Shown here piece by piece: positions 1 to 59,688 of a DNA stretch of 59,688 nt; within the stretch, counting starts at the first letter, position 1; every line of letters begins with the position of its first letter. The position numbers were made by a program, and so were the translations under genes. Source of the stretch: Oscillospiraceae bacterium (GTDB taxonomy: Bacteria > Bacillota > Clostridia > Oscillospirales > Oscillospiraceae); the NCBI GenBank assembly GCA_902768805.1, contig CACXMX010000004.1, positions 1-59,688 of the forward strand, in the 5' to 3' direction. Below the pieces are notes generated by a model. It saw nothing but the letters and a program-made list of their open reading frames with translations, was not told the origin of the DNA and made no database searches.

Positions 1-1
1 A

Positions 2-759
2 TGGCCCGATTTCAGCCATCATGAGTACATCGAGCCTCAGAAGAAGTTCATGGAGAAATACGGCAATGTGGACAAGGTGCTTCACCTGAACATCGGCCAA
101 AGCTGCACGGAGCGCCTGGTGGCGCTGCTGGGCGGCTACACCCAGGCGATGGTCGCACTGGCCGAGGAGCCCGAGGCGTGTCACGACTTCCTGATGGCCT
201 TCGCCGAATTCACCAGGAACAGATTCCAAAAGATGACTCAGATCGCCAAGGTGGACTTCGTCACCTTCCACGACGACTGGGGCACCGAGCGCGACACGTT
301 CTTCGGCCCTGCTATGATGGAGGAGATCGTCTACGAGCCCACCAAGCTGATCCTATGATGGAGGAGATCGTCTACGAGCCCACCAAGCTGATCATCGACG
401 CGATCAAAGAGCACGGAGCCTGCTTCCAGCTGCACTCCTGCGGCAAAATCGAGCGGTTCGTGCCTTATATGATCGACCTGGGCGTGGACTTCATCCAGCT
501 GCAGCGGCGGGCCAACGACGTGCCCATGCTCAAGGAGAAGTACGGCGACAAAATCGGCTTCAACACCGGACTGGAGGGCTTCAGCTACGGCGATCCCCTG
601 CCAAAGGGCGACGAGCTTCGCGCGCTGATCCGCAAGACCGTGGATCTGTACGGCAAGGGAGGCGGGTTCTACACCTCCATCATGACGCCCGATCCCGAAC
701 AGCTGTGGGACGGCGTGTGGGAGCTGTTCTGCTACAGCCGCGAGTTCTACGAGCAGTAA
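2..759 (+). pseudogene. UroD/MtaA-family methyltransferase-like protein, 5' truncated and frameshifted
   Basis: The reading frame is already open at the window edge (frame of base 2) and runs to about base 358. It then continues in another frame from about 353 to the stop at 757-759. The two halves join exactly when one copy of a 41-base tandem duplication (312-352 and 353-393) is removed, so this is one gene broken by a duplication. The rebuilt C-terminal part has the HSCG motif followed by a GVDFIQLQ-type strand. The HxC pair resembles the zinc ligands of corrinoid/UroD-family methyltransferases (MtaA-like). Family members move methyl groups between corrinoid proteins and thiols, or decarboxylate uroporphyrinogen; the substrate here is unknown. 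It ends before a strong terminator at 812-847. It may be a true pseudogene or an assembly error. Confidence 0.75.
312..393 (+). repeat. 41-bp perfect tandem duplication
   Basis: Bases 312-352 and 353-393 are identical 41-base copies starting with CTATGATGGAGG. Since 41 is not a multiple of three, the duplication shifts the reading frame of the UroD-like gene and creates a TGA at 356-358. Removing one copy restores a single open frame. Confidence 0.9.
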
Positions 760-811
760 GTCTTTCCGGCCGGGACCGGTCCCGGCCGCTTTGCCCGATC
801 CCGAAACAAGG

Positions 812-847
812 CAGCGCCGCGGAAAACCGCGGCGCTGTTTCAATTTT
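812..847 (+). terminator. Intrinsic terminator after the UroD-like gene
   Basis: An 11-bp GC-rich stem (CAGCGCCGCGG and its complement) with an AAAA loop is followed by TTTCAATTTT. A second GC-rich palindrome without a T tract lies just upstream at about 776-799. Confidence 0.8.
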
Positions 848-1072
848 GCGATTCGGACTGTGAAAGACGGAGAAGCTGTGCTATGATCGGGACGGGCGCT
901 GCGCGCTCCGGCAGAAGGGACACTGCCGCAATAAATAAATAATTCTTATGATATAACGCAACGATAAAACACGAAATGGCCGAGGACACGCGGCTTTTCG
1001 GCGCGGACCGGGAGATCCGGCGCCGCCTGTTTTCCCTTTGGGATGAGAAATACGGACCGGGAGGATGAGAGT
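848..1072. other. Intergenic stretch with no recognised gene
   Basis: Between the terminator and the next gene I see no coding frame with a ribosome site. AT-rich patches at about 890-896 and 946-958 could hold -10 elements. A bulged GC hairpin lies at about 996-1026, followed by a T-rich run, and may be a leader structure of the downstream gene. Confidence 0.4.
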
Positions 1073-1756
1073 GTGGTATTCGATTTTACCGTCAGAACGA
1101 AGCAGGATCTGATCGACGCGGTGCGGACCTTCGGCATCGTGCCCTTTTTCCGCAACTCGATCCCCGGCTTTTCGCTGGAGGAGCATGTCGTTCCCTCCGT
1201 ATGGTATACCTCCGAGAGCGCCGAGTGGCCGGTGTGGGAGTGGAAAGGCCCCGTGATTTTCGAGGCGAACTGCGCCTACGGAAAGTTTTTTGAAAAGAAA
1301 GCGGCGTTCGTGAGCCCCGAGTGGTTCAGGGAACTGGCCAATTACAGGCGGGACGGGTATGATTTTGACGCCCGGTACGACGATGGGCTCTCCTCGAGGA
1401 AGGACAAGGACCTGTTCGACCTTATCGACGCCAACGCCCCGGTGCTGTCCCGCACCGTAAAGGCGCTGGGCAATTACCGAAAGGGCGGGCGGACCGGGTT
1501 CGAGACATCGCTCACCCGGCTGCAGGAGCAGTGCTATGTGATCACCGGGGATTTCGTCTACCCCGTAGACCGGCACGGGAACCGCTACGGCTGGGGCACG
1601 GCGCAGTACACCACGCCCGAAAGGTTTTTCGGAGCGGAGTTTTCCGACGCCGTCTACTCCAACAGCCCGGAGAGATCCCGCGGCCTTCTTCTGGAGCATC
1701 TTTCGTCCGTTCTGCCCGGAACGGAGGAGAAGGATCTGATCCGCTTTCTGAAATGA
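1073..1756 (+). CDS. Conserved Clostridial protein, AlkZ-related
   Basis: The product has about 227 residues. I start it at GTG 1073 because a GGGAGG ribosome site (1059-1064) sits 8 bases upstream. An in-frame ATG at 1043 has no such site. Motifs such as FFRNSIPGF, WEWKGP, ECAYGKFF-like, YRRDGYDFDARYDDG and RYGWGTAQYTTPE recall, from memory, a family in anaerobic Firmicutes annotated as AlkZ-related (winged-helix DNA glycosylase fold). Activity on damaged DNA is not shown by the sequence. It is a single-gene unit: it follows a terminator at 812-847 and ends before a two-way terminator at 1791-1827. Confidence 0.6.
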   Translation: MVFDFTVRTKQDLIDAVRTFGIVPFFRNSIPGFSLEEHVVPSVWYTSESAEWPVWEWKGPVIFEANCAYGKFFEKKAAFVSPEWFRELANYRRDGYDFDARYDDGLSSRKDKDLFDLIDANAPVLSRTVKALGNYRKGGRTGFETSLTRLQEQCYVITGDFVYPVDRHGNRYGWGTAQYTTPERFFGAEFSDAVYSNSPERSRGLLLEHLSSVLPGTEEKDLIRFLK

Positions 1757-1790
1757 ATCCCTTTCCCGGGTGTCCGAAGAAGCGAAACAC

Positions 1791-1828
1791 GGCGATCCGC
1801 GCTCCCGTGAGGAGCGCGGATCGCTTTG
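1791..1828. terminator. Bidirectional terminator between convergent genes
   Basis: A 14-bp perfect GC-rich stem (GCGATCCGCGCTCC and complement) with a CGTGA loop is followed by TTTGCCGTTCTT on +. It lies between the AlkZ-related gene (+) and the small ORF (-), so it can serve both. Confidence 0.7.
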
Positions 1829-1840
1829 CCGTTCTTCAGC

Positions 1841-1921
1841 TCAGCCCTTTTCGGAGAGCACATACACCATACTCATCGGCACATACAGCGCCAGCGCGAT
1901 GATCGCCAGTATATCCCCCAT
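1841..1921 (-). CDS. Candidate 26-residue single-span membrane peptide
   Basis: On the minus strand an ATG (1919-1921) begins a 26-codon frame ending in TGA (1841-1843). It has a strong ribosome site (AAAGGAG, 8 bases before the ATG) in an otherwise empty gap. The product begins MGDILAIIALAL, has a hydrophobic stretch over about residues 4-21 and ends SEKG, so it looks like a one-pass membrane peptide. AT-rich sequence upstream on - (about 1950-1985) could hold its promoter. It shares the terminator at 1791-1827 with the convergent gene. I do not recognise a family. The evidence is the ribosome site, the hydrophobic composition and the terminator. Confidence 0.5.
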   Translation of the reverse strand: MGDILAIIALALYVPMSMVYVLSEKG

Positions 1922-2085
1922 GATTCCCGCTCCTTTCTTGTTCCGGAAAAGCGTCTTTTCTCTTTACAAGCTAAAATATACTCTGCCGGGTGTACCATAA
2001 AACTCACTTCCGGGAGGTTTTAGCCGCCGGGGCGAACGATTCCGGGCACAGGATCGTCTTATCAGCGACGAAAGGGGAGAGAAAA

Positions 2086-3606
2086 GTGACCGCGCGAGAG
2101 ATCGGGATCGGCGAAAAGGAGCGTATCGTGCTGCGTCTGACGCGCGTGTGGCTCTGGGCCGTGCTTGTCGGGCTTCCGCTGGTGGTCCACGACGGCTATT
2201 TTGACGTGACCGAGATCAAGACGGCCTGGTATGCCGTGTGCGCGGTGCTCCTCCTGATGGGGCGTCTCGTCTGCGCGATCCAGTTCGGGCGCTCCGGACG
2301 CCGGGAGACCGGCGCCGCCGGGATCTTCGCGGCGGTGTTCTGCTTTGCGGCGCTGCTCGCGTCGATCGGCAGCGGATTCTTACGCGATTCGCTTTTCGGC
2401 CCTCAGGGGCGCTGGCAGGGCGCGGCGATGCTCTGGCTTTACGCGGCGGTCTGGGCTTCTCTTCGGGATGTGCCGCTGCGTACGGAGGATGTGACGATCC
2501 CTCTTTTCATCGGCATGGGCGCCGCGGCGCTCCTCGCGATCGCGGACCATCTGGGATTCGACCTCCTTGGGATGCAGTCGGCCCTTGGCCCCTTTGACCG
2601 GGGAAGGTACATCTCCGTGCTCGGGAACATCAACTTCGCCGGGGCGTATTTTGTCCTGACGACCGGAACGGCGGCATATTCCTTCGCCGCGGCCCGGACC
2701 GGAGGGGAACGCGCCGCTTACGGAGGGCTGTTCGCTCTGAGCCTGTGGGGCGCGATGGCCGTACGCAGCGAGTGCGCCGTTCTGGGCGTGAGCGCGGCGC
2801 TTGCGGCTCTGCCCTTCGCCTTCCGCGACCGTGACGCTCTTTCCCGCGGCTGCCTGATCGGCGCGGCGGCGATATTGCTCATGCAGCTTTACCGGCTCAT
2901 CGCCGCGCTCTTCGGAGCGGGGCTCTCCTCTCTTACCGGAATGCTTCTGCGGCCCGAGTGCTCCGCGGCGGTGATCCTCCTCAGCGCGGCGGTGTACGCG
3001 ATCTCCCGCCGGGTAAAGGAGACCGGCCGCTTCCGGCGGGGCCTGGGCCTTGCGATGGCCGCGGCGGCGCTCCTTGTGACGGCGGGGCTGATCCTGCTCA
3101 ACACGGCGTTTTCCCACGTGCCGCTGGGAGCGGCGGAGGAATGGCTGCGCTTCTCCGACGCGTGGGGCACGGACCGTTTGGGCGTATGGAAGCACTGCCT
3201 TGCCCTGAGGAGAAGCTTCGGCCCGTGGGAGAAGCTGATGGGCGGAGGGTGCGGGATCCTGGCGCGCATGGACGCGCGGGACCGGATCTTTCCCGACGCC
3301 GTGCTGGACGCGGCTCACTGCGAGTATCTGCAGATCCTGCTGAACTGGGGCTGGGCGGGACTTTTGAGCTGGTGCGCGTGGCCTGCGCTGTCGGTGCGCG
3401 AGGGCCTGAAAAACGGCGGAGCGCTCTCCCGCGTCCTGATTCCCGGCCTTGTCGGCTACGCGGTGCAGGCGGCGGTCAACATCGCCCAGGCTCCGGGTAT
3501 CATGATCTTTTTCGCGTTGCTCGCGGCGCAGCGTTCATCGAGCGGAAAAATGGGGAAAGCGGCGGTTGACAAGGACGATTTTTGTGGTAAAATACAAAAG
3601 CTGTGA
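2086..3606 (+). CDS. O-antigen ligase-like (Wzy_C) polytopic membrane protein
   Basis: About 506 residues with roughly ten hydrophobic segments. The start is GTG 2086, preceded by AAGGGGAG six bases upstream. The frame stays open back to 1990, but that part has no ribosome site. Near the C-terminus (about residues 406-424) the segment AHCEYLQILLNWGWAGLLSW matches the H-x3-L...GxxGL pattern of the O-antigen ligase/polymerase family, which joins or transfers undecaprenyl-linked glycans outside the membrane. The glycan is unknown and no other glycan genes adjoin it. The last 40 bases hold the alaS promoter, so the end of this gene doubles as regulatory DNA. Confidence 0.65.
   Translation: MTAREIGIGEKERIVLRLTRVWLWAVLVGLPLVVHDGYFDVTEIKTAWYAVCAVLLLMGRLVCAIQFGRSGRRETGAAGIFAAVFCFAALLASIGSGFLRDSLFGPQGRWQGAAMLWLYAAVWASLRDVPLRTEDVTIPLFIGMGAAALLAIADHLGFDLLGMQSALGPFDRGRYISVLGNINFAGAYFVLTTGTAAYSFAAARTGGERAAYGGLFALSLWGAMAVRSECAVLGVSAALAALPFAFRDRDALSRGCLIGAAAILLMQLYRLIAALFGAGLSSLTGMLLRPECSAAVILLSAAVYAISRRVKETGRFRRGLGLAMAAAALLVTAGLILLNTAFSHVPLGAAEEWLRFSDAWGTDRLGVWKHCLALRRSFGPWEKLMGGGCGILARMDARDRIFPDAVLDAAHCEYLQILLNWGWAGLLSWCAWPALSVREGLKNGGALSRVLIPGLVGYAVQAAVNIAQAPGIMIFFALLAAQRSSSGKMGKAAVDKDDFCGKIQKL
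3566..3593 (+). promoter_or_regulatory. Sigma-70-type promoter for the alaS T-box transcript
   Basis: TTGACA (3566-3571), a 16-base spacer and TAAAAT (3588-3593). The promoter lies inside the last codons of the upstream membrane-protein gene, directly before the T-box leader. Confidence 0.75.
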
Positions 3607-3826
3607 AAAAGAAAAGCCATGTCCCGCCCGGCCCGCAGAGAGAGGGAAGCGCTGAAAACCCTTGACCGGAAGCATGGCGGCCCCTTTGGAGCTCCCGCGC
3701 GATGAGTGCGGCGGACTGACCCCCGTTACCGGGTCGATGAGATGCGGCGTTTCGCCGCGATCAGGGTGGTACCGCGAGGAGAATCTCCCCGCCCCTGTGT
3801 ATCGGGGGCGGGATATTTTTTTGATG
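3600..3826 (+). promoter_or_regulatory. T-box riboswitch (alanine) upstream of alaS
   Basis: The leader contains the diagnostic T-box sequence AGGGTGGTACCGCG (3763-3776), an AGAGAG-type stem I start near 3641, and a terminator stem (about 3787-3795 with 3804-3812) followed by a T tract (3816-3822). A GGAGCTC context at 3688-3694 fits the specifier loop, making GCT (3691-3693) the likely alanine codon. Uncharged tRNA-Ala would bind and favour the antiterminator, raising alaS expression. The specifier is placed by pattern only. Confidence 0.92.
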
Positions 3827-3893
3827 TGATACCCGGTCCGGCCGCAAAACCGGACCGGCCTATTACCTTTCAATCTGTTTGGAGGTCATACAT

Positions 3894-6554
3894 TTGAAAG
3901 AGTTTGGACTTAACGAGCTGCGGGAGATGTATCTCTCTTTCTTTGAGACGAAGGGCCATCTGCGTCTGCCCAGCTTCTCTCTGATCCCGAAGAACGATCC
4001 GTCGCTTCTGCTGATCAACGCGGGCATGAGCCCAATGAAAACCTGGTTCACCGGGGAGGAGATCCCCCCGCGCCGCCGGGTGACCACCTGCCAGAAGTGC
4101 ATCCGCACCCCGGACATCGACAACATCGGCAAGACGGCCCGCCACGGCACCTATTTCGAGATGCTGGGCAACTTCTCGTTCGGCGATTACTTCAAGCGCG
4201 AAGCCATCCACTGGGCATGGGAGTTCCTGACCTCCCCCGAGTGGGTAGGACTGGACCCCGACCGCCTCTATCCCTCCGTCTTTTCCGGGAACGAGACCAC
4301 CCCGGCGGACGACGAGGCCTTTGATATCTGGAACAAAGAGATCGGCATCCCCGCCGACCGCATCTACCGCTTCGGCAAGGAAGACAACTTCTGGGAACAC
4401 GGCAGCGGCCCGTGCGGCCCCTGCTCCGAGATCTACTATGACCGGGGCGAGGAATACGGCTGCGGCAAACCGGACTGCCATGTGGGCTGCGACTGCGACC
4501 GCTATATGGAGGTCTGGAACATCGTATTCTCCCAGTTCAACAACGACGGCCTGGGCAATTACACCGAGCTCAGCCAGAAGAACATCGACACCGGCATGGG
4601 CCTGGAGCGCCTGGCCGTGGTGTGCCAGAACGTGAATTCGCTTTTCGACGTGGACACGGTGATGAACATCACCCACAAGGTCAGCGAGATCACCGGCGCT
4701 CACTACGGAGAGTCGTATGAGAAGGATGTCTCCCTGCGCATCATCACCGACCATATCCGCTCCTCCACCTTCATGACCTGCGACGGCGTCCTTCCCTCCA
4801 ACGAGGGACGCGGCTACGTGCTGCGCCGCCTGCTGCGCCGCGCGGCCCGTCACGGACGGCTGCTGGGCGTGCATGAGCCCTTCCTGTACAAGGTCTGCGA
4901 CATGGTCATCCATGAAAACCGCGGCGCTTACCCGGAGCTCTCCGAGCGGCAGGAGTACATCACCAGCGTGATCCGCGCCGAGGAGGAGAATTTTGCCCGT
5001 ACCATCGACGGCGGGCTGAGCATCTTCTCGAACATGCTCGCCCGTCACCGCGAGCGGCTGGAGAACGTTTTCTCCGGAGCGGACGCCTTCAAGCTCTACG
5101 ACACCTACGGATTCCCCCTGGACCTCACCCGGGAGATGGCCACCGAGGCCGGCCTGGGCGTGGATGAGGACGCCTTCCTGCAGCTGATGAAGGAACAGCG
5201 GGAGCGCGCCCGCGCCGCCCGCGCCGCCGACGAGACGGCCTGGGCCGGCATGGACCTGGGGCTGGACAACACGCCCACCGCCTTCACCGGATACGGCCGC
5301 CTGCACGACGACGGGAAGATCCTGGCCATCGTGGCCGAGGAGGAGCTGCGCGAGCGCGTCGGCGCCGGAGCGGAAGCCAGCATCGTGCTGGACAAGACGC
5401 CGTTCTACGCCGAGATGGGCGGTCAGAGCGCCGACCACGGCCTGATGATCCTCAAGGACGCGGTTTTCGAGGTCCGGGACGTTCAGAAAAACAAGGCCGG
5501 AAAGGTCCTGCACACGGGCGTGATGGTCTCCGGGAACCTGGCTGTTGGCGAAACGGTGAACGCCTGCGTGGACACCGCCCGCCGCAAGGCCATCATGCGC
5601 GCCCACAGCGCGACCCACCTGCTTCATAAGGCCCTGCGCAGCGTGCTGGGCGACCATGTGCACCAGGCCGGCTCTCTGGTGGAGCCCGACCGCCTGCGTT
5701 TCGACTTTACCCATTTCTCCGCCATGACGCCCGAAGAGATCGCCACGGTGGAGCGCATGGTAAACGAGGCCGTGCTCGAGGGCTTCGCCGTGGATGTGAA
5801 GGAGATGCCCATTGCCGAGGCCAAGAGCCTGGGCGCCATGGCCCTCTTCGGAGAGAAATACGGCGACATCGTCCGCGTGGTGGACATGGGCGACGGCTAC
5901 TCCGTGGAGTTCTGCGGCGGCACCCATCTGGACAACACCGCCAAGGTGGGCTCGTTCCGCATCCTTGCCGAGTTTTCCGTTGCCAGCGGCGTGCGGCGCA
6001 TCGAGGCCGTAACCGGCAAAGAGACTCTCAGGATCATGGAGAACAATACCCGCACCCTCATGACGCTGGCCGAGCGCATCAAGGCCAAGCCCGAGGAGCT
6101 GCTCGCCCGCGCCGAGGCCCGCAGCAGCGAGATCCGCACTCTTCGGCAGGCCGTGGAAAAGTTCCGCAGCCGCGAGCTTCTCCACAACGCCGAGGGCTTC
6201 CTGACCTCTGCCAAGACCGTCGGCGGCATGCATGTGGTGACCACGACGCTTCCCGGCGAGACCGGCCCCGACGAAATGCGCCGCATCGGAGATTTCCTGC
6301 GCGACAAGGACGGCCGGATCGTGGCGGTGCTCGCCGCGGTGAAGGGCGAAAAGATCACGTTCCTGGCCGTGTGCGGCAAGGACGCCGTGGCCGCGGGCGT
6401 GCGCGCCGGCGACCTGATTCGTCAGGTGTGCTCCCTCTGCGGAGGCAAGGGCGGCGGCAAGCCCGATTCCGCCATGGGCGGCGGCAGCGACCCGCTCAAG
6501 CTCGACGACGCCATGGCTTCCGTGGACGACTTCGTGGCGTCCAAGGTGAACTGA
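3894..6554 (+). CDS. alaS: Alanyl-tRNA synthetase
   Basis: About 886 residues, the usual length. It starts at TTG 3894, eight bases after GGAGG (3881-3885), giving MKEFGLNELREMYL, which matches AlaRS N-termini. It has the class II catalytic core (about 1-240, with SLLLINAGM and HGTYFEMLGNFSFGDYF), the tRNA-binding domain, the editing domain with HSATHLLH (about 569-576) and CGGTH (about 673-677), and the C-terminal C-Ala/DHHA1 domain with a GGKGGGK run. It charges tRNA-Ala and clears mischarged Ser/Gly. Expression is controlled by the T-box directly upstream. The HIT gene follows 15 bases later. A 1000-codon frame on the opposite strand is a shadow of this gene. Confidence 0.97.
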   Translation: MKEFGLNELREMYLSFFETKGHLRLPSFSLIPKNDPSLLLINAGMSPMKTWFTGEEIPPRRRVTTCQKCIRTPDIDNIGKTARHGTYFEMLGNFSFGDYFKREAIHWAWEFLTSPEWVGLDPDRLYPSVFSGNETTPADDEAFDIWNKEIGIPADRIYRFGKEDNFWEHGSGPCGPCSEIYYDRGEEYGCGKPDCHVGCDCDRYMEVWNIVFSQFNNDGLGNYTELSQKNIDTGMGLERLAVVCQNVNSLFDVDTVMNITHKVSEITGAHYGESYEKDVSLRIITDHIRSSTFMTCDGVLPSNEGRGYVLRRLLRRAARHGRLLGVHEPFLYKVCDMVIHENRGAYPELSERQEYITSVIRAEEENFARTIDGGLSIFSNMLARHRERLENVFSGADAFKLYDTYGFPLDLTREMATEAGLGVDEDAFLQLMKEQRERARAARAADETAWAGMDLGLDNTPTAFTGYGRLHDDGKILAIVAEEELRERVGAGAEASIVLDKTPFYAEMGGQSADHGLMILKDAVFEVRDVQKNKAGKVLHTGVMVSGNLAVGETVNACVDTARRKAIMRAHSATHLLHKALRSVLGDHVHQAGSLVEPDRLRFDFTHFSAMTPEEIATVERMVNEAVLEGFAVDVKEMPIAEAKSLGAMALFGEKYGDIVRVVDMGDGYSVEFCGGTHLDNTAKVGSFRILAEFSVASGVRRIEAVTGKETLRIMENNTRTLMTLAERIKAKPEELLARAEARSSEIRTLRQAVEKFRSRELLHNAEGFLTSAKTVGGMHVVTTTLPGETGPDEMRRIGDFLRDKDGRIVAVLAAVKGEKITFLAVCGKDAVAAGVRAGDLIRQVCSLCGGKGGGKPDSAMGGGSDPLKLDDAMASVDDFVASKVN

Positions 6555-6569
6555 AAGGAGAAAAGCGTC

Positions 6570-6911
6570 ATGTCCGACTGCCTGTTCTGCAAAATCATCT
6601 CTGGGGAGATCCCGTCGGCAAAGGTTTATGAGGACGAGAACGTCTTCGCCTTCCGGGATATCGCCCCGCAGGCTCCCACTCATATCCTGGTAGTGCCGCG
6701 CGAACACATCGAGTCCGTGGCCGATCTGAACGCGGACAACTCCGCGCTCGCGGCGCGCTGCCTGGAGGCCGCGGCCGTGATCGCCCGGCAGGAGGGCCTC
6801 AGGGGCGGGTTCCGGGTCGTTTCCAACTGCGGAGACGACGCGGGTCAGACGGTGAAGCACCTGCATTTCCACATCCTGGGCGGAGAGCGCCTGGGCGACA
6901 GAATGGCCTGA
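6570..6911 (+). CDS. HIT-family (HINT-type) nucleotide hydrolase
   Basis: A 113-residue protein with the histidine triad HLHFH (H97, H99, H101), the N-terminal CLFCKIISGEIP segment of HINT proteins and a DIAPQAPTHILVVP strand. HINT enzymes hydrolyse nucleoside phosphoramidates such as AMP-lysine, so linkage to an aminoacyl-tRNA synthetase is plausible. It lies 15 bases after alaS with an AAAGGAG ribosome site and shares the alaS transcript. A terminator (6928-6968) ends the unit. Confidence 0.93.
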   Translation: MSDCLFCKIISGEIPSAKVYEDENVFAFRDIAPQAPTHILVVPREHIESVADLNADNSALAARCLEAAAVIARQEGLRGGFRVVSNCGDDAGQTVKHLHFHILGGERLGDRMA

Positions 6912-6927
6912 TCAGCGAAAACAGCAC

Positions 6928-6968
6928 AGCGCCGATCCTGCGGGCGGATCCCGGGGATCGGCGCTTTT
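6928..6968 (+). terminator. Intrinsic terminator of the alaS-HIT operon
   Basis: An 11-bp stem (AGCGCCGATCC, 6928-6938, with its complement ending at 6965) is followed by a TTTT run. It lies just upstream of comEC. Confidence 0.75.
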
Positions 6969-6992
6969 GGAATGATTCGGAGAGGACCGAGT

Positions 6993-9323
6993 ATGGACCG
7001 TAAGCCCCTGTCCCGGCGCTCGGAGAGAATTGCCTTGCGCGCGGCCGCGTGGGTGTGTCTGCCCTTTGCCGCGGCGGTGGCGGCGTGCCGTTACCTGCTG
7101 CCGGAGCGCGCGTGGATCGCCTGCGCGGCGGGGTGTCTCATCGCGCTGATCCCCTCTTCGCTCCTGCGCGGCAAAGCGCGTCTGTGCGCGATCCTCGCCC
7201 TGTGCGGAGCCGCGGCGGGCTGCGCGGCGTTCAGCGCGCAGCTCTATGCCGTGCTGCGCCCGTGCGAGGCTCTCGCCGACGAAAGGCGGGAGATCGGAGC
7301 CCGGGTCACCGATTATCCGGATATCTACGACGACAGCGCCTACGTCACGGTCCGCCTCACGGAGCCGGGCCTGCCCGCCGTGCGCTGCCGCCTGGTCTCC
7401 TACGAGGAGGGAGAGCTGGACAGCCTGGTCCCCGGCGACATGATCCGCTGCGAGGTCCGCTTTTCCTCCGCCTCGGTACGCAGCGGGAGACAGGTGGATA
7501 ATCTCACCTCACAGGGGATCTTTCTCAGGGCGGTGTGCGTCTCGGAGCCCCGGTACACGGGCCGGTGGGAGCGTTCCTTCCTGTACGCGCCCGCCGCGGT
7601 CTGCCGGCGTGTCGTCGAGCTGTGCGGGAAATGCTTCCCCGGCGACGCCGTGCCCTTTATGACGGCTCTGCTCACCGGAAACAAAACGGATCTGTACGCC
7701 GCCGGAGAGCTCTATTACAGCCTGGCCGAGGCGGGGCTGTCCCATGTGGTGGCGGTATCGGGCATGCATATCTCGTTTCTCACGGGATTCGTATTCCTGT
7801 TGCTGGGACGCCGGCGGTGGGCGGTGATCGCCGCCTTCCCGATACTTCTGTTTTTCGCGGCGATGACCGGATTCACCCCGTCGGTGACAAGGGCTGTGTT
7901 TATGCAGATATGTCTGCTCTCCGCCCCGCTGTTCCGAAGGGAGGACGACGCGCTCACCGCCCTCTCGATCGTGCTCGCGGCGATCCTTCTGAAGAACCCG
8001 AGCGCCGTCGCGGGGACCAGCCTGCAGCTCAGCTTCGGCGCCATGGCCGGCATCTGGCTCGTCTCGGGAAAAATGTACCGGGCTCTGACCGAACGGATCG
8101 GCGGCGCGCCCCGGCCGTTTCGGCCGGTCCTCACCTTCGCGGCGGCGGCCGTGTCCAGCGGCCTGGGCGCTCAGATCTTCACGCTCCCCATCGCGGCGGC
8201 GCGCTTCGGCTATGTGTCCGCGGTGTCCCCTCTGTCCAACATCCTGTGCCTCTGGCTGATCTCCCTGCTCTATCAGGGAGGGTACGCCGCGGTCCTGCTC
8301 ACGGCGCTCATGCCGGCGGCCGGGAGCGCCGCGGGAGGGATACTCTCATGGGGCGTGCGGTATATCCGGTGGGTGACCGGCCTGCTGCGGACGCTTCCGT
8401 GCGCCTGCGTGTATATGCTCGAGCCGCTCAACGCGCTGTGGCTGGCGTTCACCTATGTTCTGTTCATCGCCGCATGGCTCCGCGGACGGAACGGCCGGGG
8501 CTTCCTGCTGACCGCGCCCGTGTGTCTGTCGCTGATCTTCCTGTACGCCTCGGCGCTGACCGTGCGTCTGAGCTGGGACAGCGGCATGAGAGTGACGGCG
8601 CTGGATGTGGGCCAGGGGGAGAGCGTGGTGCTCACCTGCGGTCCGCGAAGCGTGGTGGTGGACTGCGGCGGAAGCTATGTCACCCACGACGCCGCGCGCG
8701 CCGCCGTATCCTTCCTCCGGGCCGGTCAGCGTCAGCGCGTGGACGCGCTGATCCTGAGCCATCTGCATTCCGACCATGTCAACGGCGCGGAGGAGCTGAT
8801 CAACCGGATGGACGTGGACACGCTGTACCTGCCGCAGTCACCGGATACGGACGGATTTCTCGAGCCGATCCTGAACGCGGCGCGGGAGCGGGGGACCCGG
8901 GTGCGCCGGGTGACCGGGGACATGTCGCTCACCGTGGGCGACATGGAACTTACCCTCTGGGCTCCGCTTCTGGACGGGGATGAGAACGAGAACTGCCTGA
9001 TCGTCATGGCCGGGCAGGGCGATTTCGAGGTCATGATCACCGGAGACTCTCCCGCCGCGGCCGAATGGCTGCTCTGCGCGAGAAACGACCTGCCCGATAC
9101 GGAGGTGCTGGTGGTGGGCCATCACGGCTCAAGGACCTCGACCTGCGAGACGTTCCTTGAGGAGATCCGGCCGGACACGGCGCTGATCTCGGTGGGATAC
9201 AACAATTACGGGCATCCTCATTACGAGGTGCTGCGCCGGCTGAAAAGCTGTCATGTGGAAATACACCGCACGGATGAAGAGGGGAACATCACCGTGAAAG
9301 CGGGAGGCGACCGGAATGGCTAA
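6993..9323 (+). CDS. comEC: ComEC/Rec2-type DNA uptake channel
   Basis: About 776 residues. I start at ATG 6993, seven bases after GGAGAGG. An in-frame ATG at 6972 lacks a good site. It has N-terminal membrane spans, a DUF4131-like region, a ComEC competence core with several helices (about residues 220-490), and a C-terminal metallo-beta-lactamase domain with HLHSDHVNG (about 590) and VGHHGSR (about 707). ComEC carries single-stranded DNA across the membrane during transformation. The full three-domain layout is present. The end overlaps holA by 8 bases, a common Firmicute arrangement (comEC-holA). No other late competence genes are in the window. Confidence 0.93.
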   Translation: MDRKPLSRRSERIALRAAAWVCLPFAAAVAACRYLLPERAWIACAAGCLIALIPSSLLRGKARLCAILALCGAAAGCAAFSAQLYAVLRPCEALADERREIGARVTDYPDIYDDSAYVTVRLTEPGLPAVRCRLVSYEEGELDSLVPGDMIRCEVRFSSASVRSGRQVDNLTSQGIFLRAVCVSEPRYTGRWERSFLYAPAAVCRRVVELCGKCFPGDAVPFMTALLTGNKTDLYAAGELYYSLAEAGLSHVVAVSGMHISFLTGFVFLLLGRRRWAVIAAFPILLFFAAMTGFTPSVTRAVFMQICLLSAPLFRREDDALTALSIVLAAILLKNPSAVAGTSLQLSFGAMAGIWLVSGKMYRALTERIGGAPRPFRPVLTFAAAAVSSGLGAQIFTLPIAAARFGYVSAVSPLSNILCLWLISLLYQGGYAAVLLTALMPAAGSAAGGILSWGVRYIRWVTGLLRTLPCACVYMLEPLNALWLAFTYVLFIAAWLRGRNGRGFLLTAPVCLSLIFLYASALTVRLSWDSGMRVTALDVGQGESVVLTCGPRSVVVDCGGSYVTHDAARAAVSFLRAGQRQRVDALILSHLHSDHVNGAEELINRMDVDTLYLPQSPDTDGFLEPILNAARERGTRVRRVTGDMSLTVGDMELTLWAPLLDGDENENCLIVMAGQGDFEVMITGDSPAAAEWLLCARNDLPDTEVLVVGHHGSRTSTCETFLEEIRPDTALISVGYNNYGHPHYEVLRRLKSCHVEIHRTDEEGNITVKAGGDRNG

Positions 9324-10359
9324 AATCCGAAAACAGGAAACGCTCGACTACACGGCGCTCAAGCGGGAGCTGAAAAGCAAAGGTCCCGAAAACCTCTATA
9401 TGCTCTGGGGCCCGGAGGATTATCTGATCGCGGATTTCGTCTCCTCGCTGCGGGATATCTGTGTCAGCGGGGAAATGCGGGATTTTGACGCGAAGCGGCT
9501 GAACGGGCCTCTCCCCGACGCGAGGGACGTGGAAGACGCGCTCAACGCCATGCCCTTTTTCGGCGGCAGGACCTTCGTGGAGCTCAGCGGCTTCGACGTG
9601 AACCGCTGCAAAGACGACAAACTCCCCGCGCTCCTTTCGGACATTCCCGAGTGGTGCACGGTGGTCATCACCCTGCCGGCGGGTGTTTCTCCCGACGGAC
9701 GGCTTTCTCTTGTCAAACAGATCAAAAAGAGCGGGAAGGCGGTGGAATTCACCGCCCAGGAACGCCCCATGCTGTTTCGCTGGATCCAGCGCAGGTTTGA
9801 GTCGGCGGGCAAAACCGTGGACCGCCCGGCCATGGAGCGGCTGGTGTTCCTGTCCGGGGAGCTGATGAACCGGCTGATCCCCGAGATCGAGAAGATCTGC
9901 GCCTATTCCAAAGAGGCGCGCGTGACCGTGGCGGACGTGGACGCGGTGGCGCACCACATCCCTGAGGCGAGCGCCTTCGAGATGACGGACCGGATCTCCC
10001 TGGGCGATTATGACGGAGCTGCGGGCTATCTGGCGGAGCTTCTGGCGGGAGACGCGGAATTTGCCGAGATCCTCGGCGCGGTGGGCTGGCAGATGCGCCG
10101 GCTCTACGCCGCGCGGCTGATCATGGACTCCGGCGCGGGGGACGGCGTGCTTCGCGAGATGCTCTCCGTAAACAGCGACTATACACTGCGCCGGCTGAAG
10201 GAAGCGGCGGGACGCTTTACCCTCGCCGCACTCACGAACGACGTGAGACTCGTGGCCGAGTGCGGCCTGCGGACGAGAGAGCAGAACGCGGCGCTCTCCG
10301 AGGACGAAGCCCTCCGGGAGCTGCTGATCCGCTTCATTATGGAGAGCCGGCATGCTTAA
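9316..10359 (+). CDS. holA: DNA polymerase III delta subunit
   Basis: A 347-residue protein. The sequence LYMLWGPEDYLIADFV near the N-terminus is the clamp-loader delta NTPase-like start (F/L-x-GxExxL). The segment ERLVFLSGELMNRLIPEIEKI (about 173-193) matches the delta LxxDLxxLxxEIEKL stretch, and the C-terminal collar helices are present. Delta opens the sliding clamp within the clamp loader. It overlaps comEC by 8 bases and the following Toprim gene by 8 bases, so the three are translationally coupled. Confidence 0.9.
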   Translation: MAKIRKQETLDYTALKRELKSKGPENLYMLWGPEDYLIADFVSSLRDICVSGEMRDFDAKRLNGPLPDARDVEDALNAMPFFGGRTFVELSGFDVNRCKDDKLPALLSDIPEWCTVVITLPAGVSPDGRLSLVKQIKKSGKAVEFTAQERPMLFRWIQRRFESAGKTVDRPAMERLVFLSGELMNRLIPEIEKICAYSKEARVTVADVDAVAHHIPEASAFEMTDRISLGDYDGAAGYLAELLAGDAEFAEILGAVGWQMRRLYAARLIMDSGAGDGVLREMLSVNSDYTLRRLKEAAGRFTLAALTNDVRLVAECGLRTREQNAALSEDEALRELLIRFIMESRHA

Positions 10360-10984
10360 GATCCGTGAGGCCATCGTGGTGGAAGGACGCTACGACAAAA
10401 TCGCCCTCGAGGCCGTGGTGGATACGGCCGTCTTTACCACCGAGGGCTTCGGCATTTTCCGCGACGCGGAAAAAATGGCGCTGCTGCGCTCCGTGGCCGA
10501 GAAGCGCGGCCTGATCGTGCTGACCGACCCCGACGGAGCGGGGCTTGTGATCCGCAACAGGCTGCGCGCCTGCATCGACGCGAAATATCTCCGCCATGCC
10601 TATATCCCGGACATCCCGGGCAGGGAACGGCGCAAGAGCGCACCCTCGCGGGCGGGAACGCTGGGCGTGGAGGGCATGTCTCCCGAGATGCTGCTCGCGG
10701 CCCTGGAGCGGTGCGGTGCCACGCCGGACGAGCGGCCGTCCGACCCGGTCGCCAAGGCGGACCTTTACGCCCTCGGCCTGGCGGGAGCGCCGGGAGCGTC
10801 GGGGAAACGGCTCGCTGTGCAGCGCGCGCTGGGCCTTCCCGCAAATCTGTCGTCCAACGCCCTCCTCGAGGCGGTCAACGCGCTGTGGACCAGGGAGGAG
10901 TTTCTCGCCGCCGCCGGGAAGCTTTTCGGCGGGGAGCGCTCATCGCCGCCGTCCGGAGAAGACCGGCCCTCTGTATCGGAATAA
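10352..10984 (+). CDS. rnmV: RNase M5-like Toprim protein (DUF4093-type)
   Basis: A 210-residue protein. Its N-terminal Toprim domain has the catalytic Glu in VVEGRYDK (E11) and the DxD motif in TDPDGAG (D59, D61). The C-terminal half resembles the DUF4093 region seen with RNase M5-type proteins. RNase M5 matures 5S rRNA in Firmicutes. The Toprim core is clear, but the exact substrate is inferred from family and context. The extreme C-terminus is Ser/Pro-rich and poorly conserved looking. It overlaps holA by 8 bases. Confidence 0.75.
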   Translation: MLKIREAIVVEGRYDKIALEAVVDTAVFTTEGFGIFRDAEKMALLRSVAEKRGLIVLTDPDGAGLVIRNRLRACIDAKYLRHAYIPDIPGRERRKSAPSRAGTLGVEGMSPEMLLAALERCGATPDERPSDPVAKADLYALGLAGAPGASGKRLAVQRALGLPANLSSNALLEAVNALWTREEFLAAAGKLFGGERSSPPSGEDRPSVSE

Positions 10985-10998
10985 CGGAAAGAATCTCC

Positions 10999-11026
10999 TT
11001 GCAAATCCCATATTTTGTGGTATGAT
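10999..11026 (+). promoter_or_regulatory. Promoter of nrdR
   Basis: TTGCAA (10999-11004), 16 bases, TATGAT (11021-11026), about 65 bases before the nrdR ATG. It marks nrdR as a separate transcript. Confidence 0.55.
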
Positions 11027-11089
11027 TGACATAATATCAAATAATACGCAACCTGCGCCGGAAGAGCGCAGCCGGGGAGGAACAAGGAA

Positions 11090-11548
11090 ATGAAGTGCCC
11101 GTTTTGCGGATACACGGAAAGCAGAGTCATCGATTCGCGTCCCGCCGAGGAAGGCGCGAGCATACGCCGCCGCCGCGAGTGCCTGGCCTGTCAGCGCCGC
11201 TTCACCACCTATGAGGTGATGGAGCGCCTGCCTCTTGTGGTGATCAAGCGCGACGGGAGCCGCCAGACCTTTGACAAGAACAAGCTGATCGGCAGCATGC
11301 TCAAGGCCTGCGAGAAGCGCTCCGTGGCCCTGGGGGATCTGGAGAAGATCGCCGACGAGATCGAGCAGGAGCTTCAGAACGAGCTGGAGCGGGAGATCCC
11401 CACCAGCGAGATCGGCGAGATGGTCATGCGCCGGCTCCAGAATCTCGATCAGGTCGCCTACGTCCGCTTCGCCTCGGTCTACCGCCAGTTCAAGGATATC
11501 AACACCTTCATGGAAGAGCTGACCCGCCTGATGGAGAGCGGGAAATAA
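11090..11548 (+). CDS. nrdR: Transcriptional repressor NrdR
   Basis: A 152-residue protein with the N-terminal zinc ribbon (C3, C6, C31, C34), the [17 protein letters not shown] signature and a following ATP-cone domain ([16 protein letters not shown]). NrdR senses ATP/dATP and represses ribonucleotide reductase genes by binding NrdR boxes. The start is fixed by GGGGAGG before the ATG. It is monocistronic, with its own promoter and a terminator at 11603-11638. Confidence 0.96.
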
Positions 11549-11602
11549 CGGAAAGGACGGCCCCTGCGGCAGCAGCCGGGGGACCGGTGACTTTCGCGAA
11601 AG

Positions 11603-11638
11603 CGCCGCGCGGGAACCATTTTTCCCGGCGGCGTTTTT
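11603..11638 (+). terminator. Terminator after nrdR
   Basis: A bulged GC stem (11603-11615 with 11622-11633) is followed by TTTTT. Confidence 0.75.
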
Positions 11639-11652
11639 ATTCCGCTCAACCC

Positions 11653-11681
11653 TTGTATTTATCGCCGGCAGATGATATACT
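11653..11681 (+). promoter_or_regulatory. Promoter of nrfA
   Basis: TTGTAT (11653-11658), 17-base spacer, TATACT (11676-11681), 40 bases before the nrfA ATG. Confidence 0.65.
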
Positions 11682-11720
11682 ATTTACAACTATGCAGAAA
11701 ACGTCTTTTCAGGAGGCATC

Positions 11721-13007
11721 ATGAAAAAGAACGCACCTAAATACAGCGGGAAGATCCTGCTGCTGTGCCTGGCGGTGCTGGTGTGCGCCATCGCGCTGGA
11801 CACGGTCGTTATGAACCGCACCCCCGCGGCCGGCGTGGCCAACGACACGGCGCAGAAGGTCGAAACGGGGTCGAGCGTCACGGTGGTCAAGGCCGCCGAC
11901 TGGCAGAGCAAATACCCCGACGAGTACGCGTCCTACATGCGCAACGAGGAGAACAGCGCCACGGAGCAGATCCCGGAGCTGTATTCCCCTTATTTCTCTC
12001 TGAAGACCATTTACGGCGGGAACAAGTTCGGCGAGGACTACGGCGAGGCGAGAGGCCATTCCTTCACCGTTATCGACGTCTCCAAAACGACGCGTCCCCA
12101 CGGTCAGGCCAAGTGCATCACCTGCAAGACCCCGGATTACACGGTCCTGGTCAACGCCGAGGGGAACGACGTCTATTCCCGTCCCTTTGACGAGGTCATC
12201 TCCGGGATGGACCCCATCAGCTGCTATACCTGCCACGCCAACACCGGAAACGAGCTGGTCGTGACGCACACCTACCTCTCCGACGCCATGGGCAAGGATC
12301 TCGGCGAGGTCGCTCCCCAGACCCTCTCCTGCGGCCAGTGCCATGTGGAGTATTACTTCGCCCCCACCGATCAGTCCACCACGCTGCCGTATGTCTCTCT
12401 GGCGAGCATGAACTTCGACGACATGCTGGCCTTCTATAACGACGGCAGCAATTTCCCGAACGGCGAGATGTTCGTCGACTACACCAACCCCGACACCGGC
12501 ACGAAGCAGCTCAAGGCCCAGCATCCCGAGTACGAGACCTTCATGGGCGAGGGCAGCAAGCACGCCGGGCTTCTCACCTGCGCCGACTGCCACATGGGCA
12601 CCATGACCTCCAAGCAGGGCTACGGCACGGGCACCTACTCCGACCACTATCTGGTCAGCCCGCTGGATAAGCCCGAGGTCCTCGCCACCTGCGCCCGCTG
12701 CCACGGCGACACGGACATGACCGCTCTGGTCCGCGGCATTCAGGAGGAGATCGAGGGACGCACCATCGAGGTGGCGCAGAAGCTTGAAAAGCTCACCAAC
12801 GCTCTCGCGGAAGCCGTTGCTTCCGGCAAGTACACCGATGAGCAGCTCGATCCGATCCGCATGCTCAACCGCAACGGCCAGTGGTACTGGGATATCATCT
12901 TCGTGGAGAACAGCGAAGGAGCCCATAACTCCGCGCTTTCCCGCGAATGCCTGGACAAGGCGGAAGCTCTGATCGATCAGGCGCTCAAGGAGCTCGAGAC
13001 ACTCTGA
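11721..13007 (+). CDS. nrfA: Pentahaem cytochrome c nitrite reductase
   Basis: A 428-residue protein with an N-terminal membrane anchor (about residues 10-30). Five haem motifs are visible: the catalytic CxxCK (C132-K136) and four CxxCH (168-172, 204-208, 287-291, 324-328), exactly the NrfA pattern. KAQHPEYE (about 265-272) matches the conserved active-site region. NrfA reduces nitrite to ammonium with six electrons outside the membrane. The usual quinol-oxidising partner NrfH is absent here, so the electron donor is unknown. resB and ccsA follow and probably supply haem attachment, including at the special lysine-ligated haem. The SD is CAGGAGG. Confidence 0.96.
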   Translation: MKKNAPKYSGKILLLCLAVLVCAIALDTVVMNRTPAAGVANDTAQKVETGSSVTVVKAADWQSKYPDEYASYMRNEENSATEQIPELYSPYFSLKTIYGGNKFGEDYGEARGHSFTVIDVSKTTRPHGQAKCITCKTPDYTVLVNAEGNDVYSRPFDEVISGMDPISCYTCHANTGNELVVTHTYLSDAMGKDLGEVAPQTLSCGQCHVEYYFAPTDQSTTLPYVSLASMNFDDMLAFYNDGSNFPNGEMFVDYTNPDTGTKQLKAQHPEYETFMGEGSKHAGLLTCADCHMGTMTSKQGYGTGTYSDHYLVSPLDKPEVLATCARCHGDTDMTALVRGIQEEIEGRTIEVAQKLEKLTNALAEAVASGKYTDEQLDPIRMLNRNGQWYWDIIFVENSEGAHNSALSRECLDKAEALIDQALKELETL

Positions 13008-13025
13008 GGCATTTATGAAGCATAC

Positions 13026-13060
13026 GACCGCGCCGGATGAACTGCCGGCGCGGTCTTGCG
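13026..13060 (+). terminator. Hairpin between nrfA and resB
   Basis: An 11-bp perfect stem (13026-13036 with 13045-13055) is followed by TTGCGATTTT. The T tract is weak, so it may attenuate transcription into resB rather than end it fully. Confidence 0.55.
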
Positions 13061-13081
13061 ATTTTACAGGATGAAACGATC

Positions 13082-14299
13082 ATGAAAAAAATCCTTCCCT
13101 TTCTCCGCTCCATGCGCTTCGGCATGCTGCTGCTCCTGCCGGTGCTCGTCTGCTCGGTGATCGGCTCCGTGATCCCGCAGGGAGAGAGCGAGAGCTATTA
13201 CGCCGAGACCTTTCCCGGCGCGTATCACATGATCCTCGGAATGGGGCTGGACCGGCTCTTTTCCGGGTGGGTGTTCCTGACGCTGACGGCGCTGTTTTCG
13301 GTGAATCTGGCGCTGTGCTCAGTCTCGCAGCTTCGCGCCGTGTCCGCCCGCAGGGCCGCGGCGGCCAAGAGGGCGGAGACCGCCGAGCTCCTTCCGCTGA
13401 GCGCTTCCTCCGCCGAAAAACTGTCCGGCTATCTCCGCCGGCGCGGCTGGAAGCGGCAGGGTGAGGGAGAGCGCGCCGTATGGCTCTCTCCGGCGCTGAG
13501 CTGGTTCGGCTCGGTGATCACCCATTTCGCGCTGCTGGGTGTGATCCTCGGCGCGGCGGGCATCTTCGCGCTGAGCAGCACGGCGGACTATGAGATCCTG
13601 CCCGGGGAGAACGAACTGCCCGACGGGACCGTGCTGCGGCTGGAGGACTTCCGCATCGCCGACGCCGAGGGTAAAACGGACTATGTCAGCACGCTGGAGG
13701 TGATCTCTCCCGACGGCCGCGCGAGCGGGATACGGGAGATCAGCGTCAATCATCCGCTGCGCTTCGGCGCGAACAAGTATTATCAGCAGACCTACGGCGT
13801 CGCGGGCGCGCTGGATGTGCGCGTGGCCGCCACCGGAGAGGTCAGGCCTCTGTATCTCACGGAGCAGTCGCTCATCACCGCGGGCGGCGCCGACGGAGTT
13901 TGGTATTTCAGCGTTTATCCGGGATACATCACCGATGAGAACGGCGTGCGGAAGGTGGTCGGACACAGCGGAGGGGATATGGCCGATCCCGCGTATTATA
14001 TCGTCCGGCTCAGCGGCGGAGCGCAGGAGCCGATGATCGTGCTGCCGGGCGAGAGCGTGGAGACCGCCGACGCCGTCTATGAATTCAAATCCCCGCGCTA
14101 CTTCCCCGGGATCCGCGTGAAAACGACGAGCGTCGGGATATACGCGCTTTTGTACGCGTCCTTCGCGCTGCTGACCGCCGGACTGTATCTGTGCTTTTTC
14201 GCTCCCGTCGCCGCGGCGGCCGTGGGGAAGGACGGATACGCCGTCGTCAGCCGGAAAGGAGAACAGGAGCTTAAAGAGCGGTTCGCCGCCGTTTTATAA
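13082..14299 (+). CDS. resB: Cytochrome c biogenesis protein ResB (CcsB-type)
   Basis: About 405 residues, starting at ATG 13082 (MKKILPFLRSMRFGMLLLLPV). Three N-terminal spans, a large extracytoplasmic domain (about 185-345) and a final span (about 350-375) give the ResB topology. SVIPQGESESYYAETFP follows the first span, as in the family. With CcsA it forms the System II synthetase that exports haem and joins it to CxxCH motifs. It sits directly between nrfA and ccsA, 30 bases from the latter. The SD (AGGA) is weak. Confidence 0.88.
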   Translation: MKKILPFLRSMRFGMLLLLPVLVCSVIGSVIPQGESESYYAETFPGAYHMILGMGLDRLFSGWVFLTLTALFSVNLALCSVSQLRAVSARRAAAAKRAETAELLPLSASSAEKLSGYLRRRGWKRQGEGERAVWLSPALSWFGSVITHFALLGVILGAAGIFALSSTADYEILPGENELPDGTVLRLEDFRIADAEGKTDYVSTLEVISPDGRASGIREISVNHPLRFGANKYYQQTYGVAGALDVRVAATGEVRPLYLTEQSLITAGGADGVWYFSVYPGYITDENGVRKVVGHSGGDMADPAYYIVRLSGGAQEPMIVLPGESVETADAVYEFKSPRYFPGIRVKTTSVGIYALLYASFALLTAGLYLCFFAPVAAAAVGKDGYAVVSRKGEQELKERFAAVL

Positions 14300-14329
14300 A
14301 ATCCGTTTCACAGCAAAGGAGCGATAAAC

Positions 14330-15121
14330 ATGCTGGATATTCTGTTCTTTTCCGGACTGGTGCTGTATTTTATCAGTGTCATCACGCACTTTCTGAGTCT
14401 GGCTTTCCGGAATGAAAAGATCTCCAAGGCGGCCTGGCCGGTTTTCTACGCGGGCTTCGCACTGAACCTCGCCTATATGATCGCGCGGGGCATCGTGGCC
14501 GGGCGCCTTCCGCTGGCCAACCAGTTCGAGTTTGCCACGGCGTTCGCCTGGTGCATCGGGCTTCTGGCGATCCTTCTTCACCGGCGGACCAGGGAGGCAT
14601 GGCTCGGCGCGCTGACATCCGCGGCCGCGTTTCTGATACTGTCCTTTGCCGCGCTGCAGCCCCGGACGGTGTCCGAACTGATGCCTGCCCTGCGCTCGGC
14701 GTGGTTTTCCTTCCATATCGGCTCGGCGGTGCTATCCTACAGCTCGTTTATGATCTCCGCGTGCGTGAGCCTTCGGTACATGATGCTCGACAAAAAGCCC
14801 GAAACAGAGCCCGGGAGTCTGGGCAGACTGGATTATCTGTCCTACCGCATGATCGCCTTCGGGTTCCTGATGCTCACGGTCACGATCCTGACCGGCGCCA
14901 TCTGGGCCGAGCAGGCCTGGTCCGCGTTCTGGACCTGGGATCCCAAGGAGACTTGGGCGCTGATCACATGGCTGATCTACGCGGCGTACCTGCACCTGCG
15001 CCTGCAGAAAAAGTGGCAGGGAAAGCGCATGGCGATCTACTCTCTGATAGGGATCGTGTGCGTGCTGTTCACCTTCATCGGTGTGAACGTGCTCTTTACG
15101 GGACTCCACTCATACAAATAA
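14330..15121 (+). CDS. ccsA: Cytochrome c biogenesis protein CcsA/ResC
   Basis: A 263-residue protein of about eight membrane spans. The WWD haem-handling motif is visible at about 192-209 (WAEQAWSAFWTWDPKETW), and histidines such as H20, H129 and H256 fit flanking haem-ligand positions. It is the partner of ResB in System II cytochrome c assembly and completes the nrfA-resB-ccsA cluster. The ribosome site is AAAGGAG. It faces the MATE gene convergently; a terminator and repeat copy A lie between them. Confidence 0.93.
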   Translation: MLDILFFSGLVLYFISVITHFLSLAFRNEKISKAAWPVFYAGFALNLAYMIARGIVAGRLPLANQFEFATAFAWCIGLLAILLHRRTREAWLGALTSAAAFLILSFAALQPRTVSELMPALRSAWFSFHIGSAVLSYSSFMISACVSLRYMMLDKKPETEPGSLGRLDYLSYRMIAFGFLMLTVTILTGAIWAEQAWSAFWTWDPKETWALITWLIYAAYLHLRLQKKWQGKRMAIYSLIGIVCVLFTFIGVNVLFTGLHSYK

Positions 15122-15130
15122 AAGAAAAAA

Positions 15131-15168
15131 CACAGGGGCCGGCGTTCCTATGAACGCCGGCCCCTGTG
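15131..15168 (-). terminator. Strong terminator on the minus strand, after repeat copy A
   Basis: A 17-bp perfect stem (15131-15147 with 15152-15168) with a CTAT loop. On the minus strand it is followed by TTTTTTCTTT, so it ends MATE transcription after repeat copy A. On + it is preceded by an A run and lacks a T tract, though it may still protect the ccsA mRNA end. Confidence 0.85.
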
Positions 15169-15389
15169 AGCGTGTCGACAAAGGCTCGCAGAGCTCATCG
15201 CTGAGCGGCGAACAGGACCATGATCTGTTTATGAGGCAGCTTCGCCGCCTCATAAACACCATAAGGCGAGCAGCGCGAGCCCGCGCGCCGACCAAACGCG
15301 GCGGCTCTAAGCGCGACGCCGCGTGCGATTGCGCGAGCTCTCTCGATTGAGAGCCCAGCGAAGCGGGTCTCAATCGAAGCGTGTCGGCA
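15169..15389 (-). repeat. Structured intergenic repeat, copy A
   Basis: This element of about 221 bases begins one base after the MATE stop codon on the minus strand and ends at the terminator at 15131-15168. On the minus strand it reads TGCCGACACGCTTCGATTGA at its start. It then has a 9-bp stem (CGATTGAGA/TCTCAATCG) around a GC core, a CGCGGCG/CGCCGCG stem and a GTTTATGAGG/CCTCATAAAC stem. It ends in TTTGTCGACACGC. It matches copies B and C over nearly its whole length. The + strand reading frames across it are not credible genes. Confidence 0.9.
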
Positions 15390-16778
15390 TCACCGGCGTG
15401 TCATCCCGAACGGGCGCCAGTTTCCTCGGAAGTAATACACCGTGAACATCACGAAAAGCGCCAGGTTGTGCGCGATCATGCACCCCCAGGCGGACACCAG
15501 CCCGAGGCCGAGCACCTGCGTGCAGATATAGGTCCCGACGATGCGGATCCCCCACATTCCCGCGATGTTGAACGCGAACGAGGCAACGGTCTTTCCCGCG
15601 CCCATGAGCATGCCCTCGATCACCAGAGGCACTCCGTAGAACGGCTCCGAACAGGCGACCATACGCAGCACGGTGCTGCCCAGAAGAATGACGGCGGCGT
15701 CGGCGCTGAACAGACGGACCATCGCGGGGGCGAAGGCGAAGAGCAGACCGCCGGATACGACCATCATGCTCACCTCCAGCAGCAGGATGAGCCGGGCCTG
15801 AGCGCGCATCGCCCGCTCGTCGCCGCGGCCTATGGCGTTGCCGGTCAGCGTGGCGGCGGCGGTCATCATGCCGTAACCGGGGATGTAAAAGGCGGACTCC
15901 ACGGTGTTGGCTATGGTGTGGGCGGCTGTGGACAGCTCGCCCAGGGAGTTGATCATCGCCGCGAAGGCCACATAGCCCAGCGAGGTGCCGAAGCGCTGGA
16001 GCATATTCGGAAAGGCGACGCGCAGGCAGGGGAGGAGAATGGCCCTGTCCGGCCTCAGCGAGACCCCGACGGGAGAGATCTCGCGGTGACGGCACAGCGC
16101 GGCCGTTATGGCGATCCCGCCGGCGGCGACGGCTATGGCGCTGGCCTGCGCCGCGCCGACCACGCCGCGCCCGGCGCCCCAGATCCTCAGCGAAGCGCCG
16201 AACAGCGTCACGGTGCGCGTCGGATAGATCAGCAGGAAATTGAGGACGATGTTGATCAGGTTCACCGCCAGGCCGACGCGCATGGGAGTGCGGGTATCGC
16301 CCGCGGCGCGCAGCACGGTGCCGAAGATCACGGTCGCGGCGCGGAAGAGCATCGGCGTATACAGTATAAAGAAATACCGCGCGGCCAGATCCCGGATGGA
16401 GGGATCCACGCGCATCCATACCGGGACCTTCCGGCTCAGGGAGAGGGTCAGCGCCGTGAACAGGAGCCCCGCGGCCAGCACGGCCAGCACGGACTGCCCC
16501 GCGGCTCTCCTGGCCCGCTCATCCTGACCCGCTCCGCGGGCCTGAGACACATAGGAAAGAAAGCCCACGCCGAAGGCGGATACCGTGCTGCCGATCAGCC
16601 AGTTGACCGTGGTGGTGGATCCTACCGAGGCGGTTGCGGCGGTGCCCAGAGAGCCGACCATGGCCGTATCGATGTACTGAACGGCTGTGCCCATGAGCTG
16701 CTCGAGCATCGTGGGCCAGGCGAGAGCGAACACGGCGGGCAGCAGCGTCCGGTCAAAGTATTTCGTTTTCGTGGTCAT
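15390..16778 (-). CDS. MATE-family multidrug/cation antiporter
   Basis: A 462-residue, 12-span protein. TMLEQLMGTAVQYIDTAMVG in the first span and MRVGLAVNLINIVLNFLLIY in the middle are typical of the NorM/DinF branch, and the second half repeats the layout with GYGMMTAAATLTGNAIGRGD. Members expel drugs or metabolites against Na+ or H+; the substrate cannot be read. Its promoter (16819-16848, -) is back to back with that of the next gene. The transcript runs into repeat copy A immediately after the stop and ends at 15131. Confidence 0.9.
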   Translation of the reverse strand: MTTKTKYFDRTLLPAVFALAWPTMLEQLMGTAVQYIDTAMVGSLGTAATASVGSTTTVNWLIGSTVSAFGVGFLSYVSQARGAGQDERARRAAGQSVLAVLAAGLLFTALTLSLSRKVPVWMRVDPSIRDLAARYFFILYTPMLFRAATVIFGTVLRAAGDTRTPMRVGLAVNLINIVLNFLLIYPTRTVTLFGASLRIWGAGRGVVGAAQASAIAVAAGGIAITAALCRHREISPVGVSLRPDRAILLPCLRVAFPNMLQRFGTSLGYVAFAAMINSLGELSTAAHTIANTVESAFYIPGYGMMTAAATLTGNAIGRGDERAMRAQARLILLLEVSMMVVSGGLLFAFAPAMVRLFSADAAVILLGSTVLRMVACSEPFYGVPLVIEGMLMGAGKTVASFAFNIAGMWGIRIVGTYICTQVLGLGLVSAWGCMIAHNLALFVMFTVYYFRGNWRPFGMTRR

Positions 16779-16818
16779 AGTTCGGCACCCCGCGATCGGG
16801 AAGAAAATAAGCTTTCAC

Positions 16819-16848
16819 AGTATAGCGCGGGCGCGTTGGGCGTGTCAA
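16819..16848 (-). promoter_or_regulatory. Promoter of the MATE gene
   Basis: On the minus strand, TTGACA (16843-16848), an 18-base spacer and TATACT (16819-16824). Its -35 lies only 10 bases from the divergent -35 at 16859, and the two form an inverted GTCAA-N10-TTGAC arrangement. Confidence 0.75.
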
Positions 16849-16858
16849 TCACCGGCAG

Positions 16859-16887
16859 TTGACCGGCAGGGCGCGAGATGCTATAGT
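16859..16887 (+). promoter_or_regulatory. Promoter of the small gene at 16912
   Basis: TTGACC (16859-16864), 17 bases, TATAGT (16882-16887), 24 bases before the ATG. A GGAAAGGGGAG ribosome site follows. Confidence 0.75.
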
Positions 16888-16911
16888 GTCAGCGGAAAGG
16901 GGAGAGACGGC

Positions 16912-17265
16912 ATGTTTGGAAACCTGTTCAGAAAGCGGGTGCCGATCTTCAAAAAACGGGATCGGGAGACCTGGAAGCAGATCCGCGCGGCCCTGAAAGA
17001 GGAGGGGCTGAAAGGAGCGCGGTACGGCCATTATCTGCAGGAGACGGTCATGGGCGGAGGCTGCGGGGCCAAGCTCGACCCCCGGGATTTCGGCCGCAAG
17101 GGAAAGATCGACCGCGAGATTTATTTCGTGGAGGTCCTGCCCGAGGACGAGGAGCGCGCGCGGGAGATCCTGCGCCGCCGCGGCATCGTCCCGGTGGTGG
17201 AGGAGAACGTCCTGCTGGACGCCGCCCTGCGGAAAAAGCCCGCGGACGACGTCGTTCGGCTCTGA
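16912..17265 (+). CDS. Hypothetical 117-residue protein
   Basis: It starts at ATG 16912 after GGAAAGGGGAGAG, with its own promoter. The N-terminal third is basic (KKRDRETWKQIRAALKEEG). A glycine/cysteine turn follows (TVMGGGCGAKLDPRDFG), then a beta-alpha unit (REIYFVEVLPEDEERAREIL) faintly like small DUF2007-type alpha/beta folds. There is no signal peptide or membrane span. I do not recognise a family. Divergent back-to-back promoters suggest possible co-regulation with the MATE pump. A bulged hairpin at about 17264-17305 may end the transcript. Confidence 0.7.
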   Translation: MFGNLFRKRVPIFKKRDRETWKQIRAALKEEGLKGARYGHYLQETVMGGGCGAKLDPRDFGRKGKIDREIYFVEVLPEDEERAREILRRRGIVPVVEENVLLDAALRKKPADDVVRL

Positions 17266-17354
17266 TCCGGGAGAGACCCACGCGCCCATGTCCCGGGATT
17301 TGGTTGTGCGTGGCAAATCTTTCGTACAAAATACATGAAAAAAGCACTTTACTA

Positions 17355-17382
17355 TTGATTTTTGTATATGAACGTTTATAAT
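17355..17382 (+). promoter_or_regulatory. Promoter and leader of cstA
   Basis: TTGATT (17355-17360), 16 bases, TATAAT (17377-17382). The leader holds an inverted repeat (GCGGAT near 17392, ATCCGC near 17415) immediately before the GGGAGGG ribosome site, which might affect translation or mRNA stability. Confidence 0.7.
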
Positions 17383-17448
17383 GCCTTTGGTGCGGATATG
17401 AACAAACAATGAACATCCGCAAAGGAAATATCTTTGGGAGGGAATCGT

Positions 17449-18921
17449 ATGATCAGTTTTCTTGTCTGTTTTGCGGTACTGATCCTCGGCTACCTGATTT
17501 ACGGTAAAGTCGTCGACAATACCTTCAATCCGGACGACCGCGAGACTCCCGCTGTGGCCATCAACGACGGCGTCGACTACGTCGTGATGCCCCAGTGGAA
17601 GCTCTTCCTCGTCCAGCTGCTGAATATCGCCGGCCTCGGCCCGATCTTCGGCGCTCTGTCCGGCGCCATCTGGGGCCCCGTGGTGTTCCTGTGGATCACC
17701 TTCGGCACCGTGTTCGCCGGCGCTGTTCATGACTACTTCGCGGGCATGCTGTCCGAGCGCAACAACGGCGCCTCCATTTCCGAGGTCACCGGCATCTACC
17801 TGGGCGGCGCGATGAAGAACGTCATGCGCGTGTTCTCCGTGATCCTGCTGATCATGGTCGGCACCGTGTTCGCCGTCGGCCCCGCCGGCCTGCTCGTCAC
17901 CCTGTTCAAGAACAGCGGCGTCGAGAGCGGCATCGTGGTCAAGTCCACCTTCTGGCTGGCGATCATCCTGATCTACTACTTCATCGCCACCTTCATCTCC
18001 GTGGACAAGGTCATCGGCCGTATCTACCCGATCTTCGGCATCTGCCTGATCGTCATGGCCGTGGGCGTCGGCTTCGGCACCATGACCAGCGGCACTCCGA
18101 TCCCCGAGATCTTCAAGAACTTCACCAACATGCACCCGAAGGGGACCCCCATCTGGGCCTTCATGTTCATCACCGTGGCCTGCGGCGCCATTTCCGGCTT
18201 CCACGCCACCCAGTCTCCTCTGATGGCCCGCTGCCTGAAGAGCGAGCGTCAGGGCCACTTCGTGTTCTACGGCGCCATGGTCGCCGAGGGCATTATCGCC
18301 CTGATCTGGGCCGCCGCCGGCGTGACCCTGCTCGGCGTTGAGAAGCTCAACGAGATGGGCGGCGGCAACGCCAACACCGTGTACACCATCTGCACCATGA
18401 CCATGGGCAAGATCGGCATCATCCTGGCCATGCTGGGCGTCATCGCCTGCCCGATCACCTCCGGCGACACCGCCTTCCGCAGCGCCCGCCTGACTCTGGC
18501 CGACTGGTTCAAGCTGGACATGGGCAACTGGAAGGTCCGTCTGGCCCTGTGCATCCCCGTGCTGGGCATCGGCGCGTTCCTCGGCTTCGGCAACACCCTC
18601 GGCTTCATCGACTACCAGATCATCTGGCGTTACTTCTCCTGGTCCAACCAAACCCTGGCTATGATCGTGCTGTGGGCCGGCGCCATGTTCCTGGCTCAGA
18701 ACAAGCGCAATTACTGGATCTGCGCCGTTCCCGCCACCTTCATGAGCGCGGTCTCCATGACCTACTTCATGATGGCCGGCGAGTGCATGGGCCTGATCGC
18801 GTTCTTCAAGAACAACAAGACCGTCGGCTATCCCGTGGGCCTGATCTTCGCCGCCCTGTGCCTGATCATCTTCCTCAACAGCGCGAAGAAGGCTTCGGCC
18901 AAGGCCGCGAACGCCGCCTGA
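17449..18921 (+). CDS. cstA: CstA-family (carbon starvation) transporter
   Basis: A 490-residue protein with about 13-15 spans. The start is ATG 17449, after GGGAGGG. NDGVDYVVMPQWKLFLVQLLNIAGLGP and HDYFAGMLSERNNG are CstA signatures. CstA-type carriers import pyruvate or peptides; which applies here is not visible. Codon choice is strongly biased towards a few C-ending codons compared with its neighbours, suggesting high expression. It is monocistronic between its promoter and the terminator at 18963-18996. Confidence 0.9.
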   Translation: MISFLVCFAVLILGYLIYGKVVDNTFNPDDRETPAVAINDGVDYVVMPQWKLFLVQLLNIAGLGPIFGALSGAIWGPVVFLWITFGTVFAGAVHDYFAGMLSERNNGASISEVTGIYLGGAMKNVMRVFSVILLIMVGTVFAVGPAGLLVTLFKNSGVESGIVVKSTFWLAIILIYYFIATFISVDKVIGRIYPIFGICLIVMAVGVGFGTMTSGTPIPEIFKNFTNMHPKGTPIWAFMFITVACGAISGFHATQSPLMARCLKSERQGHFVFYGAMVAEGIIALIWAAAGVTLLGVEKLNEMGGGNANTVYTICTMTMGKIGIILAMLGVIACPITSGDTAFRSARLTLADWFKLDMGNWKVRLALCIPVLGIGAFLGFGNTLGFIDYQIIWRYFSWSNQTLAMIVLWAGAMFLAQNKRNYWICAVPATFMSAVSMTYFMMAGECMGLIAFFKNNKTVGYPVGLIFAALCLIIFLNSAKKASAKAANAA

Positions 18922-18962
18922 GAAACGGCTCGCTTGTCAATTCCGGAACTATGGTTTATCAT

Positions 18963-18996
18963 AAAGGGCAGGAAGTGATTCCTGCCCTTTATCTTT
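18963..18996 (+). terminator. Terminator after cstA
   Basis: A 12-bp perfect stem (18963-18974 with 18979-18990) with a GTGA tetraloop, then ATCTTT. It immediately precedes the ribosome site of the next gene. Confidence 0.75.
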
Positions 18997-19009
18997 CGGA
19001 GGACGTACT

Positions 19010-20011
19010 ATGCTGTGGATGCTGACCCCCCTGGGCGATCGTGTTCTTGACCGCCGGGAGCTGGAGATCGATAAGGAAGAGTGCCGAAAGATCGGCTCCT
19101 GCGGAGTCGGGAAAAAGGCGCTGTATCTGGGCGGACGCTTTGTGAGCCGCCGGTATTACCTGCCGTGGACCGACGTCCGCCGCGTGTTCAAGCGCGTGGC
19201 CATGAGTCCGGGAGGCTTTTCCGGCAAGGGGGTCTTCGGCTCCATGGCCTATCTGGTCGTGCAGTACGGAAACGGCCGGGAGAAGCAGTTCCGCTTCCGC
19301 ACCGAGGCGGAGGTGGACACGCTCCTCTCTCTGGTCGGCCGGGAGCGCCCGGACATCCCGCCCCAAAGCGCCGCAGCGGCTAAGAAGCTGGCCGAAGCCG
19401 AGGCCGAGGAGAAAAAGCGCTTCCTTGCAGAGCTCTCTCCCGCCGGAGAGACCGCGCGCGGGGAGCTGACCGAAGCGAAAGCCTTTCTCGAGCGGAAGCC
19501 GGAGATCGGCCGGACGCTGACGGCCGCGGCGAAGCAGAAGCGCATCGTTGACGCGATGAAGCCCTGGGTGCTGGCGATGGGAGCGCTGATGACGGTCGGC
19601 GGGATGGCCCTGGCGGTGTTCGGCGTCTTTTCCCTCCTGGGCAGCTCGCAGCTCGGCTGGTATCTGCTTCTGGCGGGAGGCGCGCTGTTTTTCTTCGCCC
19701 AGTCGGCGGGTATCGCGCCGGGACGCTGGACCAGCAAAAAGCGCGCTCAGAAGGACTGGGACGAGGCCGTGGCCTCCGCGAAGGCGTATATCGGCGAGGA
19801 CTTTCCCGTACCGGCCCGATACGCGCATCCGACAGTGCTCGAGCGCATGATCCGCGTTGTACGCGAGGGCCGCGCCGAGGATCCCGCCACGGCGCTGGAG
19901 ACCGTAAAGGCCGATCTGCGCGCGCTCAACTCCTCCGTCACCGTCTCACAGAAAGAGCACGACGAGGTGGTGGAGGTCAAGCCGCTGTTCCTTGTATCCG
20001 ATTATGAATGA
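19010..20011 (+). CDS. Unknown protein with two central membrane spans, first gene of a MoxR-VWA operon
   Basis: A 333-residue protein. Residues 1-115 look like a PH-like or beta-rich domain (KALYLGGRFVSRRYYLPWTDV, YGNGREKQFRFRTEAEVDTLL). A charged helical region (about 120-175) follows, then two adjacent spans (about 184-229) and a cytoplasmic-looking tail ending EVKPLFLVSDYE. The ribosome site is GGAGG. It lies directly before a MoxR ATPase and a VWA protein, so it may anchor or be a client of that pair. I do not recognise a named family. Confidence 0.75.
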   Translation: MLWMLTPLGDRVLDRRELEIDKEECRKIGSCGVGKKALYLGGRFVSRRYYLPWTDVRRVFKRVAMSPGGFSGKGVFGSMAYLVVQYGNGREKQFRFRTEAEVDTLLSLVGRERPDIPPQSAAAAKKLAEAEAEEKKRFLAELSPAGETARGELTEAKAFLERKPEIGRTLTAAAKQKRIVDAMKPWVLAMGALMTVGGMALAVFGVFSLLGSSQLGWYLLLAGGALFFFAQSAGIAPGRWTSKKRAQKDWDEAVASAKAYIGEDFPVPARYAHPTVLERMIRVVREGRAEDPATALETVKADLRALNSSVTVSQKEHDEVVEVKPLFLVSDYE

Positions 20012-20021
20012 GGTTGACGAT

Positions 20022-20945
20022 ATGGAAGAACTGTTTTCTTTCCTTGCCAATGAGGGCATAGATCCCTCGCTGATCGACGCCGCGCGCCGTTTCCGCGACA
20101 CTCATCCCGTCGCGGAGGAGGACCGGAGCCGCATCCCCGTACCGGAGTATTTCTACTACGGACGCAAAACCTGGGAGCTGGCGCTGGCGGCGCTGCTCGC
20201 GGGCAAAAACCTGCTCCTGGCGGGACCGAAGGCCACGGGCAAGAACGTGCTCTCGGAGAATCTCTGCGCCCTGTTCGGGCGGCCCATGTGGAACGTGTCG
20301 TTTCATGTGAACGCGGATGCCTCCTATCTGGTCGGAACGGATACCTACAACGGGCAGGCCGTAGTGTTCCGTCCCGGACCGATCTGGCTGTGCGCGGAAA
20401 AAGGCGGCTTCGGCATCCTCGACGAGATCAATATGGCGAAAAACGAGGCTCTCGCCGTGCTGCACGCGGCCCTGGACTTCCGCCGCAGTCTGGATGTTCC
20501 GGGCTATGAGCGCATCGACCTGAGGGAGGAGACCCGCTTCATCGCCACGATGAACTACGGCTATGCCGGTACCCGCGACCTGAACGAGGCGCTCACCTCC
20601 CGGTTCGCCGTGCTGGACATGCCGGTCATCGCCGGAGAGGATCTCTCCAAGCTGATCGCTCGCCGTTATCCCTCCATCGACGGGAAGATCTGCTCGCAGC
20701 TGGTCCGGCTCTACGAGGAACTGGAAAAGAAGGCGGAGAGCGCCGAGATCTCCGACTCGGCGCTGGATCTGCGCGGGCTCCTGGACGCGGTGGCGCTGAT
20801 GGAGCAGGGGCTCACCTCCGGCGACGCGCTGGACATGTGCGTGGTCAACAAGAGCTTTGACGCCTATGAGCGTTCCCTGATCCGCGATGTGATCGCCGCG
20901 CGGCTTCCGTCCGATCTGACACGGGACGTCGTTTTCGGGGCATGA
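20022..20945 (+). CDS. MoxR-type AAA+ ATPase
   Basis: A 307-residue protein. I start at ATG 20022, eight bases after GAGG. ATG 20004 is an in-frame alternative without a site. Walker A is GPKATGKN (residues 68-75), with Asn where Ser/Thr is usual. Walker B is FGILDEIN, followed by ATMNYGY (sensor 1) and the arginine finger in LNEALTSRFAVLDMP. MoxR ATPases act as chaperones with VWA partners, as in NorQ-NorD and RavA-ViaA. The next gene is such a partner and overlaps by 4 bases (ATGA). Confidence 0.88.
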   Translation: MEELFSFLANEGIDPSLIDAARRFRDTHPVAEEDRSRIPVPEYFYYGRKTWELALAALLAGKNLLLAGPKATGKNVLSENLCALFGRPMWNVSFHVNADASYLVGTDTYNGQAVVFRPGPIWLCAEKGGFGILDEINMAKNEALAVLHAALDFRRSLDVPGYERIDLREETRFIATMNYGYAGTRDLNEALTSRFAVLDMPVIAGEDLSKLIARRYPSIDGKICSQLVRLYEELEKKAESAEISDSALDLRGLLDAVALMEQGLTSGDALDMCVVNKSFDAYERSLIRDVIAARLPSDLTRDVVFGA

Positions 20946-22666
20946 TCAAGAAACAGTTTACCGCCAGCGCGCGGCGGGCCAGAAACATCATATGGAACGC
21001 CGCCGGACGGTATGATTTCGAGCCGGCGTTTATGGCTTTTTTTCCCAACGGAGCGCCGGACCACTATTTCGACATGGTGGTCGGCTTTACGGAAAAATGG
21101 CTGGACATGGAGAAGATCAGCGCTTTTTTCGAGCGCTATGCCCATGACCGCCGCGTCGCGGAGTTCGATGAGTTCCTCTGGCTGGGGCTGGAAAACTGTG
21201 TATATGAAAAGGAGGTCGCCGAAAGGCCGATCCTCGAAGCGCTGCGCCGGGAGCGGGCGGAGCGCTTTTTCCGTGAGCAGGAGAATCTGTCCCGGCAGCA
21301 GATGGAATATCAGAGCATGAGCGTTTACACCCAGCAGCAGGCCCGCTGGAGCGCCGTGCTGGGCCGCCGCGCCCCGCTTCGCACGCCGCGGGAGAAGCGC
21401 ATGAGCGAGGCGCTGCTGTTCCCGGGCGCTCTGGATACCGACGCGGTGATCGGGGCCATGGAGTCTTTCCTGAAGACCTTTTTCCGCTTCGAATCCGGTC
21501 CCGTACCCGCACAGCGCGCCGCCGGGACCCTCGCGAAGCTGCTGCTGCGGCATGAACACCGCCGGCGCGACCGGCTGCTGGTCCGAACCGGGACCGGCGA
21601 AGGGGATCATCCCAAGGCGGTGCTGCTCGGCCACGAGGGGCTGGGACGTCATGCTGCGCCCACCGAGGAAGACGAGGCCTATATCCGCGCGGTATTCGGC
21701 CGAAGCGCGATCTCCGACGCCGAACGGCGCACGCTGGAAAACGATCTGTGCGTCGACGCCGACGCCGACTGCCGCGTGTGGGTCACCAAAGGGGAGGCGC
21801 CGGACCTGACCTTGCGAGAGGCGGCCGATGTGCGCGAGAGCAGTCTGCGTCAGCAGGAGCGCAACCGCGCTTTTCTCGACGAAAACGCGGCGGCGCTCGC
21901 CCACGCGATCAAGGCGCTGACCACCCGGATAGAGACGGTCCTCTCGTCCTACCTGAAGCACCTGCCCGAGCCGGCCCGGTCCGGGAGGATCAGCCCCGAG
22001 AAAGCCTGGCGGCTGCCCCTGCTGGGAGACGACCGCGTGTTCCTGAAAAACGGCGAGGAGGTCGAGCAGGAGATCTTTGTGGATCTGCTGCTGGACGCGT
22101 CCCAGTCCCGGCGGAACATGCAGGAGCTGCTGGCCGCGGAGGCCTATGTGGCGGCCAAAAGCCTGACAAACCTGCACATCCCGGTACGGGTCAGCGCCTT
22201 CCGCAGCATCCGCGGGCATACGGTGCTGGATATCCTCAAGAGCGCCGACCGGACAGACTGCCGGGGCACGCTGCGCTTTTACGCCGGCGGATGGAATCGC
22301 GACAGCCTGGCGCTCCGGCTGCTGGGCCATCTTGACGACGATCCCGCGCTCAGAGGCAAAAGGAGGATCCTGCTCATCATGACCGACGCCAGTCCGAACG
22401 ATTCCTCGCCCATCGCGGCCGGAGGACGCTTTCTGGCGAGAGAGTATGAGGGCGACGCGGCGGTGCGGCTCACAGAAAAAGCCGTCCGCGAGCTGAAAAA
22501 CGACGGGATACGCGTCGGCGCCGTGTTCCACGGGACCTCGTCTCATCTGGAGGATCTGGGGCGCATCTACGGCCACGCCTGCATCCGCATCAGAAAGCCG
22601 TCCCAGCTCGCGCAGGGCTTTTCGGATCTGCTGCTGCTTCTTCTGCGGGAGATGCGCGGGGACTGA
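20942..22666 (+). CDS. VWA-domain protein, NorD/CobT-like partner of MoxR
   Basis: A 574-residue protein. The N-terminal half is helical. The C-terminal VWA domain carries the metal-site motif DASQS (D385, S387, S389) after VDLLL, and ends with the RILLIMTDASPND strand typical of NorD/CobT-type proteins. The third MIDAS residue position (GGWNRDS) has no obvious Thr. It would act with the upstream ATPase to assemble or activate a target protein. No metalloenzyme gene is adjacent, so the target is unknown. It is translationally coupled to the ATPase gene. Confidence 0.85.
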   Translation: MIKKQFTASARRARNIIWNAAGRYDFEPAFMAFFPNGAPDHYFDMVVGFTEKWLDMEKISAFFERYAHDRRVAEFDEFLWLGLENCVYEKEVAERPILEALRRERAERFFREQENLSRQQMEYQSMSVYTQQQARWSAVLGRRAPLRTPREKRMSEALLFPGALDTDAVIGAMESFLKTFFRFESGPVPAQRAAGTLAKLLLRHEHRRRDRLLVRTGTGEGDHPKAVLLGHEGLGRHAAPTEEDEAYIRAVFGRSAISDAERRTLENDLCVDADADCRVWVTKGEAPDLTLREAADVRESSLRQQERNRAFLDENAAALAHAIKALTTRIETVLSSYLKHLPEPARSGRISPEKAWRLPLLGDDRVFLKNGEEVEQEIFVDLLLDASQSRRNMQELLAAEAYVAAKSLTNLHIPVRVSAFRSIRGHTVLDILKSADRTDCRGTLRFYAGGWNRDSLALRLLGHLDDDPALRGKRRILLIMTDASPNDSSPIAAGGRFLAREYEGDAAVRLTEKAVRELKNDGIRVGAVFHGTSSHLEDLGRIYGHACIRIRKPSQLAQGFSDLLLLLLREMRGD

Positions 22667-22707
22667 AACCCCGTCCGGCCGGGCCCATGAAGATCGGAGG
22701 AATGATC

Positions 22708-23769
22708 ATGAACGCTCTGTCACTGGATACCGTGGTCCTGTCAAAGGACCGCGGCGCGCTGGAGATACTGGACCAGACGCTTCTGCCCAACGAGATCCGG
22801 GTGCTGCGCCTGACGGAAACGGAAGAGATCTGGGAGGCGATCCGCAGCCTGCGTGTGCGCGGAGCTCCCGCCATCGGCGTATGCGCCGGTTATGCCATGG
22901 CGCTGGCCGCCTCGAAGATCGAGACCGACAGCCGGGAGGAATTCCTCGCCGCGTTCCGGGAGAAAAAGGCTTATCTGGCTTCGTCCAGACCCACGGCGGT
23001 CAATCTGTTCTGGGCCTTGGACCGGATGGAGCGCGTCGCCGCGGATCATCCGGAGCTCTCTTTGAGCGAGCTGCGCGAGCGGCTGTTTCGCGAGGCGGAC
23101 GCCATCCGCGAAGAGGACATAGCCATCAGCCGCTCCATCGGCAGACTGGGCCTGGGCCTGCTGCGCCGGGGCGACGGGATCCTCACCCACTGCAACGCCG
23201 GCACGCTGGCCACCGCCAAATACGGGACCGCCACCGCGCCGATCTACGCCGCTCTCGAGGAAGGGCGGGACGATCTGCGCGTATACTGCGACGAGACGCG
23301 CCCGCTTCTTCAGGGCGCGAGGCTCACGGCGTTCGAGATGTGCTCCGCCGGCGCGGACACCACGCTGCTGTGCGACAACGCGGCCTCCAGCCTGATGAAG
23401 AGCGGGAAGATCGACATCGTCTTCGTCGGCTGCGACCGGGTGGCCCGCAACGGAGATACCGCCAATAAGATCGGAACCTCCGCCGTGGCGATCCTGGCGA
23501 AGCATTACGGGATCCCGTTTTATGTCTGCGCGCCAAGCTCCACCATCGACATGTCCCTTCCGGACGGCGATTCGATCCCCATCGAGCAGCGCCCGGGGGA
23601 GGAGGTCACCGAGATGTGGTATACCCGCCGCATGGCCCCCGAGGGCGTGCAGGTCTACAATCCCGCCTTTGACGTGACGCCCTGCGGTCTCATCACCGGG
23701 ATCATCACCGAGCGGGGCATCTGCCGGGCGCCCTTCGAATCCGCCTTCCGGGCCCTGGGCATCAAATAA
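22708..23769 (+). CDS. mtnA: S-methyl-5-thioribose-1-phosphate isomerase
   Basis: A 353-residue protein starting at ATG 22708, seven bases after GGAGG. In-frame ATGs at 22687 and 22702 are worse placed. RVRGAPAIGVCAGYAMAL, DGILTHCNAGTLATAKYGT (catalytic Cys) and FVGCDRVARNGDTANKIGT (catalytic Asp) define MtnA/eIF2B-alpha-like isomerases. It converts methylthioribose-1-phosphate to the ribulose form in methionine salvage; no other salvage genes are nearby. The stop codon is followed directly by repeat copy B. Confidence 0.93.
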   Translation: MNALSLDTVVLSKDRGALEILDQTLLPNEIRVLRLTETEEIWEAIRSLRVRGAPAIGVCAGYAMALAASKIETDSREEFLAAFREKKAYLASSRPTAVNLFWALDRMERVAADHPELSLSELRERLFREADAIREEDIAISRSIGRLGLGLLRRGDGILTHCNAGTLATAKYGTATAPIYAALEEGRDDLRVYCDETRPLLQGARLTAFEMCSAGADTTLLCDNAASSLMKSGKIDIVFVGCDRVARNGDTANKIGTSAVAILAKHYGIPFYVCAPSSTIDMSLPDGDSIPIEQRPGEEVTEMWYTRRMAPEGVQVYNPAFDVTPCGLITGIITERGICRAPFESAFRALGIK

Positions 23770-24004
23770 GCGTGTCGGCAACGCCGACACGCTTCGATTG
23801 AGACCCGCTCCGCTGGGCTCTCAATCGAGAAAACTCGCGCAATCGCACGCGGCGTCGCGAAGGAGCCGCCGCGTTTGGTCGGCGCGAGGGCTCGCGTTGC
23901 TCGCCTTAAAGTGTTTATGAGGCGGCAGAGCTGCCTCATAAACAGGTTATGATCCTATTCGCCGACGGGCGGCGAACTCTGCGAGGCGTCGCCTGTCGGC
24001 ACGC
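23770..24004 (+). repeat. Structured intergenic repeat, copy B
   Basis: This element of about 235 bases starts at the base after the mtnA stop codon and ends just before the terminator at 24007. It opens with a hairpin (GTGTCGGC/GCCGACAC). The CGATTGAGA stem, the CGCGGCG stem and the GTTTATGAGG/CCTCATAAAC stem follow. Near the 3' end is TTCGCCG/CGGCGAA. TGTCGGCA occurs at both ends. It is co-oriented with mtnA. Compared with copies A and C it is conserved through the central hairpins and more variable in the last 60 bases. Confidence 0.9.
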
Positions 24005-24006
24005 AA

Positions 24007-24040
24007 CAAAACCCCGCTGCGTACGCGCAGCGGGGTTTTG
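24007..24040. terminator. Bidirectional terminator between repeat B and rnpB
   Basis: A 15-bp perfect stem (24007-24021 with 24026-24040) with a TACG loop. The arms carry CAAAA and TTTTG ends, so a U run forms on either strand. It serves mtnA/repeat B on + and rnpB on -. Confidence 0.85.
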
Positions 24041-24049
24041 CGTTACTTG

Positions 24050-24405
24050 GTGCCGATCGGGTCTGTAAGCCGGGTTCTGTCTTAAACAGCCATCTGTCTC
24101 GACGCGCCGTTGCCGACGCGCTCAAGCCGCCTCCCCGGGACGGCCGGGCCGGCCATATGTCCCTCCACGGCGTTGCTCCGGATAGAGTTTACAGCATCGT
24201 TCCGTCTCCGGACGATGGGTGAGCTCTTACCTCGCCTTTCCACCCTTACCGCGGCTGCGAAGCAGCCGCGGCGGTATATCTCTGTTGCACTTGTCCTGGG
24301 GTCACCCCCGGCGGGCGTTACCCGTTATCCCTGCCCTGCGGAGCCCGGACTTTCCTCACGTACAGGCTTTCGCCTCGCACGCGCGGCTGTTCGGCCCGGT
24401 CGGCC
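24050..24405 (-). ncRNA. rnpB: RNase P RNA (bacterial type A)
   Basis: On the minus strand the conserved GAGGAAAGTCCGGGCT (about 24349-24364), the CAGGGCAGGGATAACGGGTAA segment and the terminal AACCCGGCTTACAG block are present in order. The 5' GCCGACCGGG pairs with the 3' CCCGATCGGC as stem P1 (one mismatch), which sets the ends. It is the catalytic RNA that trims 5' leaders of tRNA precursors. Its promoter is at 24411-24439 (-) and its terminator at 24007-24040. ORFs across it are spurious. The end points are good to a few bases. Confidence 0.95.
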
Positions 24406-24410
24406 CTATG

Positions 24411-24439
24411 ATTCTACCCGCAGGGAGCGCGGTTGTCAA
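24411..24439 (-). promoter_or_regulatory. Promoter of rnpB
   Basis: On the minus strand, TTGACA (24434-24439), exactly 17 bases, TAGAAT (24411-24416). The predicted start falls at about 24404-24405, matching the P1 helix. Confidence 0.85.
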
Positions 24440-24445
24440 TAAAGA

Positions 24446-24474
24446 TTGAATTCCCGGTGCGAAACAGATATAAT
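24446..24474 (+). promoter_or_regulatory. Promoter of the murD-ligA operon
   Basis: TTGAAT (24446-24451), 17 bases, TATAAT (24469-24474), 34 bases before the murD ATG and divergent from the rnpB promoter. Confidence 0.8.
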
Positions 24475-24508
24475 AAACCGATGAAAAATCAGATCCGGAG
24501 GAAAGAAT

Positions 24509-25894
24509 ATGACACTGGATTCCTATATAGCCGGCCTCAAAGGAAAGCGGATCGCCGTGGTGGGGCTGGGCGTGAGCAATATGCCGCTGCTCCGTACGCT
24601 CCTCTCCGCCGGCTGCCGGGTGACGGCCCGGGACAGACGCACGGAGGAGGCCTTCGGCACGGAGGAGGCGGCGCGCCTGCGCGCTGCGGGCTGCGCTCTG
24701 CGGCTGGGGCCGGACTATCTGGAGGACTTGAGCGAGGACGTGATCTTCCGTACGCCGGGTCTGCACCCCTTTACTCCGCAGCTGGCGGAGGCGAAGGAGC
24801 GCGGAGCGGTGCTCACCTCCGAGATGGAGGCCTTTTTTGCCGTGTGCCCCTGCCCGATCATCGCCGTGACCGGCTCCGACGGAAAAACCACCACGACCAC
24901 GATCATATCCGAACTGCTCCGGGCGGAAGGATACACCGTACACCTGGGAGGAAACATCGGCACGCCGCTGCTGACGAAAGCCGGGGAGATGAAGAGTGAG
25001 GACGCTGCGGTGCTGGAGCTGAGCTCTTTTCAGCTGCACAGCATGGAATGCCGGCCCCACGTGGCTGTGATCACCAACGTCAGCCCCAACCACCTGGACG
25101 TGCATCCCAGCTACGAGGATTACCGGACGGCCAAAAAACAGATCTTTCTGGGACAGGGACCGGAGGACATACTGGTGCTCAACGCCGACAACGCCATCAC
25201 CCGCGCCATGTCGCCGGAGGCGAAGGGCGAGGTCCGCTTTTTCTCCCGGCAGGAAAAACCGGACAACGGATGCCGGTTCGACGGCACGACCGTGTGGCGC
25301 GTGCAGAACGGGCGGGAGACGAAGATCCTCGACGCCTCGGACATCCTGCTGCCGGGACTGCATAATGTGGAAAACTACATGGCCGCTTTCGCCGCGACCG
25401 GCGGGATGGTGTCCGACGAGACCTGCCGGAAGGTGGCCGGATCCTTCCGCGGCGTGGCGCACAGGCTGGAGATGATCCGCACGCTCCGGGGCGTGACCTA
25501 CTGCAACGACTCCATCGCGTCCAGCCCCACACGGACGATCGCCGGGCTGCGCGCGCTCAAGCAAAAGCCCATCCTGATCGCGGGAGGCTACGACAAGCAC
25601 ATCCCCTTCGATGAACTGGGCGGCGAGATCTGCCGCAGGGTCAGGGAGCTCTTTCTCACCGGCTTTACGGCGGACAAGATCGCCGAGGCCGTAAAGGCCT
25701 CTCCGGACTACGACCCGGAAAAGCTGAAGATCCACATCATCGACGATTTTCGCGAGACGGTGCTGGCCGCTTCCGCGGCGGCAGAGGAGGGCGATCTGGT
25801 GCTGCTGTCCCCGGCCTGCGCGTCGTTTGACAAATTCAAAAACTTCGAGGAGCGGGGGAATACGTTCCGCCGCATCGTTACGGAACTGGAGTGA
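24509..25894 (+). CDS. murD: UDP-N-acetylmuramoyl-L-alanine--D-glutamate ligase
   Basis: A 461-residue protein. It has the N-terminal UDP-binding Rossmann part (IAVVGLGVSN), the ATP loop GSDGKTTTT (122-130), the GGNIGTPLL and ELSSFQL motifs, TNVSPNHLDVH in the central Mur ligase domain and YCNDSIASSPTRTIAGL in the C-terminal part. It adds D-Glu to UDP-MurNAc-Ala in peptidoglycan synthesis in the cytoplasm. The ribosome site is CGGAGG. It leads a tight run of five genes to ligA; no other mur genes adjoin it. Confidence 0.96.
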   Translation: MTLDSYIAGLKGKRIAVVGLGVSNMPLLRTLLSAGCRVTARDRRTEEAFGTEEAARLRAAGCALRLGPDYLEDLSEDVIFRTPGLHPFTPQLAEAKERGAVLTSEMEAFFAVCPCPIIAVTGSDGKTTTTTIISELLRAEGYTVHLGGNIGTPLLTKAGEMKSEDAAVLELSSFQLHSMECRPHVAVITNVSPNHLDVHPSYEDYRTAKKQIFLGQGPEDILVLNADNAITRAMSPEAKGEVRFFSRQEKPDNGCRFDGTTVWRVQNGRETKILDASDILLPGLHNVENYMAAFAATGGMVSDETCRKVAGSFRGVAHRLEMIRTLRGVTYCNDSIASSPTRTIAGLRALKQKPILIAGGYDKHIPFDELGGEICRRVRELFLTGFTADKIAEAVKASPDYDPEKLKIHIIDDFRETVLAASAAAEEGDLVLLSPACASFDKFKNFEERGNTFRRIVTELE

Positions 25895-25899
25895 ACGGC

Positions 25900-26934
25900 A
25901 TGGAACTGCGCGAAATGATCATGGAGCTGGCCTCCCGGACGGGGCCCTCGGGCTTCGAGTGCCGGGCGGCGGAAAGGGCCCGCGAGCTGCTGGAGCCCTT
26001 CGCGGACGAGATAAGCACGGATGTCCTCGGAAACCTGATCGCCGTGCGGCGCTGCGGCGAGGCGAACGCCCCTCTGGTGCTGCTGGACGCCCATATGGAC
26101 GAGGTGGGCCTGATCGTGACCGGGTACGAGGGCGGCTTCCTGCGTTTCAGCAATATCGGGGGAGTGGACGCGCGGATCCTGCCGGCGGCCGAGGTACTGC
26201 TGCTGACCGCGGACGGACCTCTGCGCGGCGTGATCGACGTTATGCCGCCGCATGTGCTCACGGCGGAAGAGAAGGAAAAGCCCCTGCCGATAGACAAGCT
26301 CTTCATCGACGCGGGCTTCACGGATGAGGAGACGGCAAGCAAACGCGTGCCCCGAGGTACGGCCGTAAGCTACGCCGCTCCGTGCTTCGCCATGGGAGAA
26401 AACCTTCTGTGCGGAAAGTCGCTGGACGACCGGAGCTGCGCGGCGGTCCTGATCCGGGCGATGCAGCTGCTTTCGGGCCGGAAGCTCGCCGTGGATGTGG
26501 CCGTCAACCTGGCGGCGCAGGAGGAGGTGGGCGGCCGGGGCGCCGTCGTAGGGACCTACGCCCTGGCGCCGGAATATGCCCTCGCCGTGGACGTGTCCTT
26601 TGCCCGGGAGCCCGGCTCGCCGGCGGACAAGACCTTCAAGATCGACTGCGGCGCGCTCATCGGGGTGGGCCCGGCGGCGACCCGGAGCGTGTCGGACAGA
26701 CTGATCGCTCTGGCGGAGAAAAAGGGGATCCCCTTCGAGATCGAAGTCCTGGGCGGATACAGCGGCACCGACGGCGACGATATCCTCGTATCCCGCTCGG
26801 GCGTGGCCACGGGCGTGGTGTCTCTGCCGCTCCGCTATATGCACACGCCGGCTGAGGTCATAGACCTGCGCTCGGCCGAGGCGGTCGCGGAGCTGATCGC
26901 GGCCTGGGTCGTGAGTTTCGGAGAGGAGGACTGA
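25900..26934 (+). CDS. M42-family aminopeptidase (first of two)
   Basis: About 344 residues from ATG 25900 (GGAG eight bases upstream; a GTG at 25891 would overlap murD). Zinc ligands and catalytic residues are visible: AHMDEVG (H65, D67), KSLDDRSCA, AQEEVGGRGA, the Asp in ALAVDVSF and a final His in YMHTPAEVI. M42 enzymes form dodecameric shells that trim short peptides. Three bases separate it from a second M42 gene of similar length but low visible identity, suggesting complementary specificities. Confidence 0.92.
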   Translation: MELREMIMELASRTGPSGFECRAAERARELLEPFADEISTDVLGNLIAVRRCGEANAPLVLLDAHMDEVGLIVTGYEGGFLRFSNIGGVDARILPAAEVLLLTADGPLRGVIDVMPPHVLTAEEKEKPLPIDKLFIDAGFTDEETASKRVPRGTAVSYAAPCFAMGENLLCGKSLDDRSCAAVLIRAMQLLSGRKLAVDVAVNLAAQEEVGGRGAVVGTYALAPEYALAVDVSFAREPGSPADKTFKIDCGALIGVGPAATRSVSDRLIALAEKKGIPFEIEVLGGYSGTDGDDILVSRSGVATGVVSLPLRYMHTPAEVIDLRSAEAVAELIAAWVVSFGEED

Positions 26935-26937
26935 GCC

Positions 26938-27952
26938 ATGCTGGACACCGTGAAAAAACTCTGCGCGCTCCCGGGCGTCTCCGGCTGGGAGGACGAGGTG
27001 CGCGACCGGATCCTGGAGCAGGCGATGCCCCACGCCGACGAGATCGGGACCGACGCGCTCGGCAATCTGTACATTTTTAAAAAAGGCGCGCTCACGCCCG
27101 CGAAGCCCCTGATGGTCTGCGCGCACATGGACGAGGTGGGGCTGATCGTCACGAATATCGACGAGGACGGCTATCTCCGCTTCGACTTTGTCGGCGGCGT
27201 GGACCGGCGCGTCGTATTGGGCAAACGCGTTTTCATCGGCCCGGACGCCGTCCCCGGCGTCGTCGGGCTTAAGGCGATCCATCTTACCGACGCAGAGGAG
27301 CGCTCCTCGGTGCCCAAGACGGAGTCCCTGAGAGTGGATATCGGGGCGGAAAACGCCGAGGCGGCGAAAAAGAAGGTGCGCCCGGGCGACCGCGGTGTCT
27401 TTGACAATACCGTTTACGAGTTCGGCGACGGTTTTTTGAAGGCCAAGGCGCTGGACGACCGGATCGGCTGCGCGGCCATGCTCAAACTGCTGGAGAGAGA
27501 TCTGCCGGCGGACACATGGTTCGTCTTCACCGTGCAGGAGGAGGTCGGCTGCCGCGGCGCGGCCGTGGCGGCGGAACGGGTGAAGCCCGGCTTCGCGCTG
27601 GTGCTGGAGACCACCACCGCCGCGGACATCGCCGGAACGGAAAAGGGCCGTGAGGTCTGTTTCCTCGGGAAAGGACCGGTGATCCCCTTCATGGACAAGG
27701 GCACGATCTACCCCCGCGCGGTATACGAGCGCTGCACCGCGGCGGCGGACCGCTGCTCTGTCCCGTGGCAGACCAAAAGCTGGATCTCCGGCGGAACGGA
27801 CGCCTCCGCGATCCAGAGAAGAGGAGAAGGGGCGGCGGTGCTTACCGTTTCGGTGCCCCTTCGCAGCATCCATTCCCCGGCCAGCGTGGGCTGCATAAAG
27901 GATATCGAGGCGCTGCCCGTGCTTGCCGAAAAGATCCTGGAGGAAATGGCAC

Positions 27953-27963
<11 letters not shown>
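26938..27963 (+). CDS. M42-family aminopeptidase (second of two)
   Basis: A 341-residue protein with AHMDEVG, KALDDRIGCAAM, VQEEVGCRGA, VLETTTAADIA and SIHSPASV. Glu in LVLETT takes the place of Asp at the metal-bridging position seen in the first M42 gene, a known split within the family. It acts on peptides in the cytoplasm. The ribosome site is GAGGAGG. The last codons overlap the start of the next gene by 11 bases. Confidence 0.92.
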
Positions 27964-31221
<3,258 letters not shown>

Positions 31222-31244
31222 GGCGTCTTCTTCATCGGAGCGTA

Positions 31245-31279
31245 AAAAAGGATCTCCCGCGCCGCGGGAGATCCTTTTT
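31245..31279. terminator. Bidirectional terminator between ligA and the UroD-like gene
   Basis: A 16-bp perfect stem (31245-31260 with 31264-31279) with A5 and T5 ends, working on both strands for the two convergent genes. Confidence 0.9.
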
Positions 31280-31306
31280 CTGTCCTCTCCGGAGGTCTCT
31301 TCCGGA

Positions 31307-32545
31307 TCAGTATTTGCCGTATTCGTACACGGATTCGAGGAGCGTCTCCATGTTCTCCTCGGGGGCGTCCTCCAGACTGTACTGGCAGGAGAACAGGTAG
31401 CCGCCGCCGGGAGCCATGATGTCCAGGTGCTTTTTCACCTCGTCGCGGATGCGCTCGGGAGTGCCGTAGCGCACCGTATACACCGGGAAACCGCCCATCA
31501 GGCAGGCGATATCGCCCAGCTCCTTCTTGGCCAGCGCCAGGTCCACGTTTTCAAAGTGGTACACCACCTTGTTCTCGGGGACCTCCTTGAGGTACGGCAG
31601 ACGGGTGTTGTAGGAGCCCTCGGTGTATACCACGGGCGTGATGCCGTTGTCGATCAGCGCCAGGATCCACTGCTGCAGGTAGGGCCAGTACAGTTCGCGG
31701 TAATCCTCGTCGCTGATGAAGTTGTCGAAGCCCTTGTGCAGCATGACCCAGCCGTATCTGCTGCCGGTCATTTTGCAGAAGTTCAGCGTACCGTTGATGT
31801 GGTATTTCACAAACATGTCCAGAGCCTTCTTCACGTTGTCCCTGTCGTCGACCAGGTCGGGCATCATGCCGAAGGTGCCGCGCAGCGTGTCGCCGAGCAT
31901 GTCGAAAGCCGTGGCCGAGCCGCCGCCGGAGATGGAGTAGTAGCCCAGCTCGGAAAGCTTGGCGCTGTATTTGGCCACGACGGAGCCGAAGCGCTGCTGC
32001 TCCTCCGCCGCGGCAAGCAGGCGCTTGTACACGGGGATCATGTCCGGTGAGGTGAGAAGGCCCTGCGCTCCGCCGAGCACCAAGTTGGTGTAATCCAGAT
32101 CCTTCGTGAATTCAAACAGGCCGAGTGTCCGGGGGAGATGCTTGGTCAGCCAGAACTCCGCGGGGTGGTCGAAGAATTCGTCGTATTCCCCGTCCTCCAG
32201 AGTGGGGAACTCGATGAACTGATAGGTGTTGTTCACATCCAGCCCCTTGGGGTCGCCGGGCCAGCGGGCGGTCTTGGAATCCAGATTCTCCAGGATCTTT
32301 GCCGCGGGGGTGAAGTTGCTCACCGAGGCTGTGTCGGTGTAGCTGTATTTGGTATAGAAGTCCAGCATCGCCTGGCAGGCCGCCTCATGGTCGATCATGG
32401 CCTCGGCCATGGTGAGGCCCGCTTTTTTGATCGGGTAGCTGCCCACACCGATCACGTTGGGGACGCGGTCGGGCTGCTTGTTGGCCACCGCGGTCTCACA
32501 GCGGAGCTTGCGCTCGGCATATCGTTTCGCGTATTCTTCCGTCAT
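31307..32545 (-). CDS. UroD-family methyltransferase-like protein
   Basis: A 412-residue protein with an AGAGGAGG ribosome site. The layout is that of the uroporphyrinogen decarboxylase/methyltransferase barrel: PDRVPNVIGVGSYP near the N-terminus, YHINGTLNFCKMTGSRYGWVMLHKG, a GITPVVYTEGSYNTRLPYL strand and YHFENVDLALAKKELGDIACLMGG. It lacks the HxCG motif of corrinoid methyltransferases and of the gene at the window's left end; Glu/Tyr occupy that region. It is probably not hemE, as no haem genes are near. A TATAAT at about 32593-32598 (-) may be its -10, with a poor -35. The substrate is unknown. Confidence 0.8.
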   Translation of the reverse strand: MTEEYAKRYAERKLRCETAVANKQPDRVPNVIGVGSYPIKKAGLTMAEAMIDHEAACQAMLDFYTKYSYTDTASVSNFTPAAKILENLDSKTARWPGDPKGLDVNNTYQFIEFPTLEDGEYDEFFDHPAEFWLTKHLPRTLGLFEFTKDLDYTNLVLGGAQGLLTSPDMIPVYKRLLAAAEEQQRFGSVVAKYSAKLSELGYYSISGGGSATAFDMLGDTLRGTFGMMPDLVDDRDNVKKALDMFVKYHINGTLNFCKMTGSRYGWVMLHKGFDNFISDEDYRELYWPYLQQWILALIDNGITPVVYTEGSYNTRLPYLKEVPENKVVYHFENVDLALAKKELGDIACLMGGFPVYTVRYGTPERIRDEVKKHLDIMAPGGGYLFSCQYSLEDAPEENMETLLESVYEYGKY

Positions 32546-32696
32546 GTGTATTCCTCCTCTTTCGATAACACATCGTCAGCATTGCCGTAATTCCATTATA
32601 TCCGCCGCGGCCGGAGCGGGATACGGACCGACAGAACAAAGATGTTCCGCCTGAAACCTCTATAATATGTATGAAGCGGACACGGGCACGTTTTTC

Positions 32697-32737
32697 TTGA
32701 CATTGCAGCGGTGTCAGAATAAGCTTACAGTGTAAGC
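32697..32737 (+). promoter_or_regulatory. Promoter with overlapping palindromic operator before the ZIP gene
   Basis: TTGACA (32697-32702), 17 bases, TAAGCT (32720-32725). A 15-base palindrome (GCTTACAGTGTAAGC, 32723-32737) covers the -10 and start region, as expected for a repressor site. The TTACA-N-TGTAA shape recalls several metal or BlaI-type operators, but I cannot name the regulator. Confidence 0.6.
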
Positions 32738-32802
32738 GGGCTTCTTTTCCGCATTTCGGCGGAACGGCCTGCGGGAGATCCGAAGAAGGGTGAGGTGTGC
32801 GG

Positions 32803-33657
32803 ATGAACACGATCTGGATCCTCGTGGGGATCACGGCGATTGCCGGCGTCGGAGGCACCGGCATGGGCGGCGTGATCGCATGCCTGTTCCGCAAGGATTC
32901 CGACAAGACGGTCAGCCTTCTGCTCTCCTTTGCCGCCGGCGTCATGACCTCTGTGGTGTGCTTCGACCTCTTGACGGAGGCGCTGCACCCGGATGGGGCG
33001 GAGACCGGCGTATGGCCGGTGATCGGCGGCGTGATCGTGGGGTTCGCGGTGATCGCGCTGCTCAACGCGCTGATCGACAGATCGACAAATCATGAAGTGG
33101 AGCATATAGACGAGAATCATCCGAGGACCGCGGATTCCCTGGAGGAGCTGACCCACGCCAACCACCTGCGGGAGCACAGAGAAGGGCGTCAGCCCCGCAG
33201 CGGGCTTTTCCTTGCCGGGCTGGTGATGGCGGCGGCCATCGCGCTGCACAACGTGCCCGAGGGCATGGTGATCGGCGCGTCCTTTGCCAGAACGGCGGAC
33301 AGTCTCCTCAGCAATCGGGGCGGGCTGATCATGGCGCTGGTGATCGGCCTGCACAATATACCGGAGGGCATGGCCGTGGCCGTGCCGCTGATCTCCGGCG
33401 GCATGAGCAAAGTGCATTCCGTATGCGTTACGGCCCTGTCCGGCGCGCCCACCATCCTGGGAGCCGTGATGGGATTCCTGATCGGCACCATCAGCCCGAC
33501 GGCGCTGGTGCTCTCGCTGAGCTTCGCCTCCGGAGCCATGCTGTATGTGGTGTTCGGCGAACTGCTGCCCGAATCCATTCTGATGTGGAAGTCAAAACTG
33601 CCCGCGACGTTCACGGTGCTGGGGATGCTGACGGGTTTGCTCATTATTTATCTGTGA
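32803..33657 (+). CDS. ZIP-family divalent metal transporter
   Basis: About 284 residues with eight predicted spans, from ATG 32803. The signature metal-site motifs HNVPEG (H149) and HNIPEG (H184) are in spans 4 and 5. A cytoplasmic histidine-rich loop (NHEVEHIDENH) precedes span 4. ZIP carriers of the ZupT/GufA branch import or equilibrate Zn2+, Fe2+ or Mn2+. The palindrome at 32723-32737 suggests metal-responsive control. It is monocistronic, followed by the hairpin at 33748. Confidence 0.9.
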   Translation: MNTIWILVGITAIAGVGGTGMGGVIACLFRKDSDKTVSLLLSFAAGVMTSVVCFDLLTEALHPDGAETGVWPVIGGVIVGFAVIALLNALIDRSTNHEVEHIDENHPRTADSLEELTHANHLREHREGRQPRSGLFLAGLVMAAAIALHNVPEGMVIGASFARTADSLLSNRGGLIMALVIGLHNIPEGMAVAVPLISGGMSKVHSVCVTALSGAPTILGAVMGFLIGTISPTALVLSLSFASGAMLYVVFGELLPESILMWKSKLPATFTVLGMLTGLLIIYL

Positions 33658-33723
33658 CGCCGCCGGGGGCATGGCGCGGCCCCGCAAAATGAATAATCGC
33701 ATTCGGATCCACTCCTCTATGCA

Positions 33724-33788
33724 TTGACGAAAGGCATTTCGCATGATAGACTGTTTGTCGGTATTTGACAGACAGTCTGCCTTTTTTT
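33724..33788 (+). promoter_or_regulatory. Possible promoter overlapped by a 12-bp hairpin with T tract
   Basis: TTGACG (33724-33729), 17 bases, TAGACT (33747-33752) looks like a promoter. The -10 is also the base of a 12-bp stem (33748-33759 with 33767-33778, one G-T pair) followed by GCC and seven Ts. It can be read as the ZIP gene's terminator or as an operator/attenuator for the sugar cassette. Confidence 0.5.
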
Positions 33789-33813
33789 ATAAAAGAATTG
33801 GAGGAATCGGCAA

Positions 33814-35277
33814 TTGGATCGCTCGAAAATCATCTTCGGAAACGAGATCGCCGACAGGGTCTATCGCAAGGCCTGCCGGCAGAAGGAAAAGAATCGCGAA
33901 AAACTCGGTGACGACAGCGGTACCGAGTATTATTTTGCGGCGCGGCCCAACGCCGTTTTGTCCGACCTGGGCGTACAGAACCTGGAACTGACGGAGGCCC
34001 CCGGCGAGGAGCTCCCGGAGAAGGCGGTGATCGTGGGGAATATCCGCATGGGTTACGGCCATTACCGCATCTCCATCGCGATCGCCTCGGCCGCCCGGGC
34101 TCTGGGCTATACGCCCTGCTGGCTCGATCTGAACTCCTTCCCCGGATCCACGGCCACGAAACTGATCTCCGCGCAGAACGATCTGTACTCTCTGGGGTCC
34201 CGTCTGTCGCAGAAATCGAAGCTTTTCAACGCGCTCGTGTGGGATCCGCTCAACAGCGAGGGCTTCCGCAAGCTGACCTACAACGCGGGTGACCAGAAAA
34301 ACGCCGAGCTGATGGAGCCTCTGCTGCGTCACCTGCCCAAGGACGTGCCGTTCCTCGCGACCCACGCGTGGCCGGCCCAGGCGGCCAATCACGCCGGGTT
34401 TGAGCGGGTGGTGAACGTTATCCCGGATAACTGGCCCATGGCGCTCCACCTCGCCGAGGGGAGCATCCACACGGTGCAGACGCCCTCTTCCTTCCTCGGA
34501 TACAAGATGCTCCGCGGTATGGACAAAAAGCGGATCCTCAAGCCCATGCCGGAGGGATCGGTGGTATACACCGGCCATTATATCGACCATGAGCTGGTGG
34601 AAAACATCGAAGCGGACTGCGCCGCGCGGCTGGAGCGGCTCCGCTGGGGCGCGCCGCGCCGGTATCTGCTGTCTCTGGGCGGCGCGGGCGCTCAGCAGAA
34701 GCTCACGGAGGACGTGATCCGCCATCTGATCCCCCAGATCAAACAGCGCAAAGCCTCGCTGTTCCTCAATGTGGGCGATCATCGGGACGTATGGGATTCC
34801 ATCCTCACCCATATCCCGGCGCTGCACGGCATGACCGAGTCCCATTTCGACGACTTCGAGGCGGTGAAGAGAGCCCTCTCCGACGACGGCGAGCTGCGGG
34901 GCGTTCAGGTGTTTGGGGACAGCGATATCTTCGCGGCGGTCTACATCACCAACCTGCTGCTGCGCCACTGCGACGTGCTGCTCACCAAACCGAGCGAGCT
35001 GGCGTTTTATCCCGTGCCGAAGATCATGCTCCGCCGCGTGGGCGGGCATGAGGCCTGGGGCGCCATCCGCAGCGCGGAGGTGGGGGACGGCACTTATGAG
35101 TGCGATAAGACCGGCGAGGTGCTCGCCCTGATCGATCAGATCACCTTCGGGAGCGAGATCCTGCCCGCTCTGTGCGAGGGGATCCGCCGCGCGAACGCCG
35201 TGGGCATCTACAACGGAGCCTACGAGGCGGTGAAGCTCGCGGCCGCCCCGAATGAGAAGCGCCCCGCCGCCGAATAA
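33814..35277 (+). CDS. GT-B-like protein of unknown function, first gene of an alpha-galactoside cassette
   Basis: A 487-residue protein starting at TTG 33814, about 10 bases after GGAGG. GNIRMGYGHYRISIAIA (about 72-88) resembles the N-terminal glycine loop of MurG/MGDG-synthase-like glycosyltransferases. YLLSLGGAGAQQ and HCDVLLTKPSELAFYPVPKI resemble the second-domain strand and the nucleotide-sugar loop. There are no membrane spans. Linkage to a GPH symporter and a GH36 enzyme suggests sugar or glycolipid metabolism. The glycosyltransferase assignment is inferred from motifs only. Confidence 0.6.
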   Translation: MDRSKIIFGNEIADRVYRKACRQKEKNREKLGDDSGTEYYFAARPNAVLSDLGVQNLELTEAPGEELPEKAVIVGNIRMGYGHYRISIAIASAARALGYTPCWLDLNSFPGSTATKLISAQNDLYSLGSRLSQKSKLFNALVWDPLNSEGFRKLTYNAGDQKNAELMEPLLRHLPKDVPFLATHAWPAQAANHAGFERVVNVIPDNWPMALHLAEGSIHTVQTPSSFLGYKMLRGMDKKRILKPMPEGSVVYTGHYIDHELVENIEADCAARLERLRWGAPRRYLLSLGGAGAQQKLTEDVIRHLIPQIKQRKASLFLNVGDHRDVWDSILTHIPALHGMTESHFDDFEAVKRALSDDGELRGVQVFGDSDIFAAVYITNLLLRHCDVLLTKPSELAFYPVPKIMLRRVGGHEAWGAIRSAEVGDGTYECDKTGEVLALIDQITFGSEILPALCEGIRRANAVGIYNGAYEAVKLAAAPNEKRPAAE

Positions 35278-35309
35278 GCCCTGACGGACATTATAAAGGG
35301 AGAACAGGA

Positions 35310-36698
35310 ATGAAAAAGAAACCGATCACCAACAAAGTTTTGTGGATCTTCGCGGTGGGCCAGTTCGGATGGAGTCTGCTCTCGGGCATCATCTCCACCT
35401 GGCTGGTGCATCTGTATACCGGGGTGCCGGTCAATCCGGGCGACACCAACGGACTTTTCGCCCGCTTTATTTCCCAGAATCCCCTGATCGCCTCTCTGAC
35501 CCTCTTCGGCGTCATCACGGCGGTGGGCCGCGTGTTCGACGCCGTGACCGACCCGATGGTTGCCAGCTGGTCCGACCGCGCCGCCTTTAAGGGCGGACGC
35601 CGGATCCCGTTCATGAAAGCGGTGGCCGTGCCCTTCGCGCTGTGCACGGTGGGCGTGTTCTTTCTGCCGCAGACCGCGTCCGTGACGGCCAACAACACGA
35701 TCATTTTCGTGCTGCTGATGCTGTTCTACCTGTTCATGACCATCTACTGCACGCCGTACAACGCGCTGATCGCCGAACTGGGAGACACCCAGAAAAACCG
35801 TATCAACGTGTCGACCTATATCTCCTTCACCTATATCGCCGGCTTTTCCCTGGCCACGCTGATCCCGTCCCTCGCCGGGCCGCTGGAAGGAGTCGCGGGC
35901 AGTCAGGAGGGCGCTATCCGCCTGGCCATAGGCATCATGTCGGCGGTGGCCTGCGCGGCGTTGCTGGTGCCGGCCCTGTTCATAAAGGAACGGGAATACA
36001 TCGACTCCGAGCCCGTTAAGACCCCGGCCTTCACTTCCCTGGTCAGGACCTTTACGAACGGTCAGTTCCGCCGGTTCGTCTACGCGGACGTGATCTACTT
36101 TTTCGCGGTCACGCTTTTCCAGACGGGGCTGGCGGACTTCGAGACCCAGCTGATGGGCATCGACTCCTCCAATACCTTCACGCTGACGGTTCTCATGACC
36201 GTGATCAGCCTGTCGCTGTATCCGGCGGTGAACAAACTGGCGCCGAGGGTGGGGAAGAAAAAGCTCATCGTCGTGGGGTTCTTTGCCTATTCGCTGGTGT
36301 TCCTTCTCACGGCGCTGTGCGGGCAGGGAATGATCTGGGGCGTCCTCGTCGCCGGCTGCGCCGGGATCCCGATGGCGATCCTGGGCATCCTGCCCCAGGC
36401 CTGCGTGGCGGATGTGGCGGAGCTCAGCCGTCTGGAGACCGGAGAGGACCGCAGCGGCATGTTTTTCGCCGCGAGGACCTTTGCCATGAAGATGGGCCAG
36501 GCGATCTCCATGGTGGCCTATACTTCGGTCACGGTATCAAAGACGGCCGCCGACGGCACGGCCTACGTCACCGCCTCCCAGTACCGCACCGCCGCCGGCA
36601 TCGCCTTCGGTGCCTGCCTGATCGGCGCGATCCTGTTTTTGTTCTACGGGGAGAAGAAGATCCTCTCGAGCATCGAGCGGCTCAAGGCAGAGCGCTGA
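35310..36698 (+). CDS. GPH-family (MelB-like) sugar:cation symporter
   Basis: A 462-residue, 12-span carrier. FDAVTDPMVASWSDR is the MelB cation-site region (Asp pair), and RRIPFMKAVAVPFALC the following basic loop. GPH carriers import galactosides, pentosides or glucuronides with Na+ or H+. The GH36 gene 16 bases downstream suggests an alpha-galactoside. The ribosome site is AAAGGGAG. Confidence 0.9.
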   Translation: MKKKPITNKVLWIFAVGQFGWSLLSGIISTWLVHLYTGVPVNPGDTNGLFARFISQNPLIASLTLFGVITAVGRVFDAVTDPMVASWSDRAAFKGGRRIPFMKAVAVPFALCTVGVFFLPQTASVTANNTIIFVLLMLFYLFMTIYCTPYNALIAELGDTQKNRINVSTYISFTYIAGFSLATLIPSLAGPLEGVAGSQEGAIRLAIGIMSAVACAALLVPALFIKEREYIDSEPVKTPAFTSLVRTFTNGQFRRFVYADVIYFFAVTLFQTGLADFETQLMGIDSSNTFTLTVLMTVISLSLYPAVNKLAPRVGKKKLIVVGFFAYSLVFLLTALCGQGMIWGVLVAGCAGIPMAILGILPQACVADVAELSRLETGEDRSGMFFAARTFAMKMGQAISMVAYTSVTVSKTAADGTAYVTASQYRTAAGIAFGACLIGAILFLFYGEKKILSSIERLKAER

Positions 36699-36714
36699 AG
36701 CGGAGGAAAGAGCC

Positions 36715-38400
36715 ATGCAGCTTGAAAGGGTCCATCTGGATTTCACCGGATCGGCGCGCGACGAGATGGTTCTCACCTCGTCGGGCACGGCCGACGGCGT
36801 GCGCTGGGATATAGACAGCACGGAAAAGCGTTTCACACTGAAGCTCCATGCCGACCGGGAGACGGAGCTCCACTATGTCACGGCACGCTTCACCTTCCCC
36901 TTCGCGGGGCGGGACCGCATTTTCGTCAACGGGTACCAGTCCTGGACAGACAGCCGGGAGTACGCGGTCAGCGCGCTCCCGGACCGGAAAAACCGCGAAC
37001 CGGCCGAGAGAACGACCTTTGTACGCCGCCGCCTTCACAGCCTGGACCGGCTGCCGAAGGCTCTGGTGAACAAATATGCCTTCGACCGCTACGGCGACTA
37101 TGATTTCGTCGCCTACGGCAGGAAACGCGGACAGCTCCACGCCTTTTCCTACGCCTATGTGCGCAGAGGCGGCGAGTTCACGCTTTTGGGATCGCTCGCC
37201 GAGGAGAGCGGCTTCACCGTGATCCGCTTCGACACCCGGGAAAACTCGGTCACCCTGGAAAAGGACTGCCGGGGCCGAAGGTTCACGGGAGATTATACGG
37301 CATTCGACATGGCGTTTCTTACCGGCGGGGAAAACGAGGTATTTGACCTGTATTTCGCCATGCTGGGAGTACCGGCGCCCCGGTTCGGACGGATCTTCGG
37401 CTATACCAGCTGGTACAACCGCTATGAGAACATAACCGAGAACTCCGTGGCGGAGGATCTGAAAGGGTTTGCCGCGGCCGAGCCCAAACCCGACGTGTTC
37501 CAGATAGACGACGGCTATGAGCTCTCGGTGGGCGATTGGCTGATGCACGATCCCGCGAAGTTCCCCTCGGGCATGGCCGCCGCCGCGGAAAAGATCCGCG
37601 CCGCCGGGATGACGCCCGGGCTTTGGCTCGCCCCGTTCGCGGCGGAGAAGAAGTCCGCGCTGGTGAAAAATCATCCGGACTGGCTGCTCACCGACGACAG
37701 GGGAGAGCCGGTGGTCGGGGGCAGCAACTGGTCGGGCTTTTACGCGCTGGACATCTACAATGAAGAGGTTCGCGCCTATCTGCGGGAAGTATTCGACACC
37801 GTGATCTCCCGATGGGGCTTCCGATTCGTCAAGCTGGACTTCCTGTACGCCGCCTGCATCCGGCCCCGTCCGGGGAAGACCCGCGGCGAGATCATGTTCG
37901 ACGGCATGCGTCTGCTCCGCGAGCTGTGCGGCGACGCCGTGATCCTGGGCTGCGGCGTGCCTCTGGCGCCGGCCTTCGGACTGGTGGATTACTGCCGGAT
38001 CGGCTGCGATGTATCGCTCAGCTGGGACGACAGGCTGTATATGCGCGCCATGCACAGAGAGCGCGTTTCCACCAAGAATACGATCCTGAATACGGTATTC
38101 CGAAGGCAGCTCAACGGCCGTGCGTTCATGAACGATCCGGACGTATTCCTGCTGCGCAAGGACAACACCCGTCTCACCGGCCGCCAGAAAAGGATCCTTG
38201 CCACGGTGAACGCCCTGTTCGGAGGAGTGCTTTTCACCTCCGACGATATTGCCGCCTACGACCGGAAAACCCGCGAAGTATTTGAGCAGACCCTATCGCT
38301 TTCGCCCGGGGATTTCGTGGAGGCGGAGCTGGCCGGAGGCTCGGCGCGTGTGGTTTACCGCAAAAACGGGAAAAAGGAAAAACTCTATATCCCTCTTTGA
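36715..38400 (+). CDS. GH36-family alpha-galactosidase
   Basis: A 561-residue protein, shorter than the usual 700-residue GH36 because the N-terminal beta domain is small. The nucleophile is D375 in FVKLDFLYAA. The acid/base is likely D432 in RIGCDVS. FQIDDGYE and APFAAEKKSALVKNHPDWLL complete the barrel signature. There is no signal peptide, so it acts in the cytoplasm on imported sugar. It ends the cassette with the symporter and GT-like gene. Other alpha-linked activities of the family cannot be excluded. Confidence 0.88.
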   Translation: MQLERVHLDFTGSARDEMVLTSSGTADGVRWDIDSTEKRFTLKLHADRETELHYVTARFTFPFAGRDRIFVNGYQSWTDSREYAVSALPDRKNREPAERTTFVRRRLHSLDRLPKALVNKYAFDRYGDYDFVAYGRKRGQLHAFSYAYVRRGGEFTLLGSLAEESGFTVIRFDTRENSVTLEKDCRGRRFTGDYTAFDMAFLTGGENEVFDLYFAMLGVPAPRFGRIFGYTSWYNRYENITENSVAEDLKGFAAAEPKPDVFQIDDGYELSVGDWLMHDPAKFPSGMAAAAEKIRAAGMTPGLWLAPFAAEKKSALVKNHPDWLLTDDRGEPVVGGSNWSGFYALDIYNEEVRAYLREVFDTVISRWGFRFVKLDFLYAACIRPRPGKTRGEIMFDGMRLLRELCGDAVILGCGVPLAPAFGLVDYCRIGCDVSLSWDDRLYMRAMHRERVSTKNTILNTVFRRQLNGRAFMNDPDVFLLRKDNTRLTGRQKRILATVNALFGGVLFTSDDIAAYDRKTREVFEQTLSLSPGDFVEAELAGGSARVVYRKNGKKEKLYIPL

Positions 38401-38426
38401 TGAAATACGGTCTTTTCCGTACCCTC

Positions 38427-38457
38427 AGCGCCGCCGGAATGGCGGCGCTTGAGATTT
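38427..38457 (+). terminator. Terminator after the GH36 gene
   Basis: A 9-bp GC stem (38427-38435 with 38441-38449) with a GGAAT loop, then TGAGATTT. The T tract is weak. A small TACGG/CCGTA hairpin precedes it. Confidence 0.5.
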
Positions 38458-38492
38458 CGGCGGAGCCAAATCAGATGAAACGCGGGATTGTC

Positions 38493-38521
38493 TTGCCTGC
38501 GGGGCGCTTGTGTGGTATATT
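38493..38521 (+). promoter_or_regulatory. Promoter of the flippase-pssA-psd operon
   Basis: TTGCCT (38493-38498), 17 bases, TATATT (38516-38521), 47 bases before the ATG at 38569. Confidence 0.6.
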
Positions 38522-38568
38522 ATACAGAATCATGATATTTCCGCGCTTTCGCGCCTTTGGTAAGAGCT

Positions 38569-39600
38569 ATGGCAAAGAAGAAAAAATGGATTTGGCCTCT
38601 GGTCTCTCTGCTGCTGGCGGTCCTGTCGGTATCCGCGGTGCTTTCGCAGCTGGGAGAGATGCCTCTCAGACAGTTCTGGGAGACGGTACGGGAGGCGGAC
38701 AGCCGGTGGCTCACGGCCGCGGCTGTGTGCGGGGCGCTCTTCCTGATCCTCGAGGGAGAGGCGATCCGCTGTATCCTCCGCGGCGCCGGGTATTCCGTGC
38801 GGTTCGCGAGCGGGCTCCTCTACAGCGCTTCCGATATCTATTTCTCGGCCATCACGCCTTCCGCCACCGGGGGACAGCCCGCCAGCGCGCTGTTCATGCA
38901 CCGCGGCGGGATCCCGGCGGGAGTGGTGACCGCCGCGCTGCTTGTCAATCTGCTGATGTATACGCTGTCCATCGTACTGCTGGGACTGGCGGCCTCGGTT
39001 TTTGACTTCCGGCTGATATACGGCTTTTCCGCGGTCTCAAAGCTGCTCATCATGATCGGCTTCGCGGTGCTGCTGGGGCTCACGGCGTTTTTTTTCATCC
39101 TGCTCGGCAGGGGTGAAAAGGTGTTCGGAGCGCTGCGCAATCTGGCAAAGCTGCTGCACCGGTGGAAGCTGCTGCACAATCTGGACAGCGCGCTCTCCCG
39201 CCTCGACAAGGCGCAGCGAGATCACGAGCTGTGCGCCGAGCTGATGCGCGGAAAGACGGGAATGCTCTTCGGCGCGTTTTTCCTGAATTTCCTCCAGCGC
39301 GTGTCCCGGATCGCCGTTCCCATGTTCACCTACATGGCGCTGGGCGGAATCGGCAGACTGGCGCCGCGGGTGTTCGCCTCGCAGTGCTTCGTTACGATCG
39401 GGTATAACTGCGTTCCGGTCCCCGGGGGGATGGGCGTGGCGGACTATCTGATGGTGGACGGCTTTTCCGACCTTATGGCCTTTGACGACGCGATCCATCT
39501 TGAGGTGCTCAGCCGCAGCATATCCTTTTATATCTGCGTGGCCGTCAGCGGGGTGATCGTGCTGATCGGCTCTCTCATACAGAGAAAAAGAAGGAGATAA
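38569..39600 (+). CDS. Lysylphosphatidylglycerol synthase TM-region-like (UPF0104) membrane protein
   Basis: A 343-residue protein starting at ATG 38569 with a basic MAKKKKW start. It has seven to eight spans with the ITPSATGGQPASALFMHRGGIP segment typical of the MprF flippase/AglD-like family and PVPGGMGVADYLMV near the C-terminus. The family moves or modifies phospholipids. Here it precedes pssA and psd, so a role in handling aminophospholipids is a fair inference. It lacks the soluble aminoacyl-transferase domain of full MprF. Confidence 0.82.
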   Translation: MAKKKKWIWPLVSLLLAVLSVSAVLSQLGEMPLRQFWETVREADSRWLTAAAVCGALFLILEGEAIRCILRGAGYSVRFASGLLYSASDIYFSAITPSATGGQPASALFMHRGGIPAGVVTAALLVNLLMYTLSIVLLGLAASVFDFRLIYGFSAVSKLLIMIGFAVLLGLTAFFFILLGRGEKVFGALRNLAKLLHRWKLLHNLDSALSRLDKAQRDHELCAELMRGKTGMLFGAFFLNFLQRVSRIAVPMFTYMALGGIGRLAPRVFASQCFVTIGYNCVPVPGGMGVADYLMVDGFSDLMAFDDAIHLEVLSRSISFYICVAVSGVIVLIGSLIQRKRRR

Positions 39601-39608
39601 CAGACCCA

Positions 39609-40313
39609 ATGATCGGTGTTTACGACTATACGGTGATCCTGACCTACCTGTCGCTTCTGTCCGCGTGCGCGGGTATGATCGTATCCATGAGCGGGATGGG
39701 ACACCCGTATTACGGAATGTTTTTCATGCTGTTTTCGGGCCTGTGCGACGCTTTCGACGGGCGCGTGGCCCGCACAAAGAAGAACCGCAGCCGCATGGAA
39801 CAGGATTTCGGCGTGCAGATCGACTCGTTTTCCGACCTGATCGCGTTCGGGATCCTGCCGGCGTCCATTGGCGTCTCGCTGCTCCGGGTAAGCGAAAAAT
39901 ACTCCGATGTGCCCCGGCGCCTGGCCGAGAGCGGCAAAGTGCTGTGGTATCCCGCGGTGCTCGTGGGCATCGCCATGTTTTATGTGCTCGCTGCCATGAT
40001 CCGGCTGGCCTATTTCAACGTGACCGTGGAGGACAGAAAGAGAGAACTGGCCGAGACCGGCCGGGAATACTTTACCGGCATGCCGGTGACCACGGCGGCG
40101 CTGGTGTTCCCGCTGGTGCTGGTGCTGCACTATTTTCTGCGCTTTGACCTGTCGATCATCTATTTCGTGGTGATGCTGGCCATGGCCTTCCTGTTCGTAG
40201 GCAACTTCAAAGTCCCCAAACCCGGAAAAAAGACGCTCGGCGTCCTGGTGGCGGTGGGGCTTGTCGAGCTGGTGATGTTTGTCGTCATCAAGATCCTGGC
40301 GGCGCACAGATGA
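39609..40313 (+). CDS. pssA: CDP-diacylglycerol--serine O-phosphatidyltransferase
   Basis: A 234-residue integral membrane enzyme. The CDP-alcohol phosphotransferase motif is visible (GLCDAFDGRVAR, then FGVQIDSFSDLIAFG), in the long-spaced form characteristic of PssA. It makes phosphatidylserine from CDP-diacylglycerol and serine. It overlaps psd by 4 bases, which completes phosphatidylethanolamine synthesis. The SD (AAGGAG) lies somewhat far from the ATG. Confidence 0.92.
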   Translation: MIGVYDYTVILTYLSLLSACAGMIVSMSGMGHPYYGMFFMLFSGLCDAFDGRVARTKKNRSRMEQDFGVQIDSFSDLIAFGILPASIGVSLLRVSEKYSDVPRRLAESGKVLWYPAVLVGIAMFYVLAAMIRLAYFNVTVEDRKRELAETGREYFTGMPVTTAALVFPLVLVLHYFLRFDLSIIYFVVMLAMAFLFVGNFKVPKPGKKTLGVLVAVGLVELVMFVVIKILAAHR

Positions 40314-41128
40314 GCGGCCTCGATTTTCTCTACGGGACCGCGGCCGGACGGGCGCTGCTTCGGCCGCTGACCGCTCGCGCGCTGTCGCGCGCCGCGGGAA
40401 AGCTGCTGGATACCTCCGCGTCCCGGGCGATGATCCCTCTGTTCGTGCGCCGTGCCGGCATCGACACGGAGGAGTACGATCTGAGCGGCGTGAGGAGCTT
40501 TAACGATTTTTTCCGCCGTCCTCTCAAAGCCGGGCGGAGGACGATCGACGCAGACCCTTCCGCGCTCATCGCTCCCTGCGACGGCCTGCTCACAGCCGTT
40601 CCCATCACGCGGGACACGGTGCTCTCGGTGAAGCAGAGCCGCTGGACCGTATCGCGCCTTCTGAACGACGGCGCGCTGGCCCGGGAGTTTGAGAACGGCG
40701 TCTGCCTTATATTCCGGCTGTGCGTGGACAATTTCCACCGTTACGCCTGGTTCGACTCGGGTACGAAGGGCAAAAACGTTTTCCTGCCCGGAAAGCTTCA
40801 TACGGTACGGCCGGTGGCCCTGGAAAAGGAGCCGGTATTCACGGAAAACTGCCGTGAGTACACCGTTGTCGAGTCCGAGCATTTCGGACGCGCCGTTCAG
40901 GCGGAGATCGGAGCCATGCTCGTGGGGCGCATCGTCAATCATGAACCCGGGCCCGGCGCCGTACGGCGCGGTGAGGAAAAGGGCTTCTTTGAATACGGGG
41001 GCTCCACCGTGCTGCTGCTGCTCGGCGCAGGCGCCGCTCAGATCAGGGAGGACATCCTTCGCGCCTCGAAAGACGGGCGTGAGACGCCGGTGCGGCTGGG
41101 CGAACGGATCGGGAGCGCTCGCAAATAG
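40310..41128 (+). CDS. psd: Phosphatidylserine decarboxylase proenzyme
   Basis: A 272-residue protein. FNDFFRRPLK and APCDGLLTAVP are family motifs, HRYAWFDSG carries the conserved His, and the self-cleavage site is GGST (G231-S232), which would give the pyruvoyl alpha chain. It decarboxylates phosphatidylserine to phosphatidylethanolamine at the membrane. It is coupled to pssA by an ATGA overlap. Confidence 0.93.
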   Translation: MSGLDFLYGTAAGRALLRPLTARALSRAAGKLLDTSASRAMIPLFVRRAGIDTEEYDLSGVRSFNDFFRRPLKAGRRTIDADPSALIAPCDGLLTAVPITRDTVLSVKQSRWTVSRLLNDGALAREFENGVCLIFRLCVDNFHRYAWFDSGTKGKNVFLPGKLHTVRPVALEKEPVFTENCREYTVVESEHFGRAVQAEIGAMLVGRIVNHEPGPGAVRRGEEKGFFEYGGSTVLLLLGAGAAQIREDILRASKDGRETPVRLGERIGSARK

Positions 41129-41175
41129 CATAAAAACACCCCGGTTTCACAGCCGGATTTTTACCGCTCCGCATA

Positions 41176-41204
41176 TTGACAAAACCGGCGCCACAGCTTA
41201 TAAA
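41176..41204 (+). promoter_or_regulatory. Promoter of the pyrimidine operon
   Basis: TTGACA (41176-41181), 17 bases, TATAAA (41199-41204), directly before the PyrR-type leader. Confidence 0.85.
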
Positions 41205-41209
41205 TACAG

Positions 41210-41318
41210 CAGAGTTCTTTAAGACGATCCCGTGAGGTCGGCAAGACTTTTTCCGGAGCCGCGGCGCATGCGGTCTCTGTGCGCAGCCTTGCCCTCGCGG
41301 CAGGGCATTTTCTTTTGT
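41210..41318 (+). promoter_or_regulatory. PyrR-type transcription attenuator
   Basis: The leader carries ATCCCGTGAGGTC (41227-41239), close to the PyrR RNA site (A/G)UCCNGNGAGGYU, after a TTCTTTAAGACG-type context. An intrinsic terminator follows (stem 41286-41293 with 41299-41306, TTTTCTTTT tract) before pyrC. With UMP bound, PyrR would stabilise this hairpin and let the terminator form. pyrR itself is not in the window. The antiterminator pairing was not traced in full. Confidence 0.82.
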
Positions 41319-41333
41319 TCGGAGGACACGGAT

Positions 41334-42542
41334 TTGACGCGTTTTGAGAAAGTCAGGCCGATAAAGCTCCCCGCGCTGCGGGAAGTTCCCTTTTCCGTCG
41401 AGGGGGACGATTCGCTGCTTTCCCGTTACGACTCTCCTCAATTTACCCTTATCCCCGGCTTCTGCGATGTGCATGTGCATTTTCGCGAGCCGGGTTTTTC
41501 TTATAAGGAGACCATCGCCGGCGGCTGCGCGGCCGCGGCAAGGGGCGGATACACGGCGGTATGCGCCATGCCGAACCTCGACCCCGTACCCGACAGCCCC
41601 GGGCACCTGCGCGCCGAGCTGGAGATCATCGAAAAAACGGCCTCGATCCGCGTATACCCCTACGCCGCGATCACCGTAGGCGAGAGAGGAGAAACGCTTG
41701 CGGATCTGGAGGGAACGGCGGAGCTGTGCGCCGCCTATTCCGACGACGGGCACGGCGTTCAGTCCGAGAGCATGATGCGCGCCGCCATGGAACGCGCGGC
41801 GGCTCTCGGAAAGATCGTCGCCGCCCACTGCGAGGTCAACGAACTGCTGCGCGGCGGCTATATCCATGACGGCGTCTACGCCCGGACCCACGGGCACCGG
41901 GGCATCTGCTCCGAGAGCGAGTGGCGCCAGATCGAGCGGGACCTCCGCCTGGCGGAGGAGACCGGCTGCGCTTATCACGTCTGCCACATCTCCGCGAAGG
42001 AGAGCGTGGCGCTCATCCGCGAGGCCAAGGCCCGCGGCGTGGATGTCACCTGCGAGACGGCCCCGCATTATCTGCTGCTGGACGAGAACGATCTGGAAGA
42101 GAGCGGATGCTGGAAAATGAATCCGCCGCTGCGCTCCCGCGAGGACCGCGAAGCCCTGCTGGAGGGACTTTGCGACGGAACGATCGACATGATCGCCACC
42201 GATCACGCTCCCCACAGCGCCGGGGAAAAGGCGCGGGGACTGGAGAAGAGCGCCTTCGGGATCGTCGGCCTGGAATGCGCGTTCCCGCTGCTGTACACGT
42301 ATCTGGTCCGGGAGGGGGTCCTTCCGCTCGAGACTCTACTCGACAAGCTTGTCACCGCTCCGAGAAAACGCTTCGGCCTGCCGATGGGGAACGATTTCTC
42401 CCTGTGGGATCTCGAGGCCGGAGACACGGTGGATCCCGAGCGGTTCCTGTCCAAGGGAAAGTCCACGCCCTTCGCCGGGCGCAGGGTGCGCGGCAGATGT
42501 GCTCTCACCGTCTGCGGCGGCAAAATCGTATATAAATCCTGA
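41334..42542 (+). CDS. pyrC: Dihydroorotase
   Basis: About 402 residues, starting at TTG 41334 eight bases after GGAGG. Codons upstream in the same frame belong to the attenuator. Zinc motif DVHVHFREPG, AMPNLDPVPDSP, AHCEVNE, HVCHIS and ATDHAPH mark the class I dihydroorotase. It closes carbamoyl aspartate to dihydroorotate. It is the first gene of the pyrimidine operon; carB follows after 15 bases. Confidence 0.95.
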   Translation: MTRFEKVRPIKLPALREVPFSVEGDDSLLSRYDSPQFTLIPGFCDVHVHFREPGFSYKETIAGGCAAAARGGYTAVCAMPNLDPVPDSPGHLRAELEIIEKTASIRVYPYAAITVGERGETLADLEGTAELCAAYSDDGHGVQSESMMRAAMERAAALGKIVAAHCEVNELLRGGYIHDGVYARTHGHRGICSESEWRQIERDLRLAEETGCAYHVCHISAKESVALIREAKARGVDVTCETAPHYLLLDENDLEESGCWKMNPPLRSREDREALLEGLCDGTIDMIATDHAPHSAGEKARGLEKSAFGIVGLECAFPLLYTYLVREGVLPLETLLDKLVTAPRKRFGLPMGNDFSLWDLEAGDTVDPERFLSKGKSTPFAGRRVRGRCALTVCGGKIVYKS

Positions 42543-42557
42543 CAAAGGAGTACCGAT

Positions 42558-45500
42558 ATGGCAAAACGTACGGATATCAAAAAGGTCCTGATCATAGGGT
42601 CGGGGCCCATCGTGATCGGCCAGGCCGCCGAGTTCGACTACGCGGGCACACAGGCCTGTCTGGCGCTGAAGGAGGAGGGCTACGAGGTCGTGCTCGTAAA
42701 CTCCAACCCCGCCACCATCATGACCGACACCTCCATCGCCGACAAGGTGTACATGGAGCCGCTGACGCTTGAGTACATCGCCAAGATCCTCCGCTACGAG
42801 CGCCCCGACGCCATCGTGCCCGGCATCGGCGGGCAGACCGGCCTGAACATGGCCATGCAGCTCGAGCGCAAGGGCGTGCTGAAGGAGTGCGGCACCGAGC
42901 TTCTGGGCACCAGCAGCCGCAGCATCGAGAGGGCCGAGGACAGAGAGCTATTCAAGGAGATGTGCCAGTCCATCGGCGAGCCCGTCATCCCGTCCGAGAT
43001 CACCTACGACATAGACGAGGCGGTCGCGGCCGCGGGACGGATCGGCTATCCCGTCGTGCTGCGTCCGGCCTTCACGCTGGGCGGCACCGGAGGAGGCTTT
43101 GCCAACAACGAGGAGGAGCTGCGCGAGATCGCGGCCAACGCGTTCAAGCTCTCGCCGGTGCATCAGGTGCTGGTGGAAAAAAGCGTGCGCGGCTACAAGG
43201 AGATCGAGTTCGAGGTCATGCGCGATTCCCAGGACCACGCCATCACGATCTGCGGCATGGAAAATGTGGACCCCGTGGGCGTGCACACAGGCGACTCCAT
43301 CGTGGTCGCCCCGATCCTGTCGCTGTCCGAAAAAGAACTCAGAATGCTCAACGACAGCGCCATCCGCATCATCCGCGAGCTGGAGATCGAAGGCGGGTGC
43401 AACGTGCAGTTCGCGCTGCATCCCACCAGCGGAGAGTATTTTCTCATCGAGGTCAATCCCCGGGTGTCCCGCTCCTCGGCCCTGGCGTCCAAGGCCAGCG
43501 GATATCCCATCGCGCGCGTGACGGCGAAGATCGCCATGGGCATGTCTCTCGAGGAGATCCCCGTGGCCGGCGGCACGGCGGCCATGGAGCCGAGCCTGGA
43601 TTACTACGTGGCCAAATTCCCGCGCTTCCCCTTTGACAAGTTCACCTCCGCTCCGAACATCCTCGGCACGCAGATGAAGGCCACCGGCGAGGTCATGGGC
43701 ATCGGCTCCACTCTGGAGGAGTGCTTCCTGAAGTCCGTCCGCTCGCTGGAGACCGGCGTCTGCCACCTGCATCTGGCGAAATTCGACAAGATGTCCTCCG
43801 GCGAGATCTATGAATACATCCGGGATTTCCGTGACGACAACATCTATGCCGTCACCGAGCTCCTGCGCCGGGGCGAGTCGGTGGAACGGCTGCATGAGGT
43901 CACCATGATCACGGAGCTTTTCCTTGAGAGCATACAGAAAATCGTGGACATGGAGAGGAAGCTCTCGGATAAGGTCAACGATGTGGACGTCCTGCGCGAG
44001 GCCAAGAAAATGGGCTTCTCGGACAAATACATTTCCCGGCTCTGGCATCTGGAGGAGACGGAGATCTACCTCAAGCGCAAAAAGCACGGGATCGTTCCGG
44101 TGTTCCGCATGGTGGACACCCTGCACACGGGCAAGTATATCGCCTATCTCTATTCCTCCTATACGGGCGAGAACGCGTCCCGGCTTTCCGACAAAAAGAA
44201 GATCGTGGTGCTGGGCGCCGGCCCGATCCGCATCGGGCAGGGCGTGGAATTCGATTACTCCACCGTGCACGCGGTCCAGACCATACGCCGCAGCGGCTAC
44301 GAGTCCATCATCATCAACAACAATCCCGAGACACTTTGAGCAGCCCGAGGGCGTGATCGCCTCCCTGGGCGGCCAGACGGCCATCAATCTCGCGCAGCCT
44401 CTGATGGACCGCGGGGTGAAGATCATCGGCACGGACTGCGCCGCCATCGAGAGAGCGGAAAACCGCGACAGCTTTGAAAAGGTCCTGCTGGATCTGGACA
44501 TCCCTCAGCCCAAAGGCCGGGCCGTCACGGACCTGGAGGAGGGCGTGCGCGCCGCCGAGGAGATCGGTTATCCGGTGCTGGTGCGGCCCAGCTTCGTGCT
44601 GGGCGGCCGGGCCATGGAGATCGTCGCCAACGAGGAGATGCTGCGCCGCTATCTGAAATCCGCCGTGGAGATCGACGCGGACAAGCCGGTCCTGGTGGAC
44701 AAGTATATCCAGGGCAAAGAGGTGGAGGTCGACGCCATCTGCGACGGACGCGACGTGTTCGTGCCCGGGATCATGGAGCTGGTGGAACGCACCGGCGTCC
44801 ATTCCGGCGACTCCATCAGCGTGTACCCGCCCTTCAGCATCTCCGACCGGGTCAAGGGGATCATCCTTCAGTACGCCAAAAAGCTGGGTCTGGGCATCGG
44901 CATCATCGGCCTGTTCAACATCCAGTTCATCGTGGACCGGCAGGACAACGTCTATATCATCGAGGTCAACCCCCGGTCCTCCCGCACGGTCCCGTTCCTG
45001 TCCAAATCCACCGGATACTCCCTGGCGGACATCGCCACCGAGGTCATCCTCGGCAAGAGCCTGAAGGAGCAGGGGATCTTCGATCTGTATCCCGAGGAGA
45101 AGAAGCGCCACTACGTGAAGGTCCCCGTGTTCTCCTGGAACAAGATCAAAGGCCTGGACGCATATCTCTCCCCGGAGATGAAATCCACCGGCGAGGCCAT
45201 CGGGTACGACGACAAGCTCCACCGCGCCATGTTCAAGGCGATGCAGGCCTCCGGCATGAAGCTGCAGAACTACGGCACCGTGCTGGTGACTCTGGCCGAC
45301 GAGGACAAGGAGGAGGCCCTGCCGCTGATCCGCCGCTTCTACGACATGGGCTTCAACATTGAGGCGACCGCCGGCACCGCGGCCTTCCTGAAGAGCCACG
45401 GCATCCGCACGCGCGTGCGCGGAAAGATCAGCGAGGGCAGCGAGCAGATCCTCGATTCGATCCGCTCGGGCTACGTCAGCTACATCATCAATACCCGCAG

Positions 45501-45654
45501 CATCTTCTCGGGCGTTCATCTGGACGACGGCGTGGCCATACGCCGCTGCGCCACGGAGAACAACGTGACCATATTCACCAACCTGGACACGGTCCGCGTC
45601 CTTCTGGATGTGCTGGAGGAAACCACGATCACCGTCTCCACCATCGACGCGTAA
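42558..45654 (+). pseudogene. carB: Carbamoyl-phosphate synthase large subunit, disrupted near 44334
   Basis: The first part (42558-44339, 593 codons) holds the carboxyphosphate half and the start of the second half, ending NNNPET. A stop (44337-44339) follows. The rest continues in the +1 frame from EQPEGVIASLGGQTAINLA to the stop at 45654 with the second ATP-grasp domain and the C-terminal allosteric domain. In CarB about 26 residues normally lie between NPET and this point (STDYDTSDRLYFEP region). Only one base remains, implying a loss of about 77 bases. Both halves are otherwise intact. As written, the gene cannot make a working enzyme. Real mutation or assembly error cannot be told apart here. 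Confidence 0.88.
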
Positions 45655-45658
45655 GAGC

Positions 45659-46396
45659 ATGAAACAAGGACTTTACACCATTGCGGAGAACGCGCCCGTG
45701 TGCGCCAATGTGTTCCGCATGCGGCTGGAGGGCGATGTCTCCGCCATTACGCGGCCCGGACAGTTCGTCAACATCCGGCTTGAGGGCCGCTTCCTGCGCC
45801 GTCCGATCTCGGTGTACGATTGGGACGACTCCTCTTTTACGATCATTTACAAGATCCTGGGAGGCGGAACGGAACAGATGAGTTCTTTCGCTCCCGGCAA
45901 AGAGCTGGACATCCTCACCGGGCTCGGCAACGGCTTCAGCGCCGACGGCGCCGGAGAAGCGCCGCTGCTGCTGGGCGGGGGAGTGGGAACGCCGCCCCTT
46001 TACGCGCTGGCGAAGGAGCTCATCTCGCGGGGGCTGAGCGTCACCGCGGTCCTGGGCTTCAACACCCGGGAAGACGTGTTCGGGGAAAAAGAGTTCTCCG
46101 AGCTCGGCGTGAGGACGATCATAGCCACGGCCGACGGGAGCTGCGGAGTGCGGGGCTTCGTCACGGACGCCATGGAGGGCCTCGAGTACAGCAGCTTCTT
46201 CGCGTGCGGTCCGGAGCCGATGCTCAGGGCCGTCTTCCGCGCGTCAAAGACCTCCGGTCAGCTGAGCTTTGAAGAGCGCATGGGCTGCGGATTCGGAGCC
46301 TGCATGGGCTGCACCTGCAAAACGATCACCGGATACAAACGGATCTGCCGCGACGGCCCGGTGCTGAGGAAGGAGGAGATCGCGTGGGACGACTGA
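45659..46396 (+). CDS. pyrK: Dihydroorotate dehydrogenase electron transfer subunit
   Basis: About 245 residues from ATG 45659, four bases after carB. It has the ferredoxin-reductase-like FAD domain (RRPISVYD), the NAD part (LLLGGGVGTPPLYALA) and the C-terminal 2Fe-2S cysteines C210, C215, C218 and C230 with the expected spacing. It passes electrons from PyrD to NAD+. It overlaps pyrD by 13 bases. Confidence 0.94.
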   Translation: MKQGLYTIAENAPVCANVFRMRLEGDVSAITRPGQFVNIRLEGRFLRRPISVYDWDDSSFTIIYKILGGGTEQMSSFAPGKELDILTGLGNGFSADGAGEAPLLLGGGVGTPPLYALAKELISRGLSVTAVLGFNTREDVFGEKEFSELGVRTIIATADGSCGVRGFVTDAMEGLEYSSFFACGPEPMLRAVFRASKTSGQLSFEERMGCGFGACMGCTCKTITGYKRICRDGPVLRKEEIAWDD

Positions 46397-47295
46397 ATGT
46401 GACGCTCTGCGGCATCGAACTCGACAATCCCGTGATCCCCGCCTCCGGAACCTTCGGTTACGGCCATGAGTTCGCGGAGCTCTACGACATCAACATTCTG
46501 GGGACCTTCTCGTTCAAGGGAACGACCCGCGATCCCCGCTTCGGCAATCCGACGCCCCGCATAGCGGAAGCCGAGAGCGGCATGCTCAACGCCGTGGGCC
46601 TGCAGAATCCGGGCGTGGATGCGGTGATCGCCGAGGAACTGCCGAAGCTCGGAAAAGTGTTTCACAAGCCGGTCATGGCGAACGTCAGCGGATTCAGCGT
46701 CGAGGAATATACGGAGGTCTGCGCCAGGCTGGACCGGGAGGACCGGGTGGGCTGGCTGGAGGTGAACGTCAGCTGCCCCAATGTCCACGGCGGCGGCATG
46801 AGCTTCGGGACCGATCCGGAACTGGCGGCCCGGGTGACCGCCGCGGTAAAGTCCGTGACGAAAAAACCCGTGATCATGAAGCTCTCACCCAATGTGACGG
46901 ACATAGTGTCCGTCGCGAGGGCCTGCGAGGACGCCGGCGCCGACGCGCTGAGCCTGATCAACACGCTGATGGCCATGCGCATCGATCTGAAGACCCGCCG
47001 CCCGATCCTGGCCAATGTCACGGGGGGACTGAGCGGCCCGGCGATCTTCCCGGTGGCGCTCCGTATGGTCTACCAGGTCGCCCGCGCGGTGAAGATCCCG
47101 GTGGTGGGCATCGGGGGCGTATCCTCGGCGGAGCAGGTGATAGAAATGATGCTCGCCGGAGCCGTCGCGGTGGAGGTCGGAGCCGCCAACCTCACGGATC
47201 CGTGGGCGTCGGAGAAAATCATCCGCGCTCTGCCGGAAACCATGGACCGATACGGGATCGGCGAGCTGAGAGATATCATCGGAGGTGCATTGTAA
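46384..47295 (+). CDS. pyrD: Dihydroorotate dehydrogenase, class 1B catalytic subunit
   Basis: A 303-residue protein starting at GTG 46384 after GGAGGAG. NPVIPASGTFGYG, VNVSCPNVHGGG (catalytic Cys of class 1), VIMKLSPNV, the LINTL segment and GIGGVSSAEQVIEM mark the FMN barrel. Pairing with pyrK defines the NAD-linked 1B type. It oxidises dihydroorotate to orotate. It is translationally coupled to pyrK. Confidence 0.95.
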   Translation: MGRLNVTLCGIELDNPVIPASGTFGYGHEFAELYDINILGTFSFKGTTRDPRFGNPTPRIAEAESGMLNAVGLQNPGVDAVIAEELPKLGKVFHKPVMANVSGFSVEEYTEVCARLDREDRVGWLEVNVSCPNVHGGGMSFGTDPELAARVTAAVKSVTKKPVIMKLSPNVTDIVSVARACEDAGADALSLINTLMAMRIDLKTRRPILANVTGGLSGPAIFPVALRMVYQVARAVKIPVVGIGGVSSAEQVIEMMLAGAVAVEVGAANLTDPWASEKIIRALPETMDRYGIGELRDIIGGAL

Positions 47296-47994
47296 ATGGG
47301 TAAAGACGTGATCGTGGCCTGCGACTTTTCGTCGGCGGCCGAGACCTTCGCGTTTCTGGACAGATTCGAAGGCAGAAAGCCCTTTGTAAAAATCGGGATG
47401 GAGCTCTTCTACGCCGAAGGGCCTTCGATCGTGCGCGCCGTCAAGGAGCGGGGACACAGGGTGTTTCTCGACCTGAAGCTGCACGATATCCCCAATACGG
47501 TGAAAAAGGCCATGGCGGTGCTCTCCGCCCTTGACGCGGACATCGTGAACCTGCACGCCGCGGGGACGACGGCGATGATGACCGCCGCGCTGGAAGGACT
47601 GACGCGCCCCGACGGGAGCCGCCCGCTGCTCATCGCCGTCACGCAGTTGACCTCCACCGATCAGCAGAGCATGGAGAGGGATCTGTGGATCCGAGAGCCC
47701 ATCGACGAGGTGGTCATGCACTACGCGCTCACCGCCAGAAACGCCGGGCTCGACGGCGTGGTGTGTTCGCCGCTGGAGGCGGGAAAGGTACACGAGGTGT
47801 GCGGAGCGGGATTTCTGACCGTGACGCCGGGCGTGCGTTTCTCCGACGGGGCGAAGGGCGACCAGAAACGGGTCACGACCCCGGCCGAGGCGAAGGCCAT
47901 CGGATCGGATTATATCGTGGTGGGACGCCCGATCACCGCCGCGGCGGATCCGGCGGCGGCCTATGAGCGCTGTGTGAGGGAGTTTGTCGGATGA
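47296..47994 (+). CDS. pyrF: Orotidine-5'-phosphate decarboxylase
   Basis: A 232-residue protein. The catalytic DLKLHDIPNTV (Lys and Asp tetrad) and the ending TPGVRF...SDYIVVGRPIT fit PyrF group 1. It decarboxylates OMP to UMP. It begins at the base after pyrD's stop, with GGAGG upstream, and overlaps the HAD gene by 4 bases. Confidence 0.96.
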   Translation: MGKDVIVACDFSSAAETFAFLDRFEGRKPFVKIGMELFYAEGPSIVRAVKERGHRVFLDLKLHDIPNTVKKAMAVLSALDADIVNLHAAGTTAMMTAALEGLTRPDGSRPLLIAVTQLTSTDQQSMERDLWIREPIDEVVMHYALTARNAGLDGVVCSPLEAGKVHEVCGAGFLTVTPGVRFSDGAKGDQKRVTTPAEAKAIGSDYIVVGRPITAAADPAAAYERCVREFVG

Positions 47995-48641
47995 TCCGGC
48001 ATACGATCCTCTTTGACCTGGACGGGACGCTCACCGACCCGAAGGAGGGGATCACAGCGGCGTTCGCCTACGCCCTCCGCCGCTTCGGGATCGAGGCCGA
48101 CCCCGATTCTCTCACATCGGTGATCGGGCCGCCCCTTAAGGACTCCTTCATGGACCTGTACGGCTTTTCCGAGGAGAGGGCGATCGAGGCCATACGGGAG
48201 TACAGGGTGTATTTCTCGCAGCGGGGCTGGGCGGAAAACATCCCCTATCCCGGTATCGACGCTCTGCTCGCGGCTCTGAAGAGAGAGGGGAGGGAACTGA
48301 TCCTGGCCACCTCCAAGCCGGAGCTGTTCACCCGGCGGATCATGGACCATTTCGGACTGAGCCCGTACTTCGCGCATATATGCGCCGCGCCCATGGACGA
48401 GTCCGACGGCGGGAAGAAGGAAAATGTGATCGCCGCAGCCCTGCGCCTTGCCTCGGACCCGGCCGGCGCGGTCATGGTGGGGGACCGGAGCTACGATATC
48501 ATCGGCGCGCACAAAAACGCCATCCCGGCGATCGGAGTGCTCTACGGCTACGGAAGCCGCGAGGAGCTTGAAAAAGCCGGAGCCGACCGAACGGCCGACT
48601 CCGTAGCGAGCCTGGGCGAGCTTCTTCACGATACCATATAA
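47991..48641 (+). CDS. HAD-superfamily phosphatase (Gph-like) within the pyr operon
   Basis: A 216-residue protein. Motif I is FDLDGTLTD, motif II ATSKP, motif III a lysine in GGKKENV, and motif IV GDRSYDIIGA. A helical cap (about 15-85) puts it with phosphoglycolate phosphatase/5'-nucleotidase-like HADs. It overlaps pyrF by 4 bases and precedes pyrE, so a role in pyrimidine nucleotide or repair-product dephosphorylation is plausible but not shown. Confidence 0.88.
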   Translation: MIRHTILFDLDGTLTDPKEGITAAFAYALRRFGIEADPDSLTSVIGPPLKDSFMDLYGFSEERAIEAIREYRVYFSQRGWAENIPYPGIDALLAALKREGRELILATSKPELFTRRIMDHFGLSPYFAHICAAPMDESDGGKKENVIAAALRLASDPAGAVMVGDRSYDIIGAHKNAIPAIGVLYGYGSREELEKAGADRTADSVASLGELLHDTI

Positions 48642-48682
48642 ACACGAAAATGTCGGAACTGTGTCGGAAAAGGAGAGTATGA

Positions 48683-49324
48683 ATGAAAAGCCTGATCGCA
48701 AAGGATCTTTTGTCCATCGGCGCGGTTTTTTTCCGCCCCGATGAGCCCTTCACCTGGGCAAGCGGGATCAAAAGTCCCGTTTACTGCGACAACCGGCTCA
48801 CCCTTACGGCGCCGGAGGTCCGCACCCACATCGAGGAGGGCTTTGCCGCCCTCATACGGGAAAAATACCCCGAGGCCGAGGTGCTGATGGGCACGGCCAC
48901 CGCCGGCATCGCCCACGCTGCCATCACGGCCCACATCCTGGGGCTGCCCATGGGCTATGTCCGCGGCAGCGCCAAGGACCACGGCCGGCAGAACCGCATC
49001 GAGGGAAAGCTGGACAAAGGCGCGAAGACGGTGGTGGTGGAGGACCTGATCTCCACGGGCGGAAGCGTGATCGAGACGGTGGAGGCGCTGCGCGAAGCGG
49101 GCGCCGAAGTCCTGGGCGTGGTGAGCATCTTCACGTATAATATGCGCCGGGGCCTGGAGCGGATGGCGGCGGCCGGAGTGGAAAACACCTCGCTGACCGA
49201 CTTCGATACCGTGGCCGAAGCGGCGGCCGCCGAGGGATATATAGCGCCCGAGGACATCAAACGGCTTCTGGCCTTCCGCGACGACCCCTCCGACGAGAGC
49301 TGGATCACAGCGAAGGGAGTATGA
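48683..49324 (+). CDS. pyrE: Orotate phosphoribosyltransferase
   Basis: A 213-residue protein. The PRPP loop [12 protein letters not shown] and the [17 protein letters not shown] segment (catalytic Lys/Arg loop) identify it. It joins orotate and PRPP to give OMP. The ribosome site is AAAAGGAG. The gap to the HAD gene is 41 bases, the largest inside the operon. Confidence 0.95.
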
Positions 49325-49326
49325 GT

Positions 49327-50247
49327 ATGCGCAGTCTGATCAATATCCTGGATCTGTCCACCGGGGAGATCGACGAGCTGATCGCCGTGGCCGAGGACAT
49401 CATCGCAGATCCCGCCAAATACAGCGAGGCCTGCCGCGGCAAAAAGCTCGCGACCCTTTTCTTCGAGCCCTCCACCCGCACGCGGCTGAGCTTTGAGGCC
49501 GCCATGTACGAGCTGGGCGGCAATGTCCTGTCCGTGTCCAGCGGAGCCAGCTCCTCGGCGGCAAAGGGCGAGAGCGTGGCCGACACGGCAAAAACCGTGA
49601 GCTGCTACGCCGACATCATCGCCATGCGCCATCCCAAGGAAGGCGCTCCCTACGTGGCGTCGGTAAACGCATCGATCCCGGTCATCAACGCGGGGGACGG
49701 CGGCCATAACCACCCGACCCAGACCCTGGCCGACCTGCTGACGATCCACCGGGAAAAGGGACGGTTCGAAAACCTCACCGTGGGTCTGTGCGGCGACCTC
49801 AAATTCGGCCGGACGGTCCACTCCCTGATCGAGGCCATGTCCCGCTACGAAGGGGTGAGATTCGTGCTGATCTCCCCCGAGGAGCTCAAGGTCCCCAGCT
49901 ACGTCAAAAAGGACGTGTTGGCCCGCAACGGGATCCCCTATGTGCAGACCGAGGATATGGAGTCGGTCATGCCCGAGCTGGACATCCTCTACATGACCCG
50001 CGTGCAGCGCGAGAGATTCTTCAATGAGGAGGACTATCTCCGGCTCAAGGACAGCTATATCCTCACGCCCAAAAAGCTCCAGAACGCCAGAACGGATCTG
50101 AGCATCATGCACCCGCTGCCGCGCGTCAACGAGATCAGCGTGGCCATCGACGACGATCCCAGGGCCTGCTATTTCAAGCAGGTGCTCAACGGAAAATACA
50201 TGCGCATGGCGCTGATCCTCAAACTCCTGAAGGAGGCGGGCAGATGA
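49327..50247 (+). CDS. pyrB: Aspartate carbamoyltransferase catalytic chain
   Basis: About 306 residues. I start at ATG 49327, seven bases after GGGAG; the ATG at 49321 sits too close to that site. [13 protein letters not shown] (carbamoyl phosphate loop), [17 protein letters not shown] and [10 protein letters not shown] are present. It condenses carbamoyl phosphate with aspartate. It overlaps pyrI by 4 bases, giving the enterobacterial-type pyrBI holoenzyme. Confidence 0.96.
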
Positions 50248-50675
50248 ACATCGATTCGATCGTAAACGGCATCGTCATCGACCACATTACGGCGGGACGG
50301 GCCATGCGGCTGTATGAGCTTCTGGGTCTGGGCGACGCGGACTGCTCCGTGGCCATCATCAAAAACGCCGTCAGCCGCAAGCTGGGGCGCAAGGACATCA
50401 TCAAGATCGACGCGAATCTCCCCATCAACCTTGATGTGATCGGCTATGTGGACCCGGGAGCCACGGTCAATATCATCCGGGAGGGAGCGCTCTCGGAAAA
50501 GCGCATCATCGGCAAGCCGCTCCGCCTGACCAACGTGATCCGCTGCAGGAACCCCCGGTGCATCACCTCCGTCGAACAGGAGCTGCCCCACGTGTTCTGC
50601 CTGACCGACCCGGAGAACGGCGTATACCGCTGCCTCTACTGCGAGACGAAGGGCACCGCTCCGGACGAAAAGTAA
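50244..50675 (+). CDS. pyrI: Aspartate carbamoyltransferase regulatory chain
   Basis: A 143-residue protein. The N-terminal allosteric domain binds CTP/ATP ([16 protein letters not shown]), and the zinc site is C101, C106, C130 and C133, which links to the catalytic trimers. The operon is thus controlled by both a leader and enzyme feedback. It is the last gene of the pyr run; 36 bases separate it from the methyltransferase. Confidence 0.96.
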
Positions 50676-50711
50676 GGGCGCTTCGGGGCGCAGCCGGCGA
50701 TCGGAGGGACT

Positions 50712-51464
50712 ATGAGAGAAAACTACGCCGATATAAACGCGAGCACCATCGACCGGTGGATCGACGAGGGCTGGGAATGGGGCATCCCCATCAGCCATGA
50801 GTCCTTCGAAAAAGCGAAAAGGGGAGAGTGGGAGGTGTTTCTCACGCCCACAAAGCCCGTGCCGCGCGCGTGGCTGGGGGATCTGCACGGAAAGAAAGTG
50901 CTGGGCCTTGCCTCCGGGGGCGGGCAGCAGATGCCGGTCTTCGCGGCTCTCGGCGCGGAATGCACCGTTCTGGATTACTCGTCCCGCCAGCTGGAGAGCG
51001 AGCGGGCGGTGTCGGAACGGGAGGGTTACGCGATCGACATCGTCCGCTCGGACATGACGAAACCCCTGCCGTTCGCGGACGAAAGCTTCGATCTCATATT
51101 CCATCCGGTCTCCAACTGCTATGTCCGCGAGGTGGAGCCCATCTGGCGCGAGTGCTTCCGGGTTCTCAGGCCCGGCGGAACGCTGCTGGCGGGGATGGAC
51201 CATTATGTAAACTATATCACAGACGATACGGAGACAAGGATCGTCAACTCCCTTCCCTTTGATCCGCTGACAAACCCGGAGCATCGGCGGCAGCTGGAGG
51301 CCACGGACAGCGGGATGCAGTTTTCCCACACGATCACCGAGCAGCTCGGCGGGCAGCTCGCCGCGGGCTTCACCCTGCTGGAGCTCTATGAGGACACCAA
51401 CGGGGAAGGCAGACTCCATGAGATGAACATTCCGACCTTTCTCGCCTCACGGTCGGTGAAATAA
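50712..51464 (+). CDS. Class I SAM-dependent methyltransferase
   Basis: A 250-residue protein. Motif I is VLGLASGGGQQ, motif II around VLDYSSRQLESER, motif III DMTKPLPFADESFDLIF and FRVLRPGGTLLAG. The substrate is unknown. NCYVREVEPIWRECFR and the DHYVNYITDD segment place it near a Firmicute group of small uncharacterised methyltransferases. A GGAGGGAC site precedes the ATG. It could be read through from pyrI. A two-way terminator follows. Confidence 0.85.
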   Translation: MRENYADINASTIDRWIDEGWEWGIPISHESFEKAKRGEWEVFLTPTKPVPRAWLGDLHGKKVLGLASGGGQQMPVFAALGAECTVLDYSSRQLESERAVSEREGYAIDIVRSDMTKPLPFADESFDLIFHPVSNCYVREVEPIWRECFRVLRPGGTLLAGMDHYVNYITDDTETRIVNSLPFDPLTNPEHRRQLEATDSGMQFSHTITEQLGGQLAAGFTLLELYEDTNGEGRLHEMNIPTFLASRSVK

Positions 51465-51500
51465 AAAACCTTCCGCTCCGGTCCGGAGCGGAAGGTTTTT
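51463..51500. terminator. Bidirectional terminator between the methyltransferase and flavodiiron genes
   Basis: A long GC stem starting with A6 and ending with T6 (about 51463-51479 with 51484-51500), usable on both strands. Confidence 0.88.
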
Positions 51501-51513
51501 TGCTTATGAAGGG

Positions 51514-52704
51514 TCATTCGGCCAGAAGATTCTTCACCAGCGCTGGGATCGCGGCGTAATCCGCCTCGGCGGGGTTCCAGTTGGCGCGGACGTTTTCCTC
51601 GATCACGTCGAAGCCGATCTCGGAGAGCTTTGCCTGCATCAGCTTCACGCTCTCGCCGCTCCAGCCGTAGCAGCCGAAGGCAGCCGCCTTCTTGCCCTTG
51701 AACTTCAGGGCGCGCGCGTGGTCCAGCCAGCCGGCCACGCTGAAGAGCATCCCGTTGATAACGGTGGGGGAGCCCAGAGCGATGGCCTTGGAGCGGAACA
51801 CCTCGCCCATGATCTCGGTCTGGTCGGAGGTGGGGATGTGATACACCTTTACGACCGTGCCGGGGCTTTGCGCCTTGATCTCATCGGCGATGGCGTGGGC
51901 GATCTTCGCCGTTCCCTCCCACATGGTATCGTAGACCACGGTGACACGGTCTTCCTTGTAATCGTCGCACCAGCGCGCGTACTGCTCCACGATCTGCATC
52001 GGGTCGTCGCGCCAGATCACGCCGTGAGACGGGCAGATCATGTCGATGGGAAGATTCAGCGCCGCGATCTCGGGCAGCTTTTTCTTCACCATGGGGGAGA
52101 AGGCGTTGAGAATGTTGGCGTAATACTTCAGCGCCTCGTCGTAAAGAACGTTCCGGTCGACCAGGTCGTTGAACAGCTCCGCCGAGGCGAAGTGCTGGCC
52201 GAAAGCGTCCATGGAGAAGAGGATGTTGTCGCCGGTCAGGTAGGCGGCCATGGAGTCGGGCCAGTGGAGCATGCGCATCTCGATGAAGATGAGCTGCTTG
52301 CCGTTGCCGACGTCCAGCGTGTCGCCGGTTTTGACCACATGCAGATCCCAGCCGCGTTTGCCGTACTGGCCCTCCAGGCTCTTGACGGCGTTCGCCGTGC
52401 AGTAAATGGGGGTGTTCGGGATCTTCTCCATCAGGGCGGGAAGCGTTCCGCTGTGATCGCGCTCGCCGTGGTTGACCACGATCATGTCGATCTTGTCCAG
52501 ACCGACTTCCTTTTCAAGATTGTCGATAAAAACGTCGCGGTGCGGGGTCCAGACCGTGTCGATCAGGACCGTCTTCTCCTCTTCGATAAGGTAAGCGTTC
52601 TGACTGGAGCCGCGCTTGGTGTTGTACTCATGGCCGTGGAAGGTCTCCAGCTCCCAATCCACATAACCGATCCAGCTTACATTGTTTTTTACGTGCCTGC
52701 GCAT
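51514..52704 (-). CDS. fprA: FprA-type flavodiiron protein
   Basis: A 396-residue protein. The N-terminal metallo-beta-lactamase-like domain has the di-iron ligands in NHGERDHSG, MLHWPDSM, FSMDAFGQH and CPSHGVIW. The C-terminal flavodoxin domain starts at about 255 (VVYDTMWEGTAKIA) and has GSPTVINGM and FGCYGWSGES. Such proteins reduce O2 to water or NO to N2O in anaerobes. Alongside nrfA it suggests defence against oxygen or reactive nitrogen. It is monocistronic with its own promoter. Confidence 0.94.
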   Translation of the reverse strand: MRRHVKNNVSWIGYVDWELETFHGHEYNTKRGSSQNAYLIEEEKTVLIDTVWTPHRDVFIDNLEKEVGLDKIDMIVVNHGERDHSGTLPALMEKIPNTPIYCTANAVKSLEGQYGKRGWDLHVVKTGDTLDVGNGKQLIFIEMRMLHWPDSMAAYLTGDNILFSMDAFGQHFASAELFNDLVDRNVLYDEALKYYANILNAFSPMVKKKLPEIAALNLPIDMICPSHGVIWRDDPMQIVEQYARWCDDYKEDRVTVVYDTMWEGTAKIAHAIADEIKAQSPGTVVKVYHIPTSDQTEIMGEVFRSKAIALGSPTVINGMLFSVAGWLDHARALKFKGKKAAAFGCYGWSGESVKLMQAKLSEIGFDVIEENVRANWNPAEADYAAIPALVKNLLAE

Positions 52705-52752
52705 GACTGCTCTCCTTTGCAGCGGCCCGAAAGCCGGTTATTGACCGACGTC

Positions 52753-52781
52753 ATTATATCAGATTGTTCGCCGCCTGTCCA
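52753..52781 (-). promoter_or_regulatory. Promoter of fprA
   Basis: On the minus strand, TGGACA (52776-52781), 17 bases, TATAAT (52753-52758). Confidence 0.75.
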
Positions 52782-52795
52782 CACAGGCGCCGACA

Positions 52796-52824
52796 TTGAC
52801 AAAAAATCGCAAAAAAGATAGAAT
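52796..52824 (+). promoter_or_regulatory. Promoter of the CsoR-type gene
   Basis: TTGACA (52796-52801), 17 bases, TAGAAT (52819-52824), divergent from the fprA promoter with 14 bases between the two -35 boxes. Confidence 0.8.
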
Positions 52825-52861
52825 CACGTGGAAAGAATCATAGGAAAGGCGGAAAGAATGA

Positions 52862-53137
52862 ATGAAACAGTGCATGGACGCCGAGAATCTGCACCGGAGA
52901 CTGGCCAAGGTCATGGGACAGGTAAAGGCCATAGACCGCATGGTGGATGAGGATGTGCCCTGTGAAGATATCCTCGCTCAGATCAACGCGGCGAAGTCCG
53001 CGCTGCACAAGTGCGGACAGGTGGTGCTGGAAGGTCATATACAGCACTGTGTGAGGGACGGCATCGAGCGCGGCGACGCCGACGAGACGGTCAGAAGCTT
53101 CACCAAGGCCGTGGAACGCTTCGCCAATATGTCGTGA
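52862..53137 (+). CDS. CsoR/FrmR-family metal- or thiol-sensing repressor
   Basis: A 91-residue all-helical protein. The ligand set is C34 (DVPCEDI), H59 and C63 (EGHIQHC), the Cys-His-Cys pattern of CsoR. C4 and C51 are extra cysteines. The family senses Cu(I), Ni, formaldehyde or persulfide and releases DNA on binding. No copper genes adjoin it; a P1B ATPase lies 2.5 kb downstream with a different regulator. The transcript continues through a hairpin and repeat copy C to the terminator at 53418. Confidence 0.85.
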   Translation: MKQCMDAENLHRRLAKVMGQVKAIDRMVDEDVPCEDILAQINAAKSALHKCGQVVLEGHIQHCVRDGIERGDADETVRSFTKAVERFANMS

Positions 53138-53158
53138 AGGACCCATAAACAGCTTTAT

Positions 53159-53176
53159 CGCCCGGACGACCGGGCG
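53159..53176 (+). other. Orphan hairpin before repeat copy C, matching the terminator after it
   Basis: A 7-bp stem (CGCCCGG/CCGGGCG) with an ACGA loop and no T tract. The same stem with an ACAC loop and nine Ts lies at 53418-53444, on the other side of the repeat. TATCGCCCGGAC is shared by both. Confidence 0.75.
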
Positions 53177-53182
53177 ATCGAG

Positions 53183-53410
53183 CGTGTCGAAAAACTCGAC
53201 ACGCTTCGATTGAGACCCGCTTCGCTGGGCTCTCAATCGAGAATACTCGCGCAATCGCACGCGGCGTCGCGTCAGAGCCGCCGCGTTTGGTCGGCGCGAG
53301 GGCTCACAATGCTCGCCTTTTGGTGTTTTTGAGGCGGCGAAGCTGCCGCAAAAACAGATTACAATCTTATTCGCCGCTGAGCGTCGAACACTGTGAGACT
53401 TTTTCGACAG
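53183..53410 (+). repeat. Structured intergenic repeat, copy C
   Basis: About 228 bases, co-oriented with the CsoR-type gene. It opens with a GTGTCGA/TCGACAC hairpin and ends TTTTTCGACAG, which can also pair with the opening TGTCGAAAAA. The CGATTGAGA and CGCGGCG stems are unchanged. The GTTTATG/CATAAAC arm of copies A and B appears here as GTTTTTG/CAAAAAC, changed on both sides so pairing is kept. The + strand frame at 53287-53508 across it is not a gene. Confidence 0.9.
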
Positions 53411-53417
53411 ATTATAT

Positions 53418-53444
53418 CGCCCGGACACCCGGGCGTTTTTTTTT
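53418..53444 (+). terminator. Terminator after repeat copy C
   Basis: A 7-bp stem (53418-53424 with 53429-53435), ACAC loop, then nine Ts. Confidence 0.85.
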
Positions 53445-53464
53445 CGGAAGACGCGAGATCGGGG

Positions 53465-53515
53465 TTGACAAAACTGTATCTACTGTATATACTGTACATA
53501 CACAGTAAACATATG
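53465..53515 (+). promoter_or_regulatory. Promoter and likely GntR operator
   Basis: TTGACA (53465-53470), 17 bases, TATACT (53488-53493). The region from 53474 to 53506 repeats ACTGTA/TACTGTA units and ends with an inverted ACAGTA, covering the -10 and start. This is the place expected for autoregulation by the GntR-type product. Confidence 0.65.
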
Positions 53516-53527
53516 CGAGGCCTGCGT

Positions 53528-53905
53528 ATGAACGTTTTTATCGACAACAGGAGCGGCGTGGCGATCTACGACCAGATCTGGACGCAGATCCGGGACCAGA
53601 TCGTCAGCGGAGCGCTTGCGGAGGATGAGGCGCTGCCGTCGATCCGCAGCCTGGCCAAGGATCTGAAGATCAGCGTGATCACCACCAAACGCGCCTATGA
53701 GGAGCTGGAGCGGGAGGGGCTGATCTATACGGTCCCGGCCAAGGGCTGCTTTGTCGCTCCGCTGAACAAAGAACTGCTGCGCGAAGACGATCTGCGCAAA
53801 GTGGAGGAGCATCTTTCGGAGGCGGCGCGCCTGGCAAAAGCCTGCTCGCTCAGCGAGCGGGAGACCGCGGAAATGCTCCGCCTGATTTGGGAGGAAGAAA
53901 CATGA
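53528..53905 (+). CDS. GntR-family regulator, YtrA type
   Basis: About 125 residues. The winged-helix domain (AIYDQIWTQIRDQIVSGAL, LPSIRSLAKDLKISVITTKRAYEELEREGLI) is followed by a short helical tail with no ligand domain, the YtrA layout. YtrA regulators control ABC exporter operons, as here: it overlaps the ATPase gene by 4 bases. The start is ATG 53528; codons further upstream belong to the promoter region and repeat. Confidence 0.9.
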   Translation: MNVFIDNRSGVAIYDQIWTQIRDQIVSGALAEDEALPSIRSLAKDLKISVITTKRAYEELEREGLIYTVPAKGCFVAPLNKELLREDDLRKVEEHLSEAARLAKACSLSERETAEMLRLIWEEET

Positions 53906-54735
53906 ACGCCATAGAGATCAGCGGACTTACGAAAAAGTATCCCGGATTTACCCTGGACAACATCAGCTTCACCGTGCCCGGAGGGTGCATCGTCGGGCTC
54001 ATCGGGGAAAACGGAGCGGGGAAAAGCACCACGATCCGGCTGCTGATGGACCTGATCCGTCCCGACAGCGGACAGATCCGCCTGCTGGGACGCACGGCGG
54101 ACGCGGCGCTGAAAAACGACATCGGCGTCGTGCTCGACGAACCCGGTCTGCCGGCATACCTCAACGCCAAACAGATCGGCCGCGTGCTGGCCGACGCCTA
54201 TACCGGCTGGGACCGGAGCGCCTGGGAGGACCTTCTGCGGCGCTTCGCGGTCCCCGCGGACAAAAAGTTCTCGGAACTCTCCAACGGCACGAAAATGAAG
54301 CTTTCGCTGGCCGCGGCTCTCTCCCACAACGCGAAGCTTCTGATCCTGGACGAGGCGACCAACGGGCTGGATCCGGTGGTGCGCGACGAGGTCGTGGATA
54401 TCCTGATGGAGTTCACCCGCGATGAGGAGCACTCGATCCTGATCTCCTCGCACATCGTCTCGGATCTGGAACGGCTGTGCGACTACATCGCCTTCCTCCA
54501 TAAGGGAAAGCTGATCGTCTTTGAAGAAAAGGACGCGCTCGCCGCGGAATACGGGGTGTTTCGCGGGACGGAGGAGGAATTTGCCGCTTTGGGCGGCGCG
54601 GAGGTCCTTCACAAAACGCAGACGCCCTACGGGGTAACGGCCGTCGTTCGGCGCGAGTCGGTGAGCGGGGGAGCGGAGCTCTCCCCGGTGGGGATCGAAG
54701 AACTGTTCGTGATGATGGTAAAGGAGATGGACTGA
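53902..54735 (+). CDS. ABC transporter ATP-binding protein
   Basis: About 277 residues from ATG 53902, after GGGAGG. Walker A is GENGAGKST (35-43), the Q-loop region is short, the signature is degenerate (ELSNGTKMKLSLAAAL), Walker B is LLILDEATNGLDP and the switch is SSHIVSD. This is the CcmA-type ATPase found with YtrA regulators. It powers the permease in the next gene. Confidence 0.93.
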   Translation: MNAIEISGLTKKYPGFTLDNISFTVPGGCIVGLIGENGAGKSTTIRLLMDLIRPDSGQIRLLGRTADAALKNDIGVVLDEPGLPAYLNAKQIGRVLADAYTGWDRSAWEDLLRRFAVPADKKFSELSNGTKMKLSLAAALSHNAKLLILDEATNGLDPVVRDEVVDILMEFTRDEEHSILISSHIVSDLERLCDYIAFLHKGKLIVFEEKDALAAEYGVFRGTEEEFAALGGAEVLHKTQTPYGVTAVVRRESVSGGAELSPVGIEELFVMMVKEMD

Positions 54736-55353
54736 ATGAAGGCGCTGCTTCGAAAAGATCTCTATACAACCGTGGGTTCCCTTCGCATGATCTTCCTGAT
54801 CATGGCGATATTCGCCGTCGTTACGGTATTTGCGGAGAACACCGGGTTCTATGTTCCGTATCTGGTGGTCCTGCCCTCGACGCTCGGCTCCACGCTGATC
54901 AATCTGGACACCCGGGAAAAATGGGACCGCTTTGCCCTCACCCTCCCGGTGAGCCGCAGGACGGTGATCGGCGCGCGCTATGTGTTCATGCTGCTGCTGA
55001 TCCTTTTCGGCACGGCGACAGGCGCGGCGTGCTTTGCGCTGCGAACGGTGCGGGGCTTTGAGAGCGGCGGGATCATTGAGGCCGTGGCGGTGTGCATGGC
55101 GGCCGCTCTGACAGTCCCTTCGGTGCTGCTTCCGGTGGCCTATAAATTCGGCGCGGACAAGGGCCGCTATATCGTGATCTTCCTGATCATGGGACTGATG
55201 ATCGGCCTGATGTCCCTCGCGGGCGAAAACTTCGATCTGTCGGGGCTGCCGCTTCGGATCCCGGCCTGGACGCTCACACTGGCCGCCGCCGGACTCTTCG
55301 CTCTCTCATGGGCCGTATCCGTGAGGATATACGAGAAAAAAGAGATCGGATAG
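54736..55353 (+). CDS. ABC-2 type permease
   Basis: A 205-residue protein with six spans. The N-terminal MKALLRKDLYTTVG amphipathic start and TREKWDRFALTLPVSRRTVIGARYV are typical of the ABC2_membrane_5 group. It forms an exporter with the adjoining ATPase; the cargo (peptide, antibiotic or lipid) is not visible. It starts at the base after the ATPase stop. Confidence 0.88.
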   Translation: MKALLRKDLYTTVGSLRMIFLIMAIFAVVTVFAENTGFYVPYLVVLPSTLGSTLINLDTREKWDRFALTLPVSRRTVIGARYVFMLLLILFGTATGAACFALRTVRGFESGGIIEAVAVCMAAALTVPSVLLPVAYKFGADKGRYIVIFLIMGLMIGLMSLAGENFDLSGLPLRIPAWTLTLAAAGLFALSWAVSVRIYEKKEIG

Positions 55354-55389
55354 AGCCCTCCGGAGACATCGATCACCCATCACGCTCGC

Positions 55390-55421
55390 CCGGACCGCCG
55401 CTGATGCTGCGGTCCGGTTTT
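55390..55421 (+). terminator. Terminator of the GntR-ABC operon
   Basis: A 9-bp stem (55390-55398 with 55109 equivalent at 55409-55417) followed by TTTT. The rest of the gap to 55601 has no gene that I can support. An AT-rich patch near 55530-55570 may hold the next promoter. Confidence 0.7.
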
Positions 55422-55601
55422 CCTGTATAAAGCGGCATTGCGGGGCAGCGGCATACCGTACAATCTCCCGGTTTTGTTCGGTACGGAACGGCAGGAACGC
55501 ACTGACCATTCCGCTTTTGCGCGGGATAGCTTATGATAACTCCGGACAAAGTGTTTTGAAACAAATAATCTGTTCCGAAATCCGGCCGGAGGTGGTATAC
55601 T

Positions 55602-57455
55602 TTGAGCAGATGGCTTGAAAACGAGACCAAACTGACATCGGCATTCGCGCTGATCTCCGCGGTTTCCCTTATTCTGAGCATCACCGGCGTGATGAAGGAC
55701 GTTCTGCCGTTCGATATCGCGTGGGCGGCGATCATCCTGTGCGGCGTGCCGATCCTTGTCGGCGCTTTCCGGGGCGTGGTATTTGAGCACGATATAAAGG
55801 CGGATGTCCTGGTGGCCATGGCCCTTGTCGCTTCCGTCGTCACCGGAGAGTTCTTCGCGGCCGGCGAGGTGGCGCTGATCATGCAGATCGGCTCTCTTCT
55901 GGAGGATTATACCTCCGGCAAGGCCCGTGAGAGCATAGAGAAGCTCATCCGTCTGAGCCCGCAGAAGGCCCACGTGATACGCGAAGGGGAAGAGTGCGAA
56001 GTCCCCGTCGAGGAGATCCGCGTCGGCGATATGATCCGCGTGCTGGCGGGAGAGACGATCCCCGCGGACGGTACGATCACGGAAGGGGAAACGACCGTGG
56101 ACCAGTCCGTCATGACGGGGGAGAGCATCCCCGTGGACAAAGGGGCCGGCGACACGGTCAGCAGCGGGACGGTCAACCGCTTCGGCACGTTCCTGATGAG
56201 GGCCGACCGGGAAAGCGGAGATTCCGCGCTGCAGAGGATGATCCGTCTGGCCGAGGAGGCGGAGGAGAACAAGGCGCCCGTCGTGACCCTCGCCGACAAA
56301 TGGGCGACACGGCTCGTGGCGGCGGCGTTCGCCTGCGCTGTCGCGACCTGGATCTTTACGGGAGAATTCATGAGAGCGGTGACGGTGCTGGTGGTATTCT
56401 GCCCCTGCGCCTTCATCCTGGCCACCCCCACGGCGATCCTGGCGGGGATAGGAAACGCCGCCCGGTACGGCATGATCATCCGCTCCGGAGACGCGCTCGA
56501 GCGGCTCTCAAAGATCAAAAGGGTCGCCTTCGACAAGACCGGGACCCTTACCGTGGGAAAACCCCGGGTCACCGAGGTCGTCAGCCTGAGCGGGGGATTC
56601 GGAAAAGAAGACATCCATCGCCTCGCGGCGTCCGCCGAGAAGCTCTCCGAGCATCCTCTCGGCATGGCGATCGCGGAGAGCTGGGACGGCGCCCTCCCGA
56701 AGGCGGAGAACTTCAGGATGATCGCCGGGCGCGGGATCTCCGCGCGGGTCGAGGGCAGAAACGTGCTGGCGGGCAAGGCGGACTTCATGCGCGCGGAAGG
56801 CGTGGAGCTGCCGGCTGCCGATGACCGAGCGGAACGCTGCTATCGGTCCGGGGCTACGGTGATCTGGCTCGCCGTCGACGGGGAGCCGGCGGGATTCCTT
56901 GCTCTGGCGGACGAGGTCCGCCCGGACGCGGCGTCTGTCGTGGGGAGACTGCTGGAAGAAAACGTGACGCCGATGCTCCTGACCGGCGACAACGCGCGCG
57001 CCGCCGAGACGATAGCCGCCCGGGTCGGGATCACCGACGTGCGTTCCGAACTGCTTCCCGAGGACAAGATGGAGATCATCAGGCAGTACGCGCTCGGCGC
57101 CGAGCCGATCTGCATGATCGGCGACGGCGTGAACGACGCTCCCGCGCTGACCGCGGCGGACGCCGGGATCGCCATGGGCGGGATCGGCAGCGATATCGCC
57201 ATCGAGTCCGCGGACGCCGTGCTGGTGAGCGACGATATCAAGCGCGTGCCTTATCTGCTGTCTCTGACGAAAAAGGTCATGCAGAAGGTGAAAACCAACA
57301 TTATCGCGTCCATGATCATCAACATCACGGCGGTCGTCCTGTCGGCGGCGGGGGTGCTGACTCCGGTCACGGGGGCGCTGTGGCACAACTTCGGATCGGT
57401 GTTCGTGGTGGTCAACGCGGCGATGCTGCTGCGATACCGCGATGAAAAGGAGTAG
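55602..57455 (+). CDS. P1B-type heavy-metal ATPase
   Basis: A 617-residue protein starting at TTG 55602, nine bases after GGAGG. There is no N-terminal HMA domain. The actuator has TGES, the channel motif is CPC (267-269), the phosphorylation site is DKTGT (D311), the SEHPLG histidine is present and the hinge is GDGVNDAP. The last span reads ALWHNFGSVFVVVNA, unlike the copper-type Met/Ser motif, so Zn, Cd, Co or Mn export is more likely than copper. Specificity is inferred. A TetR gene follows 8 bases later. Confidence 0.9.
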   Translation: MSRWLENETKLTSAFALISAVSLILSITGVMKDVLPFDIAWAAIILCGVPILVGAFRGVVFEHDIKADVLVAMALVASVVTGEFFAAGEVALIMQIGSLLEDYTSGKARESIEKLIRLSPQKAHVIREGEECEVPVEEIRVGDMIRVLAGETIPADGTITEGETTVDQSVMTGESIPVDKGAGDTVSSGTVNRFGTFLMRADRESGDSALQRMIRLAEEAEENKAPVVTLADKWATRLVAAAFACAVATWIFTGEFMRAVTVLVVFCPCAFILATPTAILAGIGNAARYGMIIRSGDALERLSKIKRVAFDKTGTLTVGKPRVTEVVSLSGGFGKEDIHRLAASAEKLSEHPLGMAIAESWDGALPKAENFRMIAGRGISARVEGRNVLAGKADFMRAEGVELPAADDRAERCYRSGATVIWLAVDGEPAGFLALADEVRPDAASVVGRLLEENVTPMLLTGDNARAAETIAARVGITDVRSELLPEDKMEIIRQYALGAEPICMIGDGVNDAPALTAADAGIAMGGIGSDIAIESADAVLVSDDIKRVPYLLSLTKKVMQKVKTNIIASMIINITAVVLSAAGVLTPVTGALWHNFGSVFVVVNAAMLLRYRDEKE

Positions 57456-57463
57456 GAGACAGA

Positions 57464-58018
57464 ATGGACAGACGCCGGCAGAAAACCAGAAAAGCCGTGT
57501 TCGCCGCTTTCGAGGATCTGGTTTCGAAAAAGCGCTACGCGCAGATCACCGTCCAGGATATCATAGATCGGGCGGACATCGGCCGCTCAACGTTCTATGC
57601 CCATTTTGAGACGAAGGACAGCGTGCTCGACGCCATATGCACGGATCTGTTTTCCCATATTTTTGATGAAAACCCGGGCAGAGAGGCCGATCACGACTTC
57701 TCGCACTCTCCCAACACGCTCACCGAGAGGCTGACCCATATCCTTTTTCATCTGAAGGAGGATCAGAAGCGGTTCGGAAGGCTGTTTTCCGGAGAAAGCG
57801 CGGAGCTGTTCTGGGAGTACTTCCGGCGGTGGTTTGAAAGAGAACTCGGAGACGAGATCCGTGAAAAGCTGAAAACAAAAAGGATCTCCGTACCGGAGAA
57901 GCTGTACACGGGCCTGTATTCCGGGACCTTCATAGAGACCGTGAAGTGGTGGTTCGCGGACGGATGCCGGGATACGCCGGAAACGGTCGAGCGGTATTTT
58001 GAGGATATCCTCTCCTGA
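57464..58018 (+). CDS. TetR-family regulator
   Basis: A 184-residue protein. The N-terminal HTH (ITVQDIIDRADIGRSTFYAHF, about 28-48) is typical, and the C-terminal helices resemble TetR_C_7-type domains (YSGTFIETVKWWF). It is cotranscribed with the metal ATPase and probably regulates it, which is unusual for a P1B pump. The ribosome site is AAAGGAG. Confidence 0.88.
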   Translation: MDRRRQKTRKAVFAAFEDLVSKKRYAQITVQDIIDRADIGRSTFYAHFETKDSVLDAICTDLFSHIFDENPGREADHDFSHSPNTLTERLTHILFHLKEDQKRFGRLFSGESAELFWEYFRRWFERELGDEIREKLKTKRISVPEKLYTGLYSGTFIETVKWWFADGCRDTPETVERYFEDILS

Positions 58019-58057
58019 ACCGGAAAAGGCTCACGCCCGGATCGAAGAAGAAAACCG

Positions 58058-58092
58058 AAAAGAGGATCTGCCCGGCGCAGATCCTCTTTTTC
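58058..58092. terminator. Bidirectional terminator between TetR and MoxR genes
   Basis: A 14-bp perfect stem (58058-58071 with 58077-58090) with AAAA and TTTT ends, serving both convergent genes. Confidence 0.88.
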
Positions 58093-58101
58093 TTAACGTG
58101 A

Positions 58102-59541
58102 TCATTCCTCTTTCAGAAGCTCCCTGCCGTAGCGCAGCCAGGGCTCGCACTCATAGTCTCTGAGCAGCTCCGAGAGAGCCTCGTCGCCCCCGAGATCCGT
58201 GGTAAGGTACAGCAGGGCGCTGCGGCCGCGCGGACACAGCTCCAGGACCCGGTACGCCTCGCCGATATCGGCGAGGATCCTTTTTGCCTCCGCATCCAGC
58301 CGTGTCCGCTCTTCGTCGATCAGGCGGCGTTCATAAACGGAGAAGGGTTCGCTCTTTCCGCTTTTGAGCCAGCTGCCGGCGTCGCGCTCGAGGGTGTCGA
58401 GCACCCGGCGCTCCCGGAACTCCTCCTCCGGCCTGATCACGCCGTGCGCGGCGCGCACATCCAGCTCACCGCGGCGGGCGCGGAAATAGGCGTCTTTTTT
58501 CATCTCATCTTCAAAATCACACTCAGCGAGCGCGGGACGCAGCTGTTCCTCCCGCCGCTCCAGGGTCCGCATCGCCTCAAAACGTTCCCGGCCGGCGGAC
58601 CGGATCGGATTGAAGAGCATGGCGGCTGCCGCCATGCACTCGGTGGCGGAGAAGGACGCGAGCTTTTCCGGGTCCGAGGCAAGGCGGTCCGCAAGGGAGC
58701 CCTCGCCGCTGAAATGGCGGAACAGGTCGTAGTACAGCGCGAAGGAGCGGGCTATCTCGTCGTGCTGGAGATACTGAAGGAAGAACTCCTCGTCGACGCT
58801 CTCCCCCTCCTCCTCATAGGAGAGAAGGATGCAGCTCAGATCCTCCCAGCCCCTGGCCGTGACGAACAGCCGGCCGCGGTCAGAGTCGGTAATGTTGTAA
58901 AAGTGCTCGGGATAGACCGTGAGGTAGGTGCGTATCACCGGATGGATGTTCTGCCGGAGAGCGTATGCCTGCCACACGGAGAGGTCCGCGGCGATATCCA
59001 TGTTTTTGACGCGGTCCAGAGTGGCCATGTCCAGCTCCCGGACGGATTTGTTATACTCGGGCGGGTTGCCCGCGGCGACGATCATCCAGTCCGGGGGAAG
59101 CCGGTGAGTGCCGAAGGTCTTGTTCTGCAGGAGCTGCAGCATCACGGGAGCGAGCGTTTCGGAGACGCAGTTGATCTCGTCGAGAAACAGGATCCCGGCG
59201 GTTTTTCCCGTGGCGGCCATGTAATCGTAAATGGAGGCTACGATCTCGCTCATCGTGTACTCGGTGACGGAATACTCCCGCCCGCCGTAGTCGCGCCTGG
59301 AGATGAACGGCAGACCTATGGCGCTCTGCCGCGTGTGATGGGTCATGGAATAGGCCACCAGCCCCGCGCCGGTCTCCTCGGCGATCTGACGCATGATGGC
59401 GGTTTTCCCGATGCCCGGCGGCCCTATGAGCAGGATGGGCCGCTGCTTGTCGGGGCTGATGCGGTACTCGCCGTCGTCCCGGCGCGCCGTATAGGCGCGG
59501 AACGTGCGGATGATCTCGTATTTGGCTTGCTGTATGTTCAT
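58102..59541 (-). CDS. MoxR-type AAA+ ATPase (second in window)
   Basis: A 479-residue protein. Walker A is GPPGIGKT (40-47), Walker B LFLDEIN (D121, E122), sensor 1 is VAAGNPP, and the arginine region is TLDRVKN. The C-terminal 200 residues are a charged helical extension not seen in the first MoxR gene. The ribosome site is CGGAG. Its likely VWA-like partner lies directly upstream on the same strand (59557 onward). The pair would remodel an unknown client. Confidence 0.87.
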   Translation of the reverse strand: MNIQQAKYEIIRTFRAYTARRDDGEYRISPDKQRPILLIGPPGIGKTAIMRQIAEETGAGLVAYSMTHHTRQSAIGLPFISRRDYGGREYSVTEYTMSEIVASIYDYMAATGKTAGILFLDEINCVSETLAPVMLQLLQNKTFGTHRLPPDWMIVAAGNPPEYNKSVRELDMATLDRVKNMDIAADLSVWQAYALRQNIHPVIRTYLTVYPEHFYNITDSDRGRLFVTARGWEDLSCILLSYEEEGESVDEEFFLQYLQHDEIARSFALYYDLFRHFSGEGSLADRLASDPEKLASFSATECMAAAAMLFNPIRSAGRERFEAMRTLERREEQLRPALAECDFEDEMKKDAYFRARRGELDVRAAHGVIRPEEEFRERRVLDTLERDAGSWLKSGKSEPFSVYERRLIDEERTRLDAEAKRILADIGEAYRVLELCPRGRSALLYLTTDLGGDEALSELLRDYECEPWLRYGRELLKEE

Positions 59542-59556
59542 ATCCGTTCTCCGATC

Positions 59557-59688
59557 TTATGGTTCCAGACACAGAGGGGTGATCCAGCCGGGCAGGTTCA
59601 CGCGCAGGGATTCGCGGTCGGGGAAAATAAAGGCCACGTCGTAATCCGGGCCCCGGTGAGGATAGGCTCCGTCGCCGTCGGTAAAGTA
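59557..59688 (-). CDS. C-terminal end of a VWA-like (DUF2201-type) protein, cut by the window
   Basis: The minus strand is open from the window edge to a TAA at 59557-59559, giving 43 residues. YFTDGDGAYPHRGPDYDVAF is the last VWA-like strand with the (V/F)TDG(D/E)G motif seen in DUF2201 proteins that pair with MoxR ATPases. The rest lies beyond the window. It ends 15 bases before the MoxR start codon, so the two form an operon. Confidence 0.75.
   Translation of the reverse strand, partial: YFTDGDGAYPHRGPDYDVAFIFPDRESLRVNLPGWITPLCLEP

Follow-up and report, generated by a model that had tools for sequence, protein, structure and literature searches.

Three copies of a structured repeat at gene ends

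The window, a stretch of 59,688 nucleotides of contig CACXMX010000004.1 from an Oscillospiraceae bacterium, holds three copies of a structured repeat, at 15169-15389 on the minus strand (copy 1) and at 23770-24004 and 53183-53410 on the plus strand (copies 2 and 3), which align with one another over about 220-235 bases. Against copy 2 as the reference, copies 1 and 3 are each 86% identical (E values 4.9e-70 and 1.3e-67, respectively), which excludes a chance likeness and confirms the grouping of the three in a preliminary description of this DNA. The genes upstream are, as that description had it, unrelated, being of the MatE (MATE; copy 1), IF-2B/mtnA (copy 2) and CsoR-repressor (copy 3) types. 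Copy 1 lies between convergent genes, the facing one being a cytochrome-c-assembly-type gene on the plus strand, and copy 2 lies between mtnA (+) and the convergent rnpB, the RNase P RNA gene (24050-24402, -). Either orientation of these two copies is therefore 'sense' to one neighbor, and strand is informative for copy 3 only.

Read on its own strand, the repeat runs from a 5' hairpin, P0, through P1, a core helix (CTCGCGC/GCGCGAG) around P3, P4, P5 and P6 to a right end. In copy 2, P0 (23770..23792), which forms the left inverted-repeat end and adjoins the mtnA stop codon, is followed by a P1-P5 stretch (23793..23943) comprising P1 (23793-23829), the P2-P3 core (23834-23888), P4 (23889-23905) and P5 (23913-23943), and then by P6 (23958-23976) and the right end (23985-24004), which together span 23958..24004; the terminator hairpin T2 (24007..24040), between mtnA and rnpB, has no matching hairpin on the 5' side. 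Copy 1 has the same order on the minus strand, with a degenerate P0 as its left end (15379..15402), no longer intact and overlapping the last MATE codons and the TGA stop, a P1-P5 stretch (15227..15378) made up of P1 (15342-15378), the P2-P3 core (15282-15337), P4 (15265-15281) and P5 (15227-15257), and then P6 (15194-15212) and the right inverted-repeat end with TTTGTCGACA (15166-15185), together 15166..15212; its T2 (15131..15168), 3' of the element, is likewise unmatched on the other side. Copy 3, on the plus strand, is preceded by a hairpin, T1 (53157..53178), which we read as a duplicated target, and continues with P0 (GCGTGTCGAAAAACTCGACACGC, 53182..53204) as the left inverted-repeat end and a P1-P6 stretch (53205..53388) of P1 (53205-53241), the P2-P3 core (53246-53300), P4 (53301-53317), P5 (53325-53355) and P6 (53370-53388). 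Its right inverted-repeat end, CTTTTTCGACAG (53397..53413), complements the left end and resembles IS1182-type ends, and the terminator hairpin T2 with its T-run (53416..53444) has the same stem (53416-53435) as T1.

The order of gene, repeat and terminator proposed in the preliminary description thus stands insofar as a hairpin with T's lies 3' of each copy (the run of copy 2 being just four T's), but the hairpin that precedes copy 3 had been overlooked. Similarly, of the two copies said to begin directly after a stop codon, copy 2 does so after mtnA, whereas the MATE stop lies inside what remains of the P0 of copy 1. The view that no named family fits agrees with Rfam scans of the window at gathering and permissive thresholds, which matched no family to the repeat and placed RNase P alone over gathering, and with scans of the copy flanks at 13 loci, where only T-box and tRNA exceeded gathering, none of them in the repeat.

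Copies, ends and middles in the genome

The genome to which the window belongs (G000) is a draft assembly of 1.93 Mb in 131 contigs, 78% complete. Copy 2 as a query gave 32 matches in it, which, with self-complementary and same-place rows left out, resolve into 27 dispersed full or partial copies, the long ones of about 190-235 bases being too short for a transposase gene. P0 of the intact copies reads GCGTGTCGAC AAA GTCGACACGC, and the right end, CTTTGTCGACAG, is complementary to P0's left arm together with its loop, which makes it a terminal inverted repeat; by eye, intact copies carry TGTCGAMAAA on the left and its complement TTTKTCGACA on the right. Several others are degenerate or truncated on one side. 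The partial copies L016 and L028, in different places, share a foreign middle with identical junctions on both sides, and a similar middle is found in L018 and L026; hence, judging by these junctions, the outer parts of the repeat seem to travel as a unit. The foreign middle of these four copies is itself a second structured repeat (AATCGCGCGGATCTCTGCGG...GGGCGGGAACCATGTTCCCCCC...CCCCCTTCTTTTTGGAA), which stands alone at L035 and as a tandem row of partial repeats at L036. A tmRNA gene suspected beside L036 was dropped when ARAGORN found none.

Placement and strand

Genes were called with a codon-usage caller, the calls being checked by eye on the window only. On these calls, 16 of the 27 copies lie between convergent genes, 8 between co-directional neighbors in the sense orientation and 2 in the antisense orientation, with 1 cut and none between divergent genes; window copy 2 is counted among the 8, though it in fact faces the convergent rnpB. 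While 25 of the 27 follow a gene on their own strand, this gene-strand rule is weak because it is trivially true of the 16 copies between convergent protein genes and because antisense copies exist. What the genome displays is a preference for gene ends with some strand bias, and no rule.

The covariance model described below gave 91 matches elsewhere (88 unique sequences), among the matches listed, from 93 loci that were chosen mostly by an exact-core pattern scan and are biased accordingly. Among these, 47 are sense and 22 antisense to two co-directional neighbors, the remainder being divergent (8), convergent (7) or cut (7). In 33 of the 45 sense co-directional copies of relatives (repeats counted once, among the matches listed), P1 starts between -6 and +15 bases from the stop codon. 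This tabulation of strand and position, in the genome itself and in relatives, does not uphold the earlier claim of a 3' UTR element always set in gene orientation. In two repeats with other ends, L086 and L146, the upstream gene appears to end on a stop codon supplied by the initial bases of the repeat, TAG or TAA; this may keep the damage of insertion small.

Locus-specific hairpins flank some of the copies

Several copies in the genome have the same hairpin on their 5' and 3' sides. We scored the left flank of each of 20 copies against the right flank of every copy, giving 380 cross pairs; 2 of 22 copies (L011 and L012) had no motif match and were left out, L012 displaying a hairpin pair by eye. 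For L002, L003, L008 (window copy 3), L014 and L020 the match between the copy's own flanks lay above all 380 cross pairs, the own-flank score of L010 was reached by 1 cross pair and that of L007 by 10, and none of 20,000 permutations attained the summed own-pair score. Thus, 7 of the 20 copies, window copy 3 included, lie between two versions of one locus-specific hairpin, and 13, among them window copies 1 and 2, have no matching pair. A wider comparison of 69 copies from this genome and its congeners, restricted to those with the right motif at no more than 2 mismatches, placed 12 above the 99th percentile of the cross-pair scores, which reached 61 at most; by eye, 9 of these are hairpins, two of the 9 being own-genome copies, and the flank duplications of L324, L294 and L285 have no hairpin. 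In L324 (G005:C28), 58 bases from the 3' end of gyrB recur beyond the repeat copy, as if the insertion had duplicated the end of the gene; the duplications at L294 and L285 measure 17-29 bases.

By folding energy, 24 of 25 scored copies have a hairpin at or below -20.4 kcal/mol within 60 bases of at least one end (6 on both sides, 5 on the left only, 13 on the right only), this being the 5% level of a control of 150 random 60-base windows drawn from the whole window, which is mostly genic. The scan covered 25 of the 27 copies (L015 and L019 aside); L022, L024 and L025, which lack a 3' end, entered it with their left side alone, and in L022 the hairpin concerned sits within a gene. The single exception is window copy 3, at -17.1 and -15.1 kcal/mol. 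At three loci (L265, L150 and L007), the same stem occurs on both sides with loops that are reverse complements of each other or nearly so, as if one hairpin copy had been inverted.

IS1182-type elements with similar ends

The IS1182-type transposase domain PF13751 is found in 25 of 150 genomes of the bacterial family (E 1e-10). Two loci, L265 and L266, encode IS1182 transposases by NCBIfam NF033551 (386 and 385 bits against a cut-off of 270), each between matching hairpins of about 31-32 bases and with the ends GGCAGACTGTCGA and CAGTTTGTCAAAAAA; in L265 the hairpin loop is inverted from one side to the other. In a survey of 34 IS1182-type loci in the family genomes, of which L338 repeats L247 and L340 repeats L253, a 15-base inverted repeat, CAGNYTGTCRAAAAA, occurs with no more than 2 mismatches in 19. 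At no more than 1 mismatch, this end directly follows a hairpin of -19 kcal/mol or stronger in 8 distinct elements of the same bacterial family: L232, L247, L250 and L267, and, with hairpin and end on both sides, L246, L248, L265 and L266, the last two between matching hairpins. Ends of this type (no more than 1 mismatch) stand without a strong hairpin in L241, L247 (left), L253 (= L340) and L339. L246 and L248 have strong hairpins beside both ends that differ from each other, for which simple duplication alone gives no account.

By eye, the right end of the repeat reads like the CAGNYTGTCRAAAAA ends of these elements (e.g., the complement GCAGACTGTTGATAAAG in L007), and the left end (GAGCGTGTCGACAAAG) matches them less well. 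The preliminary description had regarded a match to a known transposon end family as the mark of a MITE, and the IS1182-type ends supply one, read by eye. A profile search of G000 gave no match to PF13751, PF01609 or an IS1182 transposase, an absence that is weak in an assembly 78% complete, and among the 9 genomes of the genus IS1182 transposases appear as fragments only, in G001 only. DDE_Tnp_1 matches in G002 (L236) and G110 (L233) proved to be IS5-family transposases (265 and 288 bits, cut-off 140) and were set aside; a further DDE_Tnp_1 match occurs in G180 (L237).

The mtnA site in congeners

We found mtnA in 6 of the 9 genus genomes, that of the window included. In G002 its stop is followed by a plain terminator without the repeat, in G008 by a hairpin without the repeat (by eye), and in G003 and G006 by neither repeat nor clear terminator (by eye). 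In G004, mtnA is followed by a sister repeat in the reverse direction, antisense to the gene, with a 24-base hairpin sequence present in identical form on each side of it. None of these counts as a strict empty site, since the downstream neighbors of mtnA differ in the congeners and no rnpB was found at the five loci; read by comparison of the sequences, they point to independent insertion, in opposite orientation, after the same gene. The sister repeat of the congeners has a similar P1 and right end around another core (GGCCCGCTGCA...GCAGGCCGAGAAGTGTTTTTCC) and is seen at L059, L065, L067, L068, L074, L075, L077 and L270; by eye, L067, L074 and L270 lie between duplicated terminator hairpins.

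The folded core beyond this genome

Scanning named genomes for the core pattern returned at least 120 stretches. The titles of the matches listed are uncultured Oscillospiraceae, Ruminococcaceae, Clostridiales, Eubacteriales and Clostridia, with one Oscillibacter sp., and many come from ruminants. The covariance model that the preliminary description had suggested, built from 25 copies and scored on at most 20 candidates per genome, matches 14 of the 150 family genomes, that of the window included. Of 42 pairs, 23 have changed on both sides. Among P1 pairs, 96% are Watson-Crick, and many positions show all four pair types. G-U and A-C cells number 11 and 18 of 1081 in P1 and 58 and 36 in P5, and the 186 G-U cells of the core come nearly all from two invariant columns. 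With no clear excess of G-U over A-C in P1 and P5, an RNA read on one strand is not favored, and a DNA palindrome is as likely.

The ends that accompany this core vary. Among the matches listed, a P0-like hairpin is present in 5 of the 88 unique copies from relatives and an IS1182-like right end (no more than 2 mismatches) in 3. Other copies begin with TRGTCRATTGCGAAA, 18 with a candidate matching right end; four of these 18 (L115, L119, L120 and L152) display direct duplications of about 10 bases by eye. The core occurs with IS1182-type ends or flanks in G000 and, by eye, at L121, L128, L150, L169 and L170, where the hairpin pairs are likewise a by-eye reading. On these sequence comparisons, the core is carried by at least two kinds of ends in uncultured Oscillospiraceae. 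Three near-identical orthologous copies (98% identical together with their flanks) are by eye no more conserved than the flanks, and are uninformative.

Discussion

The copies, their inverted-repeat ends, the duplication of a locus-specific hairpin around some of them, and the occurrence, next to hairpins, of IS1182 elements sharing those ends are observed features of these genomes. We consider it probable that the repeat is a MITE, a non-autonomous element about 230 bases long with IS1182-type ends, which would insert at the hairpins of intrinsic terminators and often duplicate them. As expected of a MITE, it is short, has no transposase gene, ends in terminal inverted repeats, has a duplicated target in 7 of 20 copies and is present in many dispersed copies; an autonomous partner was not found in the same genome, at its 78% completeness. 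With the IS1182 family it shares similar ends (by eye, the left less well) and insertion at stem-loops; lacking the transposase gene of that family, it is at most a derivative and not a member. The preliminary description's other suggestion, a mobile palindromic element that targets terminators, is thus favored by the duplicated hairpins, the ends and the mtnA sites of congeners.

In the mechanism that we propose, an IS1182-family transposase acting in trans would recognize the terminal inverted repeats (approximately NAGNNTGTCGAMAAA), and the element would be inserted at the base of a stem-loop, usually that of an intrinsic terminator, with the whole stem-loop duplicated on both sides of the insertion. 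The order of gene, hairpin (where present), repeat and terminator would then follow because the terminator hairpin is the chosen target. In copies without an upstream hairpin, a deletion extending towards the stop codon may have removed it; alternatively, these copies may represent the 'replacement' outcome described for IS1272.

The parallels with known systems are partial. IS1272 of S. aureus, of the IS1182 family, targets stem-loops defined by structure and not by sequence, and the model of its authors, in the part of the paper available to us, has whole-stem-loop duplication among the outcomes (PMC5678879). The repeat is like it in its inverted-repeat ends and stem-loop target. However, IS1272 encodes a transposase and the repeat carries none, and the new IS1272 insertions described in that part of the account replaced the stem-loop without duplication, whereas the hairpin of the repeat is often duplicated (PMC5678879). 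BOX, RUP and SPRITE of Streptococcus pneumoniae are described as small folded repeats, probably non-autonomous mobile elements, enriched between convergent genes, the ends of BOX and RUP resembling those of resident IS elements; the likeness to our repeat is drawn from these descriptions, and, unlike it, they are not described as duplicating terminator hairpins in the available part of that source (PMC3049150). ISPsy8, ISPa11, ISRm22 and others insert into REP extragenic palindromes but, going by the accessible portion of the account, their target is a defined repeat family and they carry transposases, in contrast to the repeat (PMC1525189). A search of one collection of open-access papers found no matching account of such a MITE.

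Other explanations have to be weighed against this reading. That the repeat is a transcribed 3' UTR element, which the host keeps for mRNA stability, small-RNA release or control of termination and selection places on the gene strand after the stop, appears improbable to us. Such an element would suit the 25 of 27 copies that follow a gene on their own strand, the proximity of P1 to stop codons in relatives and the strong, covarying hairpin structure. However, the majority between convergent genes says nothing of strand, leaving a co-directional split of 8 to 2; the 22 of 91 listed matches elsewhere that are antisense to both neighbors and the antisense sister repeat after mtnA in G004 run counter to it; and the clear excess of G-U over A-C that is expected if RNA pairing on one strand counted is not seen. 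Very improbable, in turn, is mobility by other machinery, either single-strand transposition of the IS200/605 type or a retroelement that targets terminators as group IIC introns do. Group IIC introns target terminator stem-loops, and terminal hairpins together with terminator targeting recall both them and the IS200/605 systems. Yet the Rfam scans of the window and the 13 loci matched no group II intron or IS605-associated RNA family, and we know of no duplicated targets or inverted-repeat ends in either system.

A further possibility, which we regard as rather unlikely though it is compatible with the MITE reading for the window copies, is that two unrelated types of transposon end have each captured the core, itself a module of the host or a selfish one; the ends would then set placement, and the core would have a function of its own. 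The occurrence of one core with IS1182-type ends or flanks in some repeats and, in others, with TRGTCRATTGCGAAA ends flanked by roughly 10-base duplications would fit such a capture; but Watson-Crick palindromes without a G-U excess fit a constraint of transposition at the DNA level equally well, and the three orthologous copies are, by eye, no more conserved than their flanks. In a similarly tentative vein, and against the balance of probability, the core (P1, CTCGCGC-NNATCGCA-P3-TTTGGTCGGCGCGAG, P4 and P5) might be a functional nucleic-acid module that mobile repeats of uncultured Oscillospiraceae share although their ends belong to two or more unrelated sets. A host factor or a transposase might recognize it as a structure in single-stranded DNA or in RNA, with selection keeping the palindromes over the sequence; combined with IS1182-type ends, it would constitute a terminator-seeking element that duplicates its hairpin target.

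Returning to the MITE reading, the loci described here offer naturally occurring examples, from several genomes, in which an entire stem-loop is duplicated next to an IS1182-type element; in the part available, the IS1272 paper proposed this outcome as a model only (PMC5678879). The striking 3' UTR pattern would be the target choice of a mobile element, a warning against reading such repeats as regulators. That the folded core is shared makes its role directly testable. Finally, by seeking out terminators, such MITEs would allow repeats to spread at low cost and without breaking genes.
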